From Solimonas aquatica (GTDB taxonomy: Bacteria; Pseudomonadota; Gammaproteobacteria; Nevskiales; Nevskiaceae), in assembly GCF_900111015.1 (NCBI RefSeq), contig NZ_FOFS01000017.1, positions 62,163-100,524 of the forward strand: a DNA stretch of 38,362 nt, in the 5' to 3' direction. The notes below the pieces were generated by a model, which searched no databases, was not told the origin of the DNA, and saw only the letters and a list, made by a program, of their open reading frames with translations. Numbering within the stretch: position 1 is the stretch's first letter; the number at the start of each line of letters is the position of its first letter. Of the stretch, positions 1 through 38,362 are shown in pieces. Made by a program: the position numbers and the translations under genes.

Positions 1-58
1 GACCCTATCAGGCTTTCCGATGGTGGGGTATCGGAGCAGTGCAATCCAAACAATCCTT

Positions 59-1423
59 TTAATACTTACCAGACGCCGGCCCCGTATGGCTGAGGAAGCG
101 ATACGACAGCCCCACCGCCGCCACCGCCAGGCCGGCAATGAAGCCGCTCCACACGCCCAGCGGCCCCAGCGGCGTGCGAAATGACAGCCACAGCGCCAGC
201 GGCATGGCCAGCACCCAGTAGGCGGCGACGGTGATGAGCATGGGCAGGCGCGTGTCCTTGATGCCGCGCAGCGCGCCGTTGGCGGTGGCCTGGATGCAAT
301 CAAAGATCTGGAACACCGCCGCGAACATCAGAAAGCGCACCGCCAGCTGCGCCACGGCCTGTTGATCGGTGTAAGCCGCGACGATCCACTGCGGCGCGCC
401 CAGCATCAGGCTCGCCGAACACAGCGCAAAGCCGGCGCCGAGCAGAATGCCCACGCGCCCGCGCAGCGCCACGCCGGCCTGATCGCCCGCGCCCGCCGCA
501 TGACCCACGCGCACAGTGGCGGCCATGCCGATCGACATCGGCACCATGAAGGCCAGCGAGGCGAAATTGATGGCCACCTGATGCGCGGCCATGGCCTGCG
601 CGCCGAAGCGCGCCACGATCAAGGCACCGATCTGGAACAGGCTGGCCTCGGCGGTGAGGATCGCAGCCGTGGCGCCGCCGACGCGCAGCAGCTCGCGCGC
701 CACGGAGAGCATCGGCAGCGCGCGCGCCTGCAGCAGATGCAGCGCACGCAACGGCGCGTGATGACGGTACAGCCACAGATACAGCAGCACCATCAGATAA
801 CCGGAGATGGACGTGGCATAACCGGTGCCCGCCGGCCCCAGCGCCGGCAGACCGAAGCGGCCGTACATCAGCACATAAGCCAGCACCCCGTTGAACAGCA
901 GGGTGATCGCCGCGACGATCAGCGCCACGCGCGTGAGGCCATGCGCATCCGCCGCATTGCGCAGGGTGAAGCTCAGGCAGAACGGCACCGCCGCCCAGGC
1001 GATGGCGCGCAGATAGCCGTCGGCGTAGGTGTAGGTCTGCGCATCCAGACCCAGCAGATCCAGGATCGGCGCGCGCGTGCCGTAGATGAAGGCTGCCCAG
1101 AGCAGGCCCGCGACGATGGCCAGCAGCAGCACCGCGCGCAGCCGCGCACCGATGGCCTCGGCGGCGGCCCCGCGCCCGATGGCCTGCGCCACCATCGGCG
1201 ACACCGCCATGAACAAACCCATGAAGAACACGAAGCTGAGGAAGAAGATGTTGCTGCCCACGGCCACCGCCGCCAGCGCCTGCTCGCCCAGATGGCCGGC
1301 CAGCATGGTGTCCACGGTGCCCATGCCGATGAAGGACAGCTGCGCGATCACGATGGGCCAGGCCAGGCGCCAGTAGGCGCGCAGCTCGGTGCGCAGCAGC
1401 GGCAGGGACGGCAGATTCAGCAT
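59..1423 (-). CDS. MATE family multidrug/Na+ (H+) antiporter
   Basis: A 454-residue inner-membrane protein with about 12 hydrophobic segments in two similar halves, the size and shape of NorM-type MATE exporters. These expel cationic drugs or metabolites in exchange for Na+ or H+. Seen directly: an N-terminal helix with WRLAWPIVIAQLSF, then GTVDTMLAGHLGEQALAAVA, typical of MATE TM1/TM2, and MVAQAIGRG in the first half. The second half starts near AAILTAEASLFQIGA. The ATG at 1423 places the first helix at the usual distance from the N-terminus. The gene stands alone, followed upstream by a 336-bp repeat-filled gap. The substrate cannot be predicted. Confidence 0.92.
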   Translation of the reverse strand: MLNLPSLPLLRTELRAYWRLAWPIVIAQLSFIGMGTVDTMLAGHLGEQALAAVAVGSNIFFLSFVFFMGLFMAVSPMVAQAIGRGAAAEAIGARLRAVLLLAIVAGLLWAAFIYGTRAPILDLLGLDAQTYTYADGYLRAIAWAAVPFCLSFTLRNAADAHGLTRVALIVAAITLLFNGVLAYVLMYGRFGLPALGPAGTGYATSISGYLMVLLYLWLYRHHAPLRALHLLQARALPMLSVARELLRVGGATAAILTAEASLFQIGALIVARFGAQAMAAHQVAINFASLAFMVPMSIGMAATVRVGHAAGAGDQAGVALRGRVGILLGAGFALCSASLMLGAPQWIVAAYTDQQAVAQLAVRFLMFAAVFQIFDCIQATANGALRGIKDTRLPMLITVAAYWVLAMPLALWLSFRTPLGPLGVWSGFIAGLAVAAVGLSYRFLSHTGPASGKY

Positions 1424-1550
1424 GAGTCGTGGTGCGTGTTCACCGCAGCGGGCGCGCGGGGCCGCGTAGTCTGCGCAGTTCGTCGGGGCAATGCCAGCGG
1501 TGGAGTTCCTGAGCTGAGGTTTGTGGTCAGGGCCCGCCCCCTCTCCCCTG

Positions 1551-1575
1551 CCCCTCTCCCGCGAGGGGAGAGGGG
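1551..1575. repeat. CCCCTCTCCC hairpin (left bracket of heptamer array)
   Basis: A 10-bp perfect inverted repeat CCCCTCTCCC (1551-1560) / GGGAGAGGGG (1566-1575) with a five-base loop. The same two arms recur at 1735-1759, and an imperfect version lies at 18957-18992. It looks like a dispersed REP-like palindrome. It lies 5' of the MATE gene, outside any gene. Confidence 0.7.
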
Positions 1576-1632
1576 AAAAGTTTTGTGACGCATCGAGGGT
1601 TCGGCACTCGGATTGCGGGGTCCGGGGTTCTA

Positions 1633-1723
1633 AGCTCAGAGCTCAGAGCTCAGAGCTCAGAGCTCGAAGCTCGAAGCTCGAAGCTCGAAGCTCGAAGCTC
1701 GAAGCTCGAAGCTCGAAGCTCGA
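1633..1723. repeat. Tandem heptamer array, 13 units
   Basis: Thirteen uninterrupted 7-bp units: four AGCTCAG (1633-1660), then nine AGCTCGA (1661-1723). Every unit contains AGCTC. The array is bracketed by identical CCCCTCTCCC-N5-GGGAGAGGGG hairpins. Apart from these three repeats I see nothing in the 336-bp gap 1424-1759. Frames reading through it give Ser-Lys-Leu-Glu-Ala-Arg-rich peptides without a credible start, so I do not call a gene. A perfect short-unit array of this kind is likely to vary in copy number by slippage. Confidence 0.9.
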
Positions 1724-1734
1724 ACGAGTCTATT

Positions 1735-1759
1735 CCCCTCTCCCCTTGCGGGAGAGGGG
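1735..1759. repeat. CCCCTCTCCC hairpin (right bracket of heptamer array)
   Basis: Arms CCCCTCTCCC (1735-1744) and GGGAGAGGGG (1750-1759) are identical to those of the hairpin at 1551-1575. It ends one base before the stop codon of the minus-strand DUF559 gene, so it could also act in 3'-end formation of that transcript. No T-run follows. Confidence 0.7.
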
Positions 1760-2140
1760 TCAGGGGAGAGGGGGAAGCCGCTCCCGCAACGCCTGCTCAA
1801 TCGCCTCCAGCACTTGTGGCGTACGCAGCAGAATTTCGTCGTTCCAGAAGCGCAGCACGGTGAAACCCTGTGCCTTCAGCCAGGCATCGCGGCGCGCATC
1901 GCTGGCAGATTCGCAATGCTGTCCGCCATCGGCCTCCACGATGACGCGCGCCGCAAAGTGCACGAAGTCCACGACATAAGGCCCGATGGGCTGCTGACGC
2001 CGAAACTTCTGCTCGGCAAAACGATGCGCGCGCAGATGAAACCACAGATGACATTCGGCATCGCTCATCCGGCGCCGCAAGGCCTTGGCGAAATCGCGTT
2101 GCTGCATGCGCCGCAGTACACGCGCATCTGCGCCACGCAT
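1760..2140 (-). CDS. DUF559 (Vsr-like endonuclease fold) protein
   Basis: A 126-residue protein of the DUF559 family, which has the very-short-patch-repair/restriction-endonuclease-like fold. Seen: RRRMSDAECHLWFHLRAHRF, then FRRQQPIGPYVVDFVHFAARVIVEADGGQH, then FTVLRFWNDEIL. The acidic V-D-F and E-A-D-G-GQH residues match the family's putative nuclease centre. The substrate is not established for this family. The start at 2140 gives the full length, but an internal ATG at 2107 (MQQRDF) fits the usual family start as well. Neither has a clear Shine-Dalgarno. The gene lies 37 bp downstream of the receptor gene region on the same strand. Confidence 0.88.
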   Translation of the reverse strand: MRGADARVLRRMQQRDFAKALRRRMSDAECHLWFHLRAHRFAEQKFRRQQPIGPYVVDFVHFAARVIVEADGGQHCESASDARRDAWLKAQGFTVLRFWNDEILLRTPQVLEAIEQALRERLPPLP

Positions 2141-2177
2141 CCGCGCCGGCCATCACAAAGTCAGTCCGGCACCGCAC

Positions 2178-4562
2178 TCACCAGTTGTACCGCAGGCTCG
2201 CCGTGACGCTGCGCAGCGGGGTCTGCACCGCGCCATAGGTATTGGCGAACACCGCGTGGTCGAAAACCAGATCCAGCGCGCGCTTGTCGCTGAGATTGTT
2301 GCCGGCGAGCTGCAGCTGCCAGTGCTCGTCCGCAGTCTGCAGGCCCAGATGCGCGCCCCACAGGCCGTAGCCGCGCTGGTGGCTGTGATCGTCGAGGTCG
2401 ATGGCCGAGTACTGGCCGCTGCGATAGCTGTAGTCCACACCCAGACTCGCCGCCAGCGTCTCGCCCAGCGGGAACTTCAGATTGGGTGAGAGCGAGGCCG
2501 TGAGTCGCGGGGCGTGGGCCAGGGTCTTGCCGCTCAAGTCCTGCTGGCCGTCGCTGTCGTAGGCCGGCGCCGGTGCCTCGTGGTAGCTCGTGTATTCCGC
2601 CGTGCCATAGGCCATCGAGCTGGCCACGCTCAGCCAGGGCCAGGGCGCCTGCCAGAGGATTTCAGTCTCCACGCCCTGCAGCCGCGCCTCGGCGGCATTG
2701 CTCACCGCGAACTCGGTGCCGGTCAGGTCCACCACCTGCAGATTGCGGATGTCGGTGCGATACAGGGTGAGATTGAACATCAGGCTGCGCGCGAACAGCT
2801 GGCTCTTGAAGCCGGTTTCCCAGGCACCGGCGCGCTCGGGTTCAAACTCCAGATTGTGGTCGTTGTCGGCCGTGGCATTGAAGCCGCCGCCCTTGAAGCC
2901 GCGCGTGTAGGTGAGAAAGCCCATCAACGCGGGCGTGAAACGGTATTGCAGGCCGGCCTTGGGCGAGAAGTCGTTTTCACGGCGCTCCAGATGCGCGGCA
3001 AACGGCGTGGCGCCGACCACATTGGAGATCAGGCCGATGCCGGTTTGCGTGACGTCGAAGTCGGCCTGCTTGCGGTCCTGGCCCAGGCGCAGGCCGAAAA
3101 TCGCGCTGAGCTGCTCACCGAGTTTCCAGCTCATCTGCCCGAAAGCCGCATAGCTCTGCGCCTGCTGCGCAAAGCCGCGCCGCAGGCTGTCATTGAGCGG
3201 CAGGCTGATGTTGGGCAGCAGCGCCAGCAGGGCATTGAGCTGCGCGCCGGGCAGGCCCAGGGCCTCCAGGCCGGCACTGCTGAGCGCGAAGTCCACCAGG
3301 TTGTCGCCGCCCAGGGTGTCGAAGTGGCTGCCCAGATCCGAGCGGAAGTAGTACAGGCCCAGGGTCCAGTCCACCTCGCCGCCGAAACCCAGCAGCGAAT
3401 CGCTGCGGCCGCTGGGCCGCAGCTCGATGGAGTTCTGGTGGTAGTTCACGTTGAACACGGTGTTGACGATGTCGGAGGCCGTGGTGTCGATGTCGTAGAA
3501 GGCATCGATCTTGAACGCGGCATGGCCCAGCACCGTGGTGAGCTTCACCTCGTGCGCGCCCAGCGCTTCACCCAGCTCGTAGTCGATCAGGGCGCGCTGC
3601 AGATTGGACGTGCGCTTCACATAGCCCGGCGTGTTGGCGGTGGTGTGGGCGTCCAGGCCATTGTCTTCGGCGCTGGCATCGAAGCTCTGCGCATAGGACA
3701 GCGCCTCGGGCGTGGCGGCGTAGAGCTGCCAGGGCGAGTAGTCCGCATGCGTGTGCGAATACTGGCCCAGCAGGCTGATGCGCCAGCGCTCGCCCGGCGT
3801 GGCCAGCAGACGCAGGCGGCCGGCGCCCTGATTGAAGCTGCCCTCCCGGCGATCCAGCGTGGCGTTCTCCACATCACCCTGCTTGTTCCACCAGGTGCCG
3901 GCGGCGCGGCCGGACAACCAGTCCGTGAGCGCCAGATTCACCGCGCTCTCCGCGCGCACCTGGCGCGGATCGCCGCTGGTCAGCATCAGATAACCGCTGT
4001 CCTCGGGCCTGGCCTCCTGCGTGGCGAAGTTGATCACGCCGGCCACCGTGTTCTTGCCGAACAGCGTGCCCTGCGAGCCGCGCAGCACCTCGATGCGCTG
4101 CAGATCGTAGAGACCATCGGGCACGAATTCGGGCCGCGCCAGGGCCAGATCGTCCATCACCAGGCCCACGGAGGACTCGAAGCCCACGTTGTCGGTCTCC
4201 GTGGAAAAGCCGCGGATGCCGATCACCGGCGCCTGCGGGTCGGTGTCGATCTGCACATTGGCGACGAAGTTTTCCAGCGCGCCGACCTCGGAATTGCCGG
4301 ACTCGCGCAGGGTGTCACCCGAGAGCACCCCCACCGAGACCGGCACGTCCTGCAGGTTCTGCGCCTTCTTCTGGGCGGTGACGATGATTTCGGCGATCTG
4401 CGGCCCGGGCGCGTCCGCCGCGGCCGGTGGCGGCGTGGCGGGCGCCTCCGCCGGCAGGCTGAGCGTGGGCGGCTCCGGCTGCGCCCCGGCGGGCGCGGCG
4501 GCGAAAAGGCAAAGCAGGGCGAGCGCGCCCAGCGGCGCGCGGACGACGGCGGTGTCGGTCAT
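2178..4562 (-). CDS. TonB-dependent outer-membrane receptor
   Basis: A 794-residue outer-membrane transporter powered by TonB-ExbBD that takes up an iron complex or another large ligand. Residues 1 to about 28 form a signal peptide (hydrophobic [12 protein letters not shown], likely cleavage after AGA). After a Pro/Ala linker comes the plug, with [19 protein letters not shown], then [12 protein letters not shown] and [23 protein letters not shown], the standard plug motifs. A 22-strand barrel follows, ending in aromatic YNW, the usual outer-membrane C-terminal signature. The ATG at 4562 is chosen because it immediately precedes the signal peptide; the open frame continues far upstream only as antisense of guaA. 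The ligand is unknown. The receptor is divergent from guaA across 129 bp. Confidence 0.9.
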
Positions 4563-4613
4563 GACGGTGCAGGATTCCCCAATCCCAGGCTGTGCGGTGC
4601 AAAGTTCGGCGCT

Positions 4614-4619
4614 TATATA
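4614..4619 (-). promoter_or_regulatory. Candidate -10 for the TonB receptor gene
   Basis: On the minus strand the sequence reads GCTATATAAGC, giving a TATATA -10-like hexamer about 50 bp upstream of the receptor start. No good -35 is visible at the right spacing, as is common for activator- or ECF-dependent receptor genes. Weak call based on similarity only. Confidence 0.3.
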
Positions 4620-4641
4620 GCAAGAACCGCCGCAGGGCCGT

Positions 4642-4668
4642 ATGACAGCCCGCGCCCCGGGGTAAAAT
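4642..4668 (+). promoter_or_regulatory. Candidate guaA promoter
   Basis: TAAAAT at 4663-4668 resembles a strong -10. ATGACA (4642-4647) matches five of six -35 bases, but the spacer is only 15 bp. The implied start of transcription lies near 4675, leaving a leader of about 17 nt before the guaA ATG. Confidence 0.4.
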
Positions 4669-4691
4669 GCGCGGCTTCCGCCGGGCCTGCC

Positions 4692-6263
4692 ATGAACATC
4701 CATTCCGACCGCATCCTCATCCTCGACTTCGGTTCCCAGTACACCCAGCTGATCGCGCGCCGCGTGCGCGAGCTGGGCGTGTACTGCGAGCTCCACCCCT
4801 GGGACATGGCCGACGAGGCGGTGCGCGCCTTCGCCCCCAAGGGCGTGATTCTGTCCGGCAGCCCGGAATCGGTGCTGGAAGCCGGCTCGCCGCGCGCGCC
4901 GCAGGCGGTCTGGGACTTGCAGGTGCCGGTGCTGGGCATCTGCTACGGCATGCAGACCATGGCCGCGCAGTTCGGCGGCAAGGTGTCGCCGGGCAAGGTG
5001 AAGGAATTCGGTTACGCCGAGATCCGCGCGCGCGGCCATTCGCAGCTGCTGCGCGACATCGAAGACCGCGTCAACGACGAAGGCCACGGCCTGCTCGACG
5101 TCTGGATGAGCCATGGCGATCATGTCAGCGAGATTCCGGCCGGCTTCAAGCTGATCGCCTCCACCAAGGACGTGCCCATCGCCGGCATGGCCGATGAATC
5201 CCGCGGCTACTACGCCCTGCAGTTCCATCCGGAAGTCACCCACACCACGCAGGGCGCGCGCATCTACTCGCGCTTCCTCCACGAAATCTGCAGCTGCGGC
5301 AATGCCTGGAGCGCCGGCAACATCATCAGCGACGCCATCGAGCGCGTGCGCGCGCAGGTGGGCAACCGGAAAGTGCTGCTGGGCCTGTCCGGCGGCGTGG
5401 ACTCCTCCGTGGTCGCGGCCCTGCTGCACAAGGCCATCGGCGAGCAGCTGGTCTGCGTGTTCGTGGATCACGGCCTGCTGCGCCACCAGGAAGGCGATCA
5501 GGTGATGAAGATCTTCGCCGAGCATCTGGGCGTGAAGGTCATCCGCGTCAATGCCGAAGACCGCTTCCTCTCCGAACTCAAGGGCGTGAGCGATCCCGAA
5601 GCCAAGCGCAAGATCATCGGCCGGCTGTTCGTGGAAGTGTTCGATGAAGAGGCGCACAAGCTGGAAGGCATCGACTTCCTTGCGCAGGGCACGATCTATC
5701 CGGACGTGATCGAAAGCGCCGGCGCCAAGACCGGCAAGGCGCATGTGATCAAGAGCCATCACAATGTCGGCGGCCTGCCCGAGCGCATGAAGATGCAGCT
5801 GGTGGAGCCGCTGCGCGAGCTGTTCAAGGACGAGGTGCGCGCCATCGGCGTGGAGCTGGGCCTGCCGCGCGAGATGGTCTACCGCCACCCCTTCCCCGGC
5901 CCCGGCCTGGGCGTGCGCATCCTGGGCGAAGTCACCAAGGCCGCCGCCGACACCCTGCGTCTGGCCGACCACATCTTCATCGAAGAACTGCGCCGCAGCG
6001 GCTGGTACGACCAGACCAGCCAGGCCTTTGCCGTGTTCCTGCCGGTGAAGAGCGTGGGCGTGACCGGTGACGGCCGCCGCTACGAGCCGGTGATTGCCCT
6101 GCGCGCCGTGCAGACCATCGACTTCATGACCGCGCACTGGGCGCACCTGCCCTACGAGCTGCTGGACGTCTGCTCACGGCGCATCGTCAATGAAATTCCC
6201 GGCGTGTCGCGCGTGGTCTACGACATCAGCGGCAAGCCGCCGGCGACGATCGAGTGGGAGTGA
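4692..6263 (+). CDS. guaA: GMP synthase (glutamine-hydrolysing)
   Basis: A 523-residue cytosolic enzyme that converts XMP, ATP and glutamine to GMP, the last step of GMP synthesis. The N-terminal class I glutamine amidotransferase carries the nucleophile Cys84 in GICYGMQ and the triad partners His179 and Glu181 in FHPEVTH. The ATP-pyrophosphatase domain has the PP-loop SGGVDS at 233-238. The C-terminal dimerisation domain ends with PPATIEWE, as is usual. Length is normal for the family. guaB is not adjacent. The 3' end contains GAGTGGGA at 6252-6259, a sequence used as an attachment site by genomic islands that integrate in guaA, and here a low-GC insert follows directly. Confidence 0.98.
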
Positions 6264-6301
6264 ATCGATGAAGCCCGATCTGACGCGTTGCGCAGGGCGA
6301 T

Positions 6302-6529
6302 ATCCTGCGGACGCGGGAGCATTACTTTCCCGCAACTATCGACGACCCGTACACCCCGAGAGCATGCTGTCGGATCTGCACGCCTCCCACAATCGCAACG
6401 ACAATGTGCTGGAGCGCAGTTTTATAAGTTAGCACTTCAAGTAACGATACCGAGCGGCCGGAGAAGCTGTTCGATCTCTACTCCAAGATGATCACCTCGG
6501 CGGGACAAAAGCCGAAGAATGTAGTTTGA
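6302..6529 (+). pseudogene. Decayed C-terminus of a DNA methyltransferase (MmeI/type II MTase-like)
   Basis: Three consecutive frames form one protein-like tail. They are HYFPATIDDPYTP (to about 6357), then ESMLSDLHASHNRNDNVLER (6358 to stop 6432), then STSSNDTERPEKLFDLYSKM onward (stop 6527-6529). The joints require one lost base in a CCCC run near 6357 and a shift near 6430. From memory of the family, the string resembles the end of class I SAM-dependent DNA methyltransferases of the MmeI/type IIG kind: Y-D-P-x-T-M-P-x-x-L-x-x-A-H-x-x-N-D, then E-R-x-x-x-L-F-x-x-Y. The rest of the gene is missing; only 38 bp separate the remnant from guaA. No intact protein can be made. The family assignment is inference. 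Confidence 0.55.
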
Positions 6530-6567
6530 TGACCGCAGACTTCTGAATCCAGGGGAAGGACCTGATC

Positions 6568-8400
6568 ATGCGACTGCTGCACTACATCGAGATTGAAAGC
6601 TTCAAGCGCTTTGGCCACAGGCAGCGTATCGAACTCGATCATCCAGCCGTGCTTATCGGCCCCAACAACTGCGGCAAAACCAGCGCCATCCAGGCGCTAG
6701 CGCTATGGTCGCAGGCGGTGCGTACTTGGTACGACGTTCGCAAGGATTCTTCGGCCAAGGAGCGCACCGCCACTTCACTGAACCGATTGAACATCGTGGC
6801 CGTACCGGTTACGCGCACGCGCTTTTTCTGGCACAACACCCACGTTCGGAAGGGCAACAAGGACATTCCCATGGTCCTTAACGTTGGAGTGGAATACCAG
6901 GGGCAGGTCCGCGCCTTGGCGATGCGTTTCCGCAGTCAGGGCGATGAATTGGTTTATTGCGCCCCAGACGACTCGGTCAGCAGTGACTTGGAATTGATCG
7001 CCCATGCCGCCAGCCTGAGAGTTGAGCTGCTCTACCCGATGTCGGGACTGGATACCGAAGAGCCTGTTCTTCAACCTGGCCGGGTGGACGTATTACTCGG
7101 TCAGGGCCGTACCGCAGACGTGCTGCGCAACCTGTGTCTAGCCGTGGCTAAGTCTTCAACGGAGGACTGGCGGCGAGTGGTGGGGTTGATGCATCGACTA
7201 TTCAATGTGCGCCTAGAGCAGCCCGAGGAAAGCAGTCGTGGCAGCATTACCCTGCAATACCGTCAACCCGGAGTGAAAGAGGCACTAGATATTTCATCAG
7301 CGGGTCGTGGCATGTTGCAGATGCTGCTGGTGTTTTCCTATTTGTATTCGCACAAACGCAGCATTCTGTTGGTGGACGAGCCCGATGCCCACCTGGAAAT
7401 TCTGCGGCAAAAGCAGATCTATGTTTTGCTGCGAGATATCGCTAGCGAAAATGGCTCGCAGGTGGTAATGGTGACCCACTCCGAGGTGATCCTCGATGAG
7501 GCTCTGGATACCAACCTTACGCTGCTGCTGGAAGGTCGCGCCGACGATCTTGCGAGAAAGCAAGATATTCGTAACAGCCTAAGGCACTTTGGTGCCGAGC
7601 ACTATGTTAAAGCCCGCGAACGCGGCTATGTGTTGTATGTTGAAGGCGGCACTGACGTAGATATGCTGCGTGGCCTCGCTCAGAAGCTGAATCATCCAGT
7701 AGCTGACATCTGGGATGAACGCATCAACAGCTTTTATGTGCAGAACAACTATCCCTTGCAGGACGTGGGCGCCGAATTGGAGCGAGTCGAGGGCGGCTTC
7801 GGCCTGACGCCACGAGAGCATTTCAACGGCCTGCGTAACCTCTTACCTGAACTACGGGGTTTGGCGATCCTCGACAACGACGGACAAAATCGTCAGGACC
7901 GCGACGAGGGCGCATTGCAAATTCGCTACTGGCGGCGTTATGAGGCCGAAAACTACTTCATTACACCCGAACTACTTCGCCGTTACGCGTACGCGCAATA
8001 TCCGGCTGACGATTTGTTCACACAGCAGACGCGGGCTATGGTGGACGAAGCGCTAGCCGAAACATTGCGACATGATATTTTCGGAAACAACGTTGGGGAT
8101 TATGAGACTTGGGCGGCGTCGCCGACTGACGCCGCACGTCTAATCTGGGAAGCACGCACCGAGCGCTTAAAGCTAAGCACGGTAGCGGAGTCTTTCTTTC
8201 GCCTACTAGCACAAAAGGTAGGTGGCGTGATGCAGCTCACTAAGGGCGAGCTGCATCGGCTGATTCCACATGCGGAGCTGACACCCGCCGCCGCAACTGA
8301 GGTGCGCGATAAACTCGACTTGCTTCACAGTATGTTTGAACAAGCAAGCAAGCATGGTGAAACGGCCGGCGACGACACAGGCGATAACGCAGACTCCTGA
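6568..8400 (+). CDS. AAA ATPase-TOPRIM nuclease, OLD-like or fused PARIS (AriA-AriB)-like
   Basis: A 610-residue predicted defence protein. The ABC-type ATPase has Walker A GPNNCGKTS (31-39), signature SSAGRGMLQ (243-251), Walker B SILLVDEPDAHL (265-276) and an H-loop THSE (303-306). The C-terminal TOPRIM-like half has YVEGGTD (Glu359), DND (436-438) and YEAENYF (458-464). These fit OLD-family overcoming-lysogenization nucleases. The short TOPRIM part with the YxxENY motif also resembles DUF4435 (AriB), so a single-chain PARIS-like system is possible. Codon use is unlike the neighbours, with many TTA, CTA, ATA and TAT codons and clearly lower GC. It sits just after guaA behind a methyltransferase remnant, which suggests transfer on an island. 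The ATG at 6568 follows GGGGAAGGACCTGATC, with GGAAGGA as ribosome-binding site. Confidence 0.85.
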   Translation: MRLLHYIEIESFKRFGHRQRIELDHPAVLIGPNNCGKTSAIQALALWSQAVRTWYDVRKDSSAKERTATSLNRLNIVAVPVTRTRFFWHNTHVRKGNKDIPMVLNVGVEYQGQVRALAMRFRSQGDELVYCAPDDSVSSDLELIAHAASLRVELLYPMSGLDTEEPVLQPGRVDVLLGQGRTADVLRNLCLAVAKSSTEDWRRVVGLMHRLFNVRLEQPEESSRGSITLQYRQPGVKEALDISSAGRGMLQMLLVFSYLYSHKRSILLVDEPDAHLEILRQKQIYVLLRDIASENGSQVVMVTHSEVILDEALDTNLTLLLEGRADDLARKQDIRNSLRHFGAEHYVKARERGYVLYVEGGTDVDMLRGLAQKLNHPVADIWDERINSFYVQNNYPLQDVGAELERVEGGFGLTPREHFNGLRNLLPELRGLAILDNDGQNRQDRDEGALQIRYWRRYEAENYFITPELLRRYAYAQYPADDLFTQQTRAMVDEALAETLRHDIFGNNVGDYETWAASPTDAARLIWEARTERLKLSTVAESFFRLLAQKVGGVMQLTKGELHRLIPHAELTPAAATEVRDKLDLLHSMFEQASKHGETAGDDTGDNADS

Positions 8401-8420
8401 TAACGAACATCGATCAAGCC

Positions 8421-9317
8421 TCAGCTCTGCGCTTCCCCCACCGCCCCCAGCAAAGCCTTCACGAAGTTCTCGCGCAGCGGGTTGTGGCCCTGTTTCGGAC
8501 TGAGCACCCCCAGCTCGATGCGCGCCGGCTTGCCGCGCAGCGCCCGGTACACCACGCCGGGGCGGCGCAGATTGCTGACCGAGGCCGGCACCAGGGCGAA
8601 GCCCATGCCGCAGGACACCAGGCTGATCACGGTCTGCATCTGCCGCGCCTGCTGGGTGATGCGCGGCGCAAAGCCGTGCGCGCGGCAGTGGCCGATGGTG
8701 AGATCGTAGAGGCCGGGCGCGATTTCACGCGGCGGCACGATGAAGCTTTCACGCGCCAGCTCGCGCAGGTCCAGAGGGGCGTCGTGCCGGGCGATGGCAT
8801 GCGCAGCGGGCACGGCGAGCACGAGTTCCTCGCGCATCACGCGCTTGAAGCGCAGGTCCGGCTCGTCCACGGGCGCCAGGCCAATGCCCAGATCCAGACG
8901 TGCATCGCGCAGGGCGCGGATCTGCGCATCGGTGGTCATCTCGTGCAGCTGCACTTCCACGCGCGGAAAGCGTGCACGGAAGTCCTTGAGCGCCGGCGGC
9001 AGGATGCCGTAATCGGCAATCGAGACGAAGCCCACGGACAGGGTGCCGGCCTCGCCGCGCGCGGTCTGCTGCACGCGCAGCCGCGCCTGCTCCAGGCGCT
9101 CCAGCAGGCTGCGGGCCTCCTCAAAGAACTCGCGGCCGGCGGGGGTGAGCGCCACGCCGCGATTGCTGCGCGCGAACAGGTGCACGCCCAGCTCCCGCTC
9201 CAGGGCCTTGATCTGCACCGACAGCGGCGGCTGCGAGACGTGCAGGCGCAGCGCCGCCCTGGAGAAGTTGCCCTCCTCGGCCACAGCCACGAAGTAACGC
9301 AGCTGGCGCAGTTCCAC
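8421..9317 (-). CDS. LysR-type transcriptional regulator
   Basis: A 298-residue DNA-binding regulator. The winged helix-turn-helix occupies roughly residues 1-60 ([34 protein letters not shown]). The effector-binding periplasmic-binding-protein fold follows from about 88 (GTLSVGFVS) to the end. The start is placed at the GTG at 9317 (MELRQLRYF), not the TTG at 9326, because the minus strand carries AGGGA nine bases upstream of the GTG, while that same motif would abut the TTG. It is divergent from ilvD with 103 bp between them, which suggests it regulates ilvD or itself. The inducer is unknown. Confidence 0.93.
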
Positions 9318-9349
9318 TATTCGCAATCCCTATGGCAGACCGTTGCCGA

Positions 9350-9369
9350 TTGTATTGGCCGATATACAA
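9350..9369. promoter_or_regulatory. Candidate LysR operator between lysR and ilvD
   Basis: A perfect inverted repeat TTGTAT-N8-ATACAA lies in the 103-bp divergent region and contains the T-N11-A core expected of LysR-type binding sites. It is the only strong palindrome in this interval. Assignment to the adjacent regulator is by position. Confidence 0.5.
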
Positions 9370-9420
9370 GCCGCCAAGCACAATAGCGCCCCCAAGCATC
9401 CGCCAGGCCCGAGGTCTCCC

Positions 9421-11268
9421 ATGCCCACCTACCGTTCCCGCACCAGCACCGCCGGCCGCAACATGGCCGGAGCCCGCGCGCTCTGGCGCGCCACCGGCAT
9501 GAAGGATGGCGACTTCCAGAAGCCCATCATCGCGGTGGCCAATTCCTTCACGCAGTTCGTGCCCGGCCATGTGCATCTGAAGGATCTGGGCCAGCTGGTG
9601 ATCGAAGAGATCGAGAAGGCCGGCGGCGTGGGCAAGGAGTTCAACACCATCGCCGTGGACGACGGCATCGCCATGGGCCATGACGGCATGCTCTACAGCC
9701 TGCCCTCGCGCGACATCATCGCCGACAGCGTCGAGTACATGGTCAATGCCCACACCGCCGACGCGCTGGTGTGCATTTCCAACTGCGACAAGATCACGCC
9801 CGGCATGCTGATGGCCGCGCTGCGCCTGAACATTCCCGTGGTGTTCGTCTCCGGCGGACCGATGGAAGCCGGCAAGACCAAGCTCGCCAAGTCCGACCAG
9901 GTGATTCCGCTGGATCTGGTGGACGCCATGGTCGCCGCCGCCGATGACAAGGTCTCCGACGAAGATGTGGCGAACATCGAGCGTTCCGCCTGCCCCACCT
10001 GCGGCTCCTGCTCGGGCATGTTCACCGCCAATTCCATGAACTGCCTGACCGAGGCCCTGGGCCTGTCGCTGCCGGGCAATGGCTCGCTGGTGGCCACGCA
10101 TGCCGACCGCGAGCAGCTGTTCCGTGAGGCCGGTCGCCTGGTCGTGGACCTCGCCCGCCGCTATTACGAGCAGAACGACGAGCGCGTGCTGCCGCGCAAT
10201 ATCGCCAGCAAGGCCGGCTTCGAAAACGCGATGACTCTGGACATCGCCATGGGCGGCTCCACCAACACCGTGCTGCATCTGCTGGCGGCGGCGCAGGAAG
10301 CGCAGGTGGATTTCACCATGGCCGACATCGACCGCCTCTCGCGTCGCGTGCCGAACGTGTGCAAGGTGGCGCCGTCCAGCCACTACCATCTGGAAGACGT
10401 GCATCGCGCCGGCGGCGTGATGGCGATTCTCGGCGAGCTGGAGCGCGGCGGCCTGCTCGACGCCAGCGTGCCCACCGTGCACAGCGCCTCGCTGGCCGAG
10501 GCCCTGGCGCGCTGGGACGTGAAGCGCACGAGCGATGCCAAGGTGCATGCATTCTTCCGCGCCGGTCCGGCCGGCATCCGCAGCACGCAGGCGTTTTCGC
10601 AGAGCACGCGCTACGAGACCCTGGACCTGGATCGCGAGAAGGGCTGCATCCGCGCGCGTGAGCACGCCTACAGCCAGGACGGTGGTCTGGCCGTGCTGTA
10701 CGGCAATCTTGCCGAGCGCGGCTGCATCGTGAAGACCGCCGGCGTGGACGCCAGCATTCTCAAGTTCAGCGGCCCGGCCGTGGTGCTGGAAAGCCAGGAC
10801 GCGGCGGTGGAAGCGATTCTCTCCGGCAAGGTGAAGGCCGGCGATGTGGTGCTGATCCGCTACGAAGGTCCGCGCGGCGGCCCCGGCATGCAGGAGATGC
10901 TTTATCCCACCAGCTATCTGAAGTCCAAGGGCCTGGGCAAGCTCTGCGCGCTGATCACCGACGGCCGCTTCTCCGGCGGCACGGCGGGTCTGTCCATCGG
11001 CCACGTCTCGCCGGAAGCGGCCGAGGGCGGCAACATCGGCCTGATCCAGAGCGGCGACAGCATCGTCATCGACATTCCCAATCGCATCGTGCGCATCGAT
11101 GTCAGCGACGAGGAACTGGCGCGTCGTCGCGTGGCGCAGAACGCCAAGGGCTGGAAGCCGGCGCAGCCGCGTCCGCGCAAGGTCAGCGCCGCGCTGCGCG
11201 CCTACGCCAAGCTGGTGACCAGCGCCGACAAGGGCGCGGTGCGTGACCTGAAGCTTCTGGATGACTGA
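9421..11268 (+). CDS. ilvD: Dihydroxy-acid dehydratase
   Basis: A 615-residue iron-sulfur enzyme of branched-chain amino-acid synthesis. It dehydrates 2,3-dihydroxy-isovalerate and 2,3-dihydroxy-3-methylvalerate to the keto acids for valine, leucine and isoleucine. Cluster cysteines are visible: Cys122 in [10 protein letters not shown] and the CPTCGSC group (191-197). [10 protein letters not shown] and DGRFSGGT are also typical. Length equals the E. coli-type enzyme. The ATG at 9421 gives the canonical [19 protein letters not shown] start, with GAGG just upstream. It is monocistronic: a divergent LysR gene upstream and a strong terminator downstream. Confidence 0.98.
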
Positions 11269-11296
11269 AGCGGCGCTGCGACGGTCTGAAGTGGCA

Positions 11297-11324
11297 ACGG
11301 CACGCGCAGGCGTGCCGTTTTTTT
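11297..11324 (+). terminator. Rho-independent terminator of ilvD
   Basis: A nine-bp perfect stem ACGGCACGC (11297-11305) / GCGTGCCGT (11310-11318) with loop GCAG, followed by seven T (11318-11324). It lies 28 bp after the ilvD stop, before the convergent AraC gene. Confidence 0.93.
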
Positions 11325-11396
11325 GCTCGCGCTGCAGGGAGAGCGGCGCGATGAGGGAGAGGGGACTGATCCAGCGCCACGCGCAGTGCCTGGCCC

Positions 11397-12467
11397 TTAC
11401 GCGCCTTCGCCCTGCGCTGCGCTCGAGCGCATCAGGGCGGCGCGCGGTGCCTCGCGGAACTGGCGCGGCGTCTGGCCGTAACGGCGGCGAAACGCGCGGA
11501 TGAAGTTCGAGGCGTCCTGATACGCCAGACGCCGCGCCACTTCCTGCACGTCCAGCGCCGATTCCTCGAGCAGCAGCGCGGCGGCGTCCATGCGCACGCG
11601 GTCGAGGATCTTCTGGAAGCTCTCGCCTTCCTGCTGCAGGCCGCGCCGCAGGCTGCGCGGCGACAGATGGAAGTAATCCGCCGCCTGGGCGAGCGTCGGA
11701 AAGGTCTCGGCCTGCGCGCCGAGATAGGCGGCCAGGCGCTCGCTCAGGCGCGTGGCGCTGCGCCGCAGATCGAGCTGGCATTGCCGCAGCGCGGCGGCGT
11801 GTGCGGGGGCATCGGCCGAAGGCAGCGCGCGGTCGAGCAGTTCCAGCGGCAGGCGCGCGGCCAGCATCGGCGCGTGAAACAGCAGCTCGCTGCTGCACAC
11901 CGCGCCGCGCTGCGCGACCCAGGCCGGCGGAGCGAAAGGCAGCTCGAAGCAGACGCGGTTGAGCTGGCGGCCCAGCAGGCTGTGCATCAGATCCTGCAGC
12001 GCGAACACCGTGACCGTGGCGATGAACTCTTCCAGCTCGTAGAGCGGCAGCGCGGGCTCGTAGCACAGGCGCAGCTGGCTGCCGGACTCGCGCAGGCTCA
12101 GGCGCAGGTTGGCGCAGCGCAGCGGCATCAGCGTCACCAGACTCTGCAGGGCCTGGCGCAGATTGGCGCTGCTGAAGATGGCGGTGCCGACATTGCCGTG
12201 CATATTGCTGCGCACGCGTCGCCCCCATTCCACCGCCAGCAGCGCGTCGCTGCATTGCCGCCGTGCGAGGCGGATGAAGCTCAGCGCATGACGCAGTTCC
12301 ACCGGCTCGCTCACCTCGTCCAGCGCCGCCGGCAGCCCGGCGGCGCGCAGCAGGCCGGGCAGCTCGGCGACACCGCGCCGCTGCAGGGTTTCGCAGAACA
12401 GGCGCAGGTAGACCGGATGCAGCGTCGCCGGAACCGGACTGCGCTGCGAAAGTAGACGGGCACTCAT
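11397..12467 (-). CDS. AraC-family transcriptional regulator (OruR/ArgR-like)
   Basis: A 356-residue regulator. The N-terminal ~230 residues match the arabinose-binding-like domain found in OruR-type AraC proteins (VEWGRRVRSNMHGNVGTAIFSS, then CFELPFAPPAW). The C-terminal double helix-turn-helix is clear: LSPRSLRRGLQQEGESFQKILDRVRMD and VQEVARRLAYQDASNFIRAFRRRYGQTPRQFR. The ATG at 12467 is chosen because the conserved domain begins soon after it; the frame stays open to 12602 without conserved sequence. It is divergent from the GST/enoyl-CoA-hydratase operon, which it probably controls. Such regulators often sit beside catabolic or lipid genes. Confidence 0.92.
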   Translation of the reverse strand: MSARLLSQRSPVPATLHPVYLRLFCETLQRRGVAELPGLLRAAGLPAALDEVSEPVELRHALSFIRLARRQCSDALLAVEWGRRVRSNMHGNVGTAIFSSANLRQALQSLVTLMPLRCANLRLSLRESGSQLRLCYEPALPLYELEEFIATVTVFALQDLMHSLLGRQLNRVCFELPFAPPAWVAQRGAVCSSELLFHAPMLAARLPLELLDRALPSADAPAHAAALRQCQLDLRRSATRLSERLAAYLGAQAETFPTLAQAADYFHLSPRSLRRGLQQEGESFQKILDRVRMDAAALLLEESALDVQEVARRLAYQDASNFIRAFRRRYGQTPRQFREAPRAALMRSSAAQGEGA

Positions 12468-12591
12468 GTGCGGGGCGGAGGGTGGGAGCGCGCAATTTGG
12501 CCTGATATGACTATCGAATGTCCACTCTGACTCTGGGCGCGGCGGCGGTGCCTGCCGACAATCTGCGCAGCCATGACAAGAGGAGAGCGGC

Positions 12592-13782
12592 ATGTCCGAC
12601 ACACGCCCTGAAGGCGAGACCTACACCCTCTGGGGCGGCGCGCTGTCGCTGTACTCGGGCAAGGTGCGCGCCTACCTGATCAAGAAGGGCCTGCGCTACC
12701 GCGAGTTCTACGCCGGCCATCCGGAGTTTCGCAGCCGCGTGCTGCCGCTGGTGCGCCTGGGCGTGACGCCGATTCTGGAAACGCCGCAGAACGAGGTGCT
12801 GCAGGACTCCACCGAGATCATCGATTTCATGGAGCAGCGCCTGCCGCAAGAGCCGATGATTCCGCGCACGCCGGTGCAGCGCGTGATCGCGCGCCTGCTG
12901 GACGCCTACGGCACCGAACACCTGCTGCTGCCCGCCATGCATTACCGCTGGGCCGAGCCGTATCGCAGCGCGCAGCTGCCGTTCCTGGAGGCGGAGTTTG
13001 GCCGCGTCGCGTACCTGGGCAAGGATCGCGCGGCGCGCAACGCCGCCGGCGCCAGGATGATGGCCTACTTCGGCGGCATGCTGCCCTCGCTGGGCGGCAC
13101 GCCGGAGACCGCGCCCGCCATCGAAACCGCGTATCTGGATCTGCTGGAGCGGCTCGACCTGCATTTCCAGCAAGTGCCGTATCTGCTCGGCGGCCGCGCC
13201 AGCATCGCCGACTTCGGCCTGATGGCACCGCTCTACGCGCATCTGGCGCGCGATCCGGAACCGGCGCGGCTGATGGCGCTGCGCGCACCGAACGTGAAGC
13301 GCTGGGTGGAGCGCATGAACCAGGCGGTGATGGTCGACGCCGAATTCCCGGAGCTGGCGCCGGACTGGCCGGCCGACGATGCGCTGCCGGCGACGCTGGA
13401 GCCGGTGCTGGAACTGCTGTTCCGCGACTGGACGCCCGAACTCGAAGCCAATCTGCGCTGCTACCAGCAGTGGCTGCAGGCCGAGGGCGGACGCGCGCCC
13501 GGCACAGTGCTCAACCTCGATGCGCAGCGCCGCGTGCATCCCACGCTCGGGCCCATCGAATATCCGCTGCGCGGCCTGCGCATCCGCCGCAACAGCGCGC
13601 CGCAGACGCTCTGGCATTTCGAGCAGGCCGCATCGCTGGCGCGTGCGCTGCAAGGCCCGGCGCGCGAGCGCTTCGCTGCGCTGATGGCGCGCGTCGGCGG
13701 CACGGCCGCGATGCAGCTGCAGCTGCCGCGCGCCATCGTCCGCCGCGACCATGTGCTGGTGCTCGGCGAAACCACTTCCTGA
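12592..13782 (+). CDS. Glutathione S-transferase family protein with extended C-terminus
   Basis: A 396-residue cytosolic protein. Residues ~11-90 form a thioredoxin-like GST N-domain (YTLWGGALSLYSGKVRAYL, GVTPILETPQN, LQDSTEIIDFME). The alpha-helical GST C-domain spans about 95-250 (YLLGGRASIADFGLMAPLYAHL). A further ~140 residues follow that normal GSTs of about 220 residues lack. The catalytic Ser or Cys near SGK cannot be assigned with confidence. The ribosome site AGAGGAGA lies six bases before the ATG. It is the first gene of a two-gene operon with an enoyl-CoA hydratase 13 bp downstream. The substrate is unknown. Confidence 0.85.
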   Translation: MSDTRPEGETYTLWGGALSLYSGKVRAYLIKKGLRYREFYAGHPEFRSRVLPLVRLGVTPILETPQNEVLQDSTEIIDFMEQRLPQEPMIPRTPVQRVIARLLDAYGTEHLLLPAMHYRWAEPYRSAQLPFLEAEFGRVAYLGKDRAARNAAGARMMAYFGGMLPSLGGTPETAPAIETAYLDLLERLDLHFQQVPYLLGGRASIADFGLMAPLYAHLARDPEPARLMALRAPNVKRWVERMNQAVMVDAEFPELAPDWPADDALPATLEPVLELLFRDWTPELEANLRCYQQWLQAEGGRAPGTVLNLDAQRRVHPTLGPIEYPLRGLRIRRNSAPQTLWHFEQAASLARALQGPARERFAALMARVGGTAAMQLQLPRAIVRRDHVLVLGETTS

Positions 13783-13795
13783 TCCGGAGCAGACC

Positions 13796-14581
13796 TTGTC
13801 CTCACCACTGCTGAGCGAACGCCGCGACGGCGTGCTGGTTCTCACCCACCAGGCCGCACCCTGGAACCGCATGGGCTTTGCCTACATGGACGCACTGGAG
13901 GCGGCCGTCGATGAGGCGGCGCGCGATCCGCAGGTGCGTGCGCTGCTGCTCACCGCCGAGGGCGAGGCGAATTTTTCCGTGGGCATGGATCTCAAGGAAC
14001 TGCTGCTGCACAGCGCCGCGCGTGGCGGCGCCGAGGCGGTGCTCGACCAGCGTCTGCGCGTGCTGCGCAAGATCGAGCTGCTGGACAAGCCTTCGGTGGT
14101 CACGCTGTTCGGCTTCTGCCTGGGCGGCGGCCTGGAACTGCCGCTGGCCTGCCATTTCCGCCTCGCCGCCAGCGAAGGCGCCCAGATCGGCCTGCCGGAG
14201 CTGGAGCTGGGCACGGTGCCGGCCTGGGGCGGCAGCGCGCGTCTCACCCGCTGCGTGGGCCGCGACCGCGCTCTGGACCTGATTCTGCGCCGGCGCAAGA
14301 TCGACGGCGCCGAGGCGCTGCGCATCGGCCTGGTGCACAGCCTGCATCCGCTCGCGCAGCTCAAGTCCGCGGCCTTCGAGCTGGCCCGCGAACTGGCTGC
14401 ACAGCCGCGTCCCAGCGTGGCCGGCGTGCTGCGCTGCGTGGTCGGCGCCGAACATCTGCCGCTGGCCGATGCCCTGGCCGTGGAGCGCCAGGCCGTGCTC
14501 GCCTGCCGCGACAGCGGCAATCAGGATGAAGGCCTGCACGCCTTTCTCGACAAGCGCCGGCCACAGTTTCCCGTGCCCTGA
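13796..14581 (+). CDS. Enoyl-CoA hydratase/isomerase family protein
   Basis: A 261-residue crotonase-fold enzyme that acts on acyl-CoA thioesters. Seen: the oxyanion-hole segment GEANFSVGMDLKEL, then FGFCLGGGLELPLACHFRLA, and LPELELGTVPAWGGSARL, in the position of the E-LG-P-GG motif. The start is the TTG at 13796, because GGAG (13786-13789) lies six bases upstream and the family usually begins here; the upstream in-frame ATG at 13751 lies inside the GST gene. It is translated from the same mRNA as the GST gene. The exact reaction (hydratase, isomerase or hydrolase) is undecided. Confidence 0.9.
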   Translation: MSSPLLSERRDGVLVLTHQAAPWNRMGFAYMDALEAAVDEAARDPQVRALLLTAEGEANFSVGMDLKELLLHSAARGGAEAVLDQRLRVLRKIELLDKPSVVTLFGFCLGGGLELPLACHFRLAASEGAQIGLPELELGTVPAWGGSARLTRCVGRDRALDLILRRRKIDGAEALRIGLVHSLHPLAQLKSAAFELARELAAQPRPSVAGVLRCVVGAEHLPLADALAVERQAVLACRDSGNQDEGLHAFLDKRRPQFPVP

Positions 14582-14599
14582 GCCGCGCGCCAGCACCGG

Positions 14600-14631
14600 T
14601 ACAGATCAGGCCCGAATCGTCGCCATCTGTA
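14600..14631. promoter_or_regulatory. Candidate operator upstream of the EamA transporter
   Basis: Inverted repeat TACAGAT (14600-14606) - N18 - ATCTGTA (14625-14631), in the 105-bp gap before the transporter gene. Perfect 7-bp arms in an otherwise GC-rich gap suggest a regulator site, possibly for a GntR/MocR-type protein. No such regulator gene is in the window. Confidence 0.4.
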
Positions 14632-14686
14632 TCTTCCTGACTGCTGCGCCGACACCTACCATCACCGCTTCCTCCAGGAAGCGGCG

Positions 14687-15547
14687 ATGGACAGCAAATC
14701 CCAGGGCCTGGGCAGCGGCCTGCTCGGCGTGATCATCTTCAGCGGCTCGCTGCCGGCCACGCGCCTGGCGGTGAGCGCCTTTTCACCGCTGTTCCTGAGC
14801 GGCGCGCGCGCCGTGCTGGCAGCCCTGCTGGGCCTGCTGATGCTTCTGCTGTTGCGCCAGCGCCGCCCGCAGGCAGCGGACTGGCCGACGCTGGCGGTCG
14901 TGGCCCTGGGCGTGGTGCTGGGTTTCCCGCTGCTCTCCGCGCTGGCCTTGCGCGAGATCAGCGCCGCACACGCCACCGTCTTCATCGCCCTGCTGCCGCT
15001 GGCCACCGCCGCCTTTGCCGTGCTGCGCGGCGCCGCGCGGCCACGCCCGCGGTTCTGGCTGTACTCGGTGCTGGGCGCGGCGACCGTGGCGGGCTTCGCG
15101 CTGCTGCGCGATCACAGCACCTCACTGCGCGGCGATCTGCTGATGCTGGCCGCCATCGTCGTCTGCGGCCTGGGCTATGCCGAAGGCGCGCGCCTGACCC
15201 CGCGCCTCGGCGGCTGGCAGGTGATCTGCTGGGCGCTGCTGCTGGCATCGCCGCTGATGCTCCTGCTGGCCCTGCTCAACTGGCCGCAGCACGGGTCGGT
15301 CATCCGCCTGCCGGCCTGGCTGGGCCTGATTTACGTTTCGCTGTTCAGCATGCTGATCGGCTTCGTGTTCTGGTATCGCGGCCTGGCCCTGGGCGGCGTG
15401 GCGCGCATCAGCCAGCTGCAGCTGCTGCAACCTTTTCTCGCCCTGGCACTGGCCGCACTGCTGCTGGGCGAAACCATCGCGCCCGCCCTGCTGGCCAGCT
15501 GCGCGGCCGTGCTGCTCTGCGTGGTGCTGGCGCAGCGTCACGCCTGA
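14687..15547 (+). CDS. EamA/DMT-superfamily transporter
   Basis: A 286-residue inner-membrane protein with ten predicted hydrophobic segments arranged as two EamA repeats (about 10-140 and 150-283). This is the drug/metabolite transporter layout used for export of amino acids or other small metabolites. Seen: TRLAVSAFSPLFLSGARAVLAALLGL in the first repeat, and VSLFSMLIGFVFWYRGLALGG with RISQLQLLQPFLALALA in the second. Charged residues fall in the short loops. It has its own upstream palindrome. The substrate cannot be told from sequence. Confidence 0.92.
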   Translation: MDSKSQGLGSGLLGVIIFSGSLPATRLAVSAFSPLFLSGARAVLAALLGLLMLLLLRQRRPQAADWPTLAVVALGVVLGFPLLSALALREISAAHATVFIALLPLATAAFAVLRGAARPRPRFWLYSVLGAATVAGFALLRDHSTSLRGDLLMLAAIVVCGLGYAEGARLTPRLGGWQVICWALLLASPLMLLLALLNWPQHGSVIRLPAWLGLIYVSLFSMLIGFVFWYRGLALGGVARISQLQLLQPFLALALAALLLGETIAPALLASCAAVLLCVVLAQRHA

Positions 15548-15590
15548 AGCCAGGCTTGAATTCTGCCGCCCCCGCTTTCACCCTCCACCC

Positions 15591-16760
15591 ATGTCCGAAA
15601 CCCTGCGCGATCTGTTTCTGCTCGACCCCGAGCTGGTGTTCCTCAACCACGGCTCCTTCGGTGCCCTGCCGCGCGAGGTCTGGGAAGCGCAGCAGCGCTG
15701 GCAGCTGGAGATGGAACGCAATCCGGTGGCGTTTCTGGGCCGGCGCTCGGCGATCCTGCTGCGCGAGGCGCGCGAAGCGCTCGGCACGGCGCTGGGCGCA
15801 GCGGCCGGACATCTGGTGTTCATGCCCAATGCCACCACCGGCGTGAACGTGGTGGCGCAGTCGCTGCGCCTGCAGGCCGGCGATGAGGTGCTGGCCAGCG
15901 ATCTGGAATACGGCGCCTGCGACGCGGCCTGGGAACATCTCTGCGCCAGACAGGGCGCGCACTACCGGCGCGTGGAGATCCCCCTGCCCTATCAGCGCGA
16001 GCACGTGCTGGCGCGCCTGCTCGCTGCCATCACGCCGCGCACGCGCCTGATTTTTCTCAGCCACATCAGCTCCACCACCGCGCTGATTCTGCCGGTGGCC
16101 GAGCTGTGCCAGGCGGCGCGCGAGCGCGGCATTCTCACGCTCATCGATGGCGCACACGCGCCGGGCCAGATCGCGCTGGACATCGAAGCGGTGGGCGCGG
16201 ATTTCTACGCGGGCAACTGCCACAAATGGCTGTGCGCACCCAAGGGCGCGGGCTTTCTCTACGCGCGGCCCGAGCATCACGGCCTGCTCGAACCCACGGT
16301 GCTGAGCTGGGGTTATGCCGCCAGCCGCGCCGGACATTCGGGCTTCGATGCGTATCTGGGTCGCAGCCTGTTCGAGCGGCGCATGCAGTGGCAGGGCACG
16401 CGCGATATCTCGGCCTGGCTGGCGGTGCCGGCGGCGCTGGCCTTTCAGGCGCGGCACGACTGGCCGGCGCAGCGCGCACGCTGTCATGCCCTGGCCGCGC
16501 AGGCCCTGCACACGCTCACGCAGCGCTTCGGCCTGTCCCCCATCGCACAGGATCAGGACTGGGCGCAGATGGTGGCGATTCCGGTGCCGGCGCAGGACCC
16601 CGAAAGCCTGCGGCGAAGCCTGTTCGAAGACAGCGGCATCGAAATTCCGGTGACGTATCACGGTGGCCAAGTGTTCGTGCGCCTCTCGGTGCAGGCCTAC
16701 AACTCGGCGGATGATGTCGCTCGTCTGCTCGCCGCACCCGCCCTGCAGATCGGCGCTTGA
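15591..16760 (+). CDS. Class V aminotransferase (isopenicillin-N-epimerase-like)
   Basis: A 389-residue PLP enzyme of aspartate aminotransferase fold type I, class V. Seen: the N-terminal FLNHGSFGALPREV, characteristic of the isopenicillin N epimerase-like subfamily, phosphate-binding NATTGVNVVA (80-89), Asp186 in LIDGAHAPGQ and the Schiff-base Lys212 in GNCHKWLCAPKG. Members act as epimerases, cysteine desulfhydrases or ergothioneine-pathway lyases, so the substrate is not determined. It starts 43 bp after the EamA gene and may be co-transcribed with it. Its last codons contain the -35 of the promoter for the next transcript. Confidence 0.9.
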   Translation: MSETLRDLFLLDPELVFLNHGSFGALPREVWEAQQRWQLEMERNPVAFLGRRSAILLREAREALGTALGAAAGHLVFMPNATTGVNVVAQSLRLQAGDEVLASDLEYGACDAAWEHLCARQGAHYRRVEIPLPYQREHVLARLLAAITPRTRLIFLSHISSTTALILPVAELCQAARERGILTLIDGAHAPGQIALDIEAVGADFYAGNCHKWLCAPKGAGFLYARPEHHGLLEPTVLSWGYAASRAGHSGFDAYLGRSLFERRMQWQGTRDISAWLAVPAALAFQARHDWPAQRARCHALAAQALHTLTQRFGLSPIAQDQDWAQMVAIPVPAQDPESLRRSLFEDSGIEIPVTYHGGQVFVRLSVQAYNSADDVARLLAAPALQIGA

Positions 16761-16785
16761 CGGCATCGCGCTTTGCTCTCAGTAT
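16757..16785 (+). promoter_or_regulatory. Candidate promoter of the leader/argD transcript
   Basis: TTGACG (16757-16762), a 17-bp spacer and CAGTAT (16780-16785, keeping the A2, A5 and T6 consensus bases). The -35 overlaps the stop codon of the preceding gene. Transcription would begin near 16792, essentially at the ATG of the leader reading frame at 16794, so the mRNA may be leaderless. Confidence 0.5.
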
Positions 16786-16793
16786 CCGCGCCC

Positions 16794-16892
16794 ATGTTGA
16801 ACGCCATCACCATCCGAGCCCGAGCTGCCAGCCGCCGCGCCATGCGCTGCGCGGCCTTGCGCGTTTGCCGGAACCGGGATCGGATCAGCTAG
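16794..16892 (+). CDS. Candidate arginine-rich leader peptide
   Basis: A 32-codon frame (ATG 16794, TAG 16890-16892) with nine Arg codons: CGA at 16815 and 16821, CGC-CGC at 16833-16838, CGC at 16845 and 16860, CGG at 16869, 16875 and 16881. It lies between a promoter and an intrinsic terminator upstream of an ArgD-type gene, the position of amino-acid operon leader peptides. No Shine-Dalgarno is visible, but the predicted transcript start is at the ATG. The peptide itself probably has no function; ribosome stalling on Arg codons would be the signal. Part of the Arg excess could come from high GC. Confidence 0.5.
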   Translation: MLNAITIRARAASRRAMRCAALRVCRNRDRIS

Positions 16893-16946
16893 CAAAAACC
16901 CCAGACCAGCAACACGAAAAGGCCGCGGACTCCGCGGCCTTTTTTG
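16834..16946 (+). promoter_or_regulatory. Candidate ribosome-mediated transcription attenuator (arginine)
   Basis: Three exclusive pairings are visible. The protector hairpin is GCCGCGC (16834-16840) with GCGCGGC (16849-16855). The antiterminator is CGCGGCCTT (16850-16858) with AAGGCCGCG (16919-16927), nine perfect pairs. The terminator is AAGGCCGCGG (16919-16928) with CCGCGGCCTT (16932-16941), then T to 16945. A ribosome stalled on CGC-CGC at 16833-16838 would mask the protector arm, freeing 16850-16858 to break the terminator. This is the logic of his, trp and ilv attenuators, here with Arg codons before an acetylornithine-aminotransferase-type gene. Function is inferred from structure. Confidence 0.6.
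16917..16946 (+). terminator. Intrinsic terminator upstream of the ArgD-type gene
   Basis: Stem AAGGCCGCGG / CCGCGGCCTT with loop ACT (16929-16931), extended by an A/T stretch to 12 bp, and a run of six T (16940-16945). It ends 37 bp before the downstream ATG. It may also end transcripts reading out of the aminotransferase V gene. Confidence 0.9.
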
Positions 16947-16982
16947 TTGTTCGCCTTTTCGCAAACCACCCGAAGAACCGTC

Positions 16983-18200
16983 ATGAACACCGTCGTCGAA
17001 GGCCATCCCCGCCATCTCATGAACATCACGCCCAGACCCGAGGCCGTCATGGTCCGCGGTCGCGGCTCCTGGCTCTGGGACAGCGCCGGCCGTCGCTATC
17101 TGGACTTCGTGCAGGGCTGGGCCGTGAACTGCCTGGGCCACAGCCATCCGGCGCTGACGCAGGCGCTCACGCAGCAGGCCGGCGAGCTGCTCACGCCCAG
17201 CCCGGCGTATCACAACGCCCAGGCCCTGCGCCTGGCGACGCGGCTGGCGCAGCTCACGGGTCTGGCGCAGGTGTTCTTCGCCAGCTCCGGTGCCGAGGCC
17301 AATGAGGGCGCGATCAAGCTCGCACGCAAATGGGGCCGCCTGCATCGCGGCGGCGCCTGGAAGATCATCACCCTGCACAAGGGCTATCACGGCCGCACCC
17401 TGGCGACGATGTCGGCCACCGGCAAGCCGGGCTGGGGCAGCATGTTCGCGCCGCAGGTGCCGGGCTTCGTCAAGGCCCAGCTCAATGATCTGGCCAGCGT
17501 CGAGGCGCTGATCGATGCCGACACCGTGGCGCTGATGCTGGAGCTGGTGCAGGGCGAGGCCGGTGTGCACGGCGCCACGCCCGAGTTTGCGCAGGGTTTG
17601 CGCCAGCTCTGCGATCGTCACGGCCTGCTGCTGATCGTCGATGAGGTGCAGACCGGCATCGGCCGGCTGGGCACGCTGTTCGGCTGCCAGCGCTACGGCA
17701 TCAGCCCCGACATCATGACCCTGGGCAAGGGCCTGGGCGGCGGCGTGCCGCTCACCGCGCTGCTGGCCAGCGCCTCGGCGAGCTGCTTCGACTACGGCGA
17801 GCAGGGCGGCACCTTCTGCGGCAATCCCTTCACCGCCGCGGCCGGCAATGCGGTGCTGGACGTGGTGGCGCAGGCGGAATTCCTGGCCGAGGTGCGGGCG
17901 CGGAGCGCACAGCTGCAGGCCGGCCTGCGCGCGCTGCAGCAGCGCCATCAGCTTGCGGAGGTGCGCGCCTTTGGTCTGCTGCAGGCCCTGGAGCTGGGGC
18001 CGGGCCGCAATGCCACGGCGCTGGCCGCCGCCGCGCTGGAACGCGGTCTGCTGCTCAATGCGCCGAACCCCGGCTGCCTGCGTCTGATGCCGGCGCTGAA
18101 CGTGCGCAGCGAGGAGATCGAGCAGATGCTGGAGATGCTCGATGCGCTGCTGGCCGAACCGTGCGCGCAGACACCCGCGCGCTGCGCGCTCAGCGCCTAG
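16983..18200 (+). CDS. argD: Acetylornithine-aminotransferase-type (ArgD-like) class III aminotransferase
   Basis: A 405-residue PLP enzyme that, as ArgD, interconverts N-acetylglutamate semialdehyde and N-acetylornithine in arginine synthesis. Seen: SSGAEANEGAIKLARKWG (101-118), YHGRT (135-139), Asp220 in IVDEVQTGIGR and the PLP Lys249 in TLGKGLGGGVPL. The length is typical. The ATG at 16983 lies 37 bp after a terminator that looks like part of an Arg attenuator, which favours an arginine role over GABA or ornithine transaminase relatives, though those cannot be excluded. The TAG stop belongs to a CTAG at the edge of a 160-bp palindromic element that may have inserted there. Confidence 0.85.
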   Translation: MNTVVEGHPRHLMNITPRPEAVMVRGRGSWLWDSAGRRYLDFVQGWAVNCLGHSHPALTQALTQQAGELLTPSPAYHNAQALRLATRLAQLTGLAQVFFASSGAEANEGAIKLARKWGRLHRGGAWKIITLHKGYHGRTLATMSATGKPGWGSMFAPQVPGFVKAQLNDLASVEALIDADTVALMLELVQGEAGVHGATPEFAQGLRQLCDRHGLLLIVDEVQTGIGRLGTLFGCQRYGISPDIMTLGKGLGGGVPLTALLASASASCFDYGEQGGTFCGNPFTAAAGNAVLDVVAQAEFLAEVRARSAQLQAGLRALQQRHQLAEVRAFGLLQALELGPGRNATALAAAALERGLLLNAPNPGCLRLMPALNVRSEEIEQMLEMLDALLAEPCAQTPARCALSA

Positions 18201-18360
18201 TGTCGTGAGTCAGAAATTCGCATGCGAATTCGCCGGTCTTTTTCGCGTCTGGCGGCGCTGCGCCTCCTCGCCATAGTCACCACTATGCCTCGTCGCCGCG
18301 CCTTGCCAGCCACGAAAAATCCTTGGCGACTTCATCAAGGAACTTCTGACTCACGACACC
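18198..18360. mobile_element. Palindromic MITE-like element 1
   Basis: A 160-bp imperfect palindrome (18200-18359). The terminal inverted repeats are 16 bp and perfect (GTGTCGTGAGTCAGAA at 18200-18215 and its complement at 18344-18359). An inner imperfect stem follows (TTTTTCGCGTCTGGC 18239-18253 with 18305-18319). The apical hairpin is ATAGT-CACC-ACTAT (18273-18286). The left end is CTAG, whose TAG is the argD stop; the right end has decayed to CCAG. It sits between convergent genes. It has no coding capacity, so transposition would depend on an outside enzyme. Confidence 0.7.
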
Positions 18361-18370
18361 AGCGCGGCGC

Positions 18371-18841
18371 TCACCAGAAATCGCGATGCCCCTCGACGAT
18401 TTCGGCTTCCAGCTCGGCGTAGGGACCGCGCACCTGCACCTGGCGCTGCCCGGCGGCAAACACCTGCCGGCAGTCCAGGTCCAGGGTGAGGTTTTCGGGG
18501 TTATCACCGGTGAGCTGCGCCAGACGTTTTTCGGTGAGCCCGAACACCACGGTGCCGATGCCCACCCAGTAACAGGCGCCCGCGCACATGCAGCAGGGCT
18601 CCACCGAGGTGTACAGCGTGCAGCCGGCGAGAAACTCCGGACCGTAAGCCCGCGCCGCCGCGCGCGCGACATTGGCCTCGGCATGACCGACGCCGCCATC
18701 GCTCAGGTAGGTGTTGCCGGACTGCAGCAGCACCTCACCATCCGGCCCGACCAGCAGCGCGCCGAAGGGATGATTGCCATTGGCGCGGCTCTCGGCAGCG
18801 ATGCGGATGGTGTCGCGCAGATGGCGAAGGTCGTCGGACAT
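18371..18841 (-). CDS. Nucleoside/CMP deaminase family protein
   Basis: A 156-residue zinc-dependent deaminase of the cytidine deaminase-like fold (tRNA-adenosine/guanine deaminase branch). The zinc site is plain: HAE (His53, catalytic Glu55) and PCCMC (Cys83, Cys86). HPFGALLVGPDGEVL at 24-38 is typical of guanine/CMP deaminase-like proteins. The start at 18841 is chosen because MSDDLRHLRDTIRIA opens the domain; the frame upstream to 18997 crosses a CCTCTCC palindrome and is not conserved. It is the last gene of a minus-strand series. The base acted on is not determined. Confidence 0.9.
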   Translation of the reverse strand: MSDDLRHLRDTIRIAAESRANGNHPFGALLVGPDGEVLLQSGNTYLSDGGVGHAEANVARAAARAYGPEFLAGCTLYTSVEPCCMCAGACYWVGIGTVVFGLTEKRLAQLTGDNPENLTLDLDCRQVFAAGQRQVQVRGPYAELEAEIVEGHRDFW

Positions 18842-18956
18842 GGCGGGGAATCCTGGCGAAGGAAGCGGGCGGCTTTCAGCCAAGCAAGGTTCGCACCGCT
18901 GACGGTGCTGCCCCCTCACCCTGGCCCTCCGCCCCGCCGCAGTCGGTTCAGGAATG

Positions 18957-18992
18957 CCCCCTCTCCCCCTCGCGACGCGACGAGGGAGAGGA
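18957..18992. repeat. CCTCTCCC-type palindrome, third copy
   Basis: An imperfect inverted repeat (CCTCTCCCCCTCG / CGAGGGAGAGG) in the 156-bp gap between the deaminase and the SnoaL/NTF2-like gene. It is related to the hairpins at 1551-1575 and 1735-1759. The rest of the gap is C-rich, without other features. Confidence 0.6.
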
Positions 18993-18997
18993 AACAT

Positions 18998-19462
18998 TCA
19001 GAACCCCAGCTCGCTCAAACCCGGATGCTCGTCCGGACGCCGGCCTGCCGGCCAGCGGTATTGGCGTTCGCTCTGCGCAATCGGCGCGTCATTGATGCTG
19101 GCCACGCGGCGGCGCATCAGGCCCTGCTCGTCGAACTCCCAGTTCTCGTTGCCATAGCTGCGGAACCATTGCCCGCTGTCGTCATGCCATTCATAGGCGA
19201 AGCGCACGCTGATGCGGTTGTCGCGAAATGCCCACAGCTCCTTGATCAGGCGGTAGTCCAGCTCGCGCTGCCATTTGCGGGTGAGGAAGGCGACGATGGC
19301 CTCGCGACCCTGGAAGAACTCGGCGCGGTTGCGCCAGTGGCTGTCCTCGGTATACGCCAGCGATACGCGCTGCGGATCGCGTGTGTTCCAGGCGTCCTCG
19401 GCCATGCGCACTTTCTGTGCGGCGGTCTGCTCGTTGAAGGGGGGCAGCGGTGGACGACTCAT
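18998..19462 (-). CDS. DUF1348 / SnoaL-NTF2-like protein
   Basis: A 154-residue cytosolic protein of the nuclear-transport-factor-2-like fold. Seen: [54 protein letters not shown], a segment conserved in DUF1348 proteins, then [29 protein letters not shown]. The fold makes a cone-shaped pocket for a small ligand; no reaction is known for this subfamily. It lies 54 bp downstream of nikR on the same strand and may be at the end of that operon. Confidence 0.85.
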
Positions 19463-19516
19463 GGCGACTCCCGGCGATGGACCCGGGAGGCATGGTAACG
19501 CGCGCCGCTTCGCGCT

Positions 19517-19975
19517 TCAGCGCGAGGGATGCAGATGCAGATGCGGCTCGCCGTGCACATGCATGAAGCGCGCTTCCACCGGCACCAGGTGCAGCTGGCC
19601 GTGACGCACGCCGCGCTCGGCAATCAGCGAGGCGGCGAAGTCGCGCACTTCCTTCAGATGCCCGCGCAGCACGGTGACTTCCAGGCAGTCGTCATGATCC
19701 AGATGCACGTGCATGGTGGACAGGCACAGGCCGTGATGATCGTGCTGGTTGGCGGCCAGGCGGCTGGCGAGCTGGCGCTCGTGGTGATTGTAGACATAGC
19801 TCAGCGCCGCCACGCAGTGGCTGTCCGGTGCATCGTCCTGCTGCTGTTCCTGGCTCAGCTGCTGGCGCAGCAGATCGCGGAACGCCTCGGAGCGGTTCTC
19901 GTAGCCGTGGCGCTGCGCCCAGCGCTCGAAGTCTTCGGCCAGCTCGTCGTCCACGGATAAGGTGATGCGTTGCAT
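19517..19975 (-). CDS. nikR: Nickel-responsive regulator
   Basis: A 152-residue ribbon-helix-helix repressor. The N-terminal RHH (MQRITLSVDDELAEDFERWAQRHG, NRSEAFRDLLR) binds DNA. The ACT-like domain carries the nickel ligands: His78, His89, His91 and Cys97 line up with His76, His87, His89 and Cys95 of E. coli NikR, in HDHHGLCLSTMHVHLDHDDCLE. RGVRHGQLHLVP is also conserved. Usually it represses nickel uptake, but no nik transporter or hydrogenase genes are adjacent. It starts 27 bp after the hemerythrin gene and is likely co-transcribed with it. Confidence 0.95.
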   Translation of the reverse strand: MQRITLSVDDELAEDFERWAQRHGYENRSEAFRDLLRQQLSQEQQQDDAPDSHCVAALSYVYNHHERQLASRLAANQHDHHGLCLSTMHVHLDHDDCLEVTVLRGHLKEVRDFAASLIAERGVRHGQLHLVPVEARFMHVHGEPHLHLHPSR

Positions 19976-20002
19976 GCTTGTCTCAGCTCCTGAACGCCGC
20001 CA

Positions 20003-20452
20003 TCAGCTACGCCGCAGCACCACCGGCGCGCCGCCGTAGAGACGCTTGACCATCCACTGCGCCAGCGCCGAATCCAGATAGTCGGCATGACCGGGGAACC
20101 AGCGCACCAGCTCCTGCGCCAGCGAACGCGCGATTTCAAAGCGGCGCGGATTGTCGGCCAGCACCAGCAGGGCCTGCACCTCGCGCAGGGATTTCATCAC
20201 CGACTCGTGCTCGTCGATATGGCACTGGCGCGGCGGAAACTCGGTACTGTTCATCCACTCCGCCTCCTCGCCGAAATGCGCCTCGGCGTGCGCGATGAAC
20301 GCATCCAGATGCGCCAGCAGATCTTCGTCCGCGGCGCGCAGCAGCGCATCGACCTTCACCACGAAATCGCGGTGGGTCTCGTCCATCTTGTCGTAACCGA
20401 GCTTGTAGGAATCGGTCCAGGTGAAGGCGCTCGGCGCACTGGGCGTGGACAT
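20003..20452 (-). CDS. Bacteriohemerythrin
   Basis: A 149-residue four-helix-bundle protein with a diiron O2-binding site. All expected ligands are visible: His27 (DETHRDF), His55, His59 and Glu63 (HAEAHFGEE), His78 and His82 (HIDEHE), His122 and Asp127 (GHADYLD). A stand-alone domain of this size usually carries, stores or senses oxygen, or detoxifies nitric oxide. The TWTDSYKLGYDKMDETH opening is standard for the family. It lies between nitroreductase and nikR in a minus-strand series that has an FNR-like box at its head. Confidence 0.93.
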   Translation of the reverse strand: MSTPSAPSAFTWTDSYKLGYDKMDETHRDFVVKVDALLRAADEDLLAHLDAFIAHAEAHFGEEAEWMNSTEFPPRQCHIDEHESVMKSLREVQALLVLADNPRRFEIARSLAQELVRWFPGHADYLDSALAQWMVKRLYGGAPVVLRRS

Positions 20453-20519
20453 GGCGGTGGAACGCAGGCAGTGAAGTGGGTGGACAGTGTAACGGCTCCG
20501 CCCGGTACGACGCTCGCGC

Positions 20520-21083
20520 CTAGCTCGTCAGCCAGCGCGCCTTCGGCTGGAACCGCCCGGGCGACACCGGCTCGGCGCTCGGCGCGCCCAGCACCAGCGG
20601 CGCGACCACGCGTTCCTCGGCATTCAGATGCAGCAGGCGGCGGCCTTCCGGCGAATCGAGAAAGGGCTGCGCCATGCTCACCCAGCAGCTGCCCAGGCCC
20701 ATGCTGTGCGCGGCGAGCATGATGTTGTAGGCCGCCATCGCGCAGTCCATGTCGGCCAGGCTGCCGGGCTGCGTGGCGCAGACCACGATCAGGGCCGGCG
20801 CCCGAAACAGCACGTCGAACTCCGGACTCATGATCTCGTCGTGCAGCACATGCCGCTGCCCGCTCCGGACCAGCGACTGGCGCAGCGCCTGCGTGGCCTT
20901 GGCACTGAGCAGGGCCACGCGCGCCGGCTCGTCCAGCACCACAAAGGACCAGGGCTGCGCGTTCATGTGGCTGGGCGCCTGGCAGGCGATGTCGAGCAGC
21001 TCGCTGAGCACCGGCGCCTGCACCGCCTCGGGCAGAAAGTCGCGCACGGCGCGGCGCTGGGCAATGGCTTCTAGCAGTTTCAT
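20520..21083 (-). CDS. Nitroreductase family protein
   Basis: A 187-residue FMN-dependent oxidoreductase that reduces nitro or quinone compounds with NAD(P)H. Seen: RRAVRDFLPEAV at the N-terminus (flavin-phosphate arginines), APSHMNAQPWSFVV (FMN-binding) and AAYNIMLAAHSMGLGSCWVS. Length is on the short side but normal for the NfnB/NitB-type branch. It follows the small coiled-coil gene by 42 bp. Physiological substrate unknown. Confidence 0.92.
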   Translation of the reverse strand: MKLLEAIAQRRAVRDFLPEAVQAPVLSELLDIACQAPSHMNAQPWSFVVLDEPARVALLSAKATQALRQSLVRSGQRHVLHDEIMSPEFDVLFRAPALIVVCATQPGSLADMDCAMAAYNIMLAAHSMGLGSCWVSMAQPFLDSPEGRRLLHLNAEERVVAPLVLGAPSAEPVSPGRFQPKARWLTS

Positions 21084-21125
21084 GCGAAGGACGACTCGTG
21101 TATCGGAAGGTGGCGCGTCGCGCGA

Positions 21126-21395
21126 TCAGCTGCGCAGCGCGTTCTTGATCTGGCCGTAACCGGTCTTCAGCGTCTCGACCAGCAGCTGCGCCGCCGCCTG
21201 CAGCTCGCTCTCGGCCTGGCCACCGGCGACTTCGGCGCGCTGCACCTGTTCCTTGAGCCGCGCCCAGTCCTGCTCCAGCTGCTGCCAGCGCGTGCCGGCC
21301 TCGGCCTTGAGCAGATGGGCTTGCAGCTTGAGTTCGTCGCGCAGCAGTTCCAGTGCTTGCAGCTCGTTGTGCAAGGCCAGTTTGAGTCGGGTCAT
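21126..21395 (-). CDS. Small coiled-coil protein, unknown function
   Basis: An 89-residue soluble protein made almost entirely of heptad-like helix (LHNELQALELLRDELKLQAHLL, WQQLEQDWARLKEQVQRAEV). I recognise no family with confidence; the shape is like small periplasmic or cytosolic stress-associated helical proteins. The start is at 21395 rather than 21497 because GGAGA lies seven bases upstream and the extra N-terminus would cover the FNR-like boxes. It is the first gene of the run to nitroreductase, hemerythrin and nikR. Confidence 0.75.
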   Translation of the reverse strand: MTRLKLALHNELQALELLRDELKLQAHLLKAEAGTRWQQLEQDWARLKEQVQRAEVAGGQAESELQAAAQLLVETLKTGYGQIKNALRS

Positions 21396-21455
21396 GGCGC
21401 TTTCTCCGGTGGATGAAGGCCCGGCCAGTCTGCGCGTGGCGCCGCCGGCCACGCC

Positions 21456-21469
21456 CTGACTTGCGTCAA
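21456..21469. promoter_or_regulatory. FNR/Anr-like box A
   Basis: CTGAC-TTGC-GTCAA, close to the FNR/Anr consensus TTGAT-N4-ATCAA. It is centred about 42 bp upstream of a possible minus-strand start of transcription (-10-like CAGACT at 21427-21432) for the coiled-coil gene. Confidence 0.45.
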
Positions 21470-21483
21470 TCGCCCCGGCTGAA

Positions 21484-21523
21484 TTGATCTGCGTCACCGC
21501 CAGCCGGGCGGCACCGGCATAAA
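21484..21523 (+). promoter_or_regulatory. FNR/Anr-like box B and WS/DGAT promoter
   Basis: TTGAT-CTGC-GTCAC (21484-21497) matches nine of ten bases of the Anr-type site TTGAT-N4-GTCAA. CATAAA (21518-21523) is a fitting -10, which puts the box centre at about -40, the class II activator position. Transcription from near 21530 would exclude the ATG at 21528 and supports translation from 21555. Confidence 0.5.
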
Positions 21524-21554
21524 AAACATGGAGACACCGAGCAAGGACATTGCA

Positions 21555-22970
21555 ATGACTGCCGAGCGCACGCGATCACTGATGAGCAGCGTGGATCGCG
21601 CCTGGCTGGAGATGGACGAGCCGCACAACCCGATGGTGGTGGCGGCGATCTTCCAGCTGGACGGCGGCGACGCCGCCACGCTGGGCAAAACCATCGTGCA
21701 GCGCCTGCTGCGCTACCCGCGCTTCCGTCAGCGCGCCGACGACCGTCGCAAGCCGCCGCTGTGGATCGAAAGCGAGGCCCCGGACCTGGACTATCACCTG
21801 CACCTGCGGCGTCTGGGCGGCGACGAGGACGCCGACACGCAGCTGCGGCAGGCGATTGCCAGCGAACTGGCCTTCAGCCTGGATCGCAATCGGCCGCTGT
21901 GGCGCCTGGTGGTGTTTGCGCAGCGCGGCGCACCGCTCACGGTGCTGTTTCGCGCCCATCACGCGATGGCCGACGGCATCGCCCTGATGCATCTGATGAT
22001 GAGCTGCACCGACGAGGCGGTGACCCGGCTGCCGCACGAGATCGCCGCCATCGAACGGCGCGCGCACGGCGGGCCGCTGGGCGGTCTGATTGACCGGCTG
22101 ATCGCCGCCAACCGCAGCCTGGAACTGCTGCGGCGCGTGGCGCACGAGGGCCTGGCGCATCCGGGCGAAGCGTTGCGTCAGCTGCGCGAAGGCCGCCATC
22201 TGCTGCACGCGGTGAACCGCCTGCTGCGTCTGCCGCAGAACAACCCGCAGGAACTGCGCAGGCCGCTGCGCGGGCATCGCGGTGTGGCCTGGATCGACGA
22301 CGTGCCGCTGGCGGCGTTCCGCGCACGCGCCAAGGCGCTGGACGTGAAGCTCAATGATCTGTTCATGGCCTGGACCGCCGGCGCCCTGCACCGCTATCTG
22401 CGCAGCGTGCATCACGAGCTGCCGGAGAACCAGAACCTGCGCGTGTCGATTCCGGTGAACCTGCGCCCCGGCGACGGCGCGGAACTGGGCAATTACTTCG
22501 GCCTGGTGCTGCTCGACCTGCCGGTGGGCGTCTGCGATCCGCGTGCGCGCCTGCAGCTGGTCAGCGAGCGCATGCTCGCGCTGAAGGAATCGGGCGAAGC
22601 GCGCGCGGTCCTGCTGAGTCTGGCGGCGGCCGGACATCTGCCGCTGCCCATGGAGAAGCGTCTGGTGAATCAGGTGGCGGGCAAGGCGGCGGCGGTGGTG
22701 TCGAATCTGCGCGGGCCCGAACAGCCGGTGAGCATCGCCGGCCATGCCATCCGCAATCTGGTGTTCTGGCCGCCGCAGTCGGGCGGCATCGGCCTGGGCC
22801 TGAGCCTGTTCAGTTATGCCGGGCACCTGAGTCTGGGCGTGTGCGTCGATCAGGCCCTGATCGCCAATCCGCAGCGCCTGCTGCAGGCCTTCCGCGACAG
22901 CCTGAACGAAGACATCCTCATCGCCACGCCGCCGCAGACGAAGCGACGGCGGCGCAAGCGTGCCGCCTGA
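21555..22970 (+). CDS. Wax ester synthase / acyl-CoA:diacylglycerol acyltransferase (WS/DGAT)
   Basis: A 471-residue acyltransferase that makes storage wax esters or triacylglycerol from acyl-CoA. The catalytic HHxxxDG is HHAMADG at 135-141. The RPLWRLVV segment (113-120) corresponds to the conserved PLW motif, and NDLFMAWTAGALHRYL to the ND-A region. VVSNLRGPEQPV and NYFGLVLLDLPVG are also typical. The start at 21555 is preferred over 21528 because AAGGA lies seven bases upstream and MSSVDRAWLEMDEPHNPM, the usual opening, follows. The Arg/Lys-rich tail may help association with membrane or lipid droplets. The gene has an FNR-like box upstream. Confidence 0.93.
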   Translation: MTAERTRSLMSSVDRAWLEMDEPHNPMVVAAIFQLDGGDAATLGKTIVQRLLRYPRFRQRADDRRKPPLWIESEAPDLDYHLHLRRLGGDEDADTQLRQAIASELAFSLDRNRPLWRLVVFAQRGAPLTVLFRAHHAMADGIALMHLMMSCTDEAVTRLPHEIAAIERRAHGGPLGGLIDRLIAANRSLELLRRVAHEGLAHPGEALRQLREGRHLLHAVNRLLRLPQNNPQELRRPLRGHRGVAWIDDVPLAAFRARAKALDVKLNDLFMAWTAGALHRYLRSVHHELPENQNLRVSIPVNLRPGDGAELGNYFGLVLLDLPVGVCDPRARLQLVSERMLALKESGEARAVLLSLAAAGHLPLPMEKRLVNQVAGKAAAVVSNLRGPEQPVSIAGHAIRNLVFWPPQSGGIGLGLSLFSYAGHLSLGVCVDQALIANPQRLLQAFRDSLNEDILIATPPQTKRRRRKRAA

Positions 22971-22994
22971 AGGCCGGCCGGGTGATGCAAACCG

Positions 22995-23159
22995 CTAGTG
23001 CAGCGCTGCCAACGAAACCTTAGGAGATGGCCGAGAGCTTTTCGCGCAGATCAAGGCGTGAGTCGGAGGCGTAGCCGGCATTACGGCGACGATGAACAAC
23101 GCAGAGCTGCGCGAAAAGCGCCGGCCAGAACTAACGGTTTGTTGGCAGTGCTGCACTAG
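22995..23159. mobile_element. Palindromic MITE-like element 2
   Basis: A 165-bp palindrome with CTAG at both ends. Terminal repeats of about 24 bp begin CTAGTGCAGC and differ at one base plus one extra G. The inner stem GCTTTTCGCGCAG (23037-23049) pairs perfectly with 23107-23119. The core CAAGGCG-N7-GAGGC-GTAG resembles the reverse complement of element 1's core. The right-hand CTAG gives the TAG stop (23156-23158) of the minus-strand gene next to it. It sits between convergent genes. Confidence 0.7.
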
Positions 23160-23629
23160 AGCTGCTCGGGCAGCGCCGCGCGGATCTGCGCCAGCGTGCA
23201 GTGCGTCAGATCGCGATCCTGCTCGCCGGCCAGCAGGCGATGCGTGGACTCGTCCAGATGCGGACGCAGGCGCCCCAGAAACGCCGGCGCCGCGATCAGA
23301 TACAGCCGCGTGATTTCGCCGCGTGCGCGCGCCTGGTTCAGATGCTCGCCCACGCGCTTGGCGAAAGTCTCGGCGGTGTGCTCGGCGTAGGACTGCGGCG
23401 ACTCGAACACGCCGCCACCGCCCCCGACCCGCGGTCCGTGTCCCGGGCGGTCGCTCTGCACCTCGTGCGGCTGACGCCGCGCATCGGCGTTGATCAGATC
23501 GGCGGTTTCGCACAGCTCGCCGTCGGCGGCAGTCTGCTGCAGCAGGCGCGCGCAGCCGGCATCGGCGACCACCACCCACACGCTGGGATGCTGCGGGGTT
23601 CCGGGCTTGTGTGTGTATTGACGTGGCAT
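23156..23629 (-). CDS. Host-attachment family protein (baeRF/eRF1-like fold)
   Basis: A 157-residue cytosolic protein resembling the family named after a Rhizobium/Agrobacterium attachment gene. Seen: WVVVADAGCARLLQQ near the N-terminus, a Gly-rich insertion around residue 70, FAKRVGEHLNQARARGEITRLYLIAAPAFLGRLR, and HLDESTHRLLAGEQDRDLTHCTLAQIRAALP, all typical. The fold is related to archaeal eRF1/pelota domains; the biochemical role is unknown. It is next to a CBS-domain gene, 12 bp apart, probably one operon. The TAG stop comes from the end of palindromic element 2. Confidence 0.85.
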   Translation of the reverse strand: MPRQYTHKPGTPQHPSVWVVVADAGCARLLQQTAADGELCETADLINADARRQPHEVQSDRPGHGPRVGGGGGVFESPQSYAEHTAETFAKRVGEHLNQARARGEITRLYLIAAPAFLGRLRPHLDESTHRLLAGEQDRDLTHCTLAQIRAALPEQL

Positions 23630-23641
23630 GGGCGGGCTCCT

Positions 23642-24091
23642 TCAGGGGCGGCGTTGCAGTTCGGCATCGCGCTCGCGATGCATCAGACGCGGGATGTGAC
23701 CCAGGGCATCCACCAGCAGCTCCAGCACATCGTCCACCGCGAGAATGCCGCGCAGCCGGCCGGATGCATCGACCACCGGCGCGCGACGCACACCGGCCTC
23801 GCGCATGCGATCCAGTGCATCGAGCAGATCCTCGTTTTCCTCGGCGGTGATCAGCGGCTGGGCCATGAGATCAGCCAGCGTGAGTGCTTCCATCTGCACC
23901 TGCTGGGCGAGCACTTCCACCACCAGATCGCGATCGGTGACGATGCCGACCGGCCGCATCGTGCCGCCCTCGCGCTCGACCACCACCACACAGCCGACGT
24001 GATACTCGCGCATGCGGCGGGCCGCGTCGGCGATACCGGTGTCCGGCTCGGCCACCACCACGGTGGGGTTGCAGGCTTCATCCACGAACAT
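23642..24091 (-). CDS. CBS-domain pair protein
   Basis: A 149-residue soluble protein made of two CBS motifs (about 8-65 and 76-130) that together form a Bateman module for adenosyl ligands such as AMP or ATP. Seen: DAARRMREYHVGCVVVVE, GIVTDRDLVVEVL, ALDRMREAGVRRAPVVDASGRLRGILAVDDVLELL. The ATG at 24091 is chosen because a full AAGGAGG lies six bases upstream. It precedes the host-attachment gene and is divergent from the rhomboid gene across a region with an FNR-like box. The partner protein is unknown. Confidence 0.92.
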   Translation of the reverse strand: MFVDEACNPTVVVAEPDTGIADAARRMREYHVGCVVVVEREGGTMRPVGIVTDRDLVVEVLAQQVQMEALTLADLMAQPLITAEENEDLLDALDRMREAGVRRAPVVDASGRLRGILAVDDVLELLVDALGHIPRLMHRERDAELQRRP

Positions 24092-24189
24092 GGCCAACCT
24101 CCTTGCACATCAACTCGTGAAAGCCAGGAACTGTCTCCAGTAGCGCGAGCCGGCTTGACCCATCCTGAATCCGCAGCAGCGTGGCGACG

Positions 24190-24203
24190 ATGACGTGCGT
24201 CAA
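24190..24203. promoter_or_regulatory. FNR/Anr-like box C
   Basis: ATGAC-GTGC-GTCAA lies between the CBS gene and the rhomboid gene. It shares TGAC-N-TGC-GTCAA with box A and TGA-N2-TGC-GTCA with box B. A minus-strand -10-like CAGGAT (24162-24167) places its centre near -41.5 for the CBS operon. Confidence 0.45.
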
Positions 24204-24254
24204 GACGCCGGCACATGGCATGCTGATCGTCCTGCCTCCCCCAGACTCCCGCTC

Positions 24255-24839
24255 ATGCGCGCGCCGCTGACCCTGATTCTGCTGCTGCTCAATCTCGCCG
24301 CATTCGCGCTGGAAATGCGCAGCGGCGATGCCTTTGTCACACAATACGCGCTATGGCCCTACGGGCGCGGCTTTGCGCCCCTGCAGCTGCTCAGCAGCGG
24401 CTTTCTGCACGCCAACCTGCTGCACCTGGGCAGCAATATGCTGGGCCTGTGGATGTTCGGCCGCGAGGTGGAACGCGCGCTGGGCAGCACGCGCTTCGCC
24501 CTGTTGTACTTCGCGAGCCTGCTCAGCGCCGCGCTGACGCAGCTGCTGGTGGTCAGCGGCATGGCGGAAACCACGCCCACGGTCGGCGCGTCCGGCGCGG
24601 TGTTCGGCGTGCTGATGGCGTTTGCGATGCTGTTCCCGCGCCGCATCATCGTGCTGCTGTTTCCGCCGATTCCGATGCCGGCCTGGTTGTTCGTGCTGCT
24701 GTACGCGGCTTTCGAGCTCTATGCCGGCGTGCACGGCACCTTCTCGGGCGTGGCGCATTTCGCGCATCTGGGTGGTCTGCTCGGCGCCTGGCTGCTGATG
24801 CGCGGCTGGCGACGCCGTGTGGTGCGCAGCTGGTACTGA
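24255..24839 (+). CDS. Rhomboid-family intramembrane serine protease
   Basis: A 194-residue six-helix membrane protein. The catalytic pair is visible: Ser113 in GASGAVFG and His171 in AHLGGLLGAW. HANLLHLGSNMLGLWMFG carries the conserved His/Asn near helix 2 that stabilises the oxyanion. Such enzymes cut transmembrane segments of other proteins in the inner membrane; no substrate is suggested by the context. The ATG at 24255 opens directly with the first helix (APLTLILLLLNLAAFAL). No extra cytosolic domain is present. Confidence 0.93.
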   Translation: MRAPLTLILLLLNLAAFALEMRSGDAFVTQYALWPYGRGFAPLQLLSSGFLHANLLHLGSNMLGLWMFGREVERALGSTRFALLYFASLLSAALTQLLVVSGMAETTPTVGASGAVFGVLMAFAMLFPRRIIVLLFPPIPMPAWLFVLLYAAFELYAGVHGTFSGVAHFAHLGGLLGAWLLMRGWRRRVVRSWY

Positions 24840-24855
24840 AAACAACGCCGGCCGA

Positions 24856-26415
24856 TCAGCCCGTCAGCAGACGCCGCAGCCGCGCCGGCAGCTGGTTCAT
24901 TTCATCCATCTCGCCGGTCGCCGCCGTCAGCGCGTGGCGGCGCTCGGCCTCGTCCAGCGGCTCGCTGCTCACCAGCTGCTGCGCCAGCACCGACTCATCG
25001 GCCTCCGAGGCATCCTGCCGGCGCTCGCGCAGGCGCCGCTGCAGCTCCGGCACCGGCGCCAGACAGGAGACGATGGCCATCGGCACCTGCAGGCGCTGCG
25101 CCAGCTGCTGAAACGCATAACGATCGGCGCGGCGCAGGAAGGCGGCATCGACGATGGCGATCTCGCCGCTGCCGATGATGGCGGTCGCGGCCTGCGCCAG
25201 ACGCTCATAGGTGCGCTGCGAGGCATCGGGCCGATACAGCTCGGCGGACAGCGCCGTGCCGCTGCGCTGCAGCGGCGTCAGACCATGCAGGCGCTTGCGC
25301 TCCACGTCCGAGCGCACCCGCAGCGCCGGCAGGGTCTGCACCAGAAAGCCGCTGAGCCAGGTCTTGCCGGAACCGGACAGACCGTGCATCAGCACCAGGC
25401 CGCGATGCCGGCTGCCGCTCAGGCGCAGGGCGAGCTGCACATAGGCGCGCAGCTCGCCATCGAGCCGGTTGCGCGCGGCGCCACGCAGCTCATGGCGCCG
25501 CAAGGCGGCGACCTTGGCCCGCACCAGCGCGCGGTAAACCTCGTAGTAGCGCAGCAGCGCCACCGCCTCGTAATCACCACCGGCTTCCAGATAGCGGACG
25601 AGCAGGCGATAAGCCAGATCCTCGCGGCCGAAGCGGCGCAGGTCCATGCTGGTGAAGGCCAGATCATTGATCACATCCAGCCAGCGCAGCGCCGGATTGA
25701 ACTCGATGCCGTCGAAGGCGGCGACGCCGCTGTCCAGCCGCACCAGATTGCCCAGATGCAGATCGCCATGCCCTTCGCGCACGCAGCCCTGCTGCAAGCG
25801 CTGCTGCATCAACGGCGCCAGCTGCGCATGCGTGACGCGGCTCCAGTCTTCCAGCTGCGTCAGCGCGGCGCGGGTATCGGCCTGCCGCAGGGTGCGCAGG
25901 CTGTCGAAGTTTTCCTGCACGCTGCGCCAGATCGCCTCCGGCTGTCCGTAGCCGCTGTCGGCGGCGGCGCTCGGCGCCTGCGCGTGAAACTGCGCCAGAT
26001 GTGCGGCCAGTTCGTCGATCTCGTGTTCCTGCAGCGCCCCGGCCTGCAGCAGGCGATCCAGCTGGCAGTGCTGCGGGAACTGCCGCATCTTCACCGCATA
26101 CTCCAGCACCTCGCCCTCGCCGCCGATGCGCGGCTGCGCCGGATGGCCGGTGATGGGCACCACGTCCAGATACAGGCCCGGCGCCAGACGCCGGTTCAGA
26201 CGCAGCTCTTCACGACAGGCCTGCTCACGCTTGTCCAGGGTGCTGTAATCGAGAAAGCCCAGGTCGAGCCGCTTCTTGATCTTGTAGGCGAACTCGCCGG
26301 TGAGCAGCACCCAGGAGATATGCGTTTCGATCAGCTGCAGTCCGGCGACCGCATGCGGATAAGCGCGCGCATCGAGCAAGCCTTGAATGTCGATGCCGGC
26401 AGCGCTGACGGACAT
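24856..26415 (-). CDS. Aminoglycoside-phosphotransferase-like / AAA kinase fusion
   Basis: A 519-residue two-domain protein. The N-terminal ~320 residues have an APH/choline-kinase-like fold: GEFAYKIKKRLDLGFLDYS, HGDLHLGNLVRL with the catalytic-loop Asp, and FDGIEFNPALRWLDVINDLAF in the Mg-binding position. The C-terminal part is a P-loop kinase with Walker A GLSGSGKT at 345-352, then RSDVERKRLHGL and VDAAFLRRADR, as in gluconate-kinase-like AAA_33 proteins. This bifunctional arrangement is widespread in proteobacteria, but its substrate is not known; true drug resistance should not be assumed. Element 3 lies just upstream. Confidence 0.88.
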   Translation of the reverse strand: MSVSAAGIDIQGLLDARAYPHAVAGLQLIETHISWVLLTGEFAYKIKKRLDLGFLDYSTLDKREQACREELRLNRRLAPGLYLDVVPITGHPAQPRIGGEGEVLEYAVKMRQFPQHCQLDRLLQAGALQEHEIDELAAHLAQFHAQAPSAAADSGYGQPEAIWRSVQENFDSLRTLRQADTRAALTQLEDWSRVTHAQLAPLMQQRLQQGCVREGHGDLHLGNLVRLDSGVAAFDGIEFNPALRWLDVINDLAFTSMDLRRFGREDLAYRLLVRYLEAGGDYEAVALLRYYEVYRALVRAKVAALRRHELRGAARNRLDGELRAYVQLALRLSGSRHRGLVLMHGLSGSGKTWLSGFLVQTLPALRVRSDVERKRLHGLTPLQRSGTALSAELYRPDASQRTYERLAQAATAIIGSGEIAIVDAAFLRRADRYAFQQLAQRLQVPMAIVSCLAPVPELQRRLRERRQDASEADESVLAQQLVSSEPLDEAERRHALTAATGEMDEMNQLPARLRRLLTG

Positions 26416-26438
26416 GGCGGGGTGGCCTGAGGCGGATC

Positions 26439-26596
26439 AGGGCCTGTTGACGCTATGGCAATGGCTGCGACGGAAAGGGCGCCCGGCGGCCTTGCGGGAC
26501 TTGGCCTTGGAACCACCAGGGCCTGCGTCCTGCGCCGTGCCGGGCGCCCTTTCCGACAGCAATGCAGCGATTGTCCATAGCGTTAACAGGCCCTAG
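26439..26596. mobile_element. Palindromic MITE-like element 3
   Basis: A 156-bp palindrome. The 20-bp ends (26439-26458 and 26575-26594) match at 19 of 20 pairs and start AGGGCCTGTT. The inner stem GGAAAGGGCGCCCGGC (26472-26487) pairs perfectly with 26539-26554. The core 26499-26528 is identical at 29 of 30 bases to 34154-34183 in element 4, while the inner stem is unrelated to that of element 4. The right end is CTAG and provides the TAG stop of the adjacent minus-strand gene. Confidence 0.75.
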
Positions 26597-26958
26597 CGTC
26601 GTGGCCGTCGTCCCAGCCGTCGCAGCTCTTCGGCCAGGGTATCCAGATCGCAGGATTCACGCAGGGCATCGGCCTGGGCCAGACACTGCTGCAACTGCGA
26701 TTCGGCGGGCGGCGCGTCTTCGCCACCCAGTCCATCGGGCTCCAGGGTGTCGAAGGCGCCACGCAGATCCACCGGTGCCTCGCAGGCTTCGATCTCCAGA
26801 TCATGCCAATGCGCCAGCGGCCATTCGTCGATGGTGCCGTCGAAGTATTCCAGCTCCACGCTATGCGTCTGGGCATCCACCGCCAGCACCTGGAACGGCT
26901 GCGGCCGATCTGCACGCCGATACCAGGCGCCGACTTCCGGCTGCTGCGCGTAACTCAT
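26593..26958 (-). CDS. Conserved hypothetical protein (DUF6763-like)
   Basis: A 121-residue acidic soluble protein. The first half looks like a small beta-rich domain: EVGAWYRRADRPQPFQVLAVD, then SVELEYFDGTIDEWPLAHWHDLEIE. This resembles the DUF6763 family of gammaproteobacteria, from memory. The second half is acidic and helical and ends in a basic RRLGRRPRR. No function is known. Its TAG stop (26593-26595) lies in the CTAG end of element 3, so the element may have altered the C-terminus. Confidence 0.75.
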   Translation of the reverse strand: MSYAQQPEVGAWYRRADRPQPFQVLAVDAQTHSVELEYFDGTIDEWPLAHWHDLEIEACEAPVDLRGAFDTLEPDGLGGEDAPPAESQLQQCLAQADALRESCDLDTLAEELRRLGRRPRR

Positions 26959-27050
26959 GACACTCGCTCCAAGCCTGGCTGCTGATGATGCGTCTGACGA
27001 TGCGACCGGCTGCCCTGCTGCGCATTGACGCCGGTCAGCACGCTCTTGCG

Positions 27051-27662
27051 CTATCGCCGCCAGACACTCGCCAGCCAGTTGCGCTGCTCGGGCGGCAGAT
27101 GACTGGGCCGGTAGTAATGCTCCAGCTCGGTGAAGCCGGCGGCATTCAGAAAGCCGCGCCAGGACGCCAGATCGTGATGCACGCCATAGCGATCGCCATA
27201 CCAGCCCTCATGATTCTCGCCACGCGGATTGGAGGAAAACAGCACGCCGCCGGGCTTGAGCGTCTCGCGCAGCTGGCCCAGCACGCGCGGCAGTTCGGCG
27301 CTGGGCACATGGAACAGCGAGGCATTGGCAAAGACGCCGTCGAAGGCAGCGGCCGGCAAGTCCAGCGCCAGAAAACTCTGCTGCAGGATTTCGCAAGCGC
27401 TGTGCTCGCGCGCCATCTGCGCGAAGGCCTCGCAACCTTCCAGGCCCACGGCGATGTGGCCCAGCTCGGTGAAGGCCTTCAGATCGCGGCCCGGGCCGCA
27501 GCCGAAGTCGAGAATCCGCAGCGGCGGCTCGCCATGCAGATGACGCAGCAGCGCCTCGATGTTCTGACGTACGTCGTGATCACGCGTGCCGGCCCAGAAC
27601 GCTTCGGCATTGCCCTGATAGTTGGCCAGGGTGCGCGCCACGATCCGCTGCAGCTTCTCCAT
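27051..27662 (-). CDS. Class I SAM-dependent methyltransferase
   Basis: A 203-residue Rossmann-fold methyltransferase. Motif I is ILDFGCGPGRD (about 50-60), followed by an acidic residue ending strand beta-2 in VGLEGCEAF, then FDGVFANASLFHV (motif IV) and LKPGGVLFSSNPRG. The methyl acceptor is not indicated; YYRPSHLPPEQRNWLASVWRR at the end is usual for the small-metabolite type. It is divergent from a small membrane-protein gene across 246 bp that contain a pair of direct repeats. Confidence 0.9.
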   Translation of the reverse strand: MEKLQRIVARTLANYQGNAEAFWAGTRDHDVRQNIEALLRHLHGEPPLRILDFGCGPGRDLKAFTELGHIAVGLEGCEAFAQMAREHSACEILQQSFLALDLPAAAFDGVFANASLFHVPSAELPRVLGQLRETLKPGGVLFSSNPRGENHEGWYGDRYGVHHDLASWRGFLNAAGFTELEHYYRPSHLPPEQRNWLASVWRR

Positions 27663-27712
27663 ATCCCGTTCCCGCTTCTGAATGAGGGTTTGTGCCGCTC
27701 ATTCTGCGCGCC

Positions 27713-27754
27713 GCACCGTTGGTCGGTCACGCGCCTGCACCGTTTGTCGGCCAC
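27713..27754. promoter_or_regulatory. Candidate tandem operator
   Basis: Two 18-bp direct repeats, GCACCGTTGGTCGGTCAC (27713-27730) and GCACCGTTTGTCGGCCAC (27737-27754), match at 16 of 18 positions with a 24-bp period. Each contains an ACCG...CGGT/CGGC half-palindrome. They lie in the 246-bp divergent gap between the methyltransferase and membrane-protein genes. I see nothing else in this gap apart from GAGGAGAG before the ATG at 27909. Confidence 0.35.
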
Positions 27755-27908
27755 AACGCCCGCTGCCTTCACGGCGCCGACCGCTGGGCGCGTGGTCTGC
27801 TGCCTTCAATCGCCATGCCCGGCTCCGGCTCTTTCCAGCGCGGGCCGCGCTGTCGATATTGCCTGCGCCGGCACTCACGCGAAACCGGGGGCCGGCGAGG
27901 AGAGTGTC

Positions 27909-28271
27909 ATGATCAATTTCATCCTGATGTCGCTGCTGATCGTCCTGGTGCTCCTGGCCCTGCTGGACGCCGGCATGATCTACAAGCTCAACCGCCGCTG
28001 CCTGCAGATCGAGCGTGACGGCGCCCACGACGCCGGCCTGCTGCGCTGGTACACCGACGGTTTCGGCGTGATGCAGCGCTGGGCGCGCTGGCTGCGCGAC
28101 ACCAGTCTGGTGCTCGCCGTGTTCGCGATGATTCTTGGCGCACATCCGGCCCTGATCGTCGCCACCATCCTCACCACCGCGCTGATCCAGTACGAGCGCC
28201 ATTACACGCGCCATTGCCGGCGCTGCCATCGCCTGCATCAAGGCACGCCGCGGATGATGATGCGGCCCTGA
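27909..28271 (+). CDS. Small membrane protein, unknown function
   Basis: A 120-residue protein with an N-terminal transmembrane helix (FILMSLLIVLVLLALLDAGMIY), a soluble stretch with Trp-rich LLRWYTDGFGVMQRWARWLRD, a second hydrophobic helix pair (TSLVLAVFAMILGAHPALIVATILTTALI) and a basic His/Cys tail (YERHYTRHCRRCHRLHQG). The CRRC and His residues could bind metal, but no family is recognised. The ribosome site GAGGAGAG is close to the ATG. It is convergent with opgD, nine bases between the stops. Confidence 0.75.
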   Translation: MINFILMSLLIVLVLLALLDAGMIYKLNRRCLQIERDGAHDAGLLRWYTDGFGVMQRWARWLRDTSLVLAVFAMILGAHPALIVATILTTALIQYERHYTRHCRRCHRLHQGTPRMMMRP

Positions 28272-28280
28272 GCCGGAGGT

Positions 28281-29876
28281 TCAGGCATTGAGCCTGCGCT
28301 CTGCCAGCGGCGGCGGCGTGTACTGATACAGCCAGGTTTCCGTCAGCGGCTTGCCGGCCAGGCGCAGGAACAGGCGCAGGTCGATGGGTTCGGTTCTGGC
28401 GTCGGGCACCAGATCGAACATCGCGCGCCAGCCGTGCAGCGCTTCCAGCGGCCGTGCCGAGACGATCTCCACACGCCCGCGCGAGGCGCTGATCACCGCT
28501 TCCACCGGCGCGTTGCTGGGCAGCTGCGCCAGCGCGCCGCCGGCGAAGTCCACGGCGAAGCGCCAGGAAAAGTATTGCTGGGGCTTGCCGATCACGCCGC
28601 CGATGCCAGTGCGTGTGGCCTGCGTGAGCGCCAGCGGCGCCTGCACCGGTGCGCGCGCGCCCCAGTGCAGCTTGTAGGCGTACAGGTACTCGCGGCCCAC
28701 TTCCATGGCCTGCTCGGGATTCCAGAACGCCACGATGTTGTCGTGCGTTTCATCCGGCGTGGGAATCTCCACCAGCATGATGCTGCCAGCGCCCCAGCCG
28801 CTTTTCGGTTCCACCCACAGACAGGGGCGGCGGTCGTAGAACACGCCATCGTCCTGGTAGTGATCGAAGTTGCGGTCGCGCTGCATGAGGCCGAAGCCGC
28901 GCGGATCCTTGTCGGCGAAGGCGTTCACGCGCAGGCCGCGCGGATTGTTGAGCGGCCGCCAGATCCATTCACCGCCGCCGCTCCACATCTGCAGACCGTC
29001 GCTGTCGTGGATTTCCGGCCGCCAGTCCTGATCCACGCGCCGGTCATTCTCGGCGCTGAGAAACATGCTGGTCAGTGGCGCAATCCCGATACGGTCGATG
29101 ACGCGACGCGGATACACCGCTGCGTCCACTTCCATCACCAGGGTCTCGCCGGGCGTGAGGCTGAAGCGGTAGGCGCCGGCGGCGCTGGGCGAATCCAGCA
29201 GGCCGTAGACCACCACCGTGCTCGCGCCCCTGGCGGGACGCTCCAGATACCAGGCGATGAAATTGGGAAACTCCTCGGGCGTGCCCATGCCGCAGTTGAT
29301 CGCCAGCCCGCGCGCCGACAAGCCGTACTGCTTCTCGCCGCCCACCGCGCGAAAGTAGGACGCGCCCTGAAAGGCCGCGACGTCGCGCACCCAGTCGTCC
29401 TGATAGTTGAGGCGAAAGCCGGCGAAGCCGAGATTGGCCGGCAGCGCGCCGCGCTTCAGGCCGCTGCGGCCGTAGTCGAACATCGCGCTGTCGTAGGCGA
29501 TCTCGCGCGCCTGGCCGCCGACCACCTCGTACAGATGCACCGGCGTGCGCACGGTGAAGCCCAGATGGAAGAAACGCGCCTGGAAGTTGAGCTGCTGGTC
29601 GCGCCACAGCGCGTGCTCGTCCCGAAAGCGGATCGACTGCCAGCGATCCCAGTCCAGATCGGCCACCGGCTTGGGCAGCGCCGCGCCCGGCGGCTGGTAA
29701 GCCACCACGGCCAGCGCACGCGCCCGCCCCTTGAGCGCGGCAAAGTCGAAGTTCTGCGTCGGGCCGATGGACTTGAGCGGCTCGGCCTGCGCGGCGCGCG
29801 CCAGCAGCAGCGCGGGCAGCGGCAGGCAGGCGGCGACTGCGGCGCCGGCGGACTGCAGGAGTTGTCGTCGATTCAT
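28281..29876 (-). CDS. opgD: Glucan biosynthesis protein D
   Basis: A 531-residue periplasmic protein of the OpgG/OpgD (MdoG) family, which shapes osmoregulated periplasmic glucans. It begins with MNRRQLLQSAGAAVAACLPLPALLLARAAQA, a twin-arginine-like signal peptide, as is usual for OpgD and unlike OpgG. Seen: FDFAALKGRARALA, YDSAMFDYGRSGL, GLAINCGMGTPEEFPNF, WSGGGEWIWRPLNNPRGLRVNAF and CLWVEPKSGWGAGSIMLVEIPT, the conserved core. Length is standard. opgH, the glucosyltransferase partner, is not in the window. Confidence 0.95.
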   Translation of the reverse strand: MNRRQLLQSAGAAVAACLPLPALLLARAAQAEPLKSIGPTQNFDFAALKGRARALAVVAYQPPGAALPKPVADLDWDRWQSIRFRDEHALWRDQQLNFQARFFHLGFTVRTPVHLYEVVGGQAREIAYDSAMFDYGRSGLKRGALPANLGFAGFRLNYQDDWVRDVAAFQGASYFRAVGGEKQYGLSARGLAINCGMGTPEEFPNFIAWYLERPARGASTVVVYGLLDSPSAAGAYRFSLTPGETLVMEVDAAVYPRRVIDRIGIAPLTSMFLSAENDRRVDQDWRPEIHDSDGLQMWSGGGEWIWRPLNNPRGLRVNAFADKDPRGFGLMQRDRNFDHYQDDGVFYDRRPCLWVEPKSGWGAGSIMLVEIPTPDETHDNIVAFWNPEQAMEVGREYLYAYKLHWGARAPVQAPLALTQATRTGIGGVIGKPQQYFSWRFAVDFAGGALAQLPSNAPVEAVISASRGRVEIVSARPLEALHGWRAMFDLVPDARTEPIDLRLFLRLAGKPLTETWLYQYTPPPLAERRLNA

Positions 29877-30055
29877 GGCGATGAGCTTATGGCAAAGCGC
29901 TGCGGTGTCGGCAATCCGTCACCGGCCCGACACAGGCGCGGCACCGGCGGCGGCGCGGCGCCGCCCGACGGTAGACAGTGCGCAAGTCCGTGGCAAAGAA
30001 TTTGCTCGAATCCTGACGAGGCTTTTGGTACAGCGTCTGAACGACGGAGCGGACC

Positions 30056-30745
30056 ATGCAGGCACCTGACTTTGCGCAGTGGGCGGCGCCGGGCTTCACC
30101 CGGCAGGATCTGGTCTTTTTATTCGAGCACTTCCCGGTCAAGGGCGTAGACGCGGTGGCGGCGGCGCAGCGGGTGATCGAACAACCTTCGACGCTCGATT
30201 CGGTGCTGGAAGCCGATTACGTGTTCGACGCCATCCAGGATCGTCGGCAACTCTGGCTGGAAGTCTCGCCCAAGCTGTTCTTCAACATCCTGCTGCGCCG
30301 CTGCCTGCCCGGGCGACGCAATGCCAGCGAGCGCGAGGCGATCCATTACCTCGCCAATCTGCTGGGCCTGTTCACCGACGCCGAACGTCTTTACCGCGTC
30401 TCGCGCGATGACGAAGCCAATTACCAGTATCTGGTCGATCTGGTCGCCGCTGCCGCACAGTCCAGCCCCGAGCGCGGCTTTCTGGTGCAGTCGCATATCG
30501 GCAACTTCGCGCTGTTCACCGCCGGCATCCGTGCCGAATGGGTCGAGCACCGCCACCGCTACAAGCGCCGTCCGGTGACCGTGGAGTACTACTGCAAGAT
30601 GGGCCAGTCGTACTACTTCACGGCCTCCAGGCATCCGCTGGCCAGCGCGTTCGGCGTGCAGCAGGTGTTTCGCGAACTCTCGGCGCGCTTCGGCTATTAC
30701 CGCGAGGGCCTGGCGAAGATGGCGCAGGAGTATCTGCCGCATTGA
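30056..30745 (+). CDS. Conserved hypothetical protein
   Basis: A 229-residue soluble protein, no family recognised. It is mainly alpha-helical, with APGFTRQDLVFLFEHFPVKG near the start, LEVSPKLFFNILLRRCLPGR, then FTDAERLYRVSRDDEANYQYLVDLVAAAA. The conserved-looking end is GFLVQSHIGNFALFTAGIRAEWVEHRHRYKRRPVTVEYYCKMG. There is no signal peptide or membrane helix. It is divergent from opgD (179 bp) and convergent with putA. The start at 30056 lies at the end of the gap and gives the longest good frame. Confidence 0.8.
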   Translation: MQAPDFAQWAAPGFTRQDLVFLFEHFPVKGVDAVAAAQRVIEQPSTLDSVLEADYVFDAIQDRRQLWLEVSPKLFFNILLRRCLPGRRNASEREAIHYLANLLGLFTDAERLYRVSRDDEANYQYLVDLVAAAAQSSPERGFLVQSHIGNFALFTAGIRAEWVEHRHRYKRRPVTVEYYCKMGQSYYFTASRHPLASAFGVQQVFRELSARFGYYREGLAKMAQEYLPH

Positions 30746-30753
30746 ACGCGATA

Positions 30754-30779
30754 CAGCGCCGCGCCAAGGGGCGGCGCTG
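30754..30779. terminator. Possible bidirectional hairpin between convergent genes
   Basis: CAGCGCCGC (30754-30762) pairs perfectly with GCGGCGCTG (30771-30779) around an 8-base loop, in the 41-bp gap between the convergent unknown gene and putA. No T-run on either side, so termination is only possible. Confidence 0.4.
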
Positions 30780-30786
30780 ATCCCGC

Positions 30787-33700
30787 TCAGTCCGCCTGCG
30801 CCAGCAGCCGCGCATTGCCGCCCACCGCTGCGGTGTTCACGGTCAGCGTGCGCTCGCTGACGAAACGCAGCAGATAGTGCGGGCCACCGGCCTTGGGGCC
30901 GGTGCCGGACAAGCCTTCGCCGCCAAAGGGCTGGGTGCCGACCACGGCGCCGGTCATGCCGCGATTCACATAGCAGTTGCCCACGCGCGCCCGCTGCTGC
31001 ACGCGCCGCCAGGTGCTTTCGATGCGGCTGTGCACGCCCAGGGTCAGGCCGTAGCCGCTGGCATTGAGCGAGTCGATCACCGCGTCCAGCTCCTTGGCGC
31101 GATAGGAGCAGACGTGCAGGATCGGCCCGAAGCGTTCCTCGCCGATCTGCGCGATGTCCCGCACCTGCGCCAGCAGCGGCGCAAAAAAATATCCGGCGCC
31201 GGTCTCGGGCGGCAGGCTCAGCTCGGCCAGCACGCGCCGCTCGGCACGCAGCTGCGCGGCGTAAGCGTTCAACGCCGCCTGCGCCGGCGCATCGATCAAG
31301 GGGCCGAGGTCGCTGGCCAGCAGCGCCGGATCGCCGATGCCGAGTTCCTGCATGGCGCCGATCAGCATCTGCACGGTGCGCTCATAAATCTCCTCCTGCA
31401 GATACAGGATGCGCAGACAGGAGCAGCGCTGCCCGGCAGAGTAGAACGCTGATTGCAGCGCGTCCTTCACCACCTGCTCCGGCAGCGCGGAGGAGTCGAC
31501 GATCATCGCGTTCTGGCCGCCGGTTTCGGCAATCAGCACCGGCAGTGCCTGTTCGCCGCCGGCCAGGCTGCGCGCGATGCTGCGCGCCACCGGCAGCGAG
31601 CCGGTGAAGGCCACGCCGGCCAGCTGCGGCAGCGCGCAGAGCGCCGCGCCCAGGGCGCCATCGCCGGGCAGCAGCTGCAGCACCGCGCGCGGCAGGCCAC
31701 AGGCATGCAGCAGCTGCACCATGCGCGCGGCGATCAGACTGGTCTGCTCGGCGCTCTTGGCCAGTACGCAGTTGCCGGTCACCAGGGCCGCCGCAATCTG
31801 CCCGCTGAAAATCGCCAGCGGAAAATTCCAGGGCGAGATGCAGACGAACACCCCGCGACCATGCAGCTGCAGCTCGTTGTGCTCGCCGGTGGGGCCCGGC
31901 AGGGTCTGCGGCGCGGCCATCAGGGTGTGCGCCTGGCTGGCGTAATAGCGCAGCAGATCCACCGCCTCGCGCCATTCGGCCAGGGCATCGGGCAGGGTCT
32001 TGCCGGCTTCGCGGACCAGCAGCACGAGAAACTCCGCGCGTGCGGACGCCAGGGCATCGGCGGCCTGCTCCAGCAGCGCAGCGCGTGCCCGCACACCGCG
32101 CGCGTTCCAGGCTGGCTGCGCCTCGCGCGCCGCCTGCAGTGCGGCCGGCAGATCCTCCGGCGCGGTGGCACGCCAATGCCCCAGCAGCTGGCGGGTGTCG
32201 GCGGGATTGCGCACCGCCTGCCAGGCACTTTCCGCGCTGTTCTGCGCCAGCAGCGGCTCGGCGCGCGCCAGCGGCAGGCTGCCGCGCAGTTCTTCCGCCA
32301 GCTGCAACAGCCCTGGTTCATCGGCGAAGCTCAGACCGCACGAATTGCGTCGCGACGGGCCATACAGCGCCACCGGCAGCGGCAGCTGCGGATTGCGCTT
32401 GTCTTCCAGCGCGGCACAGGCCGCGACCGGATCGGCGGCCAGCTGCTCCGGCGGCAGCTGTTCGTCGAAGATGCGATTGACGAAGGAGGTGTTGGCACCG
32501 TTCTCCAGCAGGCGCCGCACCAGATACGGCAGCAGATCGGCGTGCGCGCCCACCGGCGCGTAGACGCGGCAGGGCAGCTGCAGCTGATCCTGCACCAGGG
32601 CATGCAGCGCCTCGCCCATGCCATGCAGACGCTGATACTCCCAGTGGCTGGCATCGCCGGCCATGGCCTGCACGGCGGCGATGGTCTGCGCATTGTGCGT
32701 GGCCAGCATCACGTAGAAATGCGGGCGCGCGTCCAGCAGCTTGCGCGCGCAGGCCAGGTAGGCGACATCGGTATTGAGCTTGCGCGTGTAGACCGGATAG
32801 TCCGCCAGGCCCTGCTCCTGCGCGCGCTTGATCTCGCTGTCCCAGTACGCGCCCTTCACCAGCCGCACGGGGATGCAGTGGCGCTGCGCGCGCGCCAGCT
32901 GCTCCAGGTATTCGATCACCGCCAGCGCGCGCTTCTGGAAGGCCTGCACGGCCAGACCCAGACCGTCCCAGCCGCGCAGCGATTCGTCCTGCAGCACGCT
33001 CTCGAACACATCCAGCGACAGCTCCAGGCGCTCGGCCTCCTCGGCATCGACGGTCAGCGCGATGCCTTGCGCGCGGGCCAGCTGCGCCAGCTGCAGCAGA
33101 CGCGGCGTGAGTTCCTGCAGCACGCGGCGGCGCCTGGCGAATTCATAACGCGGATGCAGGGCAGAGAGCTTCACCGAGATGCCCGGCCGCGCGTGCAGCG
33201 CCTGCGCCGCGTCGCGGGCCTGCGCGCCGATGGCCTGGATCGCCTGCACGTAAGCCTCGAAGTAGCGCTGCGCGTCGGCGCCGGTCAGCGCCGCCTCACC
33301 GAGCATGTCGAAGGAATAGCGCTCCAGCGGCCGCTCGCGCGCCGCGGCATTGCGCAAGGCCTCGGCGATGTCGCGGCCCATCACGAACTGCGAGCCCATC
33401 AGACGCATGGCCTGGCGCATGGCCAGACGGATCACCGGCTCGGTGGAACTGCCCAGCAGCCGCGCGAACACCTGGCGCAGACTGCCGGTGTCCTCCGGCG
33501 CCAGCCGCACGATGCGGCCGGTGAGCATCAGGCCCCAGGTGGAAGCATTCACGAACAGGGAATCACTGCGCCCCAGATGCTGCTCCCAGGACGCGCCGCC
33601 GAGTTTGTCGGCGATCAGCTTCTCGGCCGTGTCGTCATCGGGAATGCGCAACAGCGCCTCGGCCAGACACATCAGCATCACGCCGGCCTCGGAGGACAGA

Positions 33701-33945
33701 TCGTACTGACGCATGAAGGCGTCCAGTGCCGAACCGCGCTCGCGCTGCGCGCGCAGCTGTCGCACCCAGTCCGCCGCCTGCGCCGCGACACGCTGCGCCT
33801 GCGGCGCTTCGAGCCGCGCCAGCGGCAGCAGGCGCTGCAGCATCTGGTTTTCATCGGCCAGGTACTGCGCACTGATCGCGCCGCGCAAGGCCTCGCGCGC
33901 CGGCAGCGCCGAGTTCCACAGCCACCGCGCCTGCTGTCCGTCCAT
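30787..33945 (-). CDS. putA: Bifunctional proline dehydrogenase / P5C dehydrogenase (short PutA)
   Basis: A 1052-residue enzyme that oxidises proline to glutamate in two channelled steps. The N-terminal PRODH barrel (about 60-460) shows RLVKGAYWDSEIKRAQ and VMLATHNAQT, with YQRLHGMGEALH. The C-terminal NAD-dependent P5C dehydrogenase has FVCISPWNFPLAIFSGQIAAAL, ETGGQNAMIVD with the catalytic Glu, and the catalytic Cys841 in GQRCSC. It lacks the ribbon-helix-helix DNA-binding domain of E. coli PutA, so it is not its own repressor. The ATG at 33945 is chosen because homology starts there; the frame upstream runs into a palindromic element. putP is not adjacent. Confidence 0.95.
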   Translation of the reverse strand: MDGQQARWLWNSALPAREALRGAISAQYLADENQMLQRLLPLARLEAPQAQRVAAQAADWVRQLRAQRERGSALDAFMRQYDLSSEAGVMLMCLAEALLRIPDDDTAEKLIADKLGGASWEQHLGRSDSLFVNASTWGLMLTGRIVRLAPEDTGSLRQVFARLLGSSTEPVIRLAMRQAMRLMGSQFVMGRDIAEALRNAAARERPLERYSFDMLGEAALTGADAQRYFEAYVQAIQAIGAQARDAAQALHARPGISVKLSALHPRYEFARRRRVLQELTPRLLQLAQLARAQGIALTVDAEEAERLELSLDVFESVLQDESLRGWDGLGLAVQAFQKRALAVIEYLEQLARAQRHCIPVRLVKGAYWDSEIKRAQEQGLADYPVYTRKLNTDVAYLACARKLLDARPHFYVMLATHNAQTIAAVQAMAGDASHWEYQRLHGMGEALHALVQDQLQLPCRVYAPVGAHADLLPYLVRRLLENGANTSFVNRIFDEQLPPEQLAADPVAACAALEDKRNPQLPLPVALYGPSRRNSCGLSFADEPGLLQLAEELRGSLPLARAEPLLAQNSAESAWQAVRNPADTRQLLGHWRATAPEDLPAALQAAREAQPAWNARGVRARAALLEQAADALASARAEFLVLLVREAGKTLPDALAEWREAVDLLRYYASQAHTLMAAPQTLPGPTGEHNELQLHGRGVFVCISPWNFPLAIFSGQIAAALVTGNCVLAKSAEQTSLIAARMVQLLHACGLPRAVLQLLPGDGALGAALCALPQLAGVAFTGSLPVARSIARSLAGGEQALPVLIAETGGQNAMIVDSSALPEQVVKDALQSAFYSAGQRCSCLRILYLQEEIYERTVQMLIGAMQELGIGDPALLASDLGPLIDAPAQAALNAYAAQLRAERRVLAELSLPPETGAGYFFAPLLAQVRDIAQIGEERFGPILHVCSYRAKELDAVIDSLNASGYGLTLGVHSRIESTWRRVQQRARVGNCYVNRGMTGAVVGTQPFGGEGLSGTGPKAGGPHYLLRFVSERTLTVNTAAVGGNARLLAQAD

Positions 33946-33979
33946 CACCGCCTCCGACGCCGCCGCGAGATGGCTCAAT

Positions 33980-34250
33980 CTAGGGCCTGTTAACGCTGTG
34001 GTGGTCGCTGCGACTGAAGCTGTTTTGGCGCAGGGCAAGGCGGCAGACGCGCCGCTTGGTAACTCCAAGCCAGCGGCTGCCAACGCAGCCCTGCGCCAAA
34101 ACAGCCCCGTCCCTTCGGGTTGCGCCAGAAATCGCGCCATGCGGCGTTGCGAAACTTGGCCTTGGAACCACCAAGGCCTGCGTTTCGCGCCTTGCCTGGC
34201 GCGATTTCTGGCAGCAACGCAGCGATCACCATAGCGCTAACAGGCCCTAG
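33980..34250. mobile_element. Palindromic MITE-like element 4 (double unit)
   Basis: A 271-bp element bounded by CTAG. The ends (33980-34001 and 34229-34250) pair at 20 of 22 bases and match those of element 3. It holds two inner hairpins. A: GCTGTTTTGGCGCAGGGC (34019-34036) with 34088-34105, 18 of 18 pairs. B: GCCAGAAATCGCGCCA (34124-34139) with 34197-34212, 16 of 16 pairs, topped by GGCCTTGG-AACCA-CCAAGGCC (34158-34178). It fills most of the 358-bp gap between putA and cutA, so it lies in their divergent promoter region. The remaining bases show nothing certain. Confidence 0.75.
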
Positions 34251-34303
34251 CGCGCCAGGGTTAAGCTCTCTTGAGGAACATTCTTCAAAAGCCCAGCCCG
34301 CGC

Positions 34304-34642
34304 ATGCCGCCGTCCCCCGCCGCTGCACCGTCCGTCGCCCTGAGCCTGGTGAGCTGCCCGCAGGCGCAGGCCGAGGCCTTGGCGCGGGCACTGGTGGAAC
34401 AGCAGCTGGCGGCCTGCGTGAGCGTGCTGCCCGGGATGCAGTCGGTGTATCGCTGGCAGGGTGCGGTGGAACAGGCCAGCGAGGCGCTGCTGCTGATCAA
34501 GCATCCGGCGCAGGACTTTGCGGCGCTCAAGGACGCGGTGCTGCGCCTGCATCCGTATGAACTTCCGGAACTGCTGATGGTCAGCGTCGATGCGGGTCAT
34601 CGCCCGTATCTGGATTGGGTGCTGTCCGCTTGCGCCAAATGA
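34304..34642 (+). CDS. cutA: Divalent-cation tolerance protein CutA
   Basis: A 112-residue trimeric ferredoxin-like protein. Seen: VALSLVSCPQAQAEALARALVEQQLAACVSVLPGMQSVYRWQGAVEQASEALLLIKH and LHPYELPELLMVSVDAGHRPYLDWV, the full family pattern. The physiological role is not settled; a link to copper tolerance came from E. coli genetics. The ATG at 34304 gives the usual length; an upstream in-frame TTG at 34271 is less likely. The stop overlaps the ATG of the next gene (ATGA), so translation is coupled to the DsbD alpha-domain gene. Confidence 0.95.
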   Translation: MPPSPAAAPSVALSLVSCPQAQAEALARALVEQQLAACVSVLPGMQSVYRWQGAVEQASEALLLIKHPAQDFAALKDAVLRLHPYELPELLMVSVDAGHRPYLDWVLSACAK

Positions 34643-35088
34643 ACCGTCTTCTCGCGCTGTTGAGCCTGAGCCTGCTCGGCGCCGCCCCGGCGCTGGCTAC
34701 GGGCGCGGCCTCGCTATGGTCGGCGCAAGCGCCGCAGCTGCTCAGCGTCGAACAGGCTTTCGCACTGCTGCCGGCCGAGCGCGGCAAGAACGGCGTGCAG
34801 CTGAGCTGGAACATCGCGCCGGGCACCTATCTCTACCGCGAGCGCATCCGCGTGGAGCTGCTGGAACCGCAAGGACTCAAGACCGGCGCGCTGCAGATGC
34901 CCGACGGCATCGCCCATCGCGACGAGCACTTCGGTGATGTGCACATTTTCCGTGGCCTGCTGCAGGCCACGCTGCCGCTGCACGGTCTGCGGCACAATGC
35001 CCTGCGTCTGCGCATTCACTACCAGGGCTGCGCCGATGCCGGCATCTGTTATCCGCCGCAGAGCGTAGAGCAGACCGTCCTGCCCTGA
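34639..35088 (+). CDS. DsbD N-terminal (alpha) domain only
   Basis: A 149-residue periplasmic protein with a signal peptide (MNRLLALLSLSLLGAAPALA, cleavage near residue 20) and a complete DsbD alpha domain. The redox pair is Cys131 and Cys137 in YQGCADAGICYPP, the same spacing as Cys103/Cys109 of E. coli DsbD. Full DsbD has about 570 residues or more: the alpha domain, eight membrane helices and a thioredoxin gamma domain. The last two are absent, and the stop falls soon after the alpha domain. In related genomes full dsbD lies at this place between cutA and a TlpA gene. It could be reduced by another CcdA/ScsB-like protein elsewhere, or be a relic. Confidence 0.88.
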   Translation: MNRLLALLSLSLLGAAPALATGAASLWSAQAPQLLSVEQAFALLPAERGKNGVQLSWNIAPGTYLYRERIRVELLEPQGLKTGALQMPDGIAHRDEHFGDVHIFRGLLQATLPLHGLRHNALRLRIHYQGCADAGICYPPQSVEQTVLP

Positions 35089-35111
35089 ATACCGCCTTGC
35101 CGATCCTCACT

Positions 35112-35633
35112 ATGCGCCGTTTCCTGCCGCTCGTCGCCGCCGCCGTCCTTGCCGTGCTGGCCGGCGTGCTGAGCTACCGATATCTCGCCGCACCCAAACT
35201 CCGCGAAACCGCCGAGGCCGCGCCGGAGCTGCGCTTCAACACGCTGGACGGCAAGGCCGTGGCGCTCAGGAGCCTGCACGGGCGCTGGGTGCTGGTGAAT
35301 TTCTGGGCCTCCTGGTGCGCCCCCTGCATGGACGAGATTCCGCATCTGGTGCAGGCGCAGGCGGATTACGCCTCGCTGGGCCTGCAGATCATCGGTCCCG
35401 CCCTGGACGACGCCGAGGCGGTCAAACCGGTGCTCGGGCGCTTCGCGATGAATTACCCGGTGAGCGCCGATTTCGCCAGCGCCGATGCGGCGATGCGCGC
35501 TTTCGGCAATGACCGGGGGGTGCTGCCGTTCACGGTCCTGATCGACCCGGATGGCTTCATCGTGCAGCGCCATCTGGGCGGCCTGAGCGGCGAGGCCCTG
35601 GGTGAGCTCCTGCGCCGGCACCTCGGGCACTGA
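35112..35633 (+). CDS. TlpA/ResA-like membrane-anchored thioredoxin
   Basis: A 173-residue protein with an N-terminal uncleaved anchor (FLPLVAAAVLAVLAGVLSYRYL) and a periplasmic thioredoxin-fold domain. The active site is WCAPC (Cys69, Cys72) in LVNFWASWCAPCMDEIPHLV, and the cis-proline is in GVLPFTVLIDPDG. Such proteins reduce periplasmic disulfides, often in cytochrome c maturation, and need electrons from DsbD or CcdA. That makes the missing transmembrane part of DsbD next door notable. The ATG at 35112 is used; an in-frame TTG at 35097 is possible. It starts 23 bp after the DsbD-alpha gene. Confidence 0.92.
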   Translation: MRRFLPLVAAAVLAVLAGVLSYRYLAAPKLRETAEAAPELRFNTLDGKAVALRSLHGRWVLVNFWASWCAPCMDEIPHLVQAQADYASLGLQIIGPALDDAEAVKPVLGRFAMNYPVSADFASADAAMRAFGNDRGVLPFTVLIDPDGFIVQRHLGGLSGEALGELLRRHLGH

Positions 35634-35679
35634 GCGCCGCCATACGCCTGCGACTGGAAATGCCCCCCTAAACATCCAG

Positions 35680-35709
35680 ATTTGCCGGCATCGTGTCGGC
35701 AAATGCCGA
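35680..35709. promoter_or_regulatory. Overlapping palindromes upstream of aroQ-accBC
   Basis: ATTTGCCG (35680-35687) pairs with CGGCAAAT (35697-35704), and TCGGCA-AA-TGCCGA (35696-35709) is a second perfect palindrome that shares the middle strand. They lie in the 141-bp gap before aroQ, just ahead of TATCTTGTTTTTG. They could be an operator or alternative RNA hairpins. Confidence 0.4.
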
Positions 35710-35774
35710 TATCTTGTTTTTGTGCGCTGCGCTACGGCAGAATCGGCTGATCCTCTTCACCGAGTCGCTCCACC

Positions 35775-36224
35775 TTGAGCCACCTGCTGCTGATCAACGG
35801 GCCCAATCTGAACCTGCTGGGCAGCCGTGAACCGGAGGTTTACGGCCGGCAGACCCTGGCTGACATCGAGCAGGCATTGAGCGCCGCCGCCGGCCAGCTG
35901 GGCCACCGCCTGAGCTGCTTCCAGAGCAATCACGAAGGCGCGCTGGTGGACCGCGTGCAGCAGGCCAGGCCCGAGGGCGTGGACTTTATCCTGATCAATC
36001 CGGGCGCCTACACGCACACCAGCATCGCCCTGCGCGATGCCCTGCTGGGCGTGGCCATCCCCTTCATCGAGGTGCACCTGTCCAACGTGCACGCGCGGGA
36101 AGCCTTCCGCAAGCACTCGTATCTGTCCGACATCGCCACGGGCGTGATCGCCGGCTGCGGCGCGCTGGGCTACCAGCTGGCCCTGCAGTCTGCGCACGAA
36201 CGCCTCAATAAAACCAAAGCCTGA
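35775..36224 (+). CDS. aroQ: Type II 3-dehydroquinate dehydratase
   Basis: A 149-residue cytosolic enzyme, step three of the shikimate pathway (3-dehydroquinate to 3-dehydroshikimate). Seen: [20 protein letters not shown] with the catalytic Tyr, [31 protein letters not shown] and [14 protein letters not shown] with the catalytic His. The start is a TTG at 35775 (then AGC CAC CTG), because the family begins within a few residues of [13 protein letters not shown] and no ATG or GTG is in frame close by. It is placed ahead of accB and accC as in many gammaproteobacteria. Confidence 0.96.
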
Positions 36225-36259
36225 AGCTTCAGGCTCGCAACATCCCTAGGGAGGGATTC

Positions 36260-36724
36260 ATGGATTTACGCAAGATCAAGACGCTGATCGAACTGGTGGA
36301 AGAATCCGGTATCAGCGAGCTGGAAGTCCGCGAGGGTGAAGAGTCGGTGCGCATCAGCCGCCAGTTCGCGGCGCCGCCGATGGCTTACGCCCAGCCGGCG
36401 ATGGTCGCCGCGCCCGCACCCGCCGCCGTGCCGGTGGCGGCCGCGCCGGTGGCTGCGCCCGCCGCCCCGGCCGCGCCCAAGGTCGACACCCGTCATATCG
36501 TCAAGGCGCCGATGGTCGGCACCTTCTACCGCTCGCCCTCGCCGGGCGCCAAGGCTTTCGTGGAAGTGGGCCAGACCGTCAAGGCCGGCCAGGTGCTGTG
36601 CATCATCGAAGCGATGAAGATGCTCAACCAGATCGAAGCCGACAAGGCCGGCGTGGTGGTCGAGATCCTCGCCGAGAACGAAAAGCCGGTGGAGTTCGAT
36701 CAGCCGCTGTTCGCCATCGAGTGA
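36260..36724 (+). CDS. accB: Acetyl-CoA carboxylase biotin carboxyl carrier protein
   Basis: A 154-residue carrier that shuttles carboxybiotin between biotin carboxylase and carboxyltransferase in the first step of fatty-acid synthesis. The N-terminal [23 protein letters not shown] is the dimer/AccC-binding part. A mobile Ala/Pro linker covers about 37-75. The biotinyl domain has the target Lys120 in EAMKM. GGGAGGG (36249-36255) provides a ribosome site before the ATG. It is followed by accC after 19 bp, a standard two-gene operon. Confidence 0.97.
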
Positions 36725-36743
36725 TGGCCGGAACCACACGGCC

Positions 36744-38108
36744 ATGAAAGAAATCAAGAAAATCCTGATCGCCAACCGCGGCGAGATTGCCCTGCGCATC
36801 CTGCGCTGTTGCCGCGAGCTGGGCATCAAGACCGTGGCGGTGTACTCCACCGCCGACCGCGAGCAGAAGCATGTGGCGATGGCCGACGAGGCCGTCTGCA
36901 TCGGCCCGCCGCAGGCCGGCCGCAGCTATCTCAACATGGCGGCCATCATCTCCGCCGCCGAGGTCACGCAGGCCGACGCCATCCACCCCGGCTACGGCTT
37001 TCTCTCCGAGAACGCCGACTTCGCCGAGTCCGTGGAGAAGTCCGGCTTCATCTTCATCGGCCCGCGCGCCGAGACCATCCGCCTGATGGGCTCCAAGACC
37101 AACGCCAAGGCCGAGATGATCGCCGCCGGCGTGCCCTGCGTGCCCGGCTCCAACGGCGTGCTGCCGGAGGACGATGCCGAGTGCATCCGTGTCGCCGAGC
37201 AGGTGGGTTATCCGGTGCTGATCAAGGCGGCCTCCGGCGGCGGCGGTCGCGGCATGCACGTGGTGCGCAATCCTGAAGATCTGATCACCAAGATCCAGCT
37301 GGCGCGCAGCGAGGCGCTGGCCGCGTTCAAGGACGGCTCCGTGTTCATGGAGAAGTACCTGGAGACGCCGCGCCACATCGAGTTCCAGGTGCTGTCCGAC
37401 GGCCAGGGTCATGCCATCCACCTCGGCGAGCGCGACTGCTCCATGCAGCGCCGCAACCAGAAGGTGGTGGAAGAATCCCCGGCGCCCGGCATCACCGAGG
37501 AGCAGCGCGAGGAAATCGGCAAGCTCTGCGTGGCGGCCTGCATCCGCATCGGTTATCGCGGTGCCGGCACCTTCGAATTCCTCTACGAGAACGGCCAGTT
37601 CTACTTCATCGAGATGAACACCCGCATCCAGGTGGAGCATCCGGTGACGGAGATGGTCACCGGCGTGGATCTGATCAAGGAAATGATCCGCATCGCCGAT
37701 GGCAAGCCGCTGAAGAAGAAGCAGGCCAACATCAAGATGCGCGGCCATGCCGTGGAATGCCGCATCAACGCCGAGAACGCGCGCACCTTCGTGCCCTCGC
37801 CGGGCGAGATCAAGAAGTACCACGCGCCGGGCGGCCCGGGCATCCGCCTGGACTCGCACTGCTACGCAGGCTACAAGGTGCCGCCGCATTACGACTCGAT
37901 GATCGGCAAGCTGATCGCCTACGGCTCCGACCGCAAGAGCGCCATCGCGCGCATGCGCCAGGCCCTGGCCGAGATGTTCATCGAAGGCATCCAGACCAAC
38001 ATCCCCTTGCAGCGCCGCATCATGAGCGACGCGGTGTTCAAGGAAGGCACGCACCACATCCATTACATGGAACACATGCTGGAAGACTGGGCCAAGGAAA
38101 CGGATTGA
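36744..38108 (+). CDS. accC: Acetyl-CoA carboxylase biotin carboxylase subunit
   Basis: A 454-residue ATP-grasp enzyme that carboxylates the biotin on AccB with bicarbonate and ATP. Seen: [16 protein letters not shown] at the start, [15 protein letters not shown], the glycine-rich ATP loop [11 protein letters not shown], the lid and metal region [34 protein letters not shown], and the catalytic [13 protein letters not shown]. Length is within a few residues of E. coli AccC (449). It ends at a strong terminator. Confidence 0.98.
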
Positions 38109-38133
38109 AGTCTGCTTGTGTTGAAGCCTCACG

Positions 38134-38165
38134 CAAAGCCCCGGCACGTCCGGGGCTTTGCTTTT
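38134..38165 (+). terminator. Rho-independent terminator of the acc operon
   Basis: GCAAAGCCCCGG and CCGGGGCTTTGC form a 12-bp perfect stem with loop CACGT, followed by TTTTG. It begins 25 bp after the accC stop. Confidence 0.9.
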
Positions 38166-38187
38166 GTGGTAGCTGTGGATTTTGTAG

Positions 38188-38220
38188 GGCGGGTTAGGCG
38201 CGAGAGCGCCGTAACCCGCC
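38188..38220. repeat. GGCGGGTTA palindrome
   Basis: GGCGGGTTA-GGCGC pairs with GCGCC-GTAACCCGCC around GAGA, with a one-base bulge. This is a REP-type intergenic palindrome of a kind common in gammaproteobacteria. Confidence 0.75.
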
Positions 38221-38289
38221 AGGGCTTGGCTGTTGTTGCTTGGCGTTCCGCTCAATTGAGCCTTGGTTTCGTGCGCCTTCGGCGCCCGA

Positions 38290-38323
38290 GGTACTTCTCT
38301 TTGCTCGTGCAAAGAGAAGTACC
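38290..38323. repeat. GGTACTTCTCTTTGC palindrome
   Basis: A 15-bp perfect inverted repeat GGTACTTCTCTTTGC (38290-38304) / GCAAAGAGAAGTACC (38309-38323) with loop TCGT, followed by CAAGAGAAAGCACGCC. It resembles dispersed repeats seen in Xanthomonadales-type genomes. The 254 bases from 38109 to the window end hold only this, the GGCGGGTTA palindrome and the terminator; no gene is seen. Confidence 0.75.
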
Positions 38324-38362
38324 CAAGAGAAAGCACGCCCTACGCCTCGCATCCGTCGCCGC

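Follow-up and report, generated by a model that had tools for sequence, protein, structure and literature searches.

Organization of the argD leader region

The DNA analyzed here, a stretch of 38,362 nucleotides from Solimonas aquatica that is referred to as the window, contains a class-V aminotransferase gene followed by an argD-type acetylornithine transaminase gene, and the interval between the two carries the elements of a candidate transcription attenuator (Table 1). The ArgD product scored 378.8 bits against NF002325, above the cut-off of 372, and fell short of the cut-offs for NF002985/PRK03715 (557.9 bits; cut-off 568) and TIGR00707 (386.2 bits; cut-off 410). The Pfam match was to PF00202.

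Table 1. Features of the argD locus in the window.
Feature	Position	Strand	Remarks
Class-V aminotransferase gene	15591-16760		Upstream gene
-35 element TTGACG	16757-16762	+	Shares nucleotides with the upstream stop codon
-10 element CAGTAT	16780-16785	+	8 nt 5′ of the leader ATG; 17-nt spacer to the -35 element
Leader peptide ORF MLNAITIRARAASRRAMRCAALRVCRNRDRIS	16794-16892	+	32 codons plus TAG; predicted leaderless
Codons 8-10, CGA-GCC-CGA	16815-16823	+	Apparent remnant of the family arginine run
Codons 14-15, CGC-CGC	16833-16838	+	Putative stall codons; occupancy would cover region 1 and free region 2
Region 1	16834-16840	+	5′ protector arm; pairs with 16849-16855
Region 2	16849-16858	+	16849-16855 serves as 3′ protector arm, 16850-16858 as 5′ antiterminator arm
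Region 3	16916-16928	+	Terminator 5′ arm; 16919-16927 doubles as 3′ antiterminator arm
Region 4	16932-16945	+	Terminator 3′ arm and U tract
argD-type acetylornithine transaminase gene	16983-18200	+	Putatively controlled gene; profile matches

A sequence-only reading of the window had proposed a promoter-like TTGACG-N17-CAGTAT, a 32-codon frame with nine arginine codons, a protector hairpin, an antiterminator, and a terminator that shares the 3′ arm of the antiterminator, and all of these were recovered. The promoter scored 8/12 (5/6 in the -35 and 3/6 in the -10 element), which falls below the cut of 9/12 in the consensus promoter scan, and the scan lists no promoter here. The arginine codons of the leader are CGA at positions 8 and 10, CGC at positions 14, 15, 18 and 23, and CGG at positions 26, 28 and 30, with two as the longest run. 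The protector consists of seven perfect pairs around an 8-nt loop, the antiterminator of nine perfect pairs, and the intrinsic terminator (16916-16944), located between the leader frame and argD, of 13 pairs with a loop of 3 and a T run.

When positions 16761-16915 were shuffled with dinucleotide content kept, 28 of 5000 shuffles yielded an ATG-initiated frame of 15-45 codons that has nine or more arginine codons and includes RR. Of 200 shuffles, 3% equaled the duplex between the leader and terminator arm of the window (-21.2 kcal/mol; z -2.5), and the fold of leader plus terminator brought only a modest gain (z -1.75; 15 of 200 shuffles as good). The minimum-energy fold of the leader contains a larger hairpin than the three simple arms of the sequence-only reading. 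No Rfam 15 family matched at gathering score in the window, and a scan of 14 loci with Rfam 15 gave only two matches, both to riboswitches away from the leader. The case rests on the comparison of relatives and not on the window copy alone.

Conservation of arginine-run leaders upstream of argD

The argD sample comprised the best 80 of 451 relatives, those in 22 of 150 and in 41 of 199 genomes, and one further genome. L173, which has no upstream DNA, and L174, a duplicate, were excluded; duplication also led to the removal of 15 of 142 upstream regions. A short frame with an arginine run was present in 37 of the 43 distinct upstream regions that have a strong terminator, compared to 3.6 predicted by shuffles, and RRR occurred in 29 of the 43 against a prediction of 1.0. 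The six strong-terminator regions that fail the arginine-run rule are L036, L080, L089, L112, L114 and L170. A strong terminator is lacking in 84 of 127 argD upstream regions, many from Bordetella and Achromobacter, which counts against the attenuator reading given below. The 37 rule-passing leaders, together with L114, L161 and L170 which were added by eye, make up the set of 40 used below. The first arginine pair lies no more than about 50 nt from the predicted transcript start in 39 of the 40, and 4 of the 10 predicted terminator pairs vary on both sides across 14 members. Relatives with the terminator but without the arginine frame or the antiterminator would have refuted the sequence-only reading; the relatives keep all three. 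The window device is a real observation and not the product of chance.

The conserved leader is absent from the standard argD genes of the lineage to which the window belongs. Twenty-nine own-lineage argD controls were examined, and of the 12 with a strong terminator only L003 passed the arginine-run rule (1.4 expected); no conserved arginine leader was evident and the own-lineage copies of the window's relatives were rejected as attenuator carriers. The window genome and ten betaproteobacterial genomes have another argD copy, and inspection by eye of the DNA before it, two of these stretches being short where the contig ends, revealed no ATG-initiated arginine-run leader of this kind before a terminator.

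In half of the members (20 of 40), a TTGAC motif falls between -45 and -26 relative to the leader ATG. Promoter scores of at least 8 at the window's spacing from the ATG were found in 23 of the 40 compared to 1.1% of control offsets, a count that may be flattered by leaders with several in-frame ATGs (e.g., L046, L092, L121, L167) for which the start was chosen by hand. A Shine-Dalgarno-like motif precedes the ATG in none of the 40 leaders. The spacing of the sigma-70-like promoter would make the leader ATG the start of the transcript, and the leader peptide probably is translated from a leaderless message, a proposal of the sequence-only reading that the family patterns back.

The window argD is of betaproteobacterial type and is extra to the argD of the lineage itself. 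In a quick tree that included 10 of the 29 own-lineage rows, and whose method warns of long branches, the window ArgD was placed within a group of seven rows, every one attenuator-bearing, with SH-aLRT support of 98. Comparison with relatives in the Nevskiales and Xanthomonadales had been recommended: the device indeed is conserved, but the relatives that matter belong for the most part to the Rhodocyclales and other Burkholderiales. The attenuator-bearing argD kin are found in the Burkholderiales and are patchy in the window's family. In L248, from another genus of this family, ArgD is 74.6% identical to that of the window, and the leader matches that of the window in length, stop and codon register. 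L248 retains RRR (codons 8-10, CGA-CGT-CGA) where the window has RAR...RR (CGA-GCC-CGA at codons 8-10). The window leader is a degraded example of the family device, and its lack of RRR counts against the attenuator reading. The device is best read as having arrived with the betaproteobacterial-type argD, moving horizontally along with the gene. ArgR of the PF01316 type, as distinct from the AraC-type ArgR of pseudomonads, was present in none of 18 genomes including G000 (13 with and five without the attenuator), and the same search detected it in 9 of 14 control genomes.

Antiterminator pairing and ribosome masking

As region 2 shifts between subclades, a column-wise count of antiterminator covariation was set aside in favor of a swapped-arm test, in which relatedness is not fully removed. 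Duplexes between a leader and its own terminator arm had a value of -17.37 kcal/mol compared to -15.49 ± 0.38 kcal/mol with swapped arms, and none of 200 permutations was as good, although 22 of 40 loci fail to reach a duplex z below -1. Computation thereby established the better fit of the arms to their own leaders, in addition to the parts of the device and their conservation.

The sequence-only reading held that stalling at the CGC-CGC pair would mask the protector arm. In a thermodynamic model, pairing peaks with the ribosome at these codons and drops once they are passed: the family values for antiterminator pairing probability were 0.55 without a ribosome, 0.78 with stalling at the first arginine run and 0.42 with the ribosome at the stop codon, and the corresponding window values were 0.64, 0.81 and 0.42. 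The stall-minus-free difference was +0.24 compared to -0.02 ± 0.02 in shuffles, and the stall-minus-stop difference +0.36 compared to +0.11 ± 0.03. Among the 40 leaders, stalling did not exceed the free state in eight and did not exceed the stop state in two. In 14 further argD loci, which were outside the earlier family tests but are not independent of covariance model R1 with which they were found, and which include L241 without an arginine pair, the differences were +0.28 (-0.03 ± 0.04 in shuffles) and +0.31 (+0.12 ± 0.06), respectively; L229 was reversed on the former and L239 on the latter. The ribosome-free values of 0.64 in the window and 0.55 as the family mean imply a leaky off state when translation is absent. 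Moreover, the peak over the arginine run (0.74-0.79, codons 8-16) is broad as masking of codons 2-7 already gives 0.65-0.72. Within the model, the computation places the arginine run at codons where a stalled ribosome would favor the antiterminator.

A putative arginine attenuator and its alternatives

The preferred interpretation, to which a probability of roughly 0.87 is assigned, is that a ribosome-mediated transcription attenuator that reads the charging of Arg-tRNA precedes argD. The locus combines a leader with cognate codons, a terminator, a mutually exclusive antiterminator, suitable placement of the codons and a cognate biosynthetic gene downstream. Transcription would start at the leader ATG or immediately beside it, with the ribosome loading on a leaderless message. 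When arginine is ample, the ribosome would pass the arginine codons and cover region 2, which then could not hold region 3, so that the 3:4 terminator would form and polymerase would stop short of argD. Under a shortage of Arg-tRNA, the ribosome would stall on the arginine run and cover region 1; region 2 would then be available to the emerging region 3, the terminator would be pre-empted and argD transcribed. Stalling of the ribosome and a response of the leader to arginine are what we infer from this arrangement.

Alternatively, an arginine-rich nascent peptide or rare CGA codons, on the model of SpeFL/orf34 or the fungal arginine attenuator peptide (AAP), might pause the ribosome such that arginine, ornithine, polyamine or translation speed is sensed and not uncharged Arg-tRNA. 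Runs of positively charged residues slow ribosomes, and the first arginine run opens with CGA in 34 of 40 leaders, a codon that is rare in the bodies of these argD genes (35 of 927 arginine codons). However, arrest peptides normally retain specific residues, whereas the leader peptides outside the arginine run are poorly conserved by eye and conservation instead concerns where the run sits with respect to the RNA arms. Although two consecutive arginine codons mediate arginine regulation at Salmonella speF orf34 (excerpt of PMC6386406), this alternative is judged improbable.

A second possibility is that the terminator only ends transcription of the upstream class-V aminotransferase gene, with the arginine-rich frame a by-product of GC-rich DNA. 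CGN codons abound in this GC-rich region, intergenic terminators are ordinary, and one copy alone would not exclude such a by-product as equally arginine-rich leaders arose at the above frequency in shuffles. Nevertheless, the prevalence of arginine-run leaders over expectation and over the control argD genes, the spacing of a promoter to the leader ATG with its -35 element over the stop codon of the upstream gene, and the fit of terminator arms to their own leaders make this explanation very unlikely. That the terminated leader is chiefly a trans-acting small RNA or peptide, with cis control of argD secondary, is likewise very unlikely, as what is conserved is the layout of a cis attenuator. 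A precedent for trans action exists in Sinorhizobium meliloti, where both the peptide and the RNA of the trpL attenuator, a transcript that begins with the leader ATG, act in trans (excerpt of PMC7298713).

Wider occurrence

Covariance model R1 (A2/R1), which takes in 38 of the 40 leaders (L045 and L151 were left out), gave a match at E ≤ 0.01 in at least 188 of 399 genomes; these genome counts are lower bounds as seven candidates were scored per genome. Twenty-eight weaker places (E 1.1e-8 and above; 26 from the 399-genome search and two from another search) were inspected, of which ~20 had no recognizable leader, the first at E 2.4e-8. Therefore, R1 was rejected as a census of the device and only the 42 places at E ≤ 5e-9 were classified. 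Leaders before EamA genes also were considered as arginine attenuators and rejected: masking of the arginine codons in 12 such leaders, including L288 which has no EamA match in the fetched stretch, produced no rise in pairing (-0.035 compared to -0.02 in shuffles), and arginine sensing accordingly is not claimed for them.

A broader proposal is tentative. Betaproteobacteria without ArgR possibly run arginine supply, and perhaps further genes, through a family of leaderless attenuators, with arginine-run leaders before the extra argD and, in an Achromobacter-like genome, a GNAT acetyltransferase gene, and, for an unspecified sensor, leaders of the same layout before transglutaminase-like genes and before genes for EamA transporters, which in some cases are accompanied by a chorismate mutase gene. 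The argD unit might then be a repressor-free, self-regulated cassette that moves between lineages. If the attenuator is confirmed, arginine biosynthesis would join the pathways sensed by ribosome-mediated attenuation and it would suggest how arginine synthesis is adjusted in betaproteobacteria that have no ArgR. The attenuator also would represent a regulator that, as part of the mRNA, accompanies its gene in horizontal transfer and could function in a recipient that has no dedicated repressor.

Comparison with known systems

Control of bacterial arginine synthesis usually is taught as repression by ArgR. The sequence-only reading cited no precedent for an arginine-codon attenuator of this kind, and the literature searched likewise yielded no earlier description of one for bacterial arginine synthesis. 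The fungal AAP (arg-2/CPA1) resembles the argD device in that an upstream frame senses arginine for arginine synthesis, but it is a eukaryotic nascent-peptide arrest that acts on translation without a transcription terminator. The term argD does not occur in the main texts of PMC2864571, PMC2965389 and PMC8632094. The list of attenuated enteric operons in the excerpt of PMC1183508 is without arginine and adds 'many other organisms' that are not itemized.

The leader of Salmonella speF (orf34, SpeFL) also senses arginine through two consecutive arginine codons, but the gene encodes ornithine decarboxylase and the mechanism involves Rho, masking of the ribosome binding site and RNase G in place of an intrinsic terminator (excerpt of PMC6386406). 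The HIRRT-type core of SpeFL, as given in that excerpt, was seen by eye in none of the argD-family leaders, and the gene here is argD, not speF. The Rhodobacterales uORFC-8-2 leader of cysS similarly has cognate codons in tandem and was predicted by comparative analysis to be a ribosome-mediated attenuator, but for cysteine and a tRNA synthetase gene (excerpt of PMC8632094). The S. meliloti trpL leader (rnTrpL) shares attenuation and a transcript 5′ end at the leader ATG, but it concerns tryptophan in an alphaproteobacterium and has trans-acting products (excerpt of PMC7298713). The closest anatomy is that of the enteric trp, his, leu, thr, ilv and pheA attenuators, which also combine a short frame of cognate codons, alternative 1:2, 2:3 and 3:4 pairings, an intrinsic terminator and a biosynthetic gene; the argD device differs from these in that the cognate amino acid is arginine, the leader ATG is at the predicted transcript start, and the gene that it would control is an extra copy of argD.

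Conservation of the leader upstream of argD

Comparison of upstream regions indicates that the predicted arginine-codon attenuator preceding argD is very likely real, conserved and shared horizontally. The leader ORF, terminator, antiterminator and protector proposed in the sequence-only reading were all recovered in place by a sequence check (Table). Considered on its own the window copy is suggestive of attenuation: an ORF as Arg-rich arose in 28 of 5000 shuffles and an antiterminator as good in 3% of 200, the whole leader folded with z = -1.75, and the promoter was a modest 8/12 match. The stop codon of the upstream aminotransferase gene lies inside the -35 element of the attenuator.

Table. 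Features of the argD leader region in the window
Feature	Position	Description
Upstream neighbor gene	15591-16760	Class-V aminotransferase (PF00266), resembling cysteine-desulfurase-like enzymes
Leader ORF	16794-16892	32 codons; encodes MLNAITIRARAASRRAMRCAALRVCRNRDRIS
Protector pairing	16834-16840 with 16849-16855	
Antiterminator pairing	16850-16858 with 16919-16927	Perfect; second arm within the terminator 5' arm
Intrinsic terminator	16916-16944	Strong; downstream of leader ORF
argD-type gene	16983-18200 (+)	Class-III aminotransferase, acetylornithine type

Upstream regions of this type of argD, that of the window among them, numbered 127 after removal of duplicates; in 43 a strong terminator lay no more than 160 nt from the gene. 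An ATG ORF of 12-45 codons that ends near the terminator and contains RRR, or RR with at least five Arg codons, was present in 37 of the 43 compared with 3.6 predicted from shuffled upstream stretches, and 29 leaders included RRR (1.0 expected). The six regions that failed this rule were L036, L080, L089, L112, L114 and L170, of which the last two retain an RR leader that is poorer in Arg codons. The other 84 regions, many from Bordetella and Achromobacter, have no strong terminator and hence, by this test, no such device. The usual argD copies of the window's own lineage were used as a control: 12 of 29 regions had a strong terminator, with one rule-passing ORF against 1.4 expected. The Arg-rich frame recurred upstream of betaproteobacterial-type argD but was not conserved upstream of own-lineage argD (1/12). 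In ten betaproteobacterial genomes, inspection by eye of the remaining argD copy revealed no comparable Arg leader. Compared with this stronger family, the window's own copy is weakened.

Predicted switch between antiterminator and terminator

The 37 rule-passing leaders together with L114, L161 and L170 formed a set of 40. The terminator 5' arm paired with its own leader at a mean of -17.37 kcal/mol versus -15.49 ± 0.38 kcal/mol with swapped leaders, and none of 200 permutations matched the own-leader duplex in this test, which removes the kinship of loci only in part. Changes on both sides of the terminator stem were evident at four of ten predicted pairs in a 14-row alignment.

Ribosome positions were modeled thermodynamically, with an assumed footprint and no kinetics, on transcripts that extend to the terminator loop and with a mask reaching 12 nt past the start of the A-site codon. 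The mean probability of antiterminator pairing was 0.55 without a ribosome, 0.78 when a ribosome occupied the first Arg run, and 0.42 when it was placed at the stop codon; the stalled value exceeded the free value in 32 of 40 leaders and the stop value in 38. Pairing was 0.65-0.72 with the ribosome at codons 2-7 and 0.74-0.79 at codons 8-16, and dropped from codon 17 onward (0.71, 0.63, 0.55, 0.50). The first Arg pair begins at codons 7-17 in 38 of 40 leaders. The rise on stalling (+0.24) was absent from shuffled leaders (-0.02 ± 0.02), and was repeated in 14 further argD loci (+0.28 versus -0.03 ± 0.04) that were outside the main conservation and switch tests, yet were found with R1, a covariance model built on 38 of the leaders. 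The window values were 0.64 free, 0.81 stalled and 0.42 at the stop codon, so that its off state would rely on a moving ribosome.

The codon CGA opens the first Arg run in 34 of 40 leaders; elsewhere it accounts for 35 of 927 Arg codons in the argD coding regions and for 38 of the 235 remaining Arg codons in leaders. In the window, exceptionally, the CGA codons are separate (codons 8 and 10) and the sole Arg pair is CGC-CGC. The CGA-CGT-CGA of locus L248 corresponds to CGA-GCC-CGA in the window.

Predicted promoter and transcript start

When the 40 leaders were aligned on the ATG, A was present at -11 in 26, T at -7 in 21 and C at -1 in 34. Promoter scores of at least 8 were obtained for 23 leaders versus 1.1% of control offsets, a count that may be flattered by choice of the start codon by hand in a few loci. 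No leader (0/40) had a Shine-Dalgarno-like motif before its ATG. From the -35/-10 spacing, the transcript is predicted to start at the leader ATG or directly beside it, matching across the set the start predicted earlier for the window.

Origin of argD and regulatory setting

The window ArgD differs from the usual ArgD of its lineage. Across 40 genomes related to that of the window its best matches were 39-46% identical, and a second ArgD-type gene on contig 25 of the same genome was 44% identical, whereas relatives in Rhodocyclales and other Burkholderiales were 54-70% identical in a searched sample that included the best 80 of 451. A quick-method tree of 137 rows placed the window protein, on a long terminal branch, in a seven-row group with Niveibacterium, Uliginosibacterium and kin (SH-aLRT 98), all members of which carry the attenuator; the group was separate from ten own-lineage ArgDs (support 100). 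The attenuator label requires 14 changes on the tree versus 34.7 in shuffles, which implies several gains or losses. At E < 1e-12 the device was detected in 3 of 58 genomes of the window's family. The two attenuator-argD units besides that of the window are L248 (G658), whose leader shares the codon register of the window leader and retains RRR and whose ArgD is 74.6% identical, and L247 (G648; ArgD 60.3% identical), from an assembly flagged as 9% contaminated. The simplest reading is that argD and its leader were probably acquired together by horizontal transfer. Metagenome bins labeled Klebsiella pneumoniae and Bordetella parapertussis (loci L043 and L045) also carry betaproteobacterial-type argD at 59-60% identity; these labels look doubtful.

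The ArgR family (PF01316) was found in none of 18 genomes searched, comprising 13 with the attenuator, including the window's, and five that lack it (G148 and four genomes related to the window's), and in 9 of 14 control genomes. As ArgR also is absent from the five attenuator-less genomes, its absence alone does not predict the attenuator.

Leaders of the same layout before other genes

A search of 399 Burkholderiales genomes with R1 gave at least 42 places with E ≤5e-9, located in 41 of the genomes and preceding genes for ArgD (24), EamA transporters (16) and transglutaminase-like proteins (2). Of the 24 argD leaders, 23 contain at least two consecutive Arg codons and 16 contain RRR. Thirteen of the 24 belong to the training set or are identical to one of its members; RRR occurred in 6 of the 11 others and in none of the 18 non-argD leaders. 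Training on argD leaders biases R1 toward Arg runs. Despite this bias, the sequences indicate that the Arg run accompanies argD and that the predicted layout is common to more genes.

Leaders before EamA transporter genes (L222, L226, L232, L234, L237, L240, L243, L244, L245, L249, L265, L267, L268, L269, L271, L274, L275, L281 and L285) share a promoter spaced to the leader ATG, ~30-39 codons and a GGCC(A/G)C.. terminator. Many have the pattern (V/I)R..P(C/V)...W and none has RRR; L240 was assigned by a PF00892 match, and L249 belongs to the window's own order. At L235, L272 and L273 a small chorismate-mutase-like gene (PF01817 for L272; by appearance of the gene starts for the others) lies between such a leader and the transporter gene, which hints at a link to aromatic compounds. 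Leaders of the same layout at L238, where the leader is Arg-rich, and at L270 precede transglutaminase-like genes (PF01841 for L238). In genome G188, which groups with Achromobacter and whose own argD (L120) has no terminator, the L278 leader MNALHPVPVFRADNRRITRRLR includes CGA-CGA and CGA-CGT pairs and is followed by a GGCCACGA terminator and a GNAT gene (PF00583) that resembles YpeA.

Comparison with known systems

No attenuator of bacterial arginine biosynthesis was among the matches listed in searches of the open-access literature, and no Rfam family corresponded to the leader in scans of the window and the scanned loci. The enteric attenuated operons named in one source are trp, his, leu, thr, ilv and pheA (PMC1183508). 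A second describes a cysS leader attenuator and, in betaproteobacteria, a carA motif with an extended hairpin and little covariation support (PMC8632094). The nearest arginine case is orf34 of speF, but its reported mechanism differs from that predicted for the argD leader (PMC6386406). The argD leader resembles trpL of S. meliloti, the RNA of which begins at its ATG (PMC7298713): a start at the leader ATG is known there and predicted here.
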